DNA of 60,613 nt, from the NCBI GenBank assembly GCA_020833645.1, contig JAJHRQ010000005.1, positions 1-60,613 of the forward strand, read 5' to 3'. The position numbers and the translations under genes were made by a program. Of this stretch, positions 1 to 60,613 are shown piece after piece. The notes beneath the pieces are model-generated. The model saw nothing but the letters and a program-made list of their open reading frames with translations. It ran no database searches and had not been told where the DNA came from. The stretch is from Thermocrinis sp. (GTDB lineage: Bacteria; Aquificota; Aquificia; Aquificales; Aquificaceae). Numbering within the stretch: position 1 is the stretch's first letter; each line of letters opens with the position of its first letter.

Positions 1-2015
1 GGAAAACTTACACCATGCTTGTTTCCGCCAAGCTAATTTTAGAAGACCCACGCTTTGAAAATCCAACCGTCCTGATGGTTGTGGATAGGAACGAGTTGGA
101 ACAACAGCTTTTTAATAACCTTTCCTCCGCAGGCTTAGAGCCCAAAAGGGCAGAGAGCAAAGAAGATCTTTTAAATCTTTTGAGAGAGGATTACCGCGGG
201 CTTATACTTACCACCATCCACAAATTTAACGACTTCCCGGAGAACTTAAACACAAGGAAAAACATATTCGTCTTTATTGACGAAGCCCACAGGAGCACAG
301 GAGGGGACCTCGGAAATCATCTCATAAGAGCCTTGCCAAACGCCACCATAATAGGCTTCACGGGAACCCCAAGGCTCGGAGGAAAGAGGAACACCTTTTT
401 GATGTTCGGAAGGGATGACGAGGGTAGATACCTACACAAGTACGGAATGATAGACTCTATAAAGGATGGGACTACTTTGCCCCTTCACTACCAGCACGCA
501 CCCAGCGAGTACTTGGTGGATGAGAAAAAGTTGGAGGAAGACCTTGAAAAGCTTAAAGAGTGCTACGATGAGGAAGATTTGGCAAGGATTACAGAAAAGC
601 TTTCCTCAAAGGTCATCCTTGAAGACCCAAACCGTATAGAAAAGATCGCCCAATACATAGCGGAGCACTTTAGAAAGTATGTAGAACCTCTTGGATATAA
701 AGCTTTCGTGGTTGCGGTAAGCCGAAAAGCTTGCGTCCTCTACAAAAAAGCCCTGGACAAGTATCTTCCACCCGATTACTCAAGGGTAGTCATAAGCCGA
801 TACTACAACGACCCGGAAGAAATAAAAAGGTACTACCTAAACGAAGAAGAAGAGAGAAAGGTAAGGGAAGACTTCAAGGACCCTGAAAAGCTTCCCAAAA
901 TTCTCATCGTCACCGACAAGCTACTAACAGGTTATGACGCCCCTGTGCTTTACTGCATGTATTTGGACAAAGTTATGAGGGACCACATGCTACTGCAAGC
1001 CATCGCGAGGGTGAATAGACCCTACGAAAAGGACGAAAGAAGGAAGCCAGCAGGTCTGATAGTGGATTTTGTGGGACTATTTAGAGACCTCAAAAAAGCC
1101 CTTGAGTTTGATGCGGAGGACTTTGAAGAAATAAGCTATGCCCTTGGAGACATTCAAAAACTGAGAGAGGAGTTCCAAAAGAAAATGGAGGAATCAAAAG
1201 AATACATAAAGAGGTTTGACGCTTATCCACCCGAGGAGAGGGTGGAAAAAATAGCCCAGTTCTTCAGAGAAAACCCAGACAAATACAGGGAGTTTAAAGA
1301 AACCTACAAAAGGCTAAAAGACATCTACGATATTCTCTCCCCCGACGAGACCACAGGAAGGTATCTGGAAGAGTTCAAAAAGCTAACGGAAATCTACAGA
1401 ACCGCCAAAAGCTGTTTGGAGCCCTCAAGCGTAGTGGATAAAGAACTATCAGACAAGGTAAAAGAGCTTATCTACAAACACAGCAAAACTCAAGAATACT
1501 TTACTCAAGGGAAAAAATATCCCATAGATGAACACCTCTTAGAACGCCTAAAGTCCGGTAGGGAGGAAGAGGTGCAAATTTACAGCATCTTTAAATCCCT
1601 TGAGGAAGAACTAAGCCAAAAGCAAGACACACCCTACTATATGGACCTAAAAAGAAGATTAAAGAACCTTTGGGAGGAATACAACAGAAAGCAACTGGAA
1701 ACAAAGCAAGCCCTTGAGGAAATAAAAAAGCTTTTGGAGGACTTCCTAAAAGTAAAAGAGGAAGAAGCCCAAAAACCCACGCTATTGATAAGCATACACT
1801 ACAAGCTAAAGAATTACCGATACCTTATAAAGGATATAGAAGACTTATCCCAAAAGATCTATGAACTCATTGAAGGGAAACCCTATTGGAGAGAGGACGA
1901 GGAAGAGGAGAGGAGGTTAAGACTTGAAATACTTAAGCTAATCAAAAATGAAGGCATTGACCTGGACTCCGCTAACCAGATACAAAACGAGCTAGTTGAT
2001 TTCCTAAAGCAATGA
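1..2015 (+). CDS. hsdR: Type I restriction enzyme R subunit, 5'-truncated by window edge
   Basis: This is the ATP-dependent translocase and endonuclease subunit of a type I restriction-modification complex. The open frame runs off the left edge; the first codons read K-T-Y-T-M, the tail of a Walker A motif, so the N-terminal nuclease domain lies outside. Counting from the Met at nt 15, a DEAH box (DEAHRS) is near residue 89 and TGTP near 116. The HsdR-typical helicase block LLTGYDAP...QAIARVNRPYE is near 310-335. The C-terminal half is highly charged and helical, as in the subunit-contact region of HsdR. The gene overlaps the next one by 4 nt (ATGA). hsdM and hsdS are not in the window and are expected to the left. 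Confidence 0.93.
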   Translation, partial: KTYTMLVSAKLILEDPRFENPTVLMVVDRNELEQQLFNNLSSAGLEPKRAESKEDLLNLLREDYRGLILTTIHKFNDFPENLNTRKNIFVFIDEAHRSTGGDLGNHLIRALPNATIIGFTGTPRLGGKRNTFLMFGRDDEGRYLHKYGMIDSIKDGTTLPLHYQHAPSEYLVDEKKLEEDLEKLKECYDEEDLARITEKLSSKVILEDPNRIEKIAQYIAEHFRKYVEPLGYKAFVVAVSRKACVLYKKALDKYLPPDYSRVVISRYYNDPEEIKRYYLNEEEERKVREDFKDPEKLPKILIVTDKLLTGYDAPVLYCMYLDKVMRDHMLLQAIARVNRPYEKDERRKPAGLIVDFVGLFRDLKKALEFDAEDFEEISYALGDIQKLREEFQKKMEESKEYIKRFDAYPPEERVEKIAQFFRENPDKYREFKETYKRLKDIYDILSPDETTGRYLEEFKKLTEIYRTAKSCLEPSSVVDKELSDKVKELIYKHSKTQEYFTQGKKYPIDEHLLERLKSGREEEVQIYSIFKSLEEELSQKQDTPYYMDLKRRLKNLWEEYNRKQLETKQALEEIKKLLEDFLKVKEEEAQKPTLLISIHYKLKNYRYLIKDIEDLSQKIYELIEGKPYWREDEEEERRLRLEILKLIKNEGIDLDSANQIQNELVDFLKQ

Positions 2016-2275
2016 CAAAGGAAGAGTTCAAAAACAGGGTGCTTAATTGGGCGGAAAAGATCGGTGTTTCTCCCAAAGAGGTCCACATTCGTAAGATGAA
2101 AAGAAAGTGGGGGAGTTGTTCCTCAACGGGAAGGGTCTCTTTTAACGAGGAACTTTTGGAAAAGGATGAGAAGTTCATAGACTATATAATCGTCCATGAG
2201 CTTTTGCACCTCAAATACAAAAATCACGGAAAGCTGTTTAAACTGATGTGGGAGATTTACCTTAATGATTCTTAA
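2012..2275 (+). CDS. Small YgjP-like zinc metalloprotease next to hsdR
   Basis: An 87-residue protein with the YgjP/DUF45 (M48-related) pattern: RKMKRKWGSCS near residue 28, then HELLHLKYKNHGKLF near 63. The HELLH is an HExxH zinc-binding site and the later H is the likely third ligand. Full-length YgjP proteins are about 230 residues, so this is a compact version holding only the C-terminal catalytic part. It starts inside the hsdR stop codon (ATGA), so the two are translationally coupled. This family is often found beside type I restriction genes; its substrate is unknown. Confidence 0.8.
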   Translation: MTKEEFKNRVLNWAEKIGVSPKEVHIRKMKRKWGSCSSTGRVSFNEELLEKDEKFIDYIIVHELLHLKYKNHGKLFKLMWEIYLNDS

Positions 2276-2329
2276 CGCTAACCCCTCTAAAATCCAAACA
2301 GAACACTCCAAGCTTTTAGGGATAAATGT

Positions 2330-2363
2330 TATAATAAAACCCTCAACCAATCCTTTAAGGAGG
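2330..2363 (+). promoter_or_regulatory. serA -10 box and ribosome binding site
   Basis: A perfect TATAAT at 2330-2335 lies 33 nt before the serA ATG. AAGGAGG at 2357-2363 is 5 nt before the ATG. No clear -35 was seen. Confidence 0.6.
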
Positions 2364-2368
2364 CTCTG

Positions 2369-3961
2369 ATGTTTAAGGTTCTCATCACAGACCCTATATC
2401 TGAAAAGGGCATTGAGATTTTAAAGAGGGAGCCAGACATTGAGGTGGATAACGAGCCAGACATAAGCTACGAAGAGCTGCTGGAAGTGATAAAGGACTAC
2501 GATTGCATAATAACCAGAAGTAGGACGCCCGTAACCGCAGAACTTTTGGAAAGGGCAGAAAGGCTAAAGGTAGTAGGAAGGGCTGGTGTGGGGGTAGATA
2601 ACATAGACTTGGAAGAGGCATCCCGCAGGGGTATTTTGGTGATCAACACGCCCGGTGCCAACACCATAGGTGCCACAGAGCTAACCTTAGCCCATATGCT
2701 GTGCGTGGTAAGAAACTTCCACAATGCCCACAACTCTATGCTGGAAGGTAAATGGGACAGGAAGAAATTCATGGGCACGGAGCTTTACGGAAAAACCCTG
2801 GGCATAATAGGGCTCGGAAACATAGGCTCTCAGGTTGCCATAAGGGCAAAGGCCTTTGGTATGAAAGTGCTCGCCTACGACCCTTACATCCCAAAGGAGA
2901 AGGCAGAGAGGCTCGGAGTCAAACTCGTTGAGGACCTAAAGGAAATGCTAAAACAGGTGGATATTCTGACCATACACGCACCGCTCACCCACGAGACAAG
3001 GCACATGATCACAAGAAAAGAGTTTGAACTAATGAAGGACGGTGCGGTGCTTATAAACTGTGCAAGGGGTGGGATCGTAAAGGACGAAGACCTCATTTGG
3101 GCTCTTGAAACGGGCAAGCTTTCTGGAGTTGGGCTTGATGTTTATTCGGTGGAACCTCCTCCTTACGAATTCATAGAAAAGCTAAAGAGGTTTCCCAATG
3201 TTTCTCTCTCTCCCCACATAGGGGCAAACACTTATGAGTCTCAGGAAAACGTGGCGGTTATAATAGCCCAGCAGGTAATAAAAGCCCTGAGAGGACAAAC
3301 GGTAGAGTATGTGGTGAACGCACCCTTCCCAGACCTTTCGGTGCTTACCCTTATAAAGCCTCACTTGGATTTGGCGGAGAGGATGGGCAAGTTTTTGGTG
3401 CAGTGGGCAGAGGAAGGCATAAGGGAAGTTCATGTGGAGGTAAGGGGAGACATAGCGGAGCACTTCCATCCAATAGCGTCGGCGGTTTTGATGGGGATAC
3501 TGAAGGAGGTGGTGGATTTTCCCATAAACATAATAAACGCATCCTATGTGGCAAGGGATAGAGGCTTAAAGGTGGAGGAGCTGACCTCCGAGGAGACGGT
3601 AGATTTCAAACACTACATAAAGGTGGTGGTAAGGTCCGATAGTTCAGAAAGGGTGGTGGTGGGCACCATCTTGGAGGGCAACCTACCTCGGATAATCCAG
3701 ATTGATAAATACAGGGTGGATGTGGAGCCGGAGGGTATTATGCTACTCTTTGAGAACAAGGACGTGCCGGGTGTTATAGGAAAGATCGGAACCATGCTGG
3801 GGCAGGCAAAGGTCAACATTGCAGGCTTTAGACTTGGAAGAGAAAAGAGGGGTGGCATAGCTTTGGGCATTCTGAACTTGGATGACCCAGTGCCGGAGGA
3901 AGTCCTTGAGGAGATCAGGAAACTTCCGGAGATTTTGTTTGTTAAGCAAGTAGTAATTTAG
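2369..3961 (+). CDS. serA: D-3-phosphoglycerate dehydrogenase
   Basis: Oxidises 3-phosphoglycerate to 3-phosphohydroxypyruvate with NAD+, the first step of serine synthesis. At 530 residues it has the long architecture: a catalytic domain, an inserted Rossmann domain (GLGNIG near residue 149), the catalytic R/E/H signatures (NCARGG, SVEPP, SPHIGA), an intervening domain, and a C-terminal ACT domain starting at VPGVIGKIG. The ACT domain usually mediates serine feedback. The start follows a strong AAGGAGG. The 3' end overlaps the convergent coaBC by 20 bp. Confidence 0.97.
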   Translation: MFKVLITDPISEKGIEILKREPDIEVDNEPDISYEELLEVIKDYDCIITRSRTPVTAELLERAERLKVVGRAGVGVDNIDLEEASRRGILVINTPGANTIGATELTLAHMLCVVRNFHNAHNSMLEGKWDRKKFMGTELYGKTLGIIGLGNIGSQVAIRAKAFGMKVLAYDPYIPKEKAERLGVKLVEDLKEMLKQVDILTIHAPLTHETRHMITRKEFELMKDGAVLINCARGGIVKDEDLIWALETGKLSGVGLDVYSVEPPPYEFIEKLKRFPNVSLSPHIGANTYESQENVAVIIAQQVIKALRGQTVEYVVNAPFPDLSVLTLIKPHLDLAERMGKFLVQWAEEGIREVHVEVRGDIAEHFHPIASAVLMGILKEVVDFPINIINASYVARDRGLKVEELTSEETVDFKHYIKVVVRSDSSERVVVGTILEGNLPRIIQIDKYRVDVEPEGIMLLFENKDVPGVIGKIGTMLGQAKVNIAGFRLGREKRGGIALGILNLDDPVPEEVLEEIRKLPEILFVKQVVI

Positions 3962-5111
3962 AGATGTGGCCTACCAAAAACTCCGCAAAGGAAAGCTTAT
4001 CGGGGAAAGAAAAGGGAACCGCATTGCCATCCTTGAAAATAAGGTAGCCTTTGTGTCCTTCTTTTCCCATAGTGCCTACGGGGTTTGCCACCAGCAGGTC
4101 CAATTTCTTTCTTTTTAGCTTTTCTAAGCCCTTTTCTAAGAGAAATTGTTCTTCTTCGAGGGCAAAGCCCACCACCTTTAAACCTTCAAGCCCAAGCTTG
4201 CTAACTTCCTCCAAAATATCTGGATTTTTCACCAGCCTAATTTCAAGGACATCTTGGCTTTTTTTCAGCTTGCCTTCCACCCTCTCCGAAGGTCTGTAGT
4301 CAGCCACCGCCGAGTTCATCACCAACAGGTCTGCAAACTTTACATTCTTAAGGACAGCTTTCAGCATTTCCTCCGCAGAGGAGACCCTTATGAGGGGTAT
4401 CTCCGGTGGAGGTTTTTCCTCCGTGTATCCTGCGATAATCTGAACATCCGCACCGTACCACCTTAAAACCCTTGCGATGGCAAAGCCCGTCCTTCCAGTG
4501 GAAAGGTTGGATATAAACCGCACATCGTCTATAAACTCCCTTGTTGCCCCAACCGTGAGCAGAACCTTCTTGCCCTGTAATGGCTTTGGGCGTATGCCCC
4601 ACTCTACCCAGTCAAGGATCCTTTCAAGGCTTGCGAGCCTGCCCTTTCCCTCCTCCTCACAAGCAAGCTTTCCCTCCTCCGGCTCTATTATCACCACTCC
4701 CCTTTTCTTTAACTTTTCTACGTTCTCCTGCACCGCGGGATTTTGCCACATCTCCACATTGCAGGCGGGTGCCAGCATCAGCAGACCCTTGTGGGCTAAC
4801 ACGCAGTTGGTTAGAAGGTTGTCCGCTATGCCGTTGGCGATCTTAGAAAGGGTGTTTACACTGCACGGAGCTATCAAAAAAAGGTCGCACCAGCGGGGTA
4901 GTGTTATGTGCAAGAAAGGGTCCTCTTCCTCCCAATCGGAGTAGGCTTTGTTGCCACTCAAGGAAGAAAAGGTAAGCCTGCTTATGAACCTCTCCGCGGT
5001 GGGCGTGAGGACCACCTTTACCTGATGGTTTTTGTGTTTTAGCTCTCTTACCAGCTCGCAGGCTTTGTGAATGGCAACAGAAGAACAAACACCCAGCAAT
5101 ATTTTAGCCAT
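3942..5111 (-). CDS. coaBC: Phosphopantothenoylcysteine decarboxylase / phosphopantothenate-cysteine ligase
   Basis: A bifunctional coenzyme A enzyme of 389 residues. The N-terminal CoaC half is a flavoprotein of the HFCD fold, with APCSVNTLSKIANGIADNL and the substrate clamp APACNVEMW (usually PAMNxxMW). The C-terminal CoaB half has VGATREFIDDVRFISNLSTG near residue 187, the usual ligase signature, and a KKSQD loop. There is no Shine-Dalgarno; a TAAAAT -10 candidate (5120-5125, minus strand) ends 8 nt before the ATG, suggesting a leaderless mRNA. It is divergent from phoX. Confidence 0.95.
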   Translation of the reverse strand: MAKILLGVCSSVAIHKACELVRELKHKNHQVKVVLTPTAERFISRLTFSSLSGNKAYSDWEEEDPFLHITLPRWCDLFLIAPCSVNTLSKIANGIADNLLTNCVLAHKGLLMLAPACNVEMWQNPAVQENVEKLKKRGVVIIEPEEGKLACEEEGKGRLASLERILDWVEWGIRPKPLQGKKVLLTVGATREFIDDVRFISNLSTGRTGFAIARVLRWYGADVQIIAGYTEEKPPPEIPLIRVSSAEEMLKAVLKNVKFADLLVMNSAVADYRPSERVEGKLKKSQDVLEIRLVKNPDILEEVSKLGLEGLKVVGFALEEEQFLLEKGLEKLKRKKLDLLVANPVGTMGKEGHKGYLIFKDGNAVPFSFPDKLSFAEFLVGHISKLLLA

Positions 5112-5129
5112 TTTCTTATATTTTAAGCC

Positions 5130-5168
5130 TTAACAAACTCTTAACAAATCCTTAACCAAATCTTAACA
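5130..5168 (+). promoter_or_regulatory. Four-repeat Pho-box-like operator upstream of phoX
   Basis: Four copies of TTAAC(A/C) start at 5130, 5141, 5152 and 5163, exactly 11 bp apart; three are TTAACA and one TTAACC, most preceded by C. Direct repeats with an 11-bp period are the binding pattern of PhoB/PhoP-type response regulators, and the downstream gene is a PhoX-family phosphatase. A TATACT -10 candidate follows at 5178-5183, so the array sits where an activator would contact RNA polymerase. Confidence 0.75.
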
Positions 5169-5212
5169 GAAGGTTTCTATACTTAACCCAAAACCAACAG
5201 GAGGTGCAAGCC

Positions 5213-7138
5213 ATGGGTGAGTACTTTGGGGATATCTTAAAACGTGCCCTTGACAGAAGGGACTTTTTGAAGCTGACGGGTGCCTCTGCGGTAATGCTTT
5301 CATTTGCTTGCGGAGGCGGAGGAGGCGGAAGTATAACTGGAGAGGGTGGAAGCACACCGACGAGCTCTCTCTCCTACAAAACCATCTATCCCAACAACGA
5401 AGACAGAGTTATTGTGCCGGAGGGTTATAGGGTGAGCATACTTATCAAGTGGGGAGACCCCTTGGACAACGGAGAACCCCTCAACTGGAACAGGGTATAC
5501 GAAGGACCAACCCCAGAGGATGTAGAAAGGCAGAAAAGGTGCTTTGGCTACAACGCAGACTTTGTTGGCTTTTTTAAGCTAACATCTGATAGGGCTCTTT
5601 TGGCGGTAAACCATGAATACACAAACCCAGAACTTATGTTTAAGGGCTTTGATTTAAAGAACCCGAACCCCACAAAAGAGCAAGCAGACCTAATGCTCCA
5701 AGCCCATGGTGTATCGGTGGTGGAGATAAGGAGAAAATCCGACGGCTCTTGGGAGTATGTAAAGGGCTCACCCTTCAACAGAAGGATCACAGGTGATACC
5801 AAGTGCCTTATTTCCGGACCAGCTAAGGGACACAGGCTAATGAAAACCTCCTACGACCCAAACGGAGAGTTTGTTTATGGAACCCTAAACAACTGCGCTG
5901 CGGGTAAAACCCCCTGGGGAACGGTGCTAACCTGTGAGGAAAACTTCCACAGCTACTTTGGGGGAGATATCAATTCCATAAGCGATAGCTTGGTAAAAGA
6001 AATCCACCAAAGGTATGGTGTACCCAGTAGTTCGTATGCTAAACTATACGGGTTTCACAGCTATTACAGTAGGTTTGATATAAGCAAAGAACCCAACGAA
6101 GCCTTTAGGTTTGGATGGGTGGTGGAAATTGACCCATACGACCCCACAAGGCCACCCGTCAAAAGGACAGCCCTCGGAAGGTTCAAGCATGAGGCAGCAA
6201 CTACGGTGGTAGCCAAAGATGGAAGGGTAGTGGTCTATATGGGCGACGACGAGAGGTTTGAGTATATCTACAAGTTCGTCACAAAGGGCAAATACGACCC
6301 TCTCAACAGAACCGCAAACTTTGGACTGTTGGATGAGGGAACGCTCTATGTGGCTAAGTTCAACGACGACCTCACCGGCGAGTGGATCCCAATAGCCACT
6401 GTGGATGGAAACAGGATAATTCCCAATCCCAACCTTCCCGAGCCCTTCCAAAGCGACCCAGTGCTATGCTTCATAAACACCAGAAGGGCGGCAGACCTGC
6501 TCGGTGCTACCAAGATGGACAGACCCGAAGACTTTGAATGGAACCCAATAACCAAGAGTGTCTTTGTTGCCCTCACCTACAACGAAAGAAGGGGTGCGTC
6601 CGGACAGCCCGGCACAGACGCAGCAAACCCAAGACCACTCAACCACATGGGGCACATAATAGAGATCAAGGAACAAAACAACGACCCTACCTCCACCAAG
6701 TTCACCTGGGTAATGGCCATGCTCTGCGGAGACCCGAGGGCAACCGACGAAAACAAAAAGTTATACATCTACGGACAGCCCGCCAAGGAAACCACACCCG
6801 CCATTTCCGCACCCGACAACTTTGCCTTTGACAAGCTCGGAAATGTATGGATAGCGACGGATGGAAACCCACACCGCGACAGGCTTGCCAAGAACGATGG
6901 TGTATATACCCTGAACATATACACCAAAGAGTTAAAGATGTTCCTCTCCGGAGCGCCCGGTTGTGAAATATGCGGTCCTGAGTTCTCCGAAGATTACAAG
7001 ACCTTCTTCTGCACCATACAGCATCCTGGGGAAGGCGGTGCCAATACCAAGTGGCCCTACCTTAACGATGGTGTAGTTGTCCCAAGACCATCCGTAATTC
7101 AAGTTCAAAGGAACGACGGCAGGGAAGTCTATCTATAA
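5213..7138 (+). CDS. phoX: PhoX-family alkaline phosphatase, Tat-exported
   Basis: A 641-residue DUF839/PhoX protein. PhoX enzymes are calcium/iron phosphatases that release phosphate from organic esters outside the cytoplasm. ATG at 5213 is chosen because AGGAGG (5199-5204) lies 8 nt upstream; an upstream in-frame GTG overlaps that site. The N-terminus carries a twin-arginine motif (RRDFLK, residues 15-20), a hydrophobic stretch, then C and six glycines. Family blocks are present: TPWGTVLTCEENF (its Cys is the expected iron ligand), GRFKHEAA, YMGDD, RPEDFEWNP, APDNFAFDKLGN, QHPGE. Regulation by phosphate is indicated by the four-repeat operator. Confidence 0.9.
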   Translation: MGEYFGDILKRALDRRDFLKLTGASAVMLSFACGGGGGGSITGEGGSTPTSSLSYKTIYPNNEDRVIVPEGYRVSILIKWGDPLDNGEPLNWNRVYEGPTPEDVERQKRCFGYNADFVGFFKLTSDRALLAVNHEYTNPELMFKGFDLKNPNPTKEQADLMLQAHGVSVVEIRRKSDGSWEYVKGSPFNRRITGDTKCLISGPAKGHRLMKTSYDPNGEFVYGTLNNCAAGKTPWGTVLTCEENFHSYFGGDINSISDSLVKEIHQRYGVPSSSYAKLYGFHSYYSRFDISKEPNEAFRFGWVVEIDPYDPTRPPVKRTALGRFKHEAATTVVAKDGRVVVYMGDDERFEYIYKFVTKGKYDPLNRTANFGLLDEGTLYVAKFNDDLTGEWIPIATVDGNRIIPNPNLPEPFQSDPVLCFINTRRAADLLGATKMDRPEDFEWNPITKSVFVALTYNERRGASGQPGTDAANPRPLNHMGHIIEIKEQNNDPTSTKFTWVMAMLCGDPRATDENKKLYIYGQPAKETTPAISAPDNFAFDKLGNVWIATDGNPHRDRLAKNDGVYTLNIYTKELKMFLSGAPGCEICGPEFSEDYKTFFCTIQHPGEGGANTKWPYLNDGVVVPRPSVIQVQRNDGREVYL

Positions 7139-7295
7139 AGGGTCCTGGGGAATGCTCCTGCCTCCTCCTCCTTTTTTCTTTTTTTTCCTTTTTTCTATTT
7201 CACCTTATGGTGTACCTTTTTGTTAAGAAATTGTTAACCCTTTTTGTCAAAAATTAATGATTTCTTAACACTAAAGCATTATCATATTCCTTAGC
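7139..7295. other. Intergenic region with T-rich tract and imperfect Pho-like repeats
   Basis: After the phoX stop there is a C/T-only stretch (about 7160-7200) that may end transcription, though no strong hairpin was found. Further on, TGTTAA occurs at 7221 and 7232 (11 bp apart, Pho-box-like on the minus strand) and CTTAACA at 7264. A TATCAT -10 candidate at 7280-7285 precedes the next gene, which has no Shine-Dalgarno. Confidence 0.4.
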
Positions 7296-8018
7296 ATGTA
7301 TGCCATAGTAGAAATTCACGATGTGTCGCCCTTCTACAAACAGGAAGTTTATCAGGCGGTGGAGTTTCTGCAAAGGCTAAGAATAGATAAGTTCTCCCTT
7401 TTGGTCATCCCAAACTACATGGAGGAATATCCCCTTTATAAACATCAGGATTTTGTGGGCTTTTTGAAGGCACTGGGGCAAGAGATAGTTCTGCATGGAT
7501 ACAGTCATAAGGCTAAAGTAAAGCTCTCCCAGATCCTTTACACTTACGGGGAGGGGGAGTTTGGGGAGGGGGGCATTGAAGAAACCTACCAAAAGATAGA
7601 AAAAGCCTTAGACATCTTTGAGTCTCTGTCCCTTACCGCAAAGTTCTTTGTGCCCCCTGCGTGGATTTCAAACCCATGGATGGAAGATGTGCTCTCTGCC
7701 TTTGGCTTTAGGGCTGTGGGCTACAGGGATCTCATAAAGGACCTGCAGAGCGAGGAAAAGATACCCTCTCCCTCCATTACCTTCAGCAATAGACCAGTGC
7801 TTTCCTTTCTTAGCCTGATGGCGGTGCCCACCTTTCTAAAGCTTTACAGAAGGGCAGAGGTTTTGAGGCTCTCCTTGCACACAAGGGATTTCAGAGACAG
7901 AAGAAAGATAGTTCTTTGGAGGTCCATTCTAAGGGAAGTAAAAAAAGAAAGGGAGGTGATTAGCTATGAGGAACTCTTTAGCAAAAGCAGACCTGCACCT
8001 TCACTCCAAGGCGTCTAA
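7296..8018 (+). CDS. DUF2334-type polysaccharide deacetylase-fold protein
   Basis: A 240-residue protein resembling DUF2334 members of the NodB deacetylase superfamily. IHDVSP at residues 7-12 carries the H-D pair, and LHGYSH near residue 66 has the two histidines expected to bind a metal. The likely chemistry is removal of an acyl group from a sugar; the substrate is not known. There is no signal peptide, so it is probably cytoplasmic. It is first of a three-gene cluster with two glycosyltransferases, and its last 53 bp overlap the next gene in another frame. Confidence 0.75.
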   Translation: MYAIVEIHDVSPFYKQEVYQAVEFLQRLRIDKFSLLVIPNYMEEYPLYKHQDFVGFLKALGQEIVLHGYSHKAKVKLSQILYTYGEGEFGEGGIEETYQKIEKALDIFESLSLTAKFFVPPAWISNPWMEDVLSAFGFRAVGYRDLIKDLQSEEKIPSPSITFSNRPVLSFLSLMAVPTFLKLYRRAEVLRLSLHTRDFRDRRKIVLWRSILREVKKEREVISYEELFSKSRPAPSLQGV

Positions 8019-10194
8019 CCTGCCGGGTGGATGGTTTACCAAGCTGATCGGATGTCCCGAGAGTTTTGCGGAGCCCATGGAAATATACAAAAGGCTGAAG
8101 GAAAGGGGCATGACCTACATAACCATCACAGACCACAACACCATAGACGGTGTTTTGGAGATCGCCCACCTGCCGGAGGTCTTCATAAGCTGTGAGTACA
8201 CGGTAGAGTTTCCGGAGGAAAAGGCAAAGGTGCACGTTTTAGCCTACGGCATAGACGAAAAGATTCACGAAGACCTCATGAAGTTGAGGGGAAATGTTTA
8301 CGAATTTGTTGCCTATCTAAAAGCCAAGAACATAGCCCACTCCTTGGCACACCCCCTGTATTCGGTGCAGGATACAAAGATCACCAAGTCCTTGGTGGAG
8401 AAGTTTGTCCTTCTGTTTGACAGCTGGGAGGTCATAAACGGCACCCGCGGAGAGAACCTGAGGGAGTTGGAGGAAAAACTGGCAAGGCTCTACGATGGTT
8501 GGGAAAAAATTCATCAGCTTGAGGAAAAGTATAAGATAAAATCCCTTAGAACAAGACCTTACATATCCTTTACTGCGGGCTCTGACGACCACGGCGGTAT
8601 GGATGTGGGGAGAACTTGGACAGAAGCCCAAGCCCAGTCAAAGGAGGAGTTTTTACAAGCCTTGAGGGAAGGGAGGACTGCGATAAATACAGAAAAGCTG
8701 GGCTACGAAAGGCTCTTGAACGTGGTCGCTCGGGTGGGTTATGACTTTCTCCTAAACAAGGGAAAAATTCCCTCCACCCTAAAGCCCTTTACGGACTTTA
8801 TCTTTATGCACTCCGACAACCCAATGACGGAACTCTTTTTGAGGACCTTCTTGGGCACCAACGCAGAAAGGCACCTGCTCCTAAAGGAAGCTTTAGACAA
8901 GATCCCCAAGCTTGCCTTAGAGAGGCTCCTAAAAGAACCATCCACCTCTACCCTTGGTGAGTCCATCCTTGCCTTGATTCTTCACTCTGCACCCGTCTTT
9001 TTAGCCTACGGGCAAAAAGCTGAAGAAAAAAAGGCAGAAGAGGTTGCAAAAAGCTTTGGCATCATACCAAAGAGAAAAGAAAGGCTTGCATACATAACGG
9101 ACACACACTTTGAAATAAACGGTGTGGCAAGAAGCTCAAGGATAGTTAGGGAACTGGCGGAGAAGCATGACCTACCCTTGGATGTAATAGCTGTCTGGGA
9201 TGGAGATGTTAGAGAGAGTAACCTTGTCCTTTTGAAGCCAGCCTTTGAGTTTTCTACGCCCTTTTACGAGGAGTTTAAACTTCGGGTGCCGACCCTTATA
9301 ACCCTTTTGGACCTTTTGAGGAACTATTCAAGGGTGCATATAGCCACGCCAGGACCTCTGGGCATCATGGCTTTTGGCGTTGCCAAGGCTTTGGGTCTTC
9401 CCACCACTTTTACCTTCCATACGGATATACCAGCCTACGCATACACCTACACAGGAAGCCGGGAACTTATGGACATCTCATACAAGCTCATTGCCCTTCT
9501 TTGCAACGCCTGCGAAAGGGTCTTTGTACCCTCCGAAGCCTACAAAAAGCTCTTAAAGGAAAAGGGAGTAAAGGAGGAAAAGATCAAGGTCTTCAAGAGG
9601 GGCGTAGATACAAGTCTGTTCAACCCCTCCAAAAGGGAAGAGGGCTTTTTCCAAAGGAAGTTTGGAGTGCAGGTTAGGGGAAATGTGGTCCTCTATGTGG
9701 GCAGGGTTTCAAAGGAAAAGAACTTGGATGCCTTCTTGTACTGTGCTAAGAACTTTCCGGAGGATACCTTCATCATAGTGGGGGATGGACCCTACAGGGA
9801 AGAAATAGAAAAGAAAAAGCCAAGGAATGTTTATCTTTTGGGATATCTGACTGGGGAAGAACTAGCAAAGGCATACGCCAGTGCGGATGTGTTTCTGTTC
9901 CCCTCTGAGACGGAGACCTACGGACAGGTGATCTTGGAAGCTATGGCAAGCGGGCTCCCTGTAGTGGTAAGTAGCAAGGGTGCGTCCCACGAACATGTGG
10001 AAGAGGGAGTAAATGGATTTATAGCGCACTCTTATGAGGATTTTGTGGAAAAGCTGGGAAGACTGCTGGAATCTCCACGCCTGAGGGAATTCATGTCCGC
10101 CGAAGCCCTAAGGTACGCCCAATCTATGGACCTGACGGAGACTTACTTAGACTATATAAACAAACTTCTGGGACGCGTAGGAGTAAAGGTATGA
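7966..10194 (+). CDS. Fused PHP-domain phosphoesterase and GT4 glycosyltransferase
   Basis: A 742-residue two-domain protein. Residues 1 to about 270 form a PHP metal-dependent phosphoesterase: DLHLHS near 9, TDHNTIDG near 51, a later SLAHPLY, and GSDDHGG. Residues about 365-740 form a GT-B retaining glycosyltransferase of family 4: ITDTHFEINGVARSSR, YVGRVSKEKN, and ETETYGQVILE holding the two EX7E glutamates. The ATG at 7966 has GGGAGGTG upstream and the first PHP motif begins at residue 9, so the 53-bp overlap with the deacetylase gene is real. The next gene starts in its stop codon (ATGA). A role in glycolipid or surface-sugar synthesis is inferred; the acceptor is unknown. Confidence 0.85.
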   Translation: MRNSLAKADLHLHSKASNLPGGWFTKLIGCPESFAEPMEIYKRLKERGMTYITITDHNTIDGVLEIAHLPEVFISCEYTVEFPEEKAKVHVLAYGIDEKIHEDLMKLRGNVYEFVAYLKAKNIAHSLAHPLYSVQDTKITKSLVEKFVLLFDSWEVINGTRGENLRELEEKLARLYDGWEKIHQLEEKYKIKSLRTRPYISFTAGSDDHGGMDVGRTWTEAQAQSKEEFLQALREGRTAINTEKLGYERLLNVVARVGYDFLLNKGKIPSTLKPFTDFIFMHSDNPMTELFLRTFLGTNAERHLLLKEALDKIPKLALERLLKEPSTSTLGESILALILHSAPVFLAYGQKAEEKKAEEVAKSFGIIPKRKERLAYITDTHFEINGVARSSRIVRELAEKHDLPLDVIAVWDGDVRESNLVLLKPAFEFSTPFYEEFKLRVPTLITLLDLLRNYSRVHIATPGPLGIMAFGVAKALGLPTTFTFHTDIPAYAYTYTGSRELMDISYKLIALLCNACERVFVPSEAYKKLLKEKGVKEEKIKVFKRGVDTSLFNPSKREEGFFQRKFGVQVRGNVVLYVGRVSKEKNLDAFLYCAKNFPEDTFIIVGDGPYREEIEKKKPRNVYLLGYLTGEELAKAYASADVFLFPSETETYGQVILEAMASGLPVVVSSKGASHEHVEEGVNGFIAHSYEDFVEKLGRLLESPRLREFMSAEALRYAQSMDLTETYLDYINKLLGRVGVKV

Positions 10195-11300
10195 AGCTTA
10201 TGGACATAACCCCATATTATCATCCCACCAGCGGTGGCATAAAAACCTACATAAACTACAAGGTAGAGTTTATGAAAAACCAGGATGTGGAACATGTGGT
10301 GGTTATTCCCGGTAAAAAGCCCAGAACCTACACGGTGGGAAGGACTCGTTTTTACGAGCTATCCTCCTTTGGGCTCATCGGTGGATACAGGTTCTTTTCT
10401 TCTGTGAGGGAAATAAACAGAATTATTGAGGAGGAAAAGCCGGATGTGGTGGAGCTAGGGGGAACTTATCTGTTGGTACCTTTCCTAAAAAGAAAAAACT
10501 ACCTTCTATCTGTCTTTTATCACGCGGACGCCAAGAGGGAAATAGAACTTATGCCAATGCCAAGTCCCTTTAAGAAGATGCTTTTGAACCACGTCTTTGA
10601 AAGATGCCTAAAAAAGGCAGACCTTCTGCTAGTTCCCACGGAGAAGTACAAAAGAGAATTTGACGCACTTGGCTTTGAGAATGTGTATTACACGCCAATG
10701 GGAGTGGACACAGAGCTTTTTAATCCCTCCAAGCGGGACTTTTACTTAAAAAAGCTCTTGGGAGTGGAAGAGAAAAAATTTTTACTCCTGTATGCGGGCA
10801 GGCTGAGCGTAGAAAAGGGCATAAAAACCCTCCTGCAAACCTTTGAACTTTTGGACCCATCCCTCTTTCACTTGGTAGTGGTAGGCAAGGGACCCCTTAG
10901 CTTTTTGGTAAAGTGGTATGCAAAAAGATTTAACAATCTAACCTACATACCCTACTTGGAAAAACATGAACTCTCTGTTCTTTATGCCAGTGCAGACCTG
11001 TTTGTTAGTGCATCACCCTTTGAGACCTTTGGCTTTGCCTTTTTGGAAGCCCAAGCCAGCGGAACGCCAGTGTGCGCCTTTGACTTAGAGCTTGAAACCC
11101 AGATCCTCAAAGAATTCCTTTCCAAGGAGAGAACGCCCCAAGCCTTAGCCCAAGCTATTGTAAAGGGCACAGACCTTATTTCCAAGAGCACCCGCCTATA
11201 CCTAAGGCAAAGGGTAGAAGAGGACTTTTCCATCTTCAAAAACCTTGAGAGGATAATAAGTCTTTACTACAGTAAAACCTTTGTTCGTACATACTGTTAA
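10191..11300 (+). CDS. GT4-family glycosyltransferase
   Basis: A 369-residue GT-B glycosyltransferase. The N-terminal half shows DITPYYHPTSGGIKTYI, the donor half YAGRLSVEKG near residue 201, and ETFGFAFLE carries the EX7E pair. It shares TSLFNP/TELFNP-type loops with the preceding fusion protein, so the two may be related and work in sequence. It overlaps the preceding gene by 4 nt. Its TAA stop forms part of the purC -10 box. Product unknown. Confidence 0.85.
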   Translation: MKLMDITPYYHPTSGGIKTYINYKVEFMKNQDVEHVVVIPGKKPRTYTVGRTRFYELSSFGLIGGYRFFSSVREINRIIEEEKPDVVELGGTYLLVPFLKRKNYLLSVFYHADAKREIELMPMPSPFKKMLLNHVFERCLKKADLLLVPTEKYKREFDALGFENVYYTPMGVDTELFNPSKRDFYLKKLLGVEEKKFLLLYAGRLSVEKGIKTLLQTFELLDPSLFHLVVVGKGPLSFLVKWYAKRFNNLTYIPYLEKHELSVLYASADLFVSASPFETFGFAFLEAQASGTPVCAFDLELETQILKEFLSKERTPQALAQAIVKGTDLISKSTRLYLRQRVEEDFSIFKNLERIISLYYSKTFVRTYC

Positions 11301-11303
11301 AAT
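11298..11303 (+). promoter_or_regulatory. purC -10 box (leaderless start)
   Basis: TAAAAT ends 6 nt before the purC ATG, with no Shine-Dalgarno, so transcription would begin at or next to the start codon. It overlaps the stop codon of the upstream glycosyltransferase gene. Confidence 0.5.
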
Positions 11304-11309
11304 GTTTCT

Positions 11310-12011
11310 ATGGAAAAGCTCTACGAGGGAAAGGTAAAGGTTATATACAAAACGGAAGAAGAGGACAAGGTAATAGTCTTTTTCAAAGACAGTGCCACCG
11401 CCTTTGATGCCACAAAAAAGGCTGAAATAGAAGGTAAGGGCGTTATAAACAACACCATCTCCAGCCTTCTCTTTGAGCTTTTGGAAAAATCGGGGATAAA
11501 GACCCACTACATAAAAAAGCTATCTGAGCGGGAGATGTTAGTTTGGAGGGCAAAGAGGTTTGACTTGGAGGTGGTTGTTCGCAACATCACCGCGGGGAGC
11601 CTGTGCAAAAGGCTCGGGCTTGAGGAGGGATTAGAAATTAAACCACCTTTGGTGGAGTTTTTCTACAAAAACGACCAGTTGCACGACCCACTTGTATGCG
11701 TGGAACACATAAGGCTTTTGAACCTGGCAGAAGACTGGCAAGTCCAAAGTATGAAGGAAATGGCACTGAAAACCAACCAGGTGCTGAAGGAGTTTTTCAA
11801 AGGGCATGGGCTACTGCTGGTGGACTTTAAGCTGGAGTTTGGCATACTTCCCGATGGAAGTTTGGCGGTTATCGATGAAATATCCCCCGATACTTGCCGG
11901 CTCTGGGATGCAAAAACAGGGGAAAAACTGGACAAAGACCGCTTTAGGTTTGACCTAGGAGACCTAATGGAGGGCTACAGAAGGGTTTTAGAAAAAATTC
12001 AAGGGGGATAA
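11310..12011 (+). CDS. purC: Phosphoribosylaminoimidazole-succinocarboxamide synthase
   Basis: SAICAR synthetase of purine synthesis: joins aspartate to CAIR using ATP. Length 233 is normal for the bacterial enzyme. Signatures: LYEGKVKVIY at residues 4-13, FKDSATAFDATKK, VRNITAGSL near 94, and the SAICAR signature LVDFKLEFG followed by IDEISPDTCRLWD near residue 190. The stop is 10 bp from the right-end stem of a tnpB element, which inserted just past this gene; the coding region is intact. Confidence 0.96.
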   Translation: MEKLYEGKVKVIYKTEEEDKVIVFFKDSATAFDATKKAEIEGKGVINNTISSLLFELLEKSGIKTHYIKKLSEREMLVWRAKRFDLEVVVRNITAGSLCKRLGLEEGLEIKPPLVEFFYKNDQLHDPLVCVEHIRLLNLAEDWQVQSMKEMALKTNQVLKEFFKGHGLLLVDFKLEFGILPDGSLAVIDEISPDTCRLWDAKTGEKLDKDRFRFDLGDLMEGYRRVLEKIQGG

Positions 12012-12021
12012 ACCACCAAGC

Positions 12022-12310
12022 CCAGGTCACCCAAAGTGTATAAAACTGCAATTGCTTGCAGTCGTCCCCTGACCTGGAAGGGAGGGACTACCCTTGCCAG
12101 CCACCCCTGCCCAATCCCCTGAAACCAAAACACGCTTCAAGGGAGAGTGGTCCCTACACCACTCAAGGCAAGTAGTGGCAAGCAAAACCGCAAGGGCTAC
12201 GGAAAGAACTCGCCAGCTTTTTTGTCCCGCATGAGTGGGACCCCTCAACTGCTCCATCTTGCGGTTGGCAGTTTGTTGGGTAGCTGGCTCACTCTTCCCG
12301 CTGTCCCGTG
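12022..12310 (-). ncRNA. Predicted omega/re-RNA scaffold of element A
   Basis: The 3' part of the tnpB reading frame and the right end are predicted to fold as a guide-RNA scaffold. Hairpins on the minus strand: H1 GTCCC/GGGAC (12224-12241), H2 AGTGGT/ACCACT (12146-12163), H3 the terminal stem (12022-12077) with an inner CTGCAA/TTGCAG hairpin. The same three positions pair with different bases in the solo copy at 37680-37915, and H1 and H2 again in the copy at 48600-48875. TnpB guide RNAs are known to overlap the 3' end of tnpB and to take their guide from sequence just beyond the right end. Confidence 0.6.
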
Positions 12311-13664
12311 TATAGGAAAGCAATAACTTTAAATACCTCCTTAACCGCTTAATCCTTCCCTTGAGGGCGTTCTTCTTGTATTCGTTGGTCTCTTTCTTTA
12401 ACTCACTCTTGAGTTCATTAATCCGCTCATCTACCTTGGCAATAGCATACGCCAAAAACTCCTTGTCCTTGAGTAGTTCCCTGTAATTCTTAGGAAGCCT
12501 TTCCTCAAACCCAAGACCACGCCTCGCTATCACATAAGCACCAGCTACATCCTTGTCTATGCCTAACATGGGAGAGTATTTAAGCTTGCCAATGATTGAT
12601 GTGTAGGCAGGATTGACCTTTATCAATTGAACTCCCATCCTCTTTGCATAGACTTCAATTTTCTCCAAGACTGATCTATACGCCCATTTATGGAATTTTC
12701 TTCTCAATTTAGCCAAACCGTCTCCTCTTCTGCCTTTAGGGACTTTTTGTAAATCTTCCACAACAATGGCCTTTCCACTCTCTAAAGCCCTCTCTACCAC
12801 TTGCCTTGCTATATGCCATGCTATATGTTCTCGCTGATTTTGGGTTTTGCCCTCCATCTCCCTTAAATCTATGCGTTCAAACTTTTCTAAATTCCCGTCC
12901 GTTGATACGTAAGCTAAAGCTAAATGAAAGGGATAAGCGTTGATGTCTATGCCCATAACTCCGTAAGCTTTAGTTATAACAGGTTCTACAGTCTTTTCTT
13001 CCCAACTGACTTGTGCGTAAAATTTGCCATTTCTTACTTTCAACCTCACGTTATACGCAAACCACTCACCTGATTTCTCCGCTTCCAAAAGCCTCCATGT
13101 AAAGTCAATCCATTTATCATTGCTTTTCTTTGCAATCCTTACAACCTTGGCCCATACATACTCACCGTCTCCCAAGTTAATCCTCAGTTTTAAGCTATCT
13201 TTCCATACAAACCTAAGGTTTAGGTTGCCGTTTTTAGACTTTTCTCCTCTTGAGTAGAGGTAGTAATATCTCCTTTCTTCCCACCTTTGGCGTAGCTTTT
13301 CTCTACGTTTGCCCGTTAGATGCTTCTTCTTTAGCTTTTCAAACAGTTCCCTTGAACCAAACACAAGCTTTTTGGGATTTTGCCCTCTTTGTATGCACGA
13401 CTTTAGCACCTGCTTTGCTATTAAGACAGCGTCCTTTACATACCTTGCGTTTAGCTTATGTTTTTCTTGAATTGTTTTTTCTATTTCTTTTTCCGCCACT
13501 CCCTCTAACAGTCTTTTGTATGCATATCTTGTTGCGGAAGAGAACCTACGCATTAAAGCTAAGACTTTTTCTTTTTCTTCTTCCTTTTCAAACTCCAGCA
13601 TACATTCCAGAGTTATGTAGAGTTTATGGACTTTTTCTTCGCTACAGTTTTTACCACTTCCCAT
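12027..13664 (-). CDS. tnpB: TnpB-like RNA-guided nuclease without zinc finger
   Basis: A 545-codon frame related to the IS200/IS605 accessory TnpB group. RuvC-like acidic residues are present: D near 240 (GIDINAYPF), E near 303 (VVEDLQK), D near 370 (GIDKDVAGAYVIARR). The usual CxxC...CxxC zinc finger between the last two motifs is replaced by NPAYTSIIGKLKYSP. From about residue 455 on, the frame passes through the predicted guide-RNA hairpins; those ~90 residues are low-complexity and may not be needed as protein. About half of the central residues match the copy at 47329-48888. The ATG at 13664 has no clear Shine-Dalgarno. Confidence 0.8.
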   Translation of the reverse strand: MGSGKNCSEEKVHKLYITLECMLEFEKEEEKEKVLALMRRFSSATRYAYKRLLEGVAEKEIEKTIQEKHKLNARYVKDAVLIAKQVLKSCIQRGQNPKKLVFGSRELFEKLKKKHLTGKRREKLRQRWEERRYYYLYSRGEKSKNGNLNLRFVWKDSLKLRINLGDGEYVWAKVVRIAKKSNDKWIDFTWRLLEAEKSGEWFAYNVRLKVRNGKFYAQVSWEEKTVEPVITKAYGVMGIDINAYPFHLALAYVSTDGNLEKFERIDLREMEGKTQNQREHIAWHIARQVVERALESGKAIVVEDLQKVPKGRRGDGLAKLRRKFHKWAYRSVLEKIEVYAKRMGVQLIKVNPAYTSIIGKLKYSPMLGIDKDVAGAYVIARRGLGFEERLPKNYRELLKDKEFLAYAIAKVDERINELKSELKKETNEYKKNALKGRIKRLRRYLKLLLSYTRDSGKSEPATQQTANRKMEQLRGPTHAGQKSWRVLSVALAVLLATTCLEWCRDHSPLKRVLVSGDWAGVAGKGSPSLPGQGTTASNCSFIHFG

Positions 13665-13670
13665 GCTATG

Positions 13671-14033
13671 CTAAGATTTTACACTTTTGAACAGAAAATG
13701 GCAACTGTTGGCCACCACCCCAAGCCCATCCCCACCTGCCAGCACCTTCTCCGATGCCCTGGCTAAGGTGTGTATTTGCTGGTCGTCCATCTCCGAAAGC
13801 TTTTTTTTCTATTTCCTCTTTGCTGAGCCCATAGGCTTTTAATTTCTCTTGAACTATCTTGCTCTCCAGAGCCCTCTGAATGGTCTTTATGTCTTCCTCT
13901 CTGTTTATCTTTGACACCTCCTCAGAGGCAGGCTTGGAGCCTACAAGTCCTGCCACCGCAGGGACGGATTAAAAAGGAAAAACCAACCGGCTATTGCAAA
14001 GGCTAACGCGGGATTTCCCAACTTCTTCCACAT
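13671..14033 (-). pseudogene. PA2779-like small protein, two frameshifts and tail displaced by tnpB element
   Basis: The ATG at 14033 has GGAGG upstream and begins a signal peptide (MWKKLGNPALAFAIAG). The frame then shifts near 13962-13966 into PAVAGLVGSKPASEEVSKI and ...AYGLSKEEIEKK. It shifts again at an 8-A run (13801-13808), after which LSEMDDQQIHTLARASEKVL can be read in another frame. This order matches the PA2779/DUF6627 family of short exported proteins. The tail runs into the left end of tnpB element A, stopping at 13671. The homopolymer shift could also be a sequencing error; the first shift is not in a long run. Function of the family unknown. Confidence 0.65.
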
Positions 14034-14054
14034 ACTTTTAACCTCCCAAAAATA

Positions 14055-14705
14055 TTATAAAAAGTCCTCCAGCTGAGGATTGACAGGAAGGGTTCCGTAG
14101 GTGGCACCCCTTACCACAACCTTCCTACCCTCCACCTCCACACGACCTTCAGAAATCCACTTTACCGCCTGAGGAAGTATCTTATGCTCAAACTCAAGGA
14201 TCCTTTGGGATAGGCTCTCTTCGGTATCTTGGGGTAGCACGGGCACGCACGCCTGAACGATCACGGGTCCATTGTCAAGTTCCTCAGAAACAAAATGCAC
14301 CGTGCAACCGGTGAGCTTTGCTCCATATTCTAAAGCTTGCATTTGGGCGTGCAATCCCTGAAAGGCTGGAATAAGAGAAGGATGGATGTTTATAACGCGC
14401 ATGGGGAAAGCCTTTAAAAACTCTCCACTAAGCACCCTCATAAAGCCCGCAAGGACTACCAACTCCACGCCCTTTTCCTTCAAAAGCTCCACCATCCTCC
14501 TTTCAAACTCCAGCTTGCTTTTAAATTCCCTTCTTTCCACCACCGCATACTCAATCCCATGCCTTTTGCATCTTTCTATGGCGTAAGCTTGAGGGTTGTC
14601 GGAAATAACTAAGGCTATCTCTCCCTTTATCTTTCCCTCGTTGTAAGCGTTTATGAGGGCTTGGAGGTTGGAGCCCCTTCCAGATACCAAAACACCCACT
14701 TTCAT
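14055..14705 (-). CDS. purN: Phosphoribosylglycinamide formyltransferase
   Basis: Transfers a formyl group from 10-formyl-THF to GAR in purine synthesis. 216 residues, normal length. [13 protein letters not shown] at residues 5-17 is the phosphate loop; the catalytic N-H-D set is seen in [12 protein letters not shown] (N, H) near residue 105 and the D of [10 protein letters not shown] near 142. It overlaps lysS by 4 nt (ATGA), so the two are translated as a unit. Confidence 0.95.
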
Positions 14706-16411
14706 GTCTTTTGCCTGAGGGCAGGAAAGAGTATTACCTCCCTTATAGAATCCACATCCGCTAAAAGCATTACCAGTCTATCTATACCTATACCCTCTCC
14801 AGCGGTGGGAGGCATACCATACTCCAAAGCCCTTATAAAGTCCTCATCCATAGCCATGGCTTCTTCATCTCCCATCTCCTTCTCCTTCAGTTGTTCCAAG
14901 AACCTCTCCCTCTGCTCCATAGGGTCGTTTAGCTCTGTGTATGCGTTGGCTATTTCCTTGCCCGCCACAAAGAGCTCAAACCTCTCCACCAAATCTGGGT
15001 CCTCTCGGTGGGTTTTTGCCAAGGGTGAGAGCAGTTTTGGAAAGTCTATTACAAAGCAGGGTCCCCAGAGTTCATCCTCCACCAGCAAGTCAAAGACCTT
15101 GTCTATTAGCTTGGCATGGGTTAGCGTTTCCGCCTTGGGCACTCCTATCTCCTTTGCCAACTTTCTAAGACCTTCAACGTCCCTCAAAAAGAAATCCTTG
15201 TCTTTGCCAGTTTTTTCCTCTAAAAGCTCAAAGTAGCGGTACCTTTTAAAAGGCGGTGTAAAGTCAAGCTCCTTGCCCTGGTAGGTTATCTTTAGCCCAC
15301 CCACAAGTTGGTTCAAGAGATAAGAGAAAAGTTCCTCGGTGAAGACCATAAGGTCCTTGTAGTCCCAGTAGGCACAGTAAAACTCAAGCATGGTAAATTC
15401 CGGGTTGTGGGTGGTATCTACGCCTTCGTTGCGGAAGTTCTTACCAAGCTCATAAACCCTGTTTATGCCTCCCACAATGAGCCTCTTCAGATAAAGCTCA
15501 GGGGCGATCCTCAAATAGAGGTTTTGCTCAAGGTAGTTGTGGTAGGTTATGAAGGGCTTGGCGTTTGCACCGGACGCTATGGGTTGGAGGATGGGAGTTT
15601 CCACCTCCAAAAAGCCCTTGGAGTCTAAAAACCTCCTTATTTCGCTTATTAGCCTGCTCCTTAGGAAAAAGACCCTTCTGGCATGCTCGTTGGCGATCAG
15701 GTCCAAGTATCTTTGCCTGTATCTGACCTCTACATCCTTCAACCCGTGCCACTTTTCCGGTAGAGGATGCAAACTCTTTGCCAAGAGTACCCACTCCTTT
15801 ACCTCAACGGTAAGCTCTCCCGTGTTTGTTCTGAAAAGCCTTCCTTTAACTCCTAATATGTCCCCTGGGTCTACGAGCTCCTCAAAATCTTTAAAAGAAT
15901 CCTCCCCCACAATGTCCTGCCTTAAGTATATCTGAAGCTTTCCGGTAGCATCCTGAAGGTGTGCAAACAGGGCTTTTCCCATAGGGCGAAGGGTTATCAC
16001 CCTACCCGCTACAGAAACCTCCACATTCTCCGGGTTCATGTCGTATTTTCCCTTTACCTCTGAAACATCAAGGGCATCTCCTTCCGAAACGACCGCTTGG
16101 TCTAAGGTTAGCTTGCCCTCCCACCTTGTAAGAATTCCCTCAAGAACTACATCCTCCCCCTGCTTTAGCCCTTGGGCAGTCCTTACCAACATCTCCACCC
16201 CACCCTTTTGATCCTCAAGCCTAATCAAAAAGCTGTCTTCGTGTTTAGAAACCCTTTTGACCTTTCCCTTTATCTTTATCCTTTCCCCCTGTGGTTCTTT
16301 TTCATACTGTCTTCTTAGCTCTCCAAGGTTATGGCTGATTTCATATTTGTATGGATATGCTAACCCCCTTTCCCTGAGTTTGTTTAGCTTTGCGAGCCTT
16401 GATTGTTCCAT
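14702..16411 (-). CDS. lysS: Lysyl-tRNA synthetase, class II
   Basis: Charges tRNA-Lys. At 569 residues it is longer than the ~500 of E. coli LysS. It has an N-terminal OB-fold anticodon-binding region and the class II motifs: motif 2 ([20 protein letters not shown]) near residue 325 and motif 3 ([13 protein letters not shown]) near 545. The extra length includes a second OB-like segment near residues 115-190 ([24 protein letters not shown]). It is upstream partner of purN. TAAAAT lies 9 nt before the ATG. Confidence 0.95.
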
Positions 16412-16428
16412 AGGGCAATTATTTTAAA

Positions 16429-17220
16429 TTACTCCAGCGAAAGACCGCCTTCAAAATCCTCCGGGCTCAAACTTTCACAAGCGGATTTCACCTTTTCTAT
16501 GGCGGTGTAGAAGTCATCGGGGATAACCCTGACACGCACACCATAAGCCTTTTGCACTGCTTTTCTTATGATCTCTCCCTTCATAAGGGCATTGTCCCAT
16601 CCAAACTCTGCGTACTTCTCATTTACCAATCTGTTTAGCTCAAAGAGGGCTTTAGCTCTATTCCTTCTTTCTTCCACCGCAGAGCTGAGGGGAAGCCGTA
16701 GGAATTTATCTATCTTTGCAACAAAGCTTTCGTAGAAGCTGGCGGAGAACTTGGGCTCAAGCTCTTCTATGGTAAATCCAAGGGTTATGTATTCGGGTTT
16801 TTCAAAGTAGTCTATAAGGTCCTCCTCCAACTGACTGTCGTTTTCTTTAAATAGCTCCATGTAAAGCCTGTAGGCTTGCTTGGACTTTTCTTTCACGTTT
16901 GGTGGCTTTTCGGTGTTCAATTCCAAAAAGTAATGATAAAGTTCTTCGCCCACCACAATAGCTAAAATTTCATCCACTCCAAGCTCTCTTAGGGCAAAAA
17001 ACCTATGCTGACCATCTATCACATAGAATTTACCCTCCCTCTGCACCACAATTATGGGCACCAAAAAGCCCAACTTTTCTATGGCGGTTTTTAAACGCTC
17101 TTTTAAAGTTTCTGAGAGGTCCCTCTGAAAGTGTGGAACTTCAATCTCTTTTACGTCCAGCAAACACAGGGATAGCTTCCTATGCCTTACCGGTTCCTGA
17201 AAGCTTGCAATTTCCCTCAT
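16429..17220 (-). CDS. Lone ParB/sulfiredoxin-fold nuclease-domain protein
   Basis: A 263-residue protein with a ParB N-terminal-type domain in residues ~15-95: QRDLSETLKERLKTAIEKLG and VIDGQHRFFALRELG, where the DGQHR box near 69-73 is the nucleotide-binding signature (GxxRxxA in ParB). The C-terminal half is helical and charged, without the ParB helix-turn-helix. Not a chromosome-partition ParB: no parA neighbour and no DNA-binding domain. It may be a stand-alone ParB-like CTPase/nuclease of unknown role. Divergent from rlmN, sharing an A/T-rich promoter stretch (17221-17240). Confidence 0.65.
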   Translation of the reverse strand: MREIASFQEPVRHRKLSLCLLDVKEIEVPHFQRDLSETLKERLKTAIEKLGFLVPIIVVQREGKFYVIDGQHRFFALRELGVDEILAIVVGEELYHYFLELNTEKPPNVKEKSKQAYRLYMELFKENDSQLEEDLIDYFEKPEYITLGFTIEELEPKFSASFYESFVAKIDKFLRLPLSSAVEERRNRAKALFELNRLVNEKYAEFGWDNALMKGEIIRKAVQKAYGVRVRVIPDDFYTAIEKVKSACESLSPEDFEGGLSLE

Positions 17221-17232
17221 AGAATTTTATTT

Positions 17233-17238
17233 TATAAT
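17233..17238 (+). promoter_or_regulatory. rlmN -10 box
   Basis: A perfect TATAAT. It overlaps an upstream in-frame ATG (17237), which therefore cannot be a translated start for a message beginning 6-8 nt downstream. The rlmN start must be the ATG at 17291. Confidence 0.6.
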
Positions 17239-17245
17239 GAATGGC

Positions 17246-17292
17246 GTGAGGACTAAGTTAGCTCCTTCAGAGTCCGGAGGCACAATCCCAAT
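17246..17292 (+). repeat. tnpB right-end scar upstream of rlmN
   Basis: These 47 nt match the right end of tnpB element C (48829-48875) without gaps at 35 of 47 positions, and both end in TCCCAAT. In translation the similarity is also visible: VRTKLAPSESGGTIP here against VRSRLVPFEAGGTVP there. It contains GGAGG (17276-17280), 10 nt before the rlmN ATG, so the relic acts as the leader and ribosome-binding site of rlmN. Confidence 0.65.
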
Positions 17293-18343
17293 GAAGTATC
17301 TTTTTAAGACAACTTACATAACTTCCTTAAACTTGGCACAGCTGAGAGAGTTAGTTAAGAGCCTTGGGTGGGAGCCTTACCGGGCAGACCAAATTCTAAA
17401 CTGGGTTTATAAGAAATTCGTAACAAACTTTGAAGAGATGACAAACCTATCAAAGGAGCAAAGAAGATTTTTGAGTGATAATTACTCTATCCACAGCTTA
17501 GAATTGGTGCAAAAGGTGGAGGGTGGAGATTCTACAAAGTTCTTGTTTAAGACCACCGATGGGCATCTTTTGGAGACGGTGTTAATATACGAGCGGGACC
17601 ATCTTACTCTGTGCGTATCTTCCCAAGTGGGCTGTGCTGTGGGATGCACCTTTTGTGCCACCACCCAGGATGGGCTCGTTAGAAACTTAAGGACCGAAGA
17701 GATAATAGACCAATTTTTGCAAGTGCAGAAGCATGCACCACAAAAGATAAGAAATGTGGTCTTCATGGGTATGGGTGAGCCTTTGGCTAACTACGAAAAT
17801 GTTAGGAGGGCTGTGGAGATTATGGTTAGCCCATGGGGGCTTGACCTGTCCAAAAGGAGGGTTAGCATATCCACCAGCGGGCTGGTCCATCAGCTCAGGC
17901 TCATGGCTCAGGACCCACTAATGAGAGAGTTAAACTTAGCAGTTTCCATTAATGCACCCACTCAGGAACTTAGAGAAAAGCTTATGCCCCTTTCAAAGAC
18001 AAACACTCTTCAGGATCTGATGGAAACCCTCTATCAGTTTCCTTACCCCTCCGACAGAAGGATCATGATAGAGTACGTGCTTTTGGAAGGAGTCAATGAT
18101 GAAGAAGTGCACGCAAGACAGCTTGCAAACCTTCTCAAAAAGAAGAGAAATAAATTCAAGGTAAACCTCATACCCTTTAACCCAGACCCATCCTTGCCTT
18201 ACAAGAGACCATCAATGGAGAGGGTTTATAGATTTCAAAAAATCCTTTGGGAGGAGGGTATATCTACCTTCATAAGGTTGAGCAAGGGGGTGGATATATT
18301 TGGCGCCTGCGGTCAGCTAAGAAGAAGACTTGTGTTAAGATAA
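17291..18343 (+). CDS. rlmN: 23S rRNA/tRNA adenine C2-methyltransferase
   Basis: A radical SAM enzyme that methylates C2 of A2503 in 23S rRNA and of A37 in some tRNAs. 350 residues from the ATG at 17291, normal for the family. The cluster motif CxxxCxxC is at C115, C119 and C122 (CAVGCTFC); the substrate-linking cysteine near the C-terminus is in GACGQL. GGMGEPL-equivalent VFMGMGEPLANYE is present. The start was set by the -10 box at 17233-17238 and the GGAGG at 17276-17280; a longer frame upstream encodes only tnpB-end sequence. Followed 7 bp later by lepB. Confidence 0.94.
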   Translation: MKYLFKTTYITSLNLAQLRELVKSLGWEPYRADQILNWVYKKFVTNFEEMTNLSKEQRRFLSDNYSIHSLELVQKVEGGDSTKFLFKTTDGHLLETVLIYERDHLTLCVSSQVGCAVGCTFCATTQDGLVRNLRTEEIIDQFLQVQKHAPQKIRNVVFMGMGEPLANYENVRRAVEIMVSPWGLDLSKRRVSISTSGLVHQLRLMAQDPLMRELNLAVSINAPTQELREKLMPLSKTNTLQDLMETLYQFPYPSDRRIMIEYVLLEGVNDEEVHARQLANLLKKKRNKFKVNLIPFNPDPSLPYKRPSMERVYRFQKILWEEGISTFIRLSKGVDIFGACGQLRRRLVLR

Positions 18344-18350
18344 AAGTCCT

Positions 18351-19034
18351 ATGGAAAAGAAGGGTAGATGGATCACCGAACTTATTGTGATAGTTATAAT
18401 AGTCCTTCTCATTAGGGCGTTTGTAGCCCAAGCCTACAACATTCCCTCGGGTTCTATGAAACCCACACTATTGGTGGGAGATTTCATACTGGTGAATAAG
18501 CTGGTGTATAGGTTTTCGGAACCCCAAAGGGGCGACATAGTGGTCTTTAAGTATCCAATAGACCCAAACATAGACTTCATAAAAAGGATAATTGCCCTGC
18601 CGGGGGAAGAAGTTGAAGTAAGAAACAATCAAGTTTTTATAAACGGAAAACCTTTACCTTTAATTGAAGTAGGAAGAGGCGAGGAAAACGGTGTAAGAAA
18701 AGTTATTTACGAAGAGGTTTTGCCCGAGGGCATAAAGCACAAGGTCCAGTTCTACGAAGATTTTCCCTTCTCAAAAAGAGACTTTGGACCTGTTGTGGTG
18801 CCGCCCAACCATTATTTTGTGATGGGAGACAACAGAGACAACAGCGAGGACAGTAGATATTGGGGGTTTGTGCCAAGGGAAAACATAGTAGGAAAAGCCT
18901 TTGTAATATACTTCTCAGGAGATGTTCCGCCCTTGCAGACCACCGATGTTAGCATTTTTACTGGGATAAAACAGTTAATACTTGCAATATTACATCCAAG
19001 GTTTGAGAGGATCGGAAAACCTCTCATATGGTAA
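18351..19034 (+). CDS. lepB: Signal peptidase I
   Basis: A membrane serine protease that cleaves Sec signal peptides. 227 residues with one N-terminal transmembrane helix (residues ~9-24) and the catalytic Ser35 in PSGSMKPT. The general-base Lys is in FIKRIIALPGE, and the conserved GDNRDNSEDSRYWG box is near residue 163. It lies 7 bp after rlmN. Its 3' end overlaps the convergent 571-residue gene by 11 bp. Confidence 0.95.
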   Translation: MEKKGRWITELIVIVIIVLLIRAFVAQAYNIPSGSMKPTLLVGDFILVNKLVYRFSEPQRGDIVVFKYPIDPNIDFIKRIIALPGEEVEVRNNQVFINGKPLPLIEVGRGEENGVRKVIYEEVLPEGIKHKVQFYEDFPFSKRDFGPVVVPPNHYFVMGDNRDNSEDSRYWGFVPRENIVGKAFVIYFSGDVPPLQTTDVSIFTGIKQLILAILHPRFERIGKPLIW

Positions 19035-20739
19035 ATACGGGAATTTCCGCCTCTAAGAACCTTTCTAAGGTAAGCAAAAGCACCGTTGGTGGAACTTTCG
19101 CAGAATGCAGAGTGTAGATAAAAAGTTCTGGAAGTTTTTTAACATCCACAACGCTATCAGAAATGGCTCCACCCTCTACTTCCACATACTCACTGAGTCC
19201 ATCCAATATTAGTTCGTATTTTTCCTTGGGTACTCGTTTTTCCATTTCAAAGAGTATGCTACTCAAAAGACCAAGGATAAGGGTTTCATCCTCTAGATTT
19301 GCCAAGTTAAAGGTATTCTTTTGTTTAGAAATTCTTTCAATAACCTCATCCACACCCTCCAATATTGGATTTCCAAAGGCTGGACGTATCACAGAGGGAT
19401 TTAGAAGCCTAATTTGAGCAAGGCTTATGGCGTTTTCAATGCTAGAAAAGTTAAGCCTGTGATAGAGGACAACCCTCTCAATTTTAGCAGTTTCATTAAC
19501 AGAGTATTCTTCTGGAAGACAATAAGAGCTAAAGAGCTTAGAGGAAAAAAGCGTTTTTGTTTTTTCTTCAAAGACCACAAAGCTTCCCTTCTCTGGTAAA
19601 AAGGGAGTTTTTATAAACCGAAGAACATTGCCTGTCCCAAGGTTAAGAAGACCATCTGGAAAGCTTTCCACAAGCTTTATCCGCCTTTCTGGAACACCCA
19701 GACCTATCAAGCTCAGTGCTATGGGAAGGCTGGTGATAACATAAAGCTTGGGGGCTAAATTAAGCAGGTTTAGGATGCTTAGTGTGTCCTCTGGAAGTAG
19801 GTCCATCAAAATTAAAGCTCTCAAATTTTCTAACTTACCAATAGCCTTTTCTATTTCATCCCTTGCAGCGAAAAACCTGTGGTACGGTAGCACGTTGAAG
19901 AGTAGGGAAACATAGCTGTCCCCCTTTTCGTAAACTCTTAAGTACATATTCCTTTGTAGCAAACCCTCAGGGTCCAAAGAGTTTATCAGAAAGAGACCTT
20001 CTTCCACTGATATCATACTTGGTGCGGACGGTTGAACCTCCATATGAACCTCCTGCAGAACCGTTTCTTGAACCACCTCTGGATAAGCGGTAGGAGGTTG
20101 CGGTTGAACCTCTTCAAGTAGCATGGAGAAGAATTCTGCGTTATTCTTAAAGTATGTGATCAACTTTGCTTCCTCTGTGTATGGAAGGAGCTTAACTCTA
20201 ACATTATCCGATTTAATTATTTCCTTAAAATGCTCAGGGCTACAGGAAAACCCTTTAACTGCACCCGCTTTTAAATACACCTCACAACTAAGACCATCCG
20301 CATTAAGGAAGACGCCAGTGGATGTATTCCTTGACAAAAGATATATAAAAAGATTCATCATTCCCAAATCCGATGGAACACTGTCATAAAGACTTTCAAG
20401 GGTCTGATAGAGCTTGGTAGACTTGTTAAGAAACTCCAAGGGGTTGAAGGGTAAGATCAGTATGTTGAAATCGCTAAAGCCAAATTTTCTGAGCTCTTCC
20501 GCCTGCTGATAATCTTCCACCAAAAATATAGGAACAACAAAGTAGCCTTCCTTAAGCAGTTCCCTAAAAAAATCTCTATCCTTCCATCGGAGTATTAAAA
20601 AGTCCGGTGAAACCGCTTTCAATAGGTCCTTAGCCTTTTTCTCGTCCAATGCAACCAGAAGCTTGTGTCCCGTTATGTCTAAAATATCACCAAAAATAGG
20701 ATAAAACCTTTTCTCTTTGTCAAAGAGCAAAAACTTCAT
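19024..20739 (-). CDS. Receiver-like plus metal-less ODP/beta-lactamase-fold protein
   Basis: A 571-residue protein of uncertain function. Residues 1-~120 resemble a response-regulator receiver (DFLILRW after a first strand) but lack a clear phosphorylation pattern. A Pro/Gln-rich linker at ~215-245 joins a second half that looks like the diiron/beta-lactamase (ODP, flavodiiron-like) fold: VSLLFNVLPYHRFFAARDEIEKAI, ITSLPIALSLIGLG, and KTKTLFSSKLFSSYCLPEEY. The HxExD metal ligands of true enzymes are absent. It is probably a sensory or scaffold protein. It begins in the stop codon of the preceding small gene (TAATG), so the two are coupled. Confidence 0.5.
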   Translation of the reverse strand: MKFLLFDKEKRFYPIFGDILDITGHKLLVALDEKKAKDLLKAVSPDFLILRWKDRDFFRELLKEGYFVVPIFLVEDYQQAEELRKFGFSDFNILILPFNPLEFLNKSTKLYQTLESLYDSVPSDLGMMNLFIYLLSRNTSTGVFLNADGLSCEVYLKAGAVKGFSCSPEHFKEIIKSDNVRVKLLPYTEEAKLITYFKNNAEFFSMLLEEVQPQPPTAYPEVVQETVLQEVHMEVQPSAPSMISVEEGLFLINSLDPEGLLQRNMYLRVYEKGDSYVSLLFNVLPYHRFFAARDEIEKAIGKLENLRALILMDLLPEDTLSILNLLNLAPKLYVITSLPIALSLIGLGVPERRIKLVESFPDGLLNLGTGNVLRFIKTPFLPEKGSFVVFEEKTKTLFSSKLFSSYCLPEEYSVNETAKIERVVLYHRLNFSSIENAISLAQIRLLNPSVIRPAFGNPILEGVDEVIERISKQKNTFNLANLEDETLILGLLSSILFEMEKRVPKEKYELILDGLSEYVEVEGGAISDSVVDVKKLPELFIYTLHSAKVPPTVLLLTLERFLEAEIPVFTI

Positions 20740-20987
20740 TACACCACCTCCCCTTTTTTGGATGCTACAATTAAAAGGCTAAGCTGTTCCCTGAGAATGT
20801 TCATGGAATGCACCACCATAAAAAAGCCATGCTCCACGTTCAAAAGAGCAGTCTGAAATGATAAAGAATCTTCCAAAAGCCTGAGCTCCCTTATTTTCCT
20901 GTAATACTCATCCAGTTCTGTCCCGCATTCTAAGAGCTTCTTTGCTATCTCTTGGCTAAGTCTCAAAGCTTGTTCTCTTGTATCCAA
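20739..20987 (-). CDS. Small helical protein of unknown function
   Basis: 82 residues, predicted mostly alpha-helical with many Leu/Glu and a hydrophobic patch near 50-70 (GFFMVVHSMNILREQLSLLIV). No family recognised. It overlaps the upstream gene by 25 bp and its stop overlaps the start of the 571-residue protein, so all three are likely one operon with tlyA; it may bind the 571-residue protein. Confidence 0.55.
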   Translation of the reverse strand: MDTREQALRLSQEIAKKLLECGTELDEYYRKIRELRLLEDSLSFQTALLNVEHGFFMVVHSMNILREQLSLLIVASKKGEVV

Positions 20988-21370
20988 AGCCTGCCTACCT
21001 CCTTTCCTCTTTTTCTCGGAATATGGTACCTACTAAAGAGGATAGATTCTATCTTTTTTAGGTCTATTTCCTCCAAACCTTCAAAAATGAGGGCATTTTC
21101 CTCCTCTCGATGGATCACACTTACACTACCCTCTCCCACTACCACATCACCACCACCCGCCATAAAGCCCACCGCCAAGGACATGGTGGCAAAGTCCAGC
21201 ACGTTTATTCCCAAGGTGGGCTTTTCTTCCCCTTTTATGACTAAGTAGGTACAGATAGCTAAGCCGATCCTAAACAGGCTCTCTGCGGTAAAGGGATAAT
21301 CGCCCAGATTTCCATAAAGCTTTTTACCATCAAACAGGCTCTTTGACAGCATTCCAAACCTCACCCTCAA
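20963..21370 (-). CDS. Stand-alone phosphohexomutase domain-I-like protein
   Basis: 135 residues resembling only the first domain of phosphoglucomutase/phosphomannomutase: RFGMLSK...YPFTAESLFRIGLAICTYLV, then a strand-helix KPTLGINVLDFATMSLAVGFMAGGGDVVVGEGS, ending in GLEEIDLKKIESILFSRYHI. The catalytic phosphoserine loop (TxSHNP) is absent, and the other three domains are missing. It overlaps tlyA by 41 bp and the small helical gene by 25 bp. Assignment is by fold pattern only; possibly a sugar-phosphate sensor or a relic. Confidence 0.4.
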   Translation of the reverse strand: MRVRFGMLSKSLFDGKKLYGNLGDYPFTAESLFRIGLAICTYLVIKGEEKPTLGINVLDFATMSLAVGFMAGGGDVVVGEGSVSVIHREEENALIFEGLEEIDLKKIESILFSRYHIPRKRGKEVGRLWIQENKL

Positions 21371-22106
21371 GGTCTTCTATGCCTCTTTCCCCTCTTTTTG
21401 CAAACAGAAAGAACTCTTCGTTTCCCTTTGCTCCCCTTGGCCTTGCCTTAATAACCCTTAACACAGAAAAACCAAGCCCTTTTAGAAAGTTTGCCACGTC
21501 CAACACTGCCTCTGCTTTTTTTTCGTCATCCTTCACCACACCCTTTTTGACGAACTTTGGGGGAAGTTCAAACTGAGGCTTAACTAAAACCAACAGAAAA
21601 CCCTCCTCTTTTAAAAATTTTACCACCACAGGCAAAAGCTTTTTGGAGGATATAAAGGATACGTCCATGGTTATTAGATCTACCTTTTCGGGGATATGCT
21701 TCTCTGTAAGCTCCCTTGCGTCCGTCTCTTCATAGAGGACAACCCTCGGGTCCTGCCTCAGCTTTTGATCCATCTGACCCTTTCCAACGTCCACTGCATA
21801 GACTTTCTTGGCACCCCTTTGTAAAAGACAGTCTGTAAAGCCTCCCGTAGATGAACCCACGTCTAAAACGGTAAAACCTTCCACCGAAAGTCCAAGCCTT
21901 TCGAGGGCGTGTTCAAGCTTGTACCCTCCCCTTGAAACATACCTAAAGGGTTCCTTTATTTCTACCTTTGCATTTTCTTTGACCCGTTGTCCGGGCTTGT
22001 CTACCACCTTGCCGTCCACAAGGACCAAGCCGGACATGATCAGGGCCTGTGCCTTTTCCCGAGTAGGGGCAAGCCCTTTTTCCACAAGATACTGGTCAAG
22101 CCTCAA
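21330..22106 (-). CDS. tlyA: TlyA-family rRNA 2'-O-methyltransferase
   Basis: 258 residues with an N-terminal S4 RNA-binding domain ([25 protein letters not shown]) and a FtsJ-like methyltransferase domain with the SAM loop DVGSSTGGFTDCLL near residue 81. TlyA proteins methylate ribose hydroxyls of 16S and 23S rRNA; the family was first annotated as hemolysin. It overlaps yggT by 4 nt and the following gene by 41 nt. Confidence 0.88.
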   Translation of the reverse strand: MRLDQYLVEKGLAPTREKAQALIMSGLVLVDGKVVDKPGQRVKENAKVEIKEPFRYVSRGGYKLEHALERLGLSVEGFTVLDVGSSTGGFTDCLLQRGAKKVYAVDVGKGQMDQKLRQDPRVVLYEETDARELTEKHIPEKVDLITMDVSFISSKKLLPVVVKFLKEEGFLLVLVKPQFELPPKFVKKGVVKDDEKKAEAVLDVANFLKGLGFSVLRVIKARPRGAKGNEEFFLFAKRGERGIEDLEGEVWNAVKEPV

Positions 22107-22342
22107 AGCCTAAGAAGATGCTTTATAAGGTAAAGAATAAGCAAAAGAACAAGGGGAGAGAAGTCAACGTTCCCATAGGTGGGAAGAACGCTTCTTATGG
22201 GTCTCAAAAGGGGTTCAATCAGCGCGTCCAACTTCCTGTAAAAACCACTCTCCCTAACCTGAGGGAACCATGAACCTATCGCATGAACTAAGACTAAAAT
22301 GATCAAAAGGTTTATAAGAAGGGAAAGGAGCCCCTTTATCAT
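22103..22342 (-). CDS. YggT-family membrane protein
   Basis: 79 residues with two predicted membrane helices (residues 3-25 and 60-78) flanking the loop [14 protein letters not shown], which is the YggT signature. Function is not firmly known; members are linked to cell division or osmotic fitness. It overlaps rplQ by 4 nt and tlyA by 4 nt. Confidence 0.8.
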
Positions 22343-22695
22343 TCAACCAGTTCTAAGATGGCAAGCTCGCAGGAGTCTCCGATCCTTCTAAAGGGAAGTT
22401 TGATAATACGTGTGTATCCACCGTTCCTTCCCTCAAAGCGGGGACCGATCTCCTCAAAGAGTTTCTTTATCACCTTTTTATCGGGCAGTAGCTGGAGGGC
22501 TCTCCTCCTGGCTGATAGGTCTCCCTTCTTGGCAAGGGTGATGAGCTTTTCCACAAAGGGGCGAACCGCCTTTGCCCTCTGCAGGGATGTCTCTATTCGC
22601 TCTTCCAGGATAAGGGCTCTGGCTAAAGACCTGTAAAGGGCAAGTCTCTGCTCTTTTGTTCTATCAAAGTGTTTCTTTTTAACCCTGTGCCTCAT
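22339..22695 (-). CDS. rplQ: Ribosomal protein L17
   Basis: 118 residues with the L17 pattern [29 protein letters not shown] and [15 protein letters not shown]. It follows rpoA by 4 bp, the usual rpoA-rplQ end of the alpha operon, and overlaps yggT. Confidence 0.96.
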
Positions 22696-22699
22696 TTTT

Positions 22700-23653
22700 T
22701 TACCTCCTACCCGTTATGTCCATGCCTAAGTGTAAACCCATCTGCTTTAGGGCTTCCTTTATCTCGTTTATAGCCTTTCTTCCTACGTTTTTGGTACTCT
22801 TTAGCTCTTCCTCCGTTAGCTTTACCAAATCTCCTATGGTGGTTATGCCCATCCTCTTTATGGAGTTAAGGGCCCTTTGAGAAATGTCAAGCTCCTCGAT
22901 GGGTAGGGCGAGCTTTTCTATGAACTCGTCTGTGGGAATGGGCTCCTCTATCACCCGAGGGATCTCGTAAGAGATATTCTCCAGCAAGGAGAAATTTCTG
23001 ATAAGTATTGCCACCGCCTCTTTAACCGCCTCTTCCGGGCTTTTGCTTCCATCCGTGTATATCTCCATTATGAGCCTGTCGTAATCGCTTCTCTTTTCTA
23101 CCCTGGTTTTTTCTACTCTGTAGGCAACGTGCTTTACCGGGTTAAAGTCCCCATCCACCAGTATCCAACCCACTTCCCCAAAGGACTCCATCTCTTCCGT
23201 AGGCACATATCCTACACCCCTTTCAACTCTCACTTCCATGTTTAGTTCCACATTCGGGTCTGTAATGGTTGCTATCTTAACCTCCGGCGTGATCAACTCC
23301 ACGTTTGGAGGTAGAGAAAAGTCCTTAGCATAGACAGGTCCCTCTCCCTTCTTCTTAAGATATAGCACCTCCACATCAGAGTTTGTCATTCTAAACTTGA
23401 TCTCCTTGAGATTTGCCAGAATTTCTAAGACGTCTTCCTGCACTCCGTCAAGGGCGGAAAATTCGTGATAGACACCGTAAATCTTCACTCCCGTTATTGC
23501 ACAGCCCTCTATGGAGGAAAGTAGTACCCTTCTTAGGGAATTCCCTACGGTTATGCCAAAGCCCCTTTCCAAGGGCTCTATCACAAGGCGACCGTAGGTG
23601 GGGCTTATTTCTTCCCAGAATATTTTGTTAGGATAAATAAGCTGCCTTAGCAT
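22700..23653 (-). CDS. rpoA: RNA polymerase alpha subunit
   Basis: 317 residues, normal length. The N-terminal assembly domain has [26 protein letters not shown] near residue 28. The C-terminal domain (from about 245) has the double helix-hairpin-helix [22 protein letters not shown] and [15 protein letters not shown], which contacts UP elements and activators. It lies between rpsD and rplQ. Confidence 0.97.
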
Positions 23654-23665
23654 ACCCTTTCCTCC

Positions 23666-24295
23666 TTAAACCCTTGAGTAAAACTCTATCACGTATTGCA
23701 AATTGATTGGGATCTCCAGCTGAATATCCTTGGGCAGGTCTATAACCTTTCCTCTAAAGTTCTCCTTGTCAAGTTCCAACCACGCGGGCACACTTCTTGG
23801 GTCTTTGTTCTCCAAGTTCTCCCTTATTTGAGGAATATCACGAGAGGAAGGCTTGACCTCTATCACATCCCCCACAGAAACCAGGTAAGAGGGGATATTG
23901 ACCTTCTTGCCGTTTACTAGAATGTGGCCGTGTGCCACAAACTGCCTTGCCTGCCTTCTTGTGCACGCAAATCCAAGCCTATAAACCACGTTGTCCAGCC
24001 TTCTTTCCAAAAGCTGGAGAAGAACTTGGCCTGTGTTGCCCTTTGACTTGGACGCCATCTCAAAATACTTTTTAAACTGCTTTTCCCTTATGCCACCATA
24101 GAGGAACTTTAGCTTCTGCTTTTCCATAAGCCGGAGACCGTATTCGGTGAGCTTCCTTTTCCTTCCCTTGATCCTACCATGCTGTCCGGGTGGATAGTTT
24201 CTCCTGCTCAAAATTTTGGGTGCACTTTTCTTACCCGATACTACCACACCAAACCTTCTGTCTATCCTTACCCAAGGACCTATGTACCTACCCAT
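23666..24295 (-). CDS. rpsD: Ribosomal protein S4
   Basis: 209 residues with the S4 pattern: PPGQHGRIKGRKRKLTEYG near residue 35 and the S4 RNA-binding domain RLDNVVYRLGFACTRRQARQFVAHGHI near 90-120. It lies 12 bp before rpoA and 3 bp after rpsK. Confidence 0.96.
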   Translation of the reverse strand: MGRYIGPWVRIDRRFGVVVSGKKSAPKILSRRNYPPGQHGRIKGRKRKLTEYGLRLMEKQKLKFLYGGIREKQFKKYFEMASKSKGNTGQVLLQLLERRLDNVVYRLGFACTRRQARQFVAHGHILVNGKKVNIPSYLVSVGDVIEVKPSSRDIPQIRENLENKDPRSVPAWLELDKENFRGKVIDLPKDIQLEIPINLQYVIEFYSRV

Positions 24296-24298
24296 GCT

Positions 24299-24688
24299 TC
24301 ATACCCTCCTTTTTGCGGGTGGTCTGCATCCGTTGTGGGGCAGAGGGGTTACATCCCTTATCTTGGTGATCTTCAATCCTGCTGCATAAACTGCCTTTAA
24401 GGCTGACTCTCTTCCTGCACCCGCCCCTTTGATCCACACTTCCGCCTCCTGCAATCCATACTCTTGCATAGCCCTCTTCACCGCCTTCTGGGCCGCAAGC
24501 TGTGCAGCGTAAGGAGTGCTCTTTCTGGTACCCTTAAAACCAACCGTACCACCGCTTTCCCAGACCAAAGTATTACCTTGCATATCCGTTATGGTTACTA
24601 TGGTGTTGTTAAAGGTGCTAAGAATATGAACTATACCCTGCGTTACAATTCTCTTTTCTTTCTTTGCACCTTGCTTTTTCTTTGCCAT
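24299..24688 (-). CDS. rpsK: Ribosomal protein S11
   Basis: 129 residues: [44 protein letters not shown] and the [19 protein letters not shown] tail are all S11 marks. Third gene of the rpsM-rpsK-rpsD-rpoA order. Confidence 0.97.
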
Positions 24689-24699
24689 TGCTTCCCTCC

Positions 24700-25080
24700 T
24701 TATTTAGCTACTCTCTTCCTAGTGCCAGCAACTGTTTTTCTTTTACCCTTTCTTGTCCTTGCGTTGGTCCTTGTTTGTTGCCCTCTAACAGGAAGACCTC
24801 TTGCGTGTCTTATACCTCTATAACAGCCTATGTCTATTAATTTTTTTATGTTCAACTGTACCTCCCTTCTTAGGTCTCCTTCCACCTTGTAATTTTGTTC
24901 TATGAACTTTCTTATGGTGTTAAGCTCATCGGGCGTTAGCTCACCCAAACGCTTCGTACAGGGTATACCCGTCTTTTCGCATATCTCCCTAGCCCTGGAC
25001 CATCCTATGCCATAAAGGTAAGTGAGGGCTACTTCCAACTTCTTATGGTCTGGTAAGTCTACGCCCGCTATCCTTGCCAT
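24700..25080 (-). CDS. rpsM: Ribosomal protein S13
   Basis: 126 residues: [21 protein letters not shown] start, [10 protein letters not shown] helix-hairpin-helix and the [25 protein letters not shown] tail that reaches the decoding region. Lies 11 bp after rpmJ. Confidence 0.97.
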
Positions 25081-25091
25081 AGCCTTCCTCC

Positions 25092-25208
25092 TTAGTTACC
25101 CTGTCTTTGTTTGTGCTTTGGGTTCTCGCATATAACCATAACCCTGCCTTTTCTTCTTATGATCTTGCATTTGGCACATATAGGTTTTACAGAGGGTCTT
25201 ACCTTCAT
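25092..25208 (-). CDS. rpmJ: Ribosomal protein L36
   Basis: A 38-residue gene: [19 protein letters not shown], then a later C and H in [12 protein letters not shown]. It is the zinc-binding (C+) form, with CxxC, C and H ligands all kept. An AGGAGG lies just upstream of the ATG. It sits between infA and rpsM as in many bacteria. Confidence 0.95.
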
Positions 25209-25242
25209 CGCAAACCTCCTAAAGGAAGGATATTATAACACA

Positions 25243-25481
25243 TTATTCTCTGTATATGATCCTTCCTCTGGTTAGGTCATAAGGTGAAAGCTCCACCTTT
25301 ACTCGGTCCCCGGGCAGGATCCTTATAAAGTGTACCCTCATCTTTCCAGACACATGGGCCAACACTGTATGCCCTGTGTCTAACTTTACCCTAAACATAG
25401 CGTTGGGCAACGCCTCCTCTACCGTTCCCTCAAGGACAATTCCCTTTTCTTTGTATTTCTCTTGGTCTTTCTTCTTAGCCA

Positions 25482-25482
<1 letters not shown>
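25243..25482 (-). CDS. infA: Translation initiation factor IF-1
   Basis: A 79-residue S1/OB-fold protein: [37 protein letters not shown] and [20 protein letters not shown] match IF-1. ATG at 25482 overlaps the map stop codon as TGATG; an in-frame TTG one codon upstream is less likely. The Lys-rich N-terminal extension of about ten residues is unusual but common in thermophiles. Confidence 0.96.
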
Positions 25483-28207
<2,725 letters not shown>

Positions 28208-28211
<4 letters not shown>

Positions 28212-28654
28212 GCGATCACCTCGCAGGTACCGCCTGCTTTTTCAATCTTTTCCTTAGCACTTTGAGAAAAGGCGTGGGCTTTTACCACAAGCCTCTTGGT
28301 TAGCTCTCCATCACCCAGTATCTTCACTGGCATTCCCTTTTTCACAAGTCCCTTCTCTAAGAGCTTTTCCGGTGTGACTTCCTCACCCTCGGAGAAGTAT
28401 CTTTCTAAGGTCTTTACATTCACCACCGAGTACTCAATCCTGCTGGGACTTCTAAAGCCCCTCTTTGGGATCCTCTTGTGGAGAGGTGTTTGACCACCCT
28501 CGAACCAGGAAGGAAGCTTTCTGTCTCCGGACCTGCTCTTTTGTCCTTTGTGTCCCCTGCCCGCAGTCTTTCCATGACCGGAACCTGGACCTCTACCTAC
28601 CCTTTTCCTTTTCTTTGTGGCACCCGGGTTTGGTGCAAGCTCATGCAGTTTCAT
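28208..28654 (-). CDS. rplO: Ribosomal protein L15
   Basis: 148 residues: [29 protein letters not shown] start, [21 protein letters not shown], and [20 protein letters not shown] end are all L15 marks. Overlaps rpmD by 14 bp and secY by 4 bp. Confidence 0.97.
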
Positions 28655-28835
28655 CTTTTACCTCCTCCACTTCTACAAGGTAATGGGCTACTCTTATGTT
28701 GCCCCTGACCATAGGGTTGTCCTCAAGCACCCTTTCATCTCCTACTTTTCTTAGACCCAAGCTTTTAACTGCCTTTATGTGCTTTTCTGGCTTTCCTGCT
28801 AAACCTCTAACCAAACGCACCCTTAACTTTCCCAT
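28641..28835 (-). CDS. rpmD: Ribosomal protein L30
   Basis: 64 residues: [20 protein letters not shown] followed by [20 protein letters not shown], the L30 pattern. A short C-terminal acidic tail ([11 protein letters not shown]) extends it. Lies between rpsE and rplO. Confidence 0.95.
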
Positions 28836-28837
28836 CT

Positions 28838-29413
28838 TTAAACCCTCGCATAAAGTTTGTATCTTTTTCTCAGTTCCTCTTCGCTTATACCTCTGAGCTT
28901 TGCCTCCTCCTCAAGGGTGGTCAGCTTTAAGAGGGCATCAAAGACTGCCCTTACCACGTTGTTGGGGTTGGTAGAGCCCAAGATCTTTGTTAGCACATCC
29001 GTATATCCTGCCAGTTCAAAGATGGGTTTTGCAGCACCACCCGCCACTATACCCGTTCCCCTTCTGGCTGGCAAAACCTTTATCATCGTAGGACCATAAT
29101 GCCCTATCACATCGTGGGGAACCGTTCCCTCTACTATAGGTACCCTTATTATGTGCTTTTTGCCATCCTCTATTGCCTTTGCTATGGCTATAGGCACTTC
29201 CCTTGCCTTTCCAAGACCAAAGCCCACATGGCCTCTCCTATCTCCTACTATTACCAAAGCACTAAAAGAAAACCTCTTTCCACCCTTTGTAACCCTAGTA
29301 GTCCTCTTGGCGTATATGAGACGCTCTTCCAATTGCAGCTGATCTTGGATTTCAAGAACGTTCTGCTCCTTTCTTCTTTCGTCAATCAGCCTTTCAATGG
29401 ATACACCACCCAT
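28838..29413 (-). CDS. rpsE: Ribosomal protein S5
   Basis: 191 residues with the double-stranded RNA-binding S5 domain: VTKGGKRFSFSALVIVGDRRGHVGFG, and the C-terminal IKVLPARRGTGIVAGGAAKPIFELAG. Lies 2 bp before rpmD. Confidence 0.97.
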   Translation of the reverse strand: MGGVSIERLIDERRKEQNVLEIQDQLQLEERLIYAKRTTRVTKGGKRFSFSALVIVGDRRGHVGFGLGKAREVPIAIAKAIEDGKKHIIRVPIVEGTVPHDVIGHYGPTMIKVLPARRGTGIVAGGAAKPIFELAGYTDVLTKILGSTNPNNVVRAVFDALLKLTTLEEEAKLRGISEEELRKRYKLYARV

Positions 29414-29428
29414 CTTAGCCTCCTTTTT

Positions 29429-29800
29429 TCAGAACTCTAAACCAAGCTCTCTGCATTTATCTGCAAAGGCTTTAATTTTACCATGATATAAGAATCCACC
29501 CCTGTCAAAGACCACCTTCTTTATACCCTTTTCCAAAGCCTTTTTAACCAGAAGTTCCGCAACCTTTTGCACATCCTGTATGGACTTTCCACCTCTCTTG
29601 CCCGTAAGCTGAACATAGTCCCGGTCTATGGAGGAAGCAGAGACCAACGTCCTTCCGGTGGTGTCGTCTATGATTTGCGCATAAAAGGCGGTTAGACTTC
29701 TATACACGCAGAGCCTGGGCCTTTCTGGAGTACCAAAGATCTTCTTTCTTATTCTCTTGTGCCTTCTTTCCCTTCTTTCATGTCTGCTTAGCTTTGCCAT
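29429..29800 (-). CDS. rplR: Ribosomal protein L18
   Basis: 123 residues: RKKIFGTPERPRLCVYRSLTAFYAQIIDD and VVFDRGGFLYHGKIKAFADKCRE are L18 marks; it binds 5S rRNA in the large subunit. Confidence 0.97.
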   Translation of the reverse strand: MAKLSRHERRERRHKRIRKKIFGTPERPRLCVYRSLTAFYAQIIDDTTGRTLVSASSIDRDYVQLTGKRGGKSIQDVQKVAELLVKKALEKGIKKVVFDRGGFLYHGKIKAFADKCRELGLEF

Positions 29801-29818
29801 TTTCCTTTACCTCCTTAC

Positions 29819-30376
29819 TTATTTACCCTTCCCACCTTTACCCTTTCCTGCAGTTTTACCCGCCTTGAGTCGTAGTTGTTCTCCTTCATACCTTATACCT
29901 TTACCCTTGTAGGCATCTGGCTTCCTGAAGGCTCTTATCTCCGCTGCCACTTGGCCCACTCTCTGCTTGTCAACACCACTGACGTAAATTTTGTTCTCCT
30001 TGACTTCTATCTTTACATCGCTTGGTATGGGATAGATAATCGGGTGAGAGTAGCCCAAGTTCAACTCTAAGTTGTTCCCTTTTACCGCTGCCCTGTATCC
30101 TAAACCCACTACTTCAAGGACCACCGTATAGCCTTCCGTTACACCTTTAATCATGTTCCTTATGAGTGCGGCCATGGTGCCATGAATTGCCCTGTGAAAG
30201 GGTGCATCGGAAGGTCTTTCCAACTTTATATGATTGTTTTCTATGCTCAGCTTTATGTCCGGGTGGATGGTCAAAGAGAGTTTACCCTTTGGTCCTTCTA
30301 CGTTTAAAACACCGTTAGTGTAATTTACCTTTACATTGCTGGGTATTTCTATGGGCTTTTTACCTATTCTTGACAT
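29819..30376 (-). CDS. rplF: Ribosomal protein L6
   Basis: 185 residues: [15 protein letters not shown] start, two L6 repeats, and the [19 protein letters not shown] signature near the end. Confidence 0.97.
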
Positions 30377-30384
30377 GGCTCACC

Positions 30385-30795
30385 TCACCATACATAGGCT
30401 ATTACCTCTCCACCTTTGCCGAGCTTTCTTGCCTCATGATCTGTTATTACGCCCGCATCGGTGGAGAGTATGGCGATTCCAAGACCTTTCCGGACATGGG
30501 GCACCAGGTGCTTTGGCACATAGATCCTCCTGCCGGGCTTGGAAACCTTAACCAGTCCCCTTATTACGCTCTTGGTCTTTTTGGGGTCCGCGTACTTTAG
30601 ATAAATCCTGAGCTTATATTGGGTGCCCTTTCTGTGCTCCTCCGAGTCAAGCCTTTCCCACTTGAGAATGTATCCTTCTCTTTGCAAAACGTTTAGGATA
30701 GCCTCTTTTAGTTTGGAGGAGGGAACATCCACATAATCCTTCCTTCTCATTATGGCGTTTCTTATAGCTGAGAACATATCCGCTACTGGGTCCAT
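30385..30795 (-). CDS. rpsH: Ribosomal protein S8
   Basis: 136 residues: MDPVADMFSAIRNAIMRRKDYVD start and the GLGIAILSTDAGVITDHEARKLGKGGEVI signature. Lies between rpsZ and rplF. Confidence 0.97.
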   Translation of the reverse strand: MDPVADMFSAIRNAIMRRKDYVDVPSSKLKEAILNVLQREGYILKWERLDSEEHRKGTQYKLRIYLKYADPKKTKSVIRGLVKVSKPGRRIYVPKHLVPHVRKGLGIAILSTDAGVITDHEARKLGKGGEVIAYVW

Positions 30796-30807
30796 TTTTC
30801 AACCTCC

Positions 30808-30996
30808 TTACCAACTGGCTTTTCTCACACCGGGGAGCTCTCCCCTAAGGGCATGCTCTCTAAAGCAGAGCCTGCACATGCCAAAGTACCTTATAAAGCC
30901 CCTAGGCCTTCCACAAAGGGGGCACCTATTCTTCCGCCTAACCTCATACTTTGGAAAGTGCTTAACATCCTTTGCAATCTTTGCCTTTCTAGCCAT
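30808..30996 (-). CDS. rpsZ: Ribosomal protein S14, zinc (type Z) form
   Basis: 62 residues with [20 protein letters not shown], the two CxxC pairs of the short zinc-binding S14. Lies 9 bp after rplE. Confidence 0.96.
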
Positions 30997-31005
30997 ATTT
31001 GCCTC

Positions 31006-31569
31006 CTAAAAGCTCCTTATTGGTAAGCCCAATAGGGCTAACAGCCAAAGGGCTTCTTCGTCAGTCTCTGCTGTAGTGTGAATGATTATATCCATACCCC
31101 TTATGGCGTCCACCTTTTCGTAGTCTATCTCTGGGAAGACGATCTGCTCTGCAATACCAAAGGCGTAGTTTCCTCTGCCGTCAAAGGACCTTGGGTTAAG
31201 ACCCTTAAAGTCCTTGACCCTTGGCAGGGCAACGGATATGAGCTTGTCCAGGAAGTCCCACATCCTTTCCTTGCGAAGGGTAACCTTTAGACCTATGGGC
31301 ATGCCCTTTCTGAGCTTAAAGCCTGCCTCAGACTTTTTAGCCCTCGTTACCGCGGGATGTTGCCCCGTTATAGCCTTCAGGTCTTCCATAGCTCTTTCTA
31401 AGTACTTTATGTCCTTGACAGCTTCACCCACACCCATATTGACCACTATCTTTACCAGCTTGGGCACTTCCATAGGGTTTTTGTACCCGAATCGTGCTAT
31501 CAGCTTGGGGACTACCTCGTCCTTGTATTTCTGATAAAGTCTTGGTACATATTTAGCTCCCACACTCAT
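31006..31569 (-). CDS. rplE: Ribosomal protein L5
   Basis: 187 residues: [16 protein letters not shown] start, [28 protein letters not shown], and the end [20 protein letters not shown]. Binds 5S rRNA. Overlaps rplX by 4 nt. Confidence 0.97.
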
Positions 31570-31916
31570 TTTTTAACCCTCTCTCGGACTAAGTCTATGT
31601 TTTCACCACATTTTTTGCAGAACCTGTATTTTCTCAGTGTATCTCCTTCTTGCACCACTCTAAAGCCCACCCTTGTAGGCTTTCCACATTTGGGACACAC
31701 CAACATCACATTGCTTATATGTATGGGTGCCTCAAACTCGTATATACCACCTTCTCTCACACCGGGAATTGCCTTCACGTGCTTTTTAACAAAGTTAACA
31801 TTCTTGACAACCACCCTGTTTTCTTTCCTGAGCACTTTTATAACCTCACCAGTTTTTCCTTTCTCCTTTCCTCTCATTACAACCACTGTATCACCCTTTT
31901 TGATCTTTGCCGCCAT
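31566..31916 (-). CDS. rplX: Ribosomal protein L24 with C-terminal zinc ribbon
   Basis: 116 residues: [36 protein letters not shown] is the KOW-containing L24 core. A C-terminal extension has [12 protein letters not shown] and [10 protein letters not shown], a zinc ribbon seen in some L24 proteins of thermophilic bacteria. Overlaps rplE by 4 nt and rplN by 1 nt. Confidence 0.96.
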
Positions 31917-32281
31917 TAGACCACCTCCGGTGCAAGGGACGCGATTTTAGTAAACCCTCTGTTTCTGACTTCCCTTGCTATGGGTCCCAGTATTCTGGTG
32001 CCCAAGGGCTCTCCGTACTGGTTGAGTAGGACCACCGCGTTGTCGTCAAACTTTATGTAGCTACCGTCCGGTCTTCTGATTTCCTTCTTGGTCCTGACTA
32101 CCACTGCCCTATATATATTGCCCTTCTTGGCGGGGCTGTTGGGGGCTGCTTCTTTAACGGTCACTGTGACCACATCCCCAGGAACCGCATACTTCCTTGG
32201 GGCATAGGGTATGCCTATCACTTGAACCTTTTTAGCACCTGAATTATCCGCAACATTACAATAAGTCTGCCTCTGTATCAT
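31916..32281 (-). CDS. rplN: Ribosomal protein L14
   Basis: 121 residues: [23 protein letters not shown] start and [22 protein letters not shown] near the end. It is the first gene of this ribosomal cluster: rpsQ, usually just upstream, is absent and hslO lies there instead. Confidence 0.97.
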
Positions 32282-32311
32282 GGCTTCTCTCCTGAATAAG
32301 TGAGACTATTA

Positions 32312-32345
32312 ATTATATCATATCAGAAAAATTTCAAGTTTGCAA
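32312..32345 (-). promoter_or_regulatory. Promoter of the rplN-led ribosomal operon
   Basis: On the minus strand TTGCAA (32340-32345), 17 nt, then TATGAT (32317-32322); TATAAT (32312-32317) overlaps as an alternative -10. Followed by a GGAGAG ribosome-binding site before the rplN ATG. It sits in the only gap between hslO and rplN. Confidence 0.5.
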
Positions 32346-32361
32346 AAATCCACCAAGCTAC

Positions 32362-33228
32362 CTACATAGACAAAGATTCTCTATCAAAGCGATATACTCT
32401 TCCACAGAAGTTGCAGACCACTTCTGCTGGACCCTCCGCGAGTATTTCTTCTATTTCCTCCATGCTCAGAAGGCTGAGGCTCGCCTTGGCAATGTCTTCG
32501 TTGCAGGGGCAATAATACTCAATCTCCTTCAGACCCACAATCCTGGGCTTCATATCCCCGATGAGCTCTTCCAGAAACTCCTCTGGTCTCTTCCCCAAGG
32601 GAAGGATTTGAGAATAGGGAGGCAGTTCCCTGACCCTTTTGAGAAGCAATTCTTCAACTTTTGGACTCGTGCCACCCATAGTTTGGATCATGTAAGCGCC
32701 CGCGTGCTTAACACTCCCACCCTCTTTTAAAACAACGCCTAAGTCTAAGGCGGTTTTTATCTGTTCAGACTGTTCAAAGTAATACAGAAGGTTTTCCCTT
32801 ATGCTCTTGCTAACCACTGGGATTATGCTGGTGTATGGAGTACCCATACGGAGTTCTTTAACTACAGTTATGGTTTCCTCTCCCTCCGGATCTCCTTTGC
32901 CAATAAAGCCCCTTACCCTACCCATACCGTCTGCCTCTGCCACCAGGGAATACTCTGGAGTGCTTAGCTTCAAAAGCACCTTCTGAGGACTTCCATGTTT
33001 TAGGAGGGAGGAGAGGATTAAAGCGGACAGGAGCCATTCACCAAGTAAAATGGTGGAGCCGGGGTCCAACTGATGGACCCTTCTAGCGGTTTCTACTACC
33101 CTGTCCGCTTTTATAACATAGACCCTTACGGGTTCCTCCTTGGGAACCGCTATAACCGCATAGTCTCTCTCTTCAAAGTAATTTCTCAGGTCCTCCTTCG
33201 TTTGCTGGTCTAAGTCCTTATACAGCAT
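32362..33228 (-). CDS. hslO: Hsp33 redox-regulated chaperone
   Basis: 288 residues. The C-terminal redox switch has CPC (near residue 239) and CNFC (near 272), the CxC...CxxC zinc site of Hsp33. When oxidised, the protein releases zinc and holds unfolding proteins. It lies 21 bp after dnaK on the same strand. There is no Shine-Dalgarno; TATATT (33237-33242, minus) ends 8 nt before the ATG, a possible leaderless start. Confidence 0.93.
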   Translation of the reverse strand: MLYKDLDQQTKEDLRNYFEERDYAVIAVPKEEPVRVYVIKADRVVETARRVHQLDPGSTILLGEWLLSALILSSLLKHGSPQKVLLKLSTPEYSLVAEADGMGRVRGFIGKGDPEGEETITVVKELRMGTPYTSIIPVVSKSIRENLLYYFEQSEQIKTALDLGVVLKEGGSVKHAGAYMIQTMGGTSPKVEELLLKRVRELPPYSQILPLGKRPEEFLEELIGDMKPRIVGLKEIEYYCPCNEDIAKASLSLLSMEEIEEILAEGPAEVVCNFCGRVYRFDRESLSM

Positions 33229-33249
33229 AATGGATGAATATAAGCCCCT

Positions 33250-35118
33250 TTACAAGGTTTTGCCCTCTATCACATCACCACCATCACCGCCTTCCTTCTT
33301 TCCCGCAGACTGATATAGGTATCCACCCACCTTTCCAGCAACTTCGAGCACTCTCTCTGTGGTTCTTCTTACCTCATTGATGTCCTGAGATTCTGCAAAG
33401 ACCTTTTTGCCCTCTTGGATAATCCTTTCCGCTTCTGAAACAAGGTCTGAAGGCAGTTTGTCCCTGTTTTCTCTGAGGACTTTCTCTAAGTTGTAAAGGT
33501 GCATGTCCAGTTGGTTCTTAGCTTCAATGAGTTCTTTCTTTTTCCTGTCTTCCTCTTCGTGCATTTGGGCTTCTCTGATGATTCTTTCTATGTCCTCTTG
33601 GGTGAGTCCAGAGGAGGGTTGAATCCTTATGGACTGCTCCTTACCAGTTGCAAGGTCTCTGGCGGTCACATGCAGTATGCCATCCACGTCTATGTCAAAG
33701 CAAACCTCTATCTTTGGTACTCCCCTTGGTGCAGGTGGTATGCCCGTCAGGTAGAACCTACCCAAAGATTTGTTGTCCTTTGCCAAGGGCCTTTCGCCTT
33801 GTAGGACGTGGATTTCCACCTGTGTCTGATAGTCTTCAACGGTAGTGAATATCTCGCACTTTTTGTATGGAATGGGTGTGTTTCTTGGTATCAGAACGGT
33901 CATAACTCCACCGTAGGTTTCCACTCCCAAGGACAATGGTGTTACGTCCACGAGAAGTATTTCCTTTACCTGACCGGAGAGTATGCCCGCCTGTATGGCA
34001 GCACCTACCGCAACTACCTCGTCAGGGTGCACGCCCTTGTGAGGTTCCTTTCCAAAGAATTCTCTTATTCTTTGCTGGACCAGGGGAATACGAGTAGAAC
34101 CACCCACAAGTACTACATCATCTATGTCTTCGGGTCTGAGCTTGGCATCCTTCAAAGCCTTCTCCACGATCTCCATAGTCCTATCCACCAGGTCCTTGAT
34201 CATCTCCTCAAGCCTTGCCCTGGTCAGCTTTTTCTGTAGGTGCAAGGGTTGATTGGTGGATGGGTCTATTGTAATAAAGGGTAGGTTGATCTCTGTCTCA
34301 AGCTTAAAGGAGAGTTCCTTTTTGGCTTGCTCGGAGGCATCTTTTAGCCTTTGCAGTGCGGTTTTGTCCTTTCTTAGGTCTATGCCAGTTTCTTTCTTGA
34401 ACTCCTCTATAAGCCATTCCATTATCCTCTCGTCTATGTTGGCACCACCCAAATGGGTATCTCCCGCAGTTGCCTTTACCTCTATGACACCATCTCCACC
34501 CTCAAGGATGGACACATCAAAGGTACCACCACCAAAGTCATAGACCAGTATTCTTACATCGCTCTTCTTGTCAAGCCCGTAGGCAAGAGCTGCGGCAGTG
34601 GGTTCGTTGAGTATTCTGAGGACCTCAAGCCCTGCAATCTTACCCGCATCCTTGGTAGCCTGTCTTTGCCTTTCGTTAAAGTAAGCGGGCACTGTTATAA
34701 CCGCCTTGGTGATCTTCTCTCCCAAGTAGGCTTCTGCAGCTTCCTTTAGCTTTTTGAGAACCAAAGCACCCACCTCCTCTGGGCGGACCTTTCTTCCAAG
34801 GTTGGGGATCTCAAAGCTTGCGTCTCCCTTTTCGTCCGGAACAACTCTGTAGGAAACCCTCTTTGCTTCGTCTATAACCTCTTCATACTTCCTTCCTATG
34901 AACCTCTTTGATTCATAAACGGTATTCTCGGGGTCCAAAATGGCACGCCTTTTGGCAGGCTCACCCACCAATATTTCTTTTTCCTTTGTCCAAGATACCA
35001 CGGAGGGGGTAAGCCTTGAACCCTCCTGATTTTGTATAACCACAGGCTCATCGCCTATCATAACAGCCACAACCGAGTTGGTAGTTCCCAAGTCAATGCC
35101 TATAACTTTCTCCGCCAT
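33250..35118 (-). CDS. dnaK: Hsp70 chaperone DnaK
   Basis: 622 residues. ATPase domain: [16 protein letters not shown] at residues 6-21, [16 protein letters not shown] near 195, [16 protein letters not shown] near 335. The substrate-binding domain follows ([14 protein letters not shown]), then a helical lid. grpE and dnaJ are not beside it. Downstream on the same strand is hslO, pairing two chaperones. Confidence 0.98.
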
Positions 35119-35140
35119 AGTTACACCTCCTTATCTTTAT

Positions 35141-35169
35141 AGTTTAAAACTTTAGTCCATTTTTGTCAA
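35141..35169 (-). promoter_or_regulatory. dnaK promoter
   Basis: On the minus strand TTGACA (35164-35169), 17 nt, TAAACT (35141-35146), then AGGAGGTG and the ATG at 35118. It is a near-consensus vegetative promoter; no CIRCE-type inverted repeat was seen. Confidence 0.6.
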
Positions 35170-35286
35170 GTTTTTTATGTATGCTTTTTTAAAATACAGA
35201 CCAAGAAGGCTATCCCGATTAGGGAGTTTAGGGAATAGCCTCAGATGCGTAGTTTGCTAAAATAGACAGTGTGGGAGGTATCCGCT

Positions 35287-35361
35287 ATGGGCGACAAGGA
35301 ACTGATAAAGAGGATTATGGAAGAGGTCAAGGATGAGAAGTTGAGGGAGGTGCGAAACAGT
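35287..35361 (+). pseudogene. Short reading frame interrupted by the DDE insertion sequence
   Basis: ATG at 35287 follows GGGAGGT; the frame reads MGDKELIKRIMEEVKDEKLR... up to the target duplication at 35352-35361, then enters the insertion sequence. Removing the element and one duplication gives a 26-codon frame ending C-stop at 36306-36311. Not a recognised protein; it may be a small peptide gene or the relic of a longer one. The rest of 35119-35286 holds the dnaK promoter and an imperfect inverted repeat (AGGCTATCCC about 35207-35216 with its partner ending about 35241). Confidence 0.35.
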
Positions 35362-36295
35362 GAGGCTGTTCTAAAAATAATGCTTTAGGGGTGGGATAGA
35401 GATAATTTAGATTTTGTGCGAAAAAGTAAGTTGCCACTAAAAAAGCTTCACACTTTTGTAAGCTACTTCCTCAAAAATACGAAGACGCTTTGATCATCAC
35501 CCTGTGGCTCTTTCAAATACTTAACAACTATTCACACAGAGAAACCCTTGAAAAAGCAAAAAATGAAGGCTTTAACGTGCCATCCCTTTGCGACTATCAC
35601 TACAGAGTTAAACAGTTGGATGATGAACTTCTAAAAAGCATCTTAGAAGAATGTGCTAAGCTTCTCCTTGAAGATAAACAAATTTTGTGCTACATAGCAG
35701 ATGCTACTGGCTTTGGCTTCGGAGATAAATACAACCTTAATCGGAAAAGAGGCACGCAAATAAGAACTGTTCAATCTCACGTTAGACTTGAGGTGATAAT
35801 GGCGGTAGATGAGAATAATCGGAAGATAATAACTGCAGTGGAAACTGGAGGACCTTACGAGAGTGAGATTGAGATGTTGAGGAAGGCATTAAAGAAATTA
35901 GAACCTCAAAAAGGACTATCTTTTATAGCGGATAAAGGCTACGATGCTGTGGATATTATAGAAAGCCTTTTAGATAGAGGATTTGAGCCAGCCATAAGGA
36001 TCAAGGAGGCTATGAGGATGAGTATAAGACATCCTTTGAGAAAGCTATCTAATGAGAATTGGGGGAGATACGGGAAGATGAGGTATAGGGTAGAACAGTT
36101 GTTTGGTAGCATGAAGCAGAAGATTGGTTCAAGCTTTAAATTGCTGAGGGAGGACTTAGCAAGAAAAGCATCCGTTGCTTGTGCTATTCTTTGGAACTTC
36201 TGGGTGCTTGCAACTTACTTATTTTTGTTATTTCTGTCTGGTATCTTGCACTATAGCTATGCTTAAGGGCTATGGTAGATTTTTAAAACAGCCTC
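35362..36295 (+). mobile_element. DDE insertion sequence with 17-bp ends and 10-bp target duplication
   Basis: A 934-bp element. Left end GAGGCTGTTCTAAAAAT (35362-35378); the right end (36279-36295) is its inverse with one mismatch. Perfect 10-bp duplications GCGAAACAGT flank it (35352-35361 and 36296-36305). Target duplications of 10-12 bp are known for the IS4/IS231 group. The same ends flank tnpB element C at 47265-48897. Confidence 0.9.
35416..36266 (+). CDS. DDE transposase of the IS4-like element (frame shift near N-terminus)
   Basis: The main frame (35490-36266) encodes 258 residues with D in IADATGFGF, D in FIADKGYDAV and E in RYRVEQLFGSMKQK, spaced as in DDE_Tnp_1 proteins. The E region also carries the R(3)E(6)K spacing of the IS4 YREK signature. 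A preceding segment in another frame (35416-35485) encodes VRKSKLPLKKLHTFVSYFLK, which fits directly onto KYEDALIITLWLF of the main frame after a -1 shift in the AAAAA at about 35473-35477. So the intact protein needs a frameshift, or this copy lost one A. Confidence 0.75.
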
Positions 36296-36359
36296 GCGAA
36301 ACAGTTGCTAATTTCCGTTCAAAAAAAAATATATAATTGCAGTTCAGCATACCTCGGGT

Positions 36360-37184
36360 GAGAAATTATTTAAACAGCCAAGACTTCCTGAAGAAACTAT
36401 ACCCAACAGTATAACCCTGAAGGTAAGCAAGTAAAGTCGTAGTATTCCTCCATCTGCTAACTCCATTGAAAAGCTTTATATGAGAATTCACAGCCTCTAT
36501 CACTTGCCTAACACTCTTGTCTGGCTTATCCTCACATACACGCACGTATTCCAAACCTTTATACCCTCTATCACCCATAAGACAAAAGCTGTCTACAAGC
36601 GCCCTAAACCACAAACTCTTTTGATACCTTATCCTTACAGACCTCACTTCGTGATAGCTGGCAGGATGAACCCACATATCATAAACAATTCCATTCACAT
36701 CGCAAACAATCATTACCAAAAGCCCATAATGAACCTCTTCAAATCTTACATTCCTTTGGTAATCCCAACTGTAAATGTTTTTTTCCTCTTTGTCCAGAAT
36801 TTCTTTCCCGCAACCCTCTTTATCTTCCTTGTTTGTGCCCTGTATATGTTTGCAACTCTTAGAATAGTGCCATCAACTATCAGTTTTATTTCCTTTCCAA
36901 GTAGGATGCTTAAAATCAAGATTATCAAGTTCATTTTCCTTCCGTATAGTTCTAAAAGTTTATAAACCCTTGCGGTTCTATATTTTCTAAACAAGTGATA
37001 AGACTGAATGGAAAGGTCTATAAGGATTTTAGCAAGATTAAACACTGGTGTGTTTGTTATATAGGACATGACATACAGGCAAGCTATTTGTAAGTCTGAG
37101 ACTTTTGGCGGTCTTCCCACTTTTACTTGCCTTTCACAGTATGATAAGACTATAGAGATGGACAAAAGGACTTGTTGGTATGAA
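36360..37184 (-). mobile_element. Second insertion sequence, ends not defined
   Basis: Region occupied by a frame-shifted DDE transposase on the minus strand. On its left it begins about 65 bp after the target duplication of the IS4-like element; on its right it is cut by, or abuts, the inverted repeat of the IS6-like element at 37185. I could not find convincing terminal repeats, so the limits are those of the reading frames. Confidence 0.5.
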
Positions 37185-37192
37185 GATGTCAA
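36366..37192 (-). pseudogene. IS5/IS982-like DDE transposase in two frames
   Basis: Two minus-strand frames make one transposase. The first (37192-36746) ends after LIVDGTILRVANIYRAQTRKIKR..FWTKRKK; the second carries LLVMIVCDVNG, WVHPASYHEVRS, LMGDRGYKG and a late E in VIEAVNSHIK. They join at a 7-A run (AGGAAAAAAAC, about 36776-36786): a -1 shift there reads KRKKNIYSWDYQRNV straight into the second frame. Runs of this type are classic frameshift sites in insertion sequences, so it may be programmed rather than dead. Confidence 0.65.
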
Positions 37193-37641
37193 CTTTTGGC
37201 ATTAATAGACTGGGCTGATACGCTTAGAGATATGAAGGCGATACAAGTAATAGAAGAAATACTAAGCAAAGCTTTTAAGCGACATAGGTTTCCCGTAAGC
37301 CTAAAAGCAGAAGCTGTGCTCCTCTACTTTAAGGGACTTTCTCTAAGAGCAGTAAGGGAGTTCCTACTTCACAAGGGTTATTAGGGAAAGCTCTTCAGGC
37401 AATATATACAATTGCTATTAAGGCAAAGGGATGCACCACTGACAAGGGACCTTGGTATGTGAGTGCGGTCAAAGGGCTTGCAATGGAATGGCTACATGAG
37501 ACTTTTGGGAAGAGGAATGTGGTAGAGAGGTGGTTTTTCTACATCAAGCACAGAATAAAAATGCTAAGTATGAAACCGTCTATAGATGGTTAGCCTCCTT
37601 TATTGTCATTTATACGATCATGAACCTGAAAAGTTGACATC
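37185..37641 (+). mobile_element. Internally deleted IS6-like element
   Basis: 457 bp bounded by a perfect 13-bp inverted repeat, GATGTCAACTTTT (37185-37197) and AAAAGTTGACATC (37629-37641). It holds the N-terminal helix-turn-helix part of a transposase (ALKAEAVLLYFKGLSLRAVREFL-like, to 37384). The C-terminal part then follows (TTDKGPWYVSAVKG, ETFGKRNVVERWFFYIKHR, about 37427-37590), which contains the second D and the E of an IS6-family DDE triad. The middle with the first D is gone. No target duplication is visible. Confidence 0.75.
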
Positions 37642-37646
37642 CTCGA

Positions 37647-37915
37647 AGAGGGAGTTAAAGCTTTTGCTTAAGTTTTTGATGGACAGCGGGAAGGGTAAGC
37701 TAGCTACCCAACAAGCGGTTAATCGCTGGCGGAAACCGATGAGGGGTAGGGCAAAGACCCTACAAAAAAGCTGGCAAGTTCTTTCCGTAGCCCTTGCCTT
37801 CTCCTGCCTTGAGAGTTTTAGAGATCTCTCTCCCTTAAAGAGGGTTAGTCCCTCTTCCTGGTCAGGGGACGGTTACACAAAATAAGTGCAGTTTTATACA
37901 CTTTGGGTGACCAGG
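37647..37915 (+). ncRNA. Solo tnpB right end with predicted guide-RNA scaffold (copy B)
   Basis: About 12 codons of a tnpB 3' end remain (ELKLLLKFLMDSGK), cut by the IS6-like element, followed by a complete right end. Hairpins: H1 GTAGGG/CCCTAC (37746-37763), H2 GAGAG/CTCTC (37811-37830), H3 CCTGGTCA/TGACCAGG (37857-37864, 37908-37915). Long stretches equal element A (AGCTGGC, AGTTCTTTCCGTAGCCCTTGC, GCAGTTTTATACACTTTGGG) while the stems differ by compensating changes. No nuclease gene is attached, so any RNA would have to work with a TnpB made elsewhere. Confidence 0.6.
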
Positions 37916-37987
37916 ATAAGGTCTATACAGCTTTTTTAGAGAAGGTAAGCTAAAGGGCTAATTTTTCAGCGGAGGGTTATCTACTTT

Positions 37988-37993
37988 TATACT
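37988..37993 (+). promoter_or_regulatory. -10 box of the Gfo/Idh-type gene (leaderless start)
   Basis: TATACT ends 7 nt before the ATG at 38001, with no Shine-Dalgarno in between. Confidence 0.5.
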
Positions 37994-38000
37994 AATTCCC

Positions 38001-38783
38001 ATGCATGTCCTTCTCATAGGTCTTGGAAATATGGGCAAGAAATACCTTTCAAAGCTTGAGGAGATGGGAAAGCTCCCGGTTCTCTGCGACATGGATCCGA
38101 ACAAGGCGGTTGGTAGCTACCCCTTTTATTGCCACTTTGAGGAGGTCAAAGAACCTGTAAAGGCAGTCATAATAGCAGTTGACCCTGCGGAGCACGTTAA
38201 GTTAGCTAAGTTCTTTTTGGAGAGTGGAGCATCGGTCTTGCTTGAAAAACCTCCAGCCCTTAGCAAAAGGGAGTTTATGGAAATATACCATTATCCAACG
38301 CTTTATATTTCAGAAATAGAGAGTTTTTCATCGTGCCTTGATTACTTTCCAAAGGATGTGGAGGAAGTGCACATTGAGAGGTTAGGGAGAGGGAAAGGCT
38401 ACCTTTCTCCCCTTTGGGATTTGGCATGGCACGACCTTTACCTTCTTCAACTGTTTTTCAAGGATCTGCAGATTACATCCTTCAAGGTGGGCGATGTTTG
38501 GCATTTGGAGGGAAAAGCAGACGGCGTGCCCTTTTCTATAAAAACCGCTTGGGAACATCCCAACCCTTCAAGAAGATGGTTCATAAACCGCGGTAGCTTG
38601 ATCCTTGATTTTGCCAAAGAAGAGGTTTGGAAGGAAGGAAAGCTAATCCACAAAGAAAACAGGGACAAGCTCAGGCTAATGGTGGAGAGCTTTCTCTCTG
38701 GAAATTTTGACCATAGGAGCAAAGACAGGGCATTGAAAAACCTTGAGCTTTTGGAGAGCTTAAAAGCCATTGACATCTCCTGA
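38001..38783 (+). CDS. Gfo/Idh/MocA-type oxidoreductase-like protein
   Basis: 260 residues with an N-terminal Rossmann fold: VLLIGLGNMGKKYLSKLEE (GxGxxG) and VIIAVDPAEHVKLAKFFLESGASVLLEKPPAL, the EKP motif of the Gfo/Idh/MocA family. The C-terminal half is shorter than usual (family ~340). Catalysis and substrate unknown. It lies 24 bp before mqnC but nothing ties it to menaquinone synthesis beyond that. Confidence 0.75.
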   Translation: MHVLLIGLGNMGKKYLSKLEEMGKLPVLCDMDPNKAVGSYPFYCHFEEVKEPVKAVIIAVDPAEHVKLAKFFLESGASVLLEKPPALSKREFMEIYHYPTLYISEIESFSSCLDYFPKDVEEVHIERLGRGKGYLSPLWDLAWHDLYLLQLFFKDLQITSFKVGDVWHLEGKADGVPFSIKTAWEHPNPSRRWFINRGSLILDFAKEEVWKEGKLIHKENRDKLRLMVESFLSGNFDHRSKDRALKNLELLESLKAIDIS

Positions 38784-38807
38784 GTGACTCCCAAATTCTA
38801 AATACTT

Positions 38808-39878
38808 ATGAAAGGTCTTTCAAGCTTTGAACATGTATTAGAGGAGAGAATAGACCAAGCTACCGCTTTGGAACTTTTAGAAAAGGCAGACCTGGCGGTC
38901 TTGGGCTATTTGGCGGACCAAGCGCGTAGGCGCTTTCACCCAGACAATGTTGTTACCTTTGTGATAGATAGGAATGTGAATTACACCAATGTTTGCGTGG
39001 CAGGGTGCAAGTTCTGCGCCTTTCAGAGAAAGCCAAGCTCACCGGAGGGTTATGTTTTAGACACGGAGGAGATTTTAAAGAAAGTGCAAGAGCTGGTAGA
39101 TTGTGGTGGGACTACTCTGCTTATGCAGGGAGGACTAAATCCGAACCTTCCCCTTAAGTTTTACACGGACCTTTTGAGGGAAATAAAGAAGCACTTCCCT
39201 ATGGTGCAAATCCACTCCTTTTCTGCACCGGAGATCGTCTATCTTGCTAAGATTGAAGGGCTTACCATAGAGGAGGTGATAAAGGCTCTGAAGGATGCTG
39301 GACTTGACTCCATTCCCGGTGGTGGTGCGGAAATTCTCTCCCAAGAGGTTAGGAGCTTTTTGAGCCCCGGCAAATGCACGGTGGAACAGTGGGAAGAGGT
39401 GCACAGAACTGCCCACAAACTTGGGCTAACTTCCACCGCTACAATGATGTTTGGGCACATAGAAAAGCCAGAGCACATTGTAGAACACTTAGAAAGGGTC
39501 AGGCGTATCCAAGATGAAACGGGCGGATTTACTGCCTTTATACCTTGGACTTTTAAAAAGGGCAACACCATGCTTGACCACATAGAAGAGGCTTCGTCAG
39601 TTTATTATCTGAAGGTGCTTGCCCTCTCGCGGATATACCTTGATAACTTCAAAAACATTCAGAGCAGTCATGTAACCCAGACCATGCAGGTGGGTATTGT
39701 GGGACTTCACTTTGGTGCCAACGACCTCGGCAGTGTGATGATGGAGGAGAATGTGATTTCTTCTACCAACTACAAGGTTTCCATACCAAAGGTGGAGGAT
39801 ATGGTGTCTGCCATAAGGTCCGCTGGCTTTGTGCCAGCCCAAAGGGACACCTACTACAACATCATAAGAGTCTTTTGA
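38808..39878 (+). CDS. mqnC: Cyclic dehypoxanthinyl futalosine synthase
   Basis: A radical SAM enzyme that cyclises dehypoxanthinyl futalosine in the futalosine route to menaquinone-type quinones. 356 residues; the cluster motif CVAGCKFCAF is near 64-72, with NYTNVC before it, and the MqnC mark DSIPGGGAEIL near 165. It distinguishes this lineage from those using the men pathway. The 3' end overlaps the convergent coaX by 17 bp. Confidence 0.93.
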   Translation: MKGLSSFEHVLEERIDQATALELLEKADLAVLGYLADQARRRFHPDNVVTFVIDRNVNYTNVCVAGCKFCAFQRKPSSPEGYVLDTEEILKKVQELVDCGGTTLLMQGGLNPNLPLKFYTDLLREIKKHFPMVQIHSFSAPEIVYLAKIEGLTIEEVIKALKDAGLDSIPGGGAEILSQEVRSFLSPGKCTVEQWEEVHRTAHKLGLTSTATMMFGHIEKPEHIVEHLERVRRIQDETGGFTAFIPWTFKKGNTMLDHIEEASSVYYLKVLALSRIYLDNFKNIQSSHVTQTMQVGIVGLHFGANDLGSVMMEENVISSTNYKVSIPKVEDMVSAIRSAGFVPAQRDTYYNIIRVF

Positions 39879-40530
39879 GCCTTAGCATAGCCCGGTGGAT
39901 GAGTAAAGGGTCATAAATTCCAAAATCCTTTAAAAACCACCCATCACCCCCTGTCAGGATAACTTTAAAATCCCTTTTGTAATTTTCCCTCAGCTCTCTA
40001 AGCAGTCCCTCCAAGTAGTAAAAAACCTCCTTTTTTAGCCCACCCAAAAGGGCAGACTTGGTGTCTTTGCCCAAGGGTACATCCACGCTCTCTAAGTTAA
40101 AGAGAGGAATAAGCTCTGCCCTCTCGTGCAAGCATCTCAGCCTTGCCCCCAAGCCTAAGGTAATAAAGCCTCCTTCAAAAACGCCATCCACCAAAACATC
40201 CGCCACCAGGGCAGTGCCCGCGCTTACCAGAAGGCAAGTGTCTTCGTAAAACTCCAAGGCACCGTATAGGTTCAAGAGCCTGTCTATGCCTACCTTTTCC
40301 TTTCCCTCAAAGGCAGTTTTTATGGGAACATCCTCCGATTTGAAGAGGAAGGCCTTAGCTATCTGATCTTGAACGGAGGGTTTTACGCAGGATGCGAGGA
40401 TGTTCTCATACTGTTTTGTAAGCTCCCCAAGCTCTTGGTGGGAAAACTTGCCAAGATAGACAAGCTCCCTTCCATCAAAGACGCAAGCGTCTACGCTTGT
40501 GTTTCCCACATCAAGGGTTAGCCACTTCAT
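39862..40530 (-). CDS. coaX: Type III pantothenate kinase
   Basis: Phosphorylates pantothenate, the first step to coenzyme A; with coaBC it gives two CoA genes in this window. 222 residues from ATG 40530 (MKWLTLDVGNTSVDACVF, the ASKHA phosphate loop at DVGNTS). KVGIDRLLNLYGAL and VSAGTALVADVLVDG are CoaX blocks. A longer frame exists upstream but its extra residues are not CoaX-like. It overlaps hemW by 20 bp. Confidence 0.92.
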   Translation of the reverse strand: MKWLTLDVGNTSVDACVFDGRELVYLGKFSHQELGELTKQYENILASCVKPSVQDQIAKAFLFKSEDVPIKTAFEGKEKVGIDRLLNLYGALEFYEDTCLLVSAGTALVADVLVDGVFEGGFITLGLGARLRCLHERAELIPLFNLESVDVPLGKDTKSALLGGLKKEVFYYLEGLLRELRENYKRDFKVILTGGDGWFLKDFGIYDPLLIHRAMLRLKRLL

Positions 40531-41593
40531 CCCACAGCTCCAGCAAAATCTCATTGATCAAAAGCCAACCTCTTTTGGAAAGCTTCACTCTATCACCTTC
40601 CTCCAAAAAGAACTCCCTTATGTGGTCTGGAATGTTTGGTAGCACCTCTTTTGGAACACCATCCCTTGTCCGCAGGGCTACGAAAAGATAGTCCTTTAAA
40701 AGTTCCTCTCCTTCAAGGCTCTCCTCCATTTCTATGGGTTTTTCCCCCTGCAGGACTGCCCTCCTGTATTTTTCCAAGTTCCTGTAGTTTCCAAACCTCT
40801 TTTTGTTTATAAAACTCCAAGCGGAAACGCCAAGCCCCAAAAATTCTTTGTGGCTCCAATACAGAAGGTTATGGGTACATCTATAGCCCTCTTTGGCAAA
40901 GTTGCTTATTTCATAGTGTTCAAAACCCATTGAACTTAGCTCTTCTGAGAGAAACAAAAACATCTCCTCTATTTGCTCATCGGAGGGAAGCTTTAGCTCA
41001 CCTTTTTGCCAAAGGTGTCCAAAGAGGGTGTCTTCGTAGGGTGTCAACAAATAGGCAGACAGGTGGGTTATAGGTAGGTCTTTTATAACTTTCAGCTCCT
41101 CACGTAGGTCTTGAAGGGTCTGCCCCGGTAGCCCGTAAATTAAGTCAATGCTCAGGTTTTCATAGCCTGCGGACTTTGCCTCAAGGATAGCCCTTATGCC
41201 TTCTTTGGGCGAATGCCATCTTCCCAAAAACCGCAGGTTTTTCTCCAAAAAGCTCTGAACTCCAAAGCTCAGTCTGTTTATTCCTAGTTCCAAAAGCTCT
41301 TCAAAGTCCCCCCTTTTGTAGCTTTCTGGGTTGCACTCCATGGTGATTTCTTTTACTCCTCTTGTGTCTAAGTCCTTGAAAAATTCCCTCCAAAGTTTGG
41401 TGGGATAAAGGGAAGGAGTGCCTCCTCCCAGGTATACAGTCTTTAGATCAAAGGGCAGGTCTTTGTACAGCTCCAACTCCCTCTTTAAAAGCCCTAAGTA
41501 TTCTTTAGAGGGTTCAGAAACAAAGGATACGAAGTCGCAGTAAGGACACTTATTGGCACAGAATGGTATATGAATATAGAGTCCTTCAATCAT
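40511..41593 (-). CDS. hemW: HemW-like radical SAM protein
   Basis: 360 residues. YIHIPFCANKCPYCDF near residue 6 has the CxxxCxxC cluster motif; LGGGTPSLYP and DLIYGLPGQTLQ are HemN/HemW blocks. HemW proteins are heme chaperones, often annotated as coproporphyrinogen dehydrogenases; the short N-terminus before the cluster points to HemW rather than HemN. Overlaps rodA by 8 bp and coaX by 20 bp. Confidence 0.9.
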   Translation of the reverse strand: MIEGLYIHIPFCANKCPYCDFVSFVSEPSKEYLGLLKRELELYKDLPFDLKTVYLGGGTPSLYPTKLWREFFKDLDTRGVKEITMECNPESYKRGDFEELLELGINRLSFGVQSFLEKNLRFLGRWHSPKEGIRAILEAKSAGYENLSIDLIYGLPGQTLQDLREELKVIKDLPITHLSAYLLTPYEDTLFGHLWQKGELKLPSDEQIEEMFLFLSEELSSMGFEHYEISNFAKEGYRCTHNLLYWSHKEFLGLGVSAWSFINKKRFGNYRNLEKYRRAVLQGEKPIEMEESLEGEELLKDYLFVALRTRDGVPKEVLPNIPDHIREFFLEEGDRVKLSKRGWLLINEILLELWDEVANP

Positions 41594-42680
41594 TGGAGAA
41601 CCTTATGGGTTTTTGTCTAAGCTCCTTTACTATGGAGAGGGCTGTGCCCACCATCAGACTGAAGGTCAGGGTGCTGGAACCGCCGTAGCTAACAAAGGGC
41701 AGTGGAATTCCCACCACGGGCATAAAGCCCATAGTCATGGCAAAATTCACAAAAACCTCAAAGATAAGAAAAGAGGAGAAAACGCCCAAGAACAGCACTT
41801 CTTCCTTTACGTCCGCCCTTGGAATGTAGCTTAAAAACCTCCAAGCCATCACAAAAAAGGCAGTTATCAACAGAAAGCTCACAAGAAAGCCCATCTCCTC
41901 TGCTATTACAGAAAATATAAAGTCTGTGTGTTTTTCCGGCAGGAAAAGTAGATGGGATTGGGTGCCCTTCAAAAAGCCTTTTCCCAAGAAACCGCCCGAG
42001 CCAATGGCAATAACCGACTGAATAAGCTGATAACCACTGCCCATATAATCCTCGTAAGGGTCAAGGACTGCCAGTATTCTCTTTTTTTGATAGTCCTTTA
42101 AAAAATGCCAAAGCAGAGGAGACAGGAGCAAAAGAAGGACAAAAAAGCCAATAAAGTATCTGATCTTTAGCCCAAAGAAAAAGAGGGCAGAAAAGAGAAT
42201 GAAAAAGTAAGTAATCGCAGTGCCAAGGTCTGGTTGCTTTAGCACCAAGGCGGAAGGGATCAAAAAGGCAAGAAGGATGATAAAAAATTCCCTACTTTTT
42301 AGGGAACTTATACGAGAAAGGGCATAGGCGCTTAAAAGCAAGAAGGAATACTTCATAAACTCGGAGGGTTGTATATGAACGGGTCCCAAATCTATCCACC
42401 TTTTGGCACCGTAGACGGTTTTTCCCACAAAGGGCACAAGGACGATAAGAAACAGGTTCAGCCCATAAACAACGGGTGCATACTCCAAAAGGCTCCTAAA
42501 GTTAAACCTTGGAAGCAAAAGGATAATAATCCAGCCAAAAACTACGTAAAAGAGCTGTTTGAAAAACAACGTAGATGTTTTCCCCGAGTAGGTGGCACTA
42601 TAAACACCCAAAAGTCCCACCACTGAAATAAAAAGCATACAGAGGAGGATTATTGGATCTCTAGTATAGAATCTTTCCAC
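41586..42680 (-). CDS. rodA: RodA-type SEDS peptidoglycan glycosyltransferase
   Basis: 364 residues with about ten membrane helices. SEDS marks: GAKRWIDLGPVHIQPSEFMK near residue 92, PDLGTAITY, FLPEKHTDFIFSVIAEEMGF and the end GIPLPFVSYGGSSTL. It polymerises glycan strands for rod growth with a class B PBP (not in the window). FtsW is the alternative; lack of an N-terminal extension favours RodA. Overlaps hemW by 8 bp and the zinc-ribbon gene by 20 bp. Confidence 0.87.
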   Translation of the reverse strand: MERFYTRDPIILLCMLFISVVGLLGVYSATYSGKTSTLFFKQLFYVVFGWIIILLLPRFNFRSLLEYAPVVYGLNLFLIVLVPFVGKTVYGAKRWIDLGPVHIQPSEFMKYSFLLLSAYALSRISSLKSREFFIILLAFLIPSALVLKQPDLGTAITYFFILFSALFFFGLKIRYFIGFFVLLLLLSPLLWHFLKDYQKKRILAVLDPYEDYMGSGYQLIQSVIAIGSGGFLGKGFLKGTQSHLLFLPEKHTDFIFSVIAEEMGFLVSFLLITAFFVMAWRFLSYIPRADVKEEVLFLGVFSSFLIFEVFVNFAMTMGFMPVVGIPLPFVSYGGSSTLTFSLMVGTALSIVKELRQKPIRFSND

Positions 42681-43353
42681 AGTTTGGACACCTTACCTTT
42701 TCGTCCTTGATTAGTTTAGAGTATAGCATGGATGGTAGCTTGGTGCCACAGCTTGAGCATGTACCCATGATGTCTGCCTTTACGATGGGAGGAAAGCCTA
42801 CAGCCTGTTTGAGCCTTTCGTACTCTTGCACTATATCTTGGCTAAGGCTTGCCCGGAGAAGTTCCAACTTCTCCATTTGCTGTTTCAACTCCCTTTCCAC
42901 CTCTTCTCTTTCCTTGATCAACTCCTCCTTTTCCTCTTCCATTCTCTTTAGCTTTTTCTTTTTGTCTTTGTCCTGCAGGCGGTCCTCTATGGCTTTGCGT
43001 TTTTGTCTTAGCTCCCTCAGGGTTCGTTCACCCTTTATTATGCAGTCTTCGTTCTTTGCCTTCTCCCTCAAGAGGGCTTTGTATTCCTCTACCTTTTTGA
43101 CGAATTTTTCTCTCTCTTTACATCTCTTTAAATTTTCTTTGCACCTTCTGACCTTCTGATCTTCCTCCCTTATGGCTTCAATGATCTGGTTCAATTCCGC
43201 TATTAGGATTGCCTGTTCCTCTAAAATTTCGTTTATGCTGTAGTCCAGCTCCTTTATTCTCTTTTTTAGCCTTTCAAGGTATCTTTCCCTTTTGAAGACT
43301 TCCTCTTCCTGCTCTTGGAGTTGAAGAAAGGCACTAAAGTCTTCTTCTTTCAT
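42661..43353 (-). CDS. Coiled-coil protein with C-terminal zinc ribbon
   Basis: 230 residues. Residues 1-~180 are a long Lys/Glu coiled coil; the end has [16 protein letters not shown] and CPNCGKILY, a C4 zinc ribbon. This is the layout of the CT398/DUF164 family, bacterial proteins of unknown role that have been linked to RNA or to flagellar/secretion factors. It overlaps ileS by 4 bp and rodA by 20 bp. Confidence 0.75.
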
Positions 43354-46118
43354 GGGAGTACTTCCGCCAACACTCTGCTACAACGCCTGCAAACTTCCCC
43401 TTCAAACTCTTCTTCCCTGTAGTAAAGCCAGCATCTTGGACACTTTTTGCCCTCCACCCGCTTGGCACCCACCCATAAACCTTCAAAGTTCTCGGAGGGC
43501 AGGCGCTGACTTCCACCCTCTTTGAGGGATACCCTGCTTACCGTAAAGAGATACTTTAGGTCCTCTTCATACTTTTTGAGGACCTTTAAGACTTCTTCGC
43601 TGCCCCAGATGTAAACTTCCGCCTCGTAGGGATGGTTGACTTCCTTTTCCTTCCTGCAGAGCTCCACCACGGACATCACATCATCCCTTACCTTCAGTAT
43701 GATCTCGTAATCCTTCAAGATCTCTTGGTCCTTTAACCCTTCATTTGGCGTTGGGATGGTGTGCAAAAAGACGCTTTCTGGCAAGGATGGGTCAATCTTT
43801 CTCAGGTGCTCCCAAACTTCCTCCGCTGTAAAGCTCAAGAAGGGTGCGATCAGAAGGGTGATAGCCTTTGCCATTTCAAAGAGGACTGTTTGGGCAGACC
43901 TCCTCTCCCAAGAATTGCTCGCATACACATAAAGCCTGTCCTTTAGCACATCCAAATAGAAGGCAGACAGTTCCACTGTGCAGAAGTTTCTAATTAGATG
44001 CAAAACTCGGTGGAAGGTATAGTTCTCATAAAAGTTCAAAGACTGCTCTATTATCCCCTGCAGGTAAGAGATTGCCCATCTATCCAGGTGATGAAGTTCC
44101 TTGAAGGGTACCGCCTTTGAGGGTTCAAAGTCGTAAAGGTTCCCGAGAAAAAACCGTAATGTGTTTCTTATTTTTTTGTAGTCTTCCGTTAGCCTTTGTA
44201 GAATACCCTTGCTTAGCCTTACATCTTCAGAGTAATCCTCAGAGGCTACCCACAGCCTGAGTATGTCTGCACCGTATTGCTCTATTACCTCCTGCGGTGC
44301 GATCACATTGCCCAAGGACTTTGACATTTTCCTACCTTGTTCATCCACCGTAAAGCCATGGGTCAAAACAGCCTTGTATGGTGCGGAGCCATAGGATGCA
44401 CACGATTCCAAAAGGGAAGCCTGAAACCAGCCCCTGTGTTGGTCGGAGCCCTCCAGATATAGGTCTGCCTTTTCTATACCCCTTGTTCTCAGCACGAAAG
44501 CATGGGAGGAGCCAGAGTCAAACCAAACATCCAATATGTCTTCCTCTTTTACAAACTCCTCCGAACCACACTCGGGACACTTATAGCCCTCGGGAAGAAG
44601 CTCTTTGGCACTGAGTTCAAACCAAAGGTCTGCACCATCAGGATGATTTTCTACCAACTGGGCAACCCTTTCAAAGACATCCTCCTCCGCCACTACATGC
44701 CCACAGTTCTTGCAATAGAAGACCGTAATAGGAACACCCCAGTATCTTTGCCTTGATATGCACCAATCGGGTCTGTTTTCCACCATGGACCTTATGCGGT
44801 TTGCCCCAGAGGGTGGGAACCATTGAACCTTGTCTATCTCCTCCAAGGCGAGCTCCCTTAGACTTTTGCCGTTGACAGAAGCAGACATGGATATGAACCA
44901 CTGAGGAGTAGCCCTAAAGATCACTGGATTTTTACACCTCCAGCAGTGTGGATAAGAGTGGATGTATTTTTCTTCGTGCAGTAGTAGGTTCCTTGCCTTT
45001 AGGTCTTCTATGATAAGCGGGTTTGCAGAAAACACTCTAACGCCGATTAAAAACTCCGGTGCGGGCGGGATGAATTTCCCTTCATCATCCACAGGTGCAA
45101 AGGGCTCCAAGCCATACCTCAAACCTACTATGTAGTCCTCTCTACCGTGTCCCGGTGCCATATGCACCAAGCCAGTGCCAGCGGTAAGTTCCACAAACTC
45201 AGATGGATAAACCTTCCCAATTCTTTCTCCGTAAGGTGTGTAATACTCCAAGCCCACAAATTCTTTGCCCAAGACCTCCTTAACCACCTCTCCCTCAAGA
45301 TTTGCCTTTTTCTTTACCTCCTCAAGGAGTGCCTTGGCAAGGATGTAGGTTTCCTCTCCTACTTTATAAAAGACATACTCAAAGTCTTCTCCCACCATCA
45401 CACCTAAGTTGGCGGGCAGGGTCCAAGGGGTGGTGGTCCATATGAGAAGGTAGGTGTTGTCTTGATCCTTGAGTGGAAACTTTACATATATGCTTGGGCT
45501 TTCCTTTTCGTAGTATTCTACCTCCGCCTCCGCCTCGGCGGTTTTGTCGTATATACACCAATAGACTGGCTTTTTGCTTTTGATCACCACACCCTTTTTA
45601 AAGAGCCTTCCCAGTTCCCTTATCTCCTGTGCCTGATATTTTGGGTCCATGGTTATGTAGGGCTTTTCCCAATCTCCCAAAACACCCAGCCTTATAAACT
45701 CCTCCTTTTGAATTTCCACAAACCGGCTTGCGTAATCCCTGCAGAGCTTTCTAAAGGCGGTCTTTGACATATCCTCCTTTTTGAGTTTTTTTGCCTTCAG
45801 TTCCTTTTCCACCTGCTGTTCTATGGGCAAGCCGTGGCAGTCCCAACCGGGCACATAATCAACCCTGTAGCCCCTCAGGAGCTTATACTTTACGATGATA
45901 TCCTTTAGGATTTTATTGAGGGCGTGTCCTATGTGAATATGCCCGTTGGCATAGGGTGGTCCATCGTGCAACACAAAAAGTGGAGCATCTTTTCTTTCAG
46001 TCTGAACCCTTTGATAGAGCCCTTCCCACTTCTTTAAAATCTGCGGTTCCCTTTTAGGAAGGTCCGCTTTCATAGGAAAGTCAGTTTTGGGAAGGTTCAG
46101 AGTATCTTTGTAGTCCAT
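43350..46118 (-). CDS. ileS: Isoleucyl-tRNA synthetase
   Basis: Class I synthetase, 922 residues. HIGH motif in [15 protein letters not shown] near residue 55, KMSKS in [10 protein letters not shown] near 595, and a CP1 editing domain in between. The C-terminal zinc site is CPRCWLYY...CRRCSRVL. The ATG at 46118 has no Shine-Dalgarno; TATAAT (46125-46130, minus) ends 6 nt upstream, so the mRNA is probably leaderless. Confidence 0.97.
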
Positions 46119-46138
46119 AAAGATATTATAAAGATAAA

Positions 46139-46153
46139 GGGGGCAAAGCCCCC
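46139..46153 (-). terminator. Terminator of the FadL-type gene
   Basis: GGGGGC-aaa-GCCCCC forms a 6-bp GC stem; on the minus strand it is followed by a T-rich stretch that runs into the ileS -10 box. It separates the outer-membrane gene from ileS on the same strand. Confidence 0.7.
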
Positions 46154-47328
46154 AAAAGGATTAGCTTTTAGAACTTCCAGTTTAGACCGACAGAGATGGC
46201 ATTTTGGGCATTTTGGGCTTCTAAGGTATTCGTGTTATCCGCGGCAGACACCTTTTTGTTAAAGGCGTGTTCGTACGCAAGGTCTATGCTAAAGTTCTTG
46301 GTGAATTCATAACCAAGACCAAGGGTTATGTGATGCTCTGTGATGGCTGGGAAGCCTATTAGGTTAAACATAGCGATTTGGAAATCGCTAAACTGTGCGG
46401 CAAAATTTGGAATTGTTTTGTTGGGAGTTATATCTTTGACCCCACCCCTTATAGGAGACTTTCCGTAGTTGTATCCTGCCCTGAGGGCAAGCTTTTGCGT
46501 TGGTTTGAACTCACCACCCAAAGCTATGACCCACTGGTCCTTCCATTGGAACTCTTTGTATCCCTTTGCGTTCTTCCAGTTTATCCACCTGATGTCCATA
46601 CCCACCTTGAGGTTATCCATAGGCTTTACACCAACACCAAAGGCAAGCTCTTGAGGCTGAGTAAGCTTGAAGTCTTCAAATTGTCCATCAAAGCTGGTAT
46701 CAAACACCCTCTTATAAGTCATATTCACTGGGCTTTGGTAGGCTAAACCTGCATACACAAAATCTCCCATGTTGTAGGCAACACCAAGCTGGGCACCAAT
46801 GCCGTAGGTTTGAGACTGCCCGCCACCCAGATTTGCACCTCCAATTGTAGCCCCCATATCTAAGGAGCCATAAGCCAAATGGATTGCACCGGATATAGAA
46901 ATGGCATCGTTTACCTTATAGGCAAGGGCGGGTATCACTCTCATGAACTGGAAGGTGGTATGCATGTTTAGAAGGTCGTCACCTTTATTTCTGTAGTCCA
47001 CACCCATACCGGATACACCAAAAGCCCCTATACCGAAGGTAAGTTTGTCGTTAATTTGATGCACTATTCCCACTTATGGAACCACGAACACCTTTGATTG
47101 ACTGGTGGCAGAGGCTTCGGTGCTTGTGATGATATTACTCTTTGCCTTTACTTCTGGGAAAAGCAGAATTCCTCCAAAGCTCAGGTTAAAGCCCTTGTAG
47201 TAGCTCATCCATGCGGGGTTTCTGAAGATGGTGTCAGTGGGTCCTACGGGCATACCCACGCCTAGAGGTTGTTCTAAAAATACAAACCCATTGACACACA
47301 AGAGTTTTAAGGCTAAAATCTAACTCTG

Positions 47329-48888
47329 ATGTTTGTTAGCTTACAGTTCAAGCTTGAACTGAGAAAAGAAGCCAAAGAAAAACTCATAAAGCTTATGCGT
47401 GAGCAATCCTCTGCCATTCGTGTGGCACACAATATGCTAAAGGAGTTGGAAAAAGAGAAAGCAAAAAACCCACACGCTCAAATATACCATAGACTAAGAC
47501 AGCTATTTCCTAACCTACCGACCAAATACATTGACTCAGCTATTTACAAAGCTAAACAATATCCCACAAACAAAACAGTTGTGTTTGGAGGCAAAAGACT
47601 TTTTGAAAAGCTTTGCAAAAATCGCCTTACGGGAAAAGCAAGGGAAAAGCTTAAAAAACAATGGAGAGAATTAAGACAAGGAACACTTATAAGCATCGGG
47701 TCAAAGGCAGACAAAGGAAACAGACTAATGAGATTTGAAGACCTAAACGGACAGCTACACCTTAGAATTACCACAGGAAACAGAGAATTTATCTACGCCA
47801 AAGTGTTAAGAGAACCAAGCAATAGCAAAGACAAGTGGATAACCTTTATGGCTATGCTTTTAGAAAGTTGGCAAACAAAAAGCTACTTTCCTTACACAGT
47901 GGAGCTAAAGCTAAGAGATGGAGAAGTTTATGGAAGTGTATCCTTTGAACTTCCAACACCTGAAGTGAAATACACCAAAGAAAACGGAGTAATAGCCATA
48001 GACACGAACGCATCACCTATCCACTTAGCTATAGCGGAAGTTTCAAAAACTGGAGAACTACTAAGCTATAAGACCATTAGCCTACACCACCTTTTAGGAC
48101 TTTCTCAAAACAGCAAAGATCACCAAGAGTGGATATTAGCACATCAGATAGTGAATTTAGCTATTGAAAAAGGAAAAGCCGTAGCTATAGAGAACTTAAA
48201 GAAACTCAAAAAAGGAATGCGTGGAGATGGGAAAGCTGAGTTAAGAAAAAGACTTCATCACTGGAATGCCAAAAAGTTTATGCAAAAGCTAAAGAGGGTA
48301 GCAAGATTAAAGGGAGTGGAAGTAGTAGAAGTCAATCCTGCTTACACCTCAGCTATAGGCATGCTAAAGTATGCACCACAGTTAAACACAGACAAAGACA
48401 TAGCAGGGGCGTATGTGATAGGGAGAAGGGCACTGGGCTTTAAAGAGGACGTGCCTGAAAATTACGAAAGACTACTAAAGGACAAGGCATATTTGGAGTT
48501 TGCACTGAAAAGGTATGAAGAGAGAGAAAAGGAACTTGCGGAACTTTTAGAGAAGGAGACAAACCAATATAAAAGGAATGCCTTAGAAAGCGAACTAAAG
48601 AATGTCCAGAATGCAAAGGAGCTATTAGCTAATCAAAGCCTTCAGAGTGAGTCAAGCTCCTGTGAGGGAGCCAACGGAAGGAATCCCGAGCAGGGGAGAG
48701 GCAACCTTGCCTCTTCTTCCGCTTGGCAAGTTCTGAAGGTAGCCCTCCTCTTCTCTATCCTTGGAAAGGTCTTGCCGAGGGACCTTTCTCCTCTGAAGCC
48801 AGTGTTGGTGGAAGGGGTGTGGGATAGGGTGAGGAGTAGGTTAGTTCCCTTTGAGGCTGGGGGGACGGTCCCAATAAGGGATTTTTAG
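47329..48888 (+). CDS. tnpB: TnpB-like RNA-guided nuclease without zinc finger (copy C)
   Basis: A 519-codon frame. RuvC acidic residues: D near 225 (AIDTNASPIHLAI), E near 288 (AIENLKK), D near 355 (NTDKDIAGAYVIGRR). NPAYTSAIGMLKYAP stands where the zinc finger would be. Two long helices follow, then from about residue 425 the frame crosses the predicted guide-RNA hairpins and ends within the terminal repeat. All catalytic positions and the frame are intact, so it may be active. It is related to but clearly diverged from copy A. Confidence 0.82.
   Translation: MFVSLQFKLELRKEAKEKLIKLMREQSSAIRVAHNMLKELEKEKAKNPHAQIYHRLRQLFPNLPTKYIDSAIYKAKQYPTNKTVVFGGKRLFEKLCKNRLTGKAREKLKKQWRELRQGTLISIGSKADKGNRLMRFEDLNGQLHLRITTGNREFIYAKVLREPSNSKDKWITFMAMLLESWQTKSYFPYTVELKLRDGEVYGSVSFELPTPEVKYTKENGVIAIDTNASPIHLAIAEVSKTGELLSYKTISLHHLLGLSQNSKDHQEWILAHQIVNLAIEKGKAVAIENLKKLKKGMRGDGKAELRKRLHHWNAKKFMQKLKRVARLKGVEVVEVNPAYTSAIGMLKYAPQLNTDKDIAGAYVIGRRALGFKEDVPENYERLLKDKAYLEFALKRYEEREKELAELLEKETNQYKRNALESELKNVQNAKELLANQSLQSESSSCEGANGRNPEQGRGNLASSSAWQVLKVALLFSILGKVLPRDLSPLKPVLVEGVWDRVRSRLVPFEAGGTVPIRDF
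48600..48875 (+). ncRNA. Predicted omega/re-RNA scaffold of element C
   Basis: H1 GAGGC/GCCTC (48698-48713), the shared linker TGGCAAGTTCT...GTAGCCCT (about 48724-48747), H2 AAAGGTC/GACCTTT (48765-48787), and a final GGGA/TCCC hairpin ending at TCCCAAT (48875). The rlmN scar ends at the same heptamer, which suggests this is the true right boundary and that guide sequence would begin at 48876. Confidence 0.55.
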
Positions 48889-48909
48889 AACAGCATCTAC
48901 CCACGCCTA

Positions 48910-49168
48910 TACCACCCATACCCCTTGAAGCAGAAGACACACCTATAAGGTTGTCTCCGTCGGTGGCAAAGGAAATACCTACTGCACTTAGTAGTGCAGA
49001 CGCCAAAATAGCTTTCCTCATGACATCACCTTCCTTTTGTTGATGGTGGGAATTTTACACCCTGCATTATGAAAAATGTCTTAAAATTTGCTTATGAGAA
49101 TATAAGCCCTTGCTATAGTTCTTCCTTTTCTCAGGATAGTTTAAAATAGATTTTAAAGAAGGGGATTT
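48910..49168. other. 5' end of the FadL-type gene and divergent promoter region
   Basis: 48910-49021 encodes the FadL signal peptide on the minus strand. 49022-49171 separates it from pilT: TAAAAT on the minus strand about 30 bp upstream of the FadL start is a -10 candidate, and TAAAAT near 49142 on the plus strand may serve pilT. No RNA gene seen. Confidence 0.4.
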
Positions 49169-49171
49169 TTG

Positions 49172-50275
49172 ATGACGCCGGCGGAGAAGCTACAAACTCA
49201 GGAAATAAGGCTTGTAGAAATACTCCATAAAGCAGCTGTTCTAAAGGCATCGGACGTTCATATAACCGCAGGTTCAAGACCTGTGGTCCGAATAGACGGA
49301 AAGATAACACCTTTGATGGAATATCCTATTCTGACTCCAGAAATGACGCAAAGACTAATCTACTCGGTTATGTCGGAAAAACACAGGAAGCAGTTGGAAG
49401 AAAAAGGGCAGGTGGATTTTTCCTTTGGTGTGAAGGATGTGGGCAGGTTCCGTGCTAATGTTTTCTTCCAGAGAGGTTCTGTAGCTGGAGCCTTTAGAAG
49501 GCTTCCCAACAAAATAATGACCATTGATGAGATAGGACTTCCCAGAAAGGTATTGGAGCTCTGTCATAGAAGTATGGGGCTTGTTCTCGTCACTGGTCCC
49601 ACTGGTTCTGGTAAAACCACAACTCTGGCTACCCTCATTGAATACATAAACGAAACATTTCCTTATCACATAATAACCATAGAGGACCCTATAGAGTATG
49701 TGTTCCACCACAAGAAGAGTATAGTAAATCAGAGGGAGATAGGTGAAGATGTCCATAGTTTTGCGGATGCCTTAAGAGCTGCCCTTCGTGAAGATCCAGA
49801 TGTGATACTTGTGGGAGAGATGAGGGACTTGGAGACCATAGAAATAGCCCTCAGGGCAGCGGAGACGGGACACTTGGTCTTTGGAACCTTGCATACCAAC
49901 ACTGCAATTTCAACCATCACCCGTATAGTAGATGTCTTCCCTCCAAACCAACAGGAGCAAATTAGAATACAGCTTTCCTTTGTTCTGCAAGGGGTTATTT
50001 CCCAAAGGCTCATACCAAAAATAGGCGGAGGTAGGGTTCTGGCATATGAACTGCTTATTCCCAACACTGCCATTAGGAGTTTGATAAGGGAAAACAAGTT
50101 GCAACAGATATACTCCATCATGCAGAGCGGACAGGCAGAAACGGGCATGCAAACCATGAACCAATCCTTAGCCAATCTTTACAGAAGCGGGCTTATAACC
50201 CTGGAGGATGCATTCAGGTATTCCCCAGACGTTAAAGAATTAGAAAGAATGCTTGGTGTTAGGAGCCAAGTGTAA
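49172..50275 (+). CDS. pilT: Type IV pilus retraction ATPase PilT
   Basis: 367 residues. N-terminal PAS-like domain, then Walker A GPTGSGKTTT near residue 138, IITIEDPIEYVFHHKKS Asp box, Walker B DPDVILVGEMRDLET near 210, and the PilT-specific NTAIRSLIRENK near 293. It powers pilus retraction at the inner-membrane base. Start set at ATG 49172; an in-frame TTG one codon upstream is unlikely. Overlaps pilC by 1 nt (TAATG). Confidence 0.95.
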   Translation: MTPAEKLQTQEIRLVEILHKAAVLKASDVHITAGSRPVVRIDGKITPLMEYPILTPEMTQRLIYSVMSEKHRKQLEEKGQVDFSFGVKDVGRFRANVFFQRGSVAGAFRRLPNKIMTIDEIGLPRKVLELCHRSMGLVLVTGPTGSGKTTTLATLIEYINETFPYHIITIEDPIEYVFHHKKSIVNQREIGEDVHSFADALRAALREDPDVILVGEMRDLETIEIALRAAETGHLVFGTLHTNTAISTITRIVDVFPPNQQEQIRIQLSFVLQGVISQRLIPKIGGGRVLAYELLIPNTAIRSLIRENKLQQIYSIMQSGQAETGMQTMNQSLANLYRSGLITLEDAFRYSPDVKELERMLGVRSQV

Positions 50276-51504
50276 TGCCAAGGTTTAGATACAAAGCAAT
50301 AGATGAAACAGGGAACGTGATTGAGCGGGAAGTGGTATATCCAAGTGAAGATGTTCTTATTGGAGAGCTTGCAAGAAGCGGTCTATCCTTAGTGAGAATA
50401 GAGAGGATAGACGAAGAAGAAAAGGAGAAAAAATCCATAAAGATAACACTTCCCTTTGGTGGAGGTGTAAGCGACCAAGATATCTCCATTTTCTGCAGAC
50501 AGCTTGGCACGATGATTAACGCAGGTCTCAGTGTGGTAGATGCTTTAGACATAATAGCGGAACAATTGCCAAATAGAAGGCTCTCAGAGGCGGCAAAGGA
50601 TGTGTCTGCCAGGGTCAGAGAGGGTATGTCGGTATCTGCCGCCATGCAAAGGCATCCAAAGGTTTTTCCGGAGTTTGTGGTAAATCTGGTAAAGGTCGGT
50701 GAAGAGACGGGCGGTTTGGATGCTTCACTGCTAAAGGCTGCGGAATATTATGAGAAGATGGCTATGATAAAGAGTAAGATAAAAAGCGCTTCTTTCTATC
50801 CCACCTTTGTGGTTGTGGTGGCTACTTTAATCGTTTCTGGTATTCTTTACTTTTTGGTTCCTACTTTTGCGCAGATATACGAAGGGTTGGGAGGAGAGTT
50901 GCCTTTGCCCACTCAGATGTTGATAGCAGCGTCAAACGCCCTGAGAAACAGTCTTCCAGCAATAATAGCCTTTATAGTGATTTTTTCTTGGATTTTTAGA
51001 TATCTTTATAGAAATAACTACGCCTTCAGAAAGGCTATACACAAGCTTTCCCTCAGGGTGCCAAAGATGAACGACCTGGTGGTAAAGAGCACGATGGCAA
51101 AGTTTGCCAGAACAATGGCTACCCTCTTTTCCTCGGGTGTTGCCTTAGAAAGAGCCTTTGAGATAGCGGGGCAAACGACTGGTAATATCGTAATAAAGGA
51201 AGCTGTTGATCAGGCAAGAAAGGCGGTTATGGAAGGAGAGCCTATGTACAGAGCCCTTGACAGAACGGGGCTTTTCCCGAAGATGGTTATAGCTATGATA
51301 AGGGTGGGAGAGGATACCGGTAGGCTTGACGACATGTTAGAAACTATAGCAAGATTTTACGAAGATGAGTTTGACAAAACGGTGGAGGGTCTCATAAAGC
51401 TAATAGAACCCATGCTAATTGTGTTCATAGGTGGCGTGGTGGGTCTAATACTCATAGCCCTTTACATGCCTATATTCAAGATGGGTGAGCTTATAAAGAG
51501 CTAA
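50275..51504 (+). CDS. pilC: Type IV pilus inner-membrane platform protein PilC
   Basis: 409 residues with two T2SF domains (residues ~70-195 and ~275-395). Each has the FCRQLGTMINAGLSVVDAL / FARTMATLFSSGVALERAF start and the VGEETGGLD / VGEDTGRLDDML end. Three membrane helices follow the domains. It anchors the pilus motor PilT/PilB. The 3' end overlaps the convergent argJ by 4 bp. Confidence 0.94.
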   Translation: MPRFRYKAIDETGNVIEREVVYPSEDVLIGELARSGLSLVRIERIDEEEKEKKSIKITLPFGGGVSDQDISIFCRQLGTMINAGLSVVDALDIIAEQLPNRRLSEAAKDVSARVREGMSVSAAMQRHPKVFPEFVVNLVKVGEETGGLDASLLKAAEYYEKMAMIKSKIKSASFYPTFVVVVATLIVSGILYFLVPTFAQIYEGLGGELPLPTQMLIAASNALRNSLPAIIAFIVIFSWIFRYLYRNNYAFRKAIHKLSLRVPKMNDLVVKSTMAKFARTMATLFSSGVALERAFEIAGQTTGNIVIKEAVDQARKAVMEGEPMYRALDRTGLFPKMVIAMIRVGEDTGRLDDMLETIARFYEDEFDKTVEGLIKLIEPMLIVFIGGVVGLILIALYMPIFKMGELIKS

Positions 51505-52637
51505 GTTGTGTATTCCGCATTGATCTTTATGTAATCGTAGGTTAGGTCCGAGGTGTAGTAAGTCCAGCTTTCCTTGCCTTCCCTTAGGTCTAAAGTGATT
51601 TCAATTTCTCTGTTTTCCTCCAAGTACTTTTTGGCGGACTCCACTGCCTTTGGATGGGGCTTTCCGTCATAGACAAGATGGTTCCCTATATAAACCCTCA
51701 GCTTAAACTGGTCTATAGGAAAGGGAGTAGAGCCAGCACTGGCGACTATTCTGCCCCAGTTGGGGTCCCTTCCAAATATGGCAGTTTTAACCAGGTTTGA
51801 GGTGGCGATCTTCTCCGCTATGGTTTTAGCCTTTAGGCTTATGGATGCGTTTTTTACAACCACTTTGATGATCCGAGTGGCACCTTCTCCGTCCTCTACG
51901 ATCCTTTTAGCCAAGCTAAGGGAAACTTCCTCCAAAGACTGCCTTAGATTTTCCAAGTCTTCTTTTATAAACCCAAGGCTTATGATGCCAAAGCTATCGT
52001 TAGTGCTTGTGCACCCATCCACGCTTATAGAATTAAACGTCCTTTCGTTTATTTCTCTATGAAGTTTCCTGAGGACATCACCTTCTACCTCTGCGTTGGT
52101 AAAGATAAAGCTCAGCATGGTTGCCATCTGAGGATGTATCATGCCCGCACCCTTTGCAAAGCCAAATACCTCTAAAGCACCCTTTTTGACAAAGGCATAC
52201 TTGGGAAACCGGTCTGTGGTAGAGATCACCTCGCTTGCCCTCTTTAGGTCCAACGGCTCCAATATCCTACAGGCGGAAGCTATACCCTCAAGAACGCTTT
52301 CTATGGGCAAGGGCTTTCCTATAATTCCAGTGGAAAAGACAAGAACCTCCCTATGGTCAATGTCTAAATGCTTGGCGGTTTCTCTTGCCATCATTTCTGC
52401 GTGGATTATACCCTCCTCTCCTACTCCACAGTTGGCGTTACCACTGTTTATAACCAGTGCCCTTATGGTATCCCTTTCCCTAAGGACTTTTTCTGAGTAT
52501 ATAACGCTTGCGGACTTAAAGTGATTGGTGGTAAAGAGAAAAGATGCGGTGCAAGGATGTGGCAGAAGGATTACCAAAATGTCTGGCTTGTTGCCCGCTT
52601 TTAACCCACCCTTTCCAACTCCCATTAAAACTTCCAT
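51501..52637 (-). CDS. argJ: Glutamate N-acetyltransferase / amino-acid acetyltransferase ArgJ
   Basis: Moves the acetyl group from N-acetylornithine to glutamate in the cyclic arginine pathway. 378 residues from ATG 52637 ([12 protein letters not shown]). [15 protein letters not shown] holds the autoproteolytic A-T-M-L site near residue 178; [15 protein letters not shown] is near 300. A longer upstream frame (to 52934) is the antisense of hisB and was dropped. The start is 7 nt after a TATAAT (minus, 52645-52650), so it is probably leaderless. Confidence 0.94.
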
Positions 52638-52644
52638 AGCATAG

Positions 52645-52661
52645 ATTATAACGAATATAAT
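52645..52661. promoter_or_regulatory. Back-to-back -10 boxes of argJ and hisB
   Basis: TATAAT on the minus strand (52645-52650) and TATAAT on the plus strand (52656-52661) are 5 bp apart. Each ends 6-7 nt before its own ATG (52637 and 52668). The whole space between the two start codons is 30 bp, so each -35 region would lie within the other gene. Confidence 0.6.
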
Positions 52662-52667
52662 TTTTCC

Positions 52668-53246
52668 ATGCGAAAAGCCAGAGTTCTGAGGGAAACAAGG
52701 GAGACTCAGATTGAACTGGAGATCAACCTGGATGGCTCTGGGAGGTTCAACGTTAGCACACCGGTAGGTTTTCTCACACACATGCTTGAGACCTTTGCCC
52801 GGCACGGACGCTTTGACCTTGAACTGAAGGCAAAGGGAGATGTACATGTTTCCCATCACCACACGGTGGAGGATGTGGGCATCACCTTGGGTATGGCGGT
52901 GCTTGAAGCCTTGGGGGACAAGAAGGGCATTCAAAGGTATGGCTACAGCATCGTTCCCATGGATGAAGCTTTGGTCTTGTGTAGCATTGATATTTCCGGC
53001 AGACCTCTTTTCTTTTATGAAGACTTAGGATTGCGCGGAAAGATCAAAGACTTTGACTTTGAGCTCATATGGGAATTCTTTAAGGGCTTTGCCTTGGAAT
53101 CTAAAAGCACATTGCATATAAGGGTTTTATACGGGAGGATCCTTCACCACATTGCGGAAGCTTGCTTTAAAGCCTTTGCCTTAGCCCTAAAGCAGTCTGT
53201 TTCTATAGTTGGTGGAGAGCTTCCCTCCACAAAGGAAAAGCTCTAG
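52668..53246 (+). CDS. hisB: Imidazoleglycerol-phosphate dehydratase
   Basis: Dehydrates IGP in histidine synthesis. 192 residues: [24 protein letters not shown], the metal site [14 protein letters not shown] near residue 62, and the second [16 protein letters not shown] near 162. It is the single-domain form without the phosphatase part. No Shine-Dalgarno; the -10 box ends 6 nt before the ATG. The 3' end overlaps the convergent nuoA by 4 bp. Confidence 0.96.
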
Positions 53247-53602
53247 ATCTGCCACTTTAGGGCGCCTTTCTTCCAAGCGTAAACAAAGCCCAAAAAGAGT
53301 ATAGCTATGAACAAGACCGCCTCAATGAGCCCATATTTGCCGATATCCTTGAAGACAACCGCCCAAGGGAACAAAAAGGCAACCTCTATATCAAAGAGAA
53401 TGAGCAAAAGTCCCAGCAGATAATAGCCTTGCTTGAAGGTGCCCCTTGCTTCTGGATCATACAGTGGCACACCGCATTCGTAAGGATAATCCTCCATCTT
53501 TTCCTTGGTCTTTGGTCCAAGGATGCTGTTTGCTACGGTGAAAACAAAACCGACACCCAAGGCTACCACAAAAAAGATCAAAATTCCCAAGTATTCGTTC
53601 AT
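53243..53602 (-). CDS. nuoA: NADH-quinone oxidoreductase subunit A
   Basis: 119 residues from ATG 53602, which has GGGAGGTGG upstream and overlaps the preceding stop as ATGA. Three membrane helices; [16 protein letters not shown] in the first loop and [15 protein letters not shown]-like [16 protein letters not shown] are NuoA marks. No nuoB or other complex I gene follows within the window: the next gene on this side is the convergent hisB. Confidence 0.94.
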
Positions 53603-54254
53603 CTTACCACCTCCCATTCAGTGATCAGGTGATGTCCCCTCTTGAAGTGGGCCCTAAGTCTTAGATTGAGAACGTTCTTCAGACTCTTAAAGCCCTCACC
53701 CCCCACCAACGTGGGCACATTCTCCCCACCCACTATAACAGGTAGGTGTATAAGCCTTATCTCATCCACATACCCCCTCTTGACGAACTCCCAGTTTATG
53801 GAGGAACCCCCTTCCACCATAAGGCTCTTTATGCCCCTCTCGTAGAGCATGGGAAGGAGCCTGTCAAAATCCACAAGATCCTCACCCACTATCCAGACCT
53901 CTGCCCCCAGTTCCCTGATCTTTTCTATCCTCTCCTTTGGAGCCCTCAGGGTGGAAACTATTACGGTGGGTGCGTCCTTTGAGAAGATGTTGGCGTCTAA
54001 GGGCACGTTGGCGGTGGAGCATGGTATTATGCGCACAGGGTTTTTACCTTCCGCGTACCTAACCGTTAAACTCGGGTTGTCTGTTCTGACCGTCTCACAG
54101 CCCACCATTATGCCATCCACTTTAGCCCTTATTTCGTGTAAATACCTGTATGCCTCCATATCCATAAGGCTCATCAGCTCTTTGCTTGAAGCCCCCCGGT
54201 AGAGGGTGAGCTTTCCGTCTACACTAACCTCAGAAACTATGATCACATAGGGCC

Positions 54255-54258
<4 letters not shown>
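53599..54258 (-). CDS. RibD C-terminal-type reductase (riboflavin pathway)
   Basis: 219 residues of the dihydrofolate-reductase-like RibD C-terminal fold: VSVDGKLTL near residue 11, IMVGCETVRTDNPSLTVR near 50, LMVEGGSSINWEF near 144. It lacks the deaminase half of RibD, so it resembles the stand-alone diaminohydroxy-phosphoribosylamino-pyrimidine reductase of riboflavin synthesis. Overlaps the following nuoA and the preceding phosphotransferase gene by 4 bp each. Confidence 0.82.
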
Positions 54259-55879
<1,621 letters not shown>

Positions 55880-55902
55880 CTAAGCCCTCCTGTTTAAAGC
55901 TT

Positions 55903-58698
55903 CTATCCTATGATTATACTTCTCAAATACTCTTTAAGATACTGCCCTGTGTAGGAGTTGGGATTTTCCATCACCTGCTCTGGAGTTCCCTCCGCTACAA
56001 CGTACCCGCCCCTGTCTCCACCCTCTGGACCCAAATCTATGATCCAGTCCGCACACTTTATCACATCTAAGTTATGCTCTATGACCACCACCGTGTTTCC
56101 CCTATCCACGAGCCTTTGTAGAACCTCTATTAGTTTTTTCACGTCGTCCATGTGTAGCCCGGTGGTGGGCTCGTCCAAAAGGTAGAGGGTTCTTCCTGTT
56201 TCCTTCTTTGAAAGCTCTCGGGCTAGCTTGATCCTCTGGGCTTCTCCACCGGAAAGGGTAGTAGCCGGCTGACCCAGTTTTATGTATCCAAGCCCCACAT
56301 CCCTCAAAAGTTCAAGCTTTCTGCGTATGGAAGGATGATGATAGAAGAACTCGTAGGCTTCATCCACGGTCATGTCTAAAACTTCTGCTATGTTTTTACC
56401 CTTATAGAGCACTTCTAAGGTCTCCCTGTTGTATCGTGTCCCTTTGCACACTTCACAGGTTACATACACGGGGGGCAAAAAGTGCATTTCTACCTTTATC
56501 ACACCCTCTCCTTGACATGCTTCGCACCTTCCACCCGGCACGTTAAAGGAGAACCTACCCGGTGTATAGCCCCTTGCCCTTGCGGTAGGCGTCTGGGCAA
56601 AGAGGTTTCTTATTAAGTCAAAAAGCTTTGTGTAAGTGGCTGGGTTGCTTCTGGGAGTTCTACCGATGGGAGACTGATCCACGTTGATAACATAGTCAAA
56701 GTACTCAAGCCCCTCTATACGATCCACTCCTTCCACGTCTACGTTACCACCATAGAAAAGTCCCCTTGCATACTCCCAAAGTATGTCGTATATTAGTGTG
56801 GATTTTCCACTACCGGAGACCCCCGTTATACACACAAAGAGACCCACAGGAATCTGGACGGTTATGTTTTTCAAATTGTGCTTTCTGGCGTTGATTATTT
56901 TTAGCCATCTTTTGCCTGGGGGTCTTCTCTTTTCTGGCAGAGGTATGCCCTGCCTACCCGAAAGGTACGCACCCGTTAAAGAGTTTGGATTTTTCATTAT
57001 ATCCTCGGGCGTACCTTCTGCTACCACATAACCTCCGTTTTTCCCAGCCCCTGGACCAAGGTCTATGATCCAATCCGCAGAGAGTATAGTCTCCGGGTCG
57101 TGCTCCACCACTATGACCGTGTTGCCAAGGTCCCTAAGGTCCTTGAGGGTTTCTATGAGTTTGTGGGTGTCTCTGGGATGCAAACCAATGGAGGGCTCAT
57201 CCAAAACATAGAGCACACCCGTTAGCTTGGAGCCTATTTGGGTGGCAAGTCTTATCCTTTGCATCTCTCCCCCAGAGAGGGTGGTTGCACTGCGGGCTAA
57301 GTCCAAATAGTCCAAACCTACCTTTATCAAAAAGCTAAGCCGGTCGGTGATCTCCTTTATGAGCCTTTCTCCCACTATGCGGTCTTTGCCTGTCAGTTTT
57401 TCGTAGGTTTCCTTGAAGAATTCCATAGCCTGTCTTATAGGCATACTACATACTTGGTATATGTTTTTACCGTTCAAAAGCACGGAGAGGGCTTCTGGCC
57501 TTAGCCTTGAACCTCCACAAGCAGGGCACGGTCTTTCCTTTATATACTCTCCGATTTCTTCTCTTAGCCTTTCTGAATCCTCTTCCAAAAAGCGTCTTTC
57601 AAGGTGTGGAATTATGCCTTCAAATTCTGTATTTAGCACCTTGCCTCCATAAAGAATGAGCTCTTTAACAGAATCGGGTAATTCTCTAAAGGGTGTTTCT
57701 GGATGGTAGCCGAGCCTTCTCAGTATGTTGGCAACAGGGTATCTAAGGTAGTCAAAAAAGCCGTTTTTTGTGATCCTAAAGGCGTCTACCGCAGGTTCTT
57801 TTTCATCCACCAAAAGTTTGAGGTTGATCTCCCACCTTACACCAAGCCCCTTACACGTAGGACATGCACCGTAAGGAGAGTTAAAGGAAAAGAGCCTTGG
57901 TGTTAGCTCCGGCACCGAAAAGCCATGTTCAGGGCATGTCCTACTCTGACTGAATATTAGTTCCTTCCCACCATCCACGTCATCAATTTTCACAAGACCC
58001 TTTGAAAGTTCAAAGGCTTTCTCTATGGCGTTTAAGGCCCTTGCCCTTTCATCCTCTTCCAAAACGAACCGGTCTATTACAAGGTCAATATCATGCTTTT
58101 TGTTTTTTTCCAAAGGTGGAACATCCACTATGCGGAGATACTCTCCATCCACCTTAACCCTGCTATAACCCTTTTTGTCAAGCTCCCTCAGGAGGTCCCT
58201 AAATTCTCCCTTTTTACCCCTGACCAAAGGTGCCAAAATTGTGATCCTTTTGCCTTTTAAATCTTCATACACCTTTTCCAAGATCTCATGGGCGGATAGT
58301 CCTTCCAAAAGCCTTCCACACTCTGGGCAATGAGGCTTTCCCACGTTTGCCCAAAGGACCCTCATGTAATCGTAAATTTCTGTGACTGTTCCCACCGTTG
58401 AGCGAGGGTTTTTAGAGGTGGTCTTTTGGTCTATGGCTATGGCGGGAGATAGCCCTTCTATAACGTCCACCTCCGGCTTTTCCATAACACCTAGGAATTG
58501 ACGGGCGTAAGAGGAAAGGGATTCTACGTACCTCCTTTGCCCCTCCGCATATATGGTATCAAAGGCTAAAGAAGATTTTCCACTGCCGGATGGACCAGTT
58601 ATGACTATAAGTTTGTTTTTGGGAATTTTTAGGTCTATGTTCTTTAGGTTGTGCTGTCTTGCGCCTTTTATGATTATGTGGTCGTACATGGGAGACAT
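55903..58698 (-). CDS. uvrA: Excinuclease ABC subunit A
   Basis: Damage-recognition ATPase of nucleotide excision repair. 931 residues with two ABC modules: Walker [15 protein letters not shown] near residue 35 and [13 protein letters not shown] near 631, signatures [13 protein letters not shown] and [13 protein letters not shown], and CxxC zinc fingers ([24 protein letters not shown]). Two starts are possible: ATG 58698 or ATG 58689. TATACT lies just before the first, which favours 58689. It follows 5S rRNA on the same strand with no terminator seen. Confidence 0.96.
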
Positions 58699-58712
58699 AA
58701 GTATAATATAAA

Positions 58713-58832
58713 CCCCCGGGACGACCTACTTTCCCGTGCCGTTCGCCCGGCACAGTATCATCGGCGCTGGAGGGCTTAACTGCCGGGTTCGGAATGGAAA
58801 CCGGGTGTTTCCCCTCCGCTATGGTCCCGAGG
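58713..58832 (-). rRNA. rrf: 5S ribosomal RNA
   Basis: On the minus strand the molecule reads CTCGGGACC... to ...GTCGTCCCGGGGG, so the two ends pair as helix I. The internal TTCCGAACCCGGCAGTTAAG and GGGAAAGTAGGTCG blocks are 5S hallmarks. Ends are approximate to 2-3 nt. Confidence 0.93.
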
Positions 58833-58869
58833 GAATCTTGGCAACTCAATAGGTCTTTCTTCCTGTGGG

Positions 58870-60315
<1,446 letters not shown>

Positions 60316-60489
60316 CCTTTCCCTCCTTCGCGAGGCAAAGGCCCTCGCGTACAGTCTCTGAGGATCTCCCCTTTAGGGATTTCCTGCGGATTGCCCAATC
60401 TCCAGCATTTTTACGGGTGCCTTTTTGCACCTCGTAGCTGGAGCTCTAAGGGCTTCCCCGCATACAGCGAGGTTCAGGCAGCAACTGCT

Positions 60490-60613
60490 ACCTTAGGACC
60501 GTCAGAGTTACGGCCGGCGTTTACCCGGGCTTCGGTTTGGGGCTTGCACCCCGCCCCTTCACCTACGGGCACTGGCCAGGCTTCAGACCACATACATCCC
60601 CTTACGGGTTTGC
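60490..60613 (-). rRNA. rrl: 23S ribosomal RNA, 5' exon (partial, runs off window)
   Basis: Only the end of the 5' exon is in the window, covering helix 69 and its neighbours (complement of CCTTAGGACCGTCAGAGTTACGG). The rest of 23S continues beyond 60613. Confidence 0.92.

Follow-up and report, generated by a model that had tools for sequence, protein, structure and literature searches.

The stretch of DNA analysed here (the window) comprises 60,613 nucleotides of a Thermocrinis sp. genome (G000) and includes rlmN, the product of which passes the RlmN equivalog model TIGR00048 with 392.6 bits against a cut-off of 290. The features at this locus are as follows.

16429-17220, minus strand: divergent neighbour gene, GmrSD_N/ParB_N-like, below the Pfam cut-offs
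17233-17238, plus strand: TATAAT hexamer, a possible -10 box directly upstream of the relic, kept in five leaders (sequence)
17242-17307, plus strand: relic of the right end (RE) of a tnpB element, spanning the rlmN leader, the ATG and the opening codons (model R1)
17276-17280, plus strand: Shine-Dalgarno GGAGG, located in the RE relic with the ATG 10 nt downstream (sequence; 5 of 5 leaders)
17291-17311, plus strand: rlmN start codon and first seven codons, aligned to the RE's own ATGAGGGATTTTTAGAACA
17291-18343, plus strand: rlmN, RNA methyltransferase of 350 aa (TIGR00048, PF21016 RlmN_N)

A preliminary description of this DNA had reported an ungapped match between the 47 nt at 17246-17292 and positions 48829-48875, in the right end of a tnpB element termed C. 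The match was confirmed at 35 of 47 positions; the runner-up among the placings of the 47-mer at every window position on both strands had 26 matches, the best other leader in the same register reached 23/47 (972 candidate starts across the window, for ORFs of 100 codons or more), and mononucleotide shuffling of the leader gave at most 25 in 200,000 trials. Likewise, GGAGG lies within the match as described, with the ATG at 17291-17293. The match had also been said to end at the rlmN ATG, and while the overlap with this codon stands, the homology continues into the first codons: blastn pairs 17246-17303 with 48829-48886 (72%, E 5e-4), thus reaching inside rlmN, and R1, a sequence-only model of the RE built from 26 right ends of six genomes with the rlmN leaders excluded, covers 17242-17307 (model positions 15-80 of 87, E 1.1e-6). 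Position 48875, given before as the right end of element C, does belong to the RE, but the real end is at 48897, 22 nt further.

Across the rlmN leaders of the genus the R1 match ends at model position 77-82 and thus takes in GGAGG and the beginning of the gene, from the ATG through the first five to seven codons. The N-terminus of RlmN reads MKYLFKT in G000 and MKDLSKT in G002, G004 and G006. As judged by this homology, the Shine-Dalgarno, the start codon and about seven codons of rlmN are RE-derived.

Another ATG, at 17237, lies upstream in the rlmN frame, which is open from it in G000 and from its counterpart in G004 only, being disrupted by a 1-nt difference in G002, G005 and G006; the frame from 17291 is intact in all five genomes that carry the leader. 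As only two of the five keep the frame from ATG 17237, 17291 is the common start, and we infer that it is the one used in vivo. Regarding the promoter, the hexamer claimed as a -10 box is present just upstream, but the promoter scan lent it no support, pairing TATAAT with no -35 hexamer; the sole match of the scan was CTGAAA-17-TAGAAT at 17197-17225 (shuffle mean 0.4). TATAAT is thus an unproven candidate for the rlmN promoter.

The tnpB element and a DDE insertion sequence

The window holds a complete copy of the element as well as an insertion sequence (IS) with the same terminal inverted repeats (TIR).

35362-36295, plus strand: insertion sequence of DDE type that shares the TIR of element C (35362-35378, 36279-36295)
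47253-47264 (copy 1) and 48898-48909 (copy 2), plus strand: target-site duplication (TSD) TACCCACGCCTA (blastn, 12/12 identity)
47265-48897, plus strand: complete tnpB element (element C), bounded by 17-bp terminal inverted repeats at 47265-47281 and 48881-48897
47329-48888, plus strand: tnpB gene of element C (TIGR01766)
48811-48897, plus strand: right end of element C, a source-type copy of the rlmN leader (R1 E 6.6e-27)

Between the TIRs of element C tnpB was the only gene seen. Its protein is TnpB-related (TIGR01766, 61.3 bits vs a cut-off of 32), with a score for NF040570 (guided_TnpB) under the cut-off of that model, and a search of the genome with PF01385 found nothing. Matches to the tnpB protein number 47 in G000, many of them broken or fragmentary, 9-15 in each of five relatives and 0 in G003. 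A second, distant tnpB lies at 12027-13664 (minus strand), 43-44% identical to that of element C. Its right end is of another kind, and a sequence partly related to this end lies near 37730-37846.

The DDE IS is flanked by a 10-bp TSD, GCGAAACAGT (35352-35361, 36296-36305), and its region 35490-36266 matches PF01609 DDE_Tnp_1 (E 1.6e-12); by NCBIfam it is IS5/IS4-like, every match being below cut-off. The repeat GAGGYTGTTCTAAAAAT bounds both the tnpB element and this IS with 0-1 mismatch, and the pattern is found in 6/7 genus genomes, G003 being without it. The IS is therefore a candidate helper for the tnpB elements.

A mobile insertion cassette (MIC) is a transposase-less passenger gene within the terminal inverted repeats of an IS, with target duplications. 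Because its inverted repeats are common to the DDE IS, the tnpB element resembles such a cassette; it has IS-type TIRs and TSDs (12 bp in element C, 9 bp in a copy at the HolA gene described below), but it differs in that the passenger is of TnpB type and the right end overlaps the 3' end of this gene. A cassette-like passenger moved by the DDE IS would be the simplest reading. With IS200/IS605 the element shares a TnpB-related protein (TIGR01766) and a hairpin right end overlapping the 3' end of tnpB. To our knowledge, classical IS200/IS605 elements have no terminal inverted repeats and make no target duplication, in contrast to the TIRs and the 9-12 bp duplications seen here. By its structure, then, the element is a TIR-bounded passenger and not a classical IS605 end.

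Survey of right ends

With R1, 120 matches were obtained in the genus at E ≤0.1, none of them in G003; 107 were examined, including the five rlmN leaders, and the 13 excluded were the weakest (E >0.0016). The RE consensus finishes with GTGAGGAGTAGGTTAGTTCCCTTAGAGGCTGGGGGGACGnTCCCGATGAGGGATTTTTAGAACAGCCTC, after which the flank is variable. It ends in the 17-bp inverted repeat, just inside of which lies a GGAGG-like stretch, and many copies have an ATG 23-25 nt before the element end. This ATG is not universal, being present in 48 of the 102 examined non-rlmN copies. Its frame is open beyond the element end in 25 of these 48, running for at least 99 codons in seven and stopping by codon 45 in the other 18. 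Of 45 frames that cross an RE junction and stay open for 70 codons or more, 12 have the RE ATG in frame, five of these being rlmN. Because many other insertions are located within genes or upstream of genes with a start codon of their own, the in-frame share alone is no proof of selection.

Among 64 genomes of the family R1 matched 11, marginally in two (G020, 3.1e-4; G068, 7.0e-4), and 53 were without a match. Outside the genus none of the matches in these 64 genomes was at an rlmN start; the one in G020 lies ~870 nt upstream of its rlmN.

The RE consensus is predicted to form hairpins, and the one in the GGAGG region has compensatory changes. With GGAGG inside a hairpin, the site may be masked in a message that is not being translated; among the folds predicted for the individual rlmN leaders, those of G002 and G005 have GGAGG in a stem, the others not clearly so. 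In the class of REs ending with GACGTCCCGATGAGGG the stop codon of tnpB overlaps the ATG (ATGA), so coupled translation would be possible.

Distribution of the rlmN leader

The preliminary description proposed that presence of the leader in some close relatives and absence in others would date the insertion, and this is the pattern we found, with the leader in 5/7 genus genomes and not in the other two. R1 detects it in G004 (E 2.1e-10), G002 (1.8e-8), G006 (4.0e-8) and, more weakly, G000 (value above) and G005 (7.7e-6). In G001 and G003 rlmN has neither the leader nor the extra codons: the protein of G001 is 77% identical and begins MYVTSLTL, with RE copies elsewhere in that genome, and that of G003 is 73% identical and begins MTVILGYTL. 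No such leader was seen by eye at 23 further rlmN loci of the family, one of which has only 10 nt of upstream sequence.

In a tree of 13 RlmN proteins the five leader genomes form one clade (support 99/99), and since they lie on one side of a branch, a single insertion in their common ancestor would be the simplest history. All five also carry other RE copies. A leader conserved in a lineage devoid of tnpB elements had been named as the observation that would speak against the idea; G003, which lacks tnpB matches, REs and the rlmN leader alike, does not present this case, and the proposal that a mobile-element end was adopted as a translation signal of rlmN is supported.

G004 has the leader and TTTTATTTTATAATG in common, the sequence farther upstream being different. 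Over the ~170 nt preceding the start, none of the five genomes shows a left end of the element, thus we do not claim a relic of the whole element. GGAGG and ATG are intact in all five leaders, with an indel sitting between them. Outside these motifs the leaders show 1-14 differences in 50-51 positions, about the same rate as at fourfold sites (12-24%), and in this five-leader comparison purifying selection across the whole leader was not seen. Four of the six element-bearing genomes (G000, G004, G005 and G006) are drafts of 51-180 contigs, with completeness of 70% for G006, 87% for G005 and 88% for G000; G002, a single contig, has the rlmN leader.

Other genes open in frame from the element ATG

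Seven of the 102 examined non-rlmN copies read from the RE ATG into a host gene, most of these fusions coming from draft or partial genomes:

G004: protein kinase (PF00069)
G006: HolA (TIGR01128; no Pfam match)
G005: phosphomannomutase/phosphoglucomutase
G001: endonuclease V
G001: UbiE-family methyltransferase
G001 and G000: two proteins without a Pfam match, that of G000 being a 99-codon ORF

In rlmN and these seven genes the RE is continuous in frame with the host coding sequence and absent from the orthologues; those of the seven without the RE begin at their own ATG. For the kinase, the RE is joined to TGAGCCTTTATAAAG in G004, compared with ATGAGCCTTTATAAAG in G002 and G000; for HolA, to TGAACATTTTGG in G006, compared with ATGAACATTTTGG in G002; and for phosphomannomutase, to ATAAAGTTTGG in G005, compared with ATGTCAATAAGATTTGG in G002 and G004. 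The old start codon is split at the junction (A/TG) in the kinase and in HolA. At HolA the old ATGAACATTT remains across the insertion, beside an element-type left TIR, giving the 9-bp target duplication TGAACATTT; additional insertion-sequence material lies on the left side. The RE copy at the G004 kinase has a left end and an upstream region unlike that of G002, with no target duplication at this copy. In the endonuclease V, UbiE and unknown proteins of G001 and in the 99-codon ORF of G000 the N-terminus is replaced, and several native residues were exchanged in endonuclease V, UbiE and the G000 protein. These comparisons indicate that at least eight genes, rlmN included, have an RE-derived start, and that the element end became a gene start independently at several other genes.

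Origin of the rlmN start

The best explanation, which we consider very probable, is that the RE of a tnpB element became the translation start of rlmN before the five species diverged. A copy of the element, or the RE alone, would have reached the 5' end of the gene in their ancestor, perhaps by insertion with later loss or by recombination, and the native start would have been lost or bypassed. Translation would begin at the RE ATG using the RE GGAGG, with about seven RE residues preceding the native ITSLNL; a native promoter presumably drives the message, and selection may have retained GGAGG and ATG. The RE would thus act as a fortuitous portable translation start, an in-frame landing at a gene start allowing the gene to survive. 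It is unlikely, on the other hand, that the RE is a portable start selected as such, spreading into conserved genes (holA, rlmN) at low cost; GGAGG and ATG, with a frame open outwards in some copies (T6 or TTTTTCG variants), would then keep the host gene translated, perhaps even coupled to tnpB in the class of RE whose ATG overlaps the stop.

The relic could also be a neutral passenger preceding rlmN, with an unused GGAGG-ATG and the real start further in (e.g. a TTG). Most leader positions do change at roughly the fourfold rate, and a TTG lies 25 nt past the RE match in G000, but such an inner start removes residues that align with native N-termini (MYVTSLTL in G001, MEYITPYNL in outgroups), GGAGG and ATG have stayed intact in five leaders despite the indel between them, and seven further genes have the identical architecture; we regard this possibility as improbable. 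A fusion of the C-terminal tail of TnpB to RlmN, beginning at ATG 17237 and so extended by 18 residues (MNGVRTKLAPSESGGTIP-MKYL...), would account for the frame open from there in G000 and its G004 equivalent and for a peptide like the TnpB tail VRSRLVPFEAGGTVPI; it is very unlikely given that in G002, G005 and G006 the upstream ATG is shifted out of the rlmN frame by 1 nt, and that this ATG overlaps TATAAT and so would be absent from any mRNA begun at that box. Equally much in doubt is an omega-RNA-like hairpin that would control rlmN translation through GGAGG, perhaps by binding TnpB: the compensatory changes of the consensus hairpin and the stems predicted for G002 and G005 would suit it, but the predicted folds do not keep the stem in all five leaders. 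As for chance, or a common ribosome-binding-site motif, GGAGG and ATG are frequent features of gene starts; nevertheless, with 23/47 as the best of the other window leaders and R1 E values of 2e-10 to 8e-6 in five genomes, against none in G003 and in 53/64 family genomes, it can practically be dismissed.

Rickettsia palindromic elements (RPEs) and other prokaryotic MITEs are known to form in-frame fusions to genes, and RPEs insert within host ORFs, altering the product by translational fusion, as described in part of the text of PMC10969869. As far as that part goes, the present case is similar in that a short mobile sequence lies in frame in unrelated host proteins, in many independent genes, and differs in that the element has tnpB and that its end brings in the Shine-Dalgarno together with the start codon. 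In-frame MITE fusions being known from this source (PMC10969869, same part), what would be new is that at several genes an element end provides both the ribosome-binding site and the start codon. No TnpB-element case of such a start takeover was found in the titles and abstract openings returned by our searches of an open-licence library.

In rlmN, whose product modifies the ribosome, a mobile-element end has probably been taken over as the translation start, in an event that is common to five species and can be dated. Younger cases in the genus show the step under way, as in HolA, where the tnpB element and the target duplication are still there. With the rlmN case and the younger ones, one route by which bacteria replace gene starts can be tested directly. 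Homology-based annotation of the start may be wrong at such genes.

Gene starts adjoining right ends

Some further RE copies adjoin gene starts. A KdsD/GutQ-like isomerase of G001 (L128, C2:209049-209116) was considered as an RE-start gene and rejected, its start not being the RE ATG; its N-terminal extension of ~20 residues reads an RE-like stretch in another frame, and orthologues begin MNPEEII or similar. Two G001 genes whose start the RE adjoins, TerC and MqnD, were not counted either. Upstream of the TerC/Alx-like gene (L110, G001:C4:143111-143178) the RE encodes a mini-ORF, MRDFSNSLSLK, the TGA of which overlaps the GTG start (GTGA). G001 has two mqnD-like copies (L302/L307 and L289), a name that we presume to be right for both; the RE match ends ~11 nt before the ATG of one, and the other retains a different upstream sequence before the common TTATATTTCC. 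The RE abuts the ATG of the downstream gene at L158 (G002:C1:336995-337081) and L099 (G004:C9:62640-62728), which we read as another sign of insertions near gene starts.

What the first reader, a model, noticed from the sequence alone, without database searches (positions are those of the whole stretch)
47253..48909. tnpB carried as cargo between DDE-transposon ends
Seen: tnpB element C is bounded by 17-bp inverted ends that match those of the DDE element at 35362-36295 (one mismatch on the left end) and by a perfect 12-bp target duplication. Removing the element and one duplication restores a FadL reading frame exactly, so the whole unit moved as one insertion. Known: TnpB is normally mobilised with a Y1 (IS605) or serine (IS607) transposase, or found alone; neither makes such duplications. 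Inference: an IS4-like transposase supplied in trans moves a non-autonomous element whose only gene is an RNA-guided nuclease.
Basis: partly seen in the sequence, partly recalled or inferred. Interest (0 to 1): 0.85.

Follow-up and report, generated by a model that had tools for sequence, protein, structure and literature searches.

The report
Cas12-ancestor nuclease riding a DDE transposon
In hot-spring bacteria of the Aquificales, a gene for an RNA-guided DNA cutter (TnpB, the ancestor of Cas12) has at least twice become the only cargo of a different kind of jumping element, which duplicates its target site; the published rule is that bacterial TnpBs travel only with IS605 or IS607 elements.

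Summary
Confirmed and extended. The element at 47265-48897 has 17-bp terminal inverted repeats (TIRs) like those of the DDE element at 35362-36295, and a perfect 12-bp target duplication. Six relatives carry the same FadL site empty. It is not a one-off: in this genome and relatives about 18 tnpB elements or their ~300-bp deletion derivatives sit at different sites with 9-12-bp duplications. TnpB keeps its RuvC D/E/D, folds like TnpB/Cas12f, and its core is under strong purifying selection (dN/dS about 0.1). The last ~245 nt form a covarying RNA ending at the right TIR (candidate omega-RNA). Most related TnpBs in the order are IS607-like without TIR or TSD; the tree implies two independent captures. 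New: tnpB elements have GNCA directly outside the left target duplication (23/31 left ends, 0/49 right ends; second clade 16/29 versus 1/38). A guide read through the right end would therefore match the unoccupied site with GNCA as TAM. Caveats: DDE-only copies also prefer TGTCAA on one side, so GNCA is at least partly transposase preference; the mobiliser is inferred, and no P0002-like DDE is found in several complete host genomes. No activity was tested.

The parts
47249..47252 (+). GGCA, TAM-like motif directly outside the left target duplication
   Evidence: GNCA 9-12 bp outside 23/31 tnpB left ends and 0/49 right ends
47253..47264 (+). left target-site duplication TACCCACGCCTA
   Evidence: identical to 48898-48909; single copy in six relatives
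47265..47281 (+). left terminal inverted repeat
47329..48888 (+). tnpB ORF, 519 aa; core about residues 1-436 (RuvC D225, E288, D357), C-terminal part overlaps the RNA
   Evidence: TIGR01766 61.3 bits; invariant D/E/D; fold search hits Cas12k, Cas12f and TnpB; dN/dS about 0.1 over residues 1-425
48653..48897 (+). candidate omega-RNA (guide RNA scaffold) ending at the right TIR
   Evidence: 67-pair consensus fold, 13 covarying pairs, above all 500 shuffles on score and pairing; synonymous divergence falls here; kept in ~300-bp MITEs
48881..48897 (-). right terminal inverted repeat; its tip CCTC pairs with GAGG near the RNA's 5' end in the consensus fold
48898..48909 (+). right target-site duplication; predicted first 12 nt of the guide
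   Evidence: guide role inferred
35362..36295 (+). DDE element with matching TIRs and 10-bp TSD GCGAAACAGT
35490..36266 (+). DDE transposase ORF (PF01609), 258 aa from a TTG, probably N-terminally incomplete

Best explanation
It is a non-autonomous DDE-type transposon whose only gene is tnpB. Shown: TIRs, 9-12-bp TSDs at many sites, empty orthologous site, selection on TnpB, a structured RNA up to the right end, and a one-sided GNCA motif fixed relative to tnpB orientation. Inferred: (1) a DDE transposase with these ends (P0002 type), supplied in trans, moves the unit; it tends to insert beside TGTCAA. (2) Transcription through the right end makes an omega-RNA whose guide is the right TSD plus the following flank. 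(3) TnpB with this guide cuts the unoccupied allele, which reads GNCA-TSD-right flank, so the break is repaired by copying in the element (homing / gene drive). The occupied site is spared: the left side has the motif but only 9-12 matching bases, and the right side lacks the motif.
For: TSDs and ends at many sites. Empty FadL site in six relatives, with an exact predicted target in G002 and G004. Motif asymmetry: 23/31 left vs 0/49 right, p=1e-13; second clade 16/29 vs 1/38, p=8e-7. DDE-only copies carry the motif on either end (5 left, 12 right), so tnpB orientation is constrained beyond the transposase: 23:0 vs 5:12, p=1e-6. No conserved base in the TSD except its first A, so it can be guide, not scaffold. 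Core dN/dS about 0.1 and low dS in the RNA region. Covariation. TnpB/Cas12f fold. D/E/D invariant.
Against: No expression, cleavage or transposition data. The GTCA motif also flanks DDE-only elements, including three copies in G009 where no P0001-like TnpB was found, so it need not be a TAM. P0002-like DDE is absent from complete genomes G002, G029, G015 and G022 that carry tnpB elements. Several full-length copies have flanks without matching TSDs, most of them in the draft genome. The TnpB lacks the usual zinc finger.
Confidence: 0.72

Rival explanations
1. GNCA is only the DDE transposase's target preference; TnpB is an inert or differently used passenger, and its guide does not address the empty site.
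For: DDE-only ends carry TGTCAA on one side (5/19 left, 12/22 right); G009 copies have TTGACA/TTGACT/TTTACA next to the TSD without a P0001-like TnpB in that genome.
Against: tnpB elements lie in one orientation only (23:0 against 5:12, p=1e-6) and use a broader motif (second base T in 10/23 vs 16/17, p=9e-4; partly confounded by species). TnpB core and RNA are under selection.
Confidence: 0.25
2. A transposase other than the P0002 type moves the tnpB elements in some or all hosts.
For: Complete genomes G002, G029, G015 and G022 have tnpB elements but no P0002-like protein. In G029 the ends differ (GAGGSTGTTTCAAAAAT) and no cognate DDE was identified; an IS982-like copy found between such ends is an unrelated insertion with its own ends.
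Against: In this genome, G001, G006 and G012 DDE elements and tnpB elements share ends, TSD size and target motif. Loss of the transposase after spread would give the same pattern.
Confidence: 0.3
3. Nested insertion: tnpB jumped secondarily into a MITE that had the DDE ends.
For: MITEs with the same ends exist.
Against: Intact tnpB units have nearly the same distance between ends and ORF at different sites with own TSDs; the MITEs keep both tnpB-specific ends and look like internal deletions; no relative has a MITE at the FadL site.
Confidence: 0.03
4. Assembly artefact of a draft genome.
For: Several full copies in the draft genome lack matching TSDs and many contigs end inside copies.
Against: The pattern recurs in single-contig genomes G002, G029, G015 and G022 with TSDs.
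Confidence: 0.02

Closest known systems
IS607-family TnpB elements (serine recombinase TnpA + TnpB)
   Same: TnpBs 42-48% identical in the same order, RuvC nuclease, RNA-like 3' end
   Different: those have no TIR or TSD and sit at Shine-Dalgarno-like GGAGGT sites; this clade has TIRs, 9-12-bp TSDs and a different end sequence
Fanzor1 (and Fanzor2*) in eukaryotic or viral DDE transposons, including IS4-type elements of Ectocarpus virus (PMC3627910, PMC10711439)
   Same: TnpB-family nuclease as cargo between DDE TIRs with TSDs up to 12 bp, often non-autonomous
   Different: bacterial TnpB; TSD sequence is free and would be guide, whereas in Fanzor1 the TSD is reported to belong to the RNA scaffold
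IS200/IS605 TnpA-TnpB retention / gene-drive elements (PMC8612924, PMC11870625)
   Same: proposed logic: guide records the insertion site, motif next to the left end is shared by transposase and nuclease
   Different: Y1 transposase, no TSD, scarless excision; here the motif lies beyond a 9-12-bp duplication
IS5/IS4 superfamily insertion sequences (PF01609)
   Same: transposase domain, TIR and TSD of the DDE element
   Different: below NCBIfam cut-offs for named IS5 and IS4 groups; non-autonomous relatives carry an RNA-guided nuclease

Membership tests
TnpB / Cas12f-like RNA-guided nucleases | RuvC D-E-D residues | tested here: met
   D225, E288, D357 invariant in 21 relatives
TnpB / Cas12f-like RNA-guided nucleases | overall fold | tested here: met
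   Foldseek E 6e-8 to 2e-5 to Cas12k, Cas12f and TnpB; TIGR01766 above cut-off, NF040570 guided_TnpB below cut-off
TnpB / Cas12f-like RNA-guided nucleases | C4 zinc finger between RuvC-II and RuvC-III | tested here: not met
   no conserved cysteines in P0001 or in the clade consensus; Pfam TNB domain below cut-off
TnpB / Cas12f-like RNA-guided nucleases | structured RNA overlapping the 3' end of the gene | tested here: met
   covariation and depressed dS; expression not testable
TnpB / Cas12f-like RNA-guided nucleases | RNA-guided DNA cleavage | not testable with these tools
   needs biochemistry
IS605 / IS607 elements | no TIR, no target duplication | tested here: not met
   17-bp TIRs, 9-12-bp TSDs
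IS605 / IS607 elements | Y1 or serine transposase in the element, or IS607-like ends | tested here: not met
   tnpB is the only gene; ends unlike those of the IS607-like relatives
DDE transposon (IS4/IS5 superfamily), non-autonomous | TIRs shared with a DDE element of the same genome, and TSD | tested here: met
DDE transposon (IS4/IS5 superfamily), non-autonomous | mobilised by that transposase | not testable with these tools
   needs a transposition assay
named IS4 or IS5 family | NCBIfam family cut-off reached by the transposase | tested here: not met
   IS5_2 58 of 140 bits, IS4_1 42 of 115 bits
Fanzor1-type cargo | TSD incorporated in the RNA scaffold | tested here: not met
   TSD has no conserved base except its first A

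The most novel reading that the evidence does not exclude
The TnpB ribonucleoprotein itself helps choose the target of the DDE transposase: bound at a GNCA site it places the transposase 9-12 bp away with fixed element orientation, i.e. a natural nuclease-assisted DDE transposition. The one-way orientation and the broader GNCA motif of tnpB elements do not exclude this.
Probability: 0.07. Interest if true: 0.95.

Novelty: new variant of a known kind. Interest (0 to 1): 0.82.

Why it matters
[quoted passage not shown] Here bacterial TnpBs made the switch to a TIR/TSD-type (DDE) element at least twice, and the insertion-site motif stays compatible with guiding to the empty site. That gives a tractable bacterial system to test how an RNA-guided nuclease adapts to a new transposase and why the switch is rare.

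Tried and rejected
(1) The IS982-like DDE of G029, found between matching ends at C1:1260427, looked like a second mobiliser; the other copies examined have their own ends (ATACGCCGAGTGAGAAATT) and long duplications, so it is an unrelated insertion into a MITE. (2) G024:C182 holds tnpB and a DDE on one contig; the tnpB there has IS607-like ends, so it is not a composite element. (3) Reading GNCA purely as a TAM: weakened by DDE-only copies and G009. (4) Rfam search for a known omega-RNA: no match. (6) My first coordinate reconstruction reversed loci wrongly and was redone. (7) Literature searches found no bacterial TnpB in a DDE element, but only open-access papers are held, and ISfinder was not available.

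Full report
What is there. The window lies in a 1.26-Mb draft genome (51 contigs). Element C, 47265-48897, begins GAGGTTGTTCTAAAAAT and ends with the inverse of GATGCTGTTCTAAAAAT, flanked by the perfect duplication TACCCACGCCTA. The DDE element 35362-36295 has the same ends (one mismatch) and its own 10-bp duplication GCGAAACAGT. FadL orthologues of six relatives show the single, uninterrupted site. Joined flanks read in frame through the junction; a later TAA shows the broken gene has decayed further.

Repeated mobilisation. The genome has eight full-length copies of this tnpB (86-100% identity) and many fragments at contig ends. The end motif occurs 70 times (38 exact) against 5 for the reversed pattern. 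Perfect duplications flank tnpB copies at C9:7680 (10 bp), C12:34379 (10), C26:30217 (11) and C50 (12), and ~307-bp MITEs at C27:39643 (11) and C27:85062 (12). In other genomes: L119 (12 bp, perfect), L122 (10), L124 (10), L123 (9), and L155, L148 and L161 with one mismatch. The units are 1.60-1.65 kb long, with the tnpB match starting 48-73 bp from the left end (113 in one truncated ORF). The MITEs keep both tnpB-specific ends.

TnpB and its RNA. RuvC D225, E288 and D357 are invariant in 21 relatives; the AlphaFold model is confident over most of the core to about residue 436 and below 50 from 437 to 519; Foldseek finds Cas12k, Cas12f, TnpB and Fanzor2. There is no zinc finger. Over codons 1-425, dN/dS is about 0.1 with dS about 0.4-0.6 within the closest group; over codons 440-512 dS falls to about 0.2-0.4 and dN/dS rises, as expected if this stretch is kept as RNA. 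Thirty copies of the last 245 nt fold into a consensus of 67 pairs, 13 with changes on both sides, 97.5% of cells paired; the covariation score and pairing exceed all 500 shuffles and all slid controls. One-base indels within the C-terminal coding part also argue for RNA rather than protein constraint. The tip of the right TIR pairs with GAGG near the 5' end of the RNA. Rfam has no such family.

Origin. The other TnpBs of the order whose ends I examined (42-48% identical), including the one at 12084-13619 in the window, have IS607-like ends (left GGAGGT..AACAGTTG, right GGTTAACCAGG) without TIR or TSD; some have a serine-recombinase-like tnpA upstream, recognised from its sequence. In the tree the window clade (G000, G001, G002, G006, G012, G015, G022) is 100/100. 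The tnpB elements of G029/G084, which also have TIRs (GAGGSTGTTTCAAAAAT) and 9-10-bp TSDs (L170, L171, L172), group 100/100 with IS607-like relatives from G025/G037 instead. The parsimonious reading is two captures from an IS607 state; the root is unproven.

The GNCA rule. In the window clade 23 of 31 tnpB left ends have GNCA exactly 9-12 bp outside the end, i.e. at the outer edge of the duplication; 0 of 49 right ends do (p=1e-13). In the G029/G084 clade it is 16/29 vs 1/38 (p=8e-7). A guide read out of the right end would start with the duplication and match the empty site with GNCA as TAM. For element C the predicted target GGCA-TACCCACGCCTATACCACCC is intact in G002 and G004. In the right flank only the first base (A, 32/49) is clearly conserved, so the duplication is free to serve as guide. 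The rule is not proof of a TAM: DDE-only elements show TGTCAA on one side too, in either orientation (left 5/19, right 12/22), and in G009, where no P0001-like TnpB was found, three identical DDE copies have TTGACA, TTGACT or TTTACA next to a 7-bp duplication. So the transposase probably supplies the motif, and orientation (23:0 vs 5:12, p=1e-6) is what TnpB would add. The second motif base is T in 16/17 DDE sites but 10/23 tnpB sites (p=9e-4), partly confounded by species. P-values treat sites as independent.

Mechanism and limits. I favour: DDE transposase in trans for jumping to new sites, TnpB for converting unoccupied alleles at a given site. This could help explain persistence in G002, G029, G015 and G022, where no P0002-like protein is found, though simple loss of the transposase would too. 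The window's DDE ORF may itself be N-terminally damaged. Several full copies, most of them in the draft genome, lack matching duplications, which may be recombination or chimeric assembly. Nothing here shows expression, cleavage or transposition.

Novelty. [quoted passage not shown] I found no report of a bacterial case, within an open-access library. I therefore call it a new variant of a known kind.

Noticed in passing
window 12084-13619 (-); loci L128, L136, L131, L330: IS607-like TnpB elements often sit directly after a Shine-Dalgarno-like AGGAGG(T), sometimes with a start codon just beyond the right end, suggesting ribosome-binding sites as preferred targets across the order.
   Followed up: partly
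window 36366-37192 (-): Two ORF pieces of a broken IS982-like transposase next to the DDE element; G029 has over 20 nearly identical copies of its relative, with own ends and long duplications.
   Followed up: partly
G084, e.g. L276-L288: About 88 ends of the GAGGSTGTTTCAAAAAT type in one genome: a large MITE expansion, many copies carrying the RNA end of a tnpB element.
   Followed up: partly
window 47074-47076: Extra nonsense codon in the interrupted FadL gene, beyond the insertion.
   Followed up: no
G000:C28:11582-13223 flanks (L004): The tnpB copy is flanked on both sides by GGTGTCCCATTTTTTT, perhaps inserted in or between copies of another repeat.
   Followed up: no
L160 (G001:C2:242051-244320) and L161 (G001:C2:342901-345164): tnpB and DDE elements lie side by side, about 10 bp apart in L161; in L160 the duplication is inverted (GATCCTTAT / ATAAGGATC), hinting at rearrangement between neighbouring elements.
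   Followed up: no
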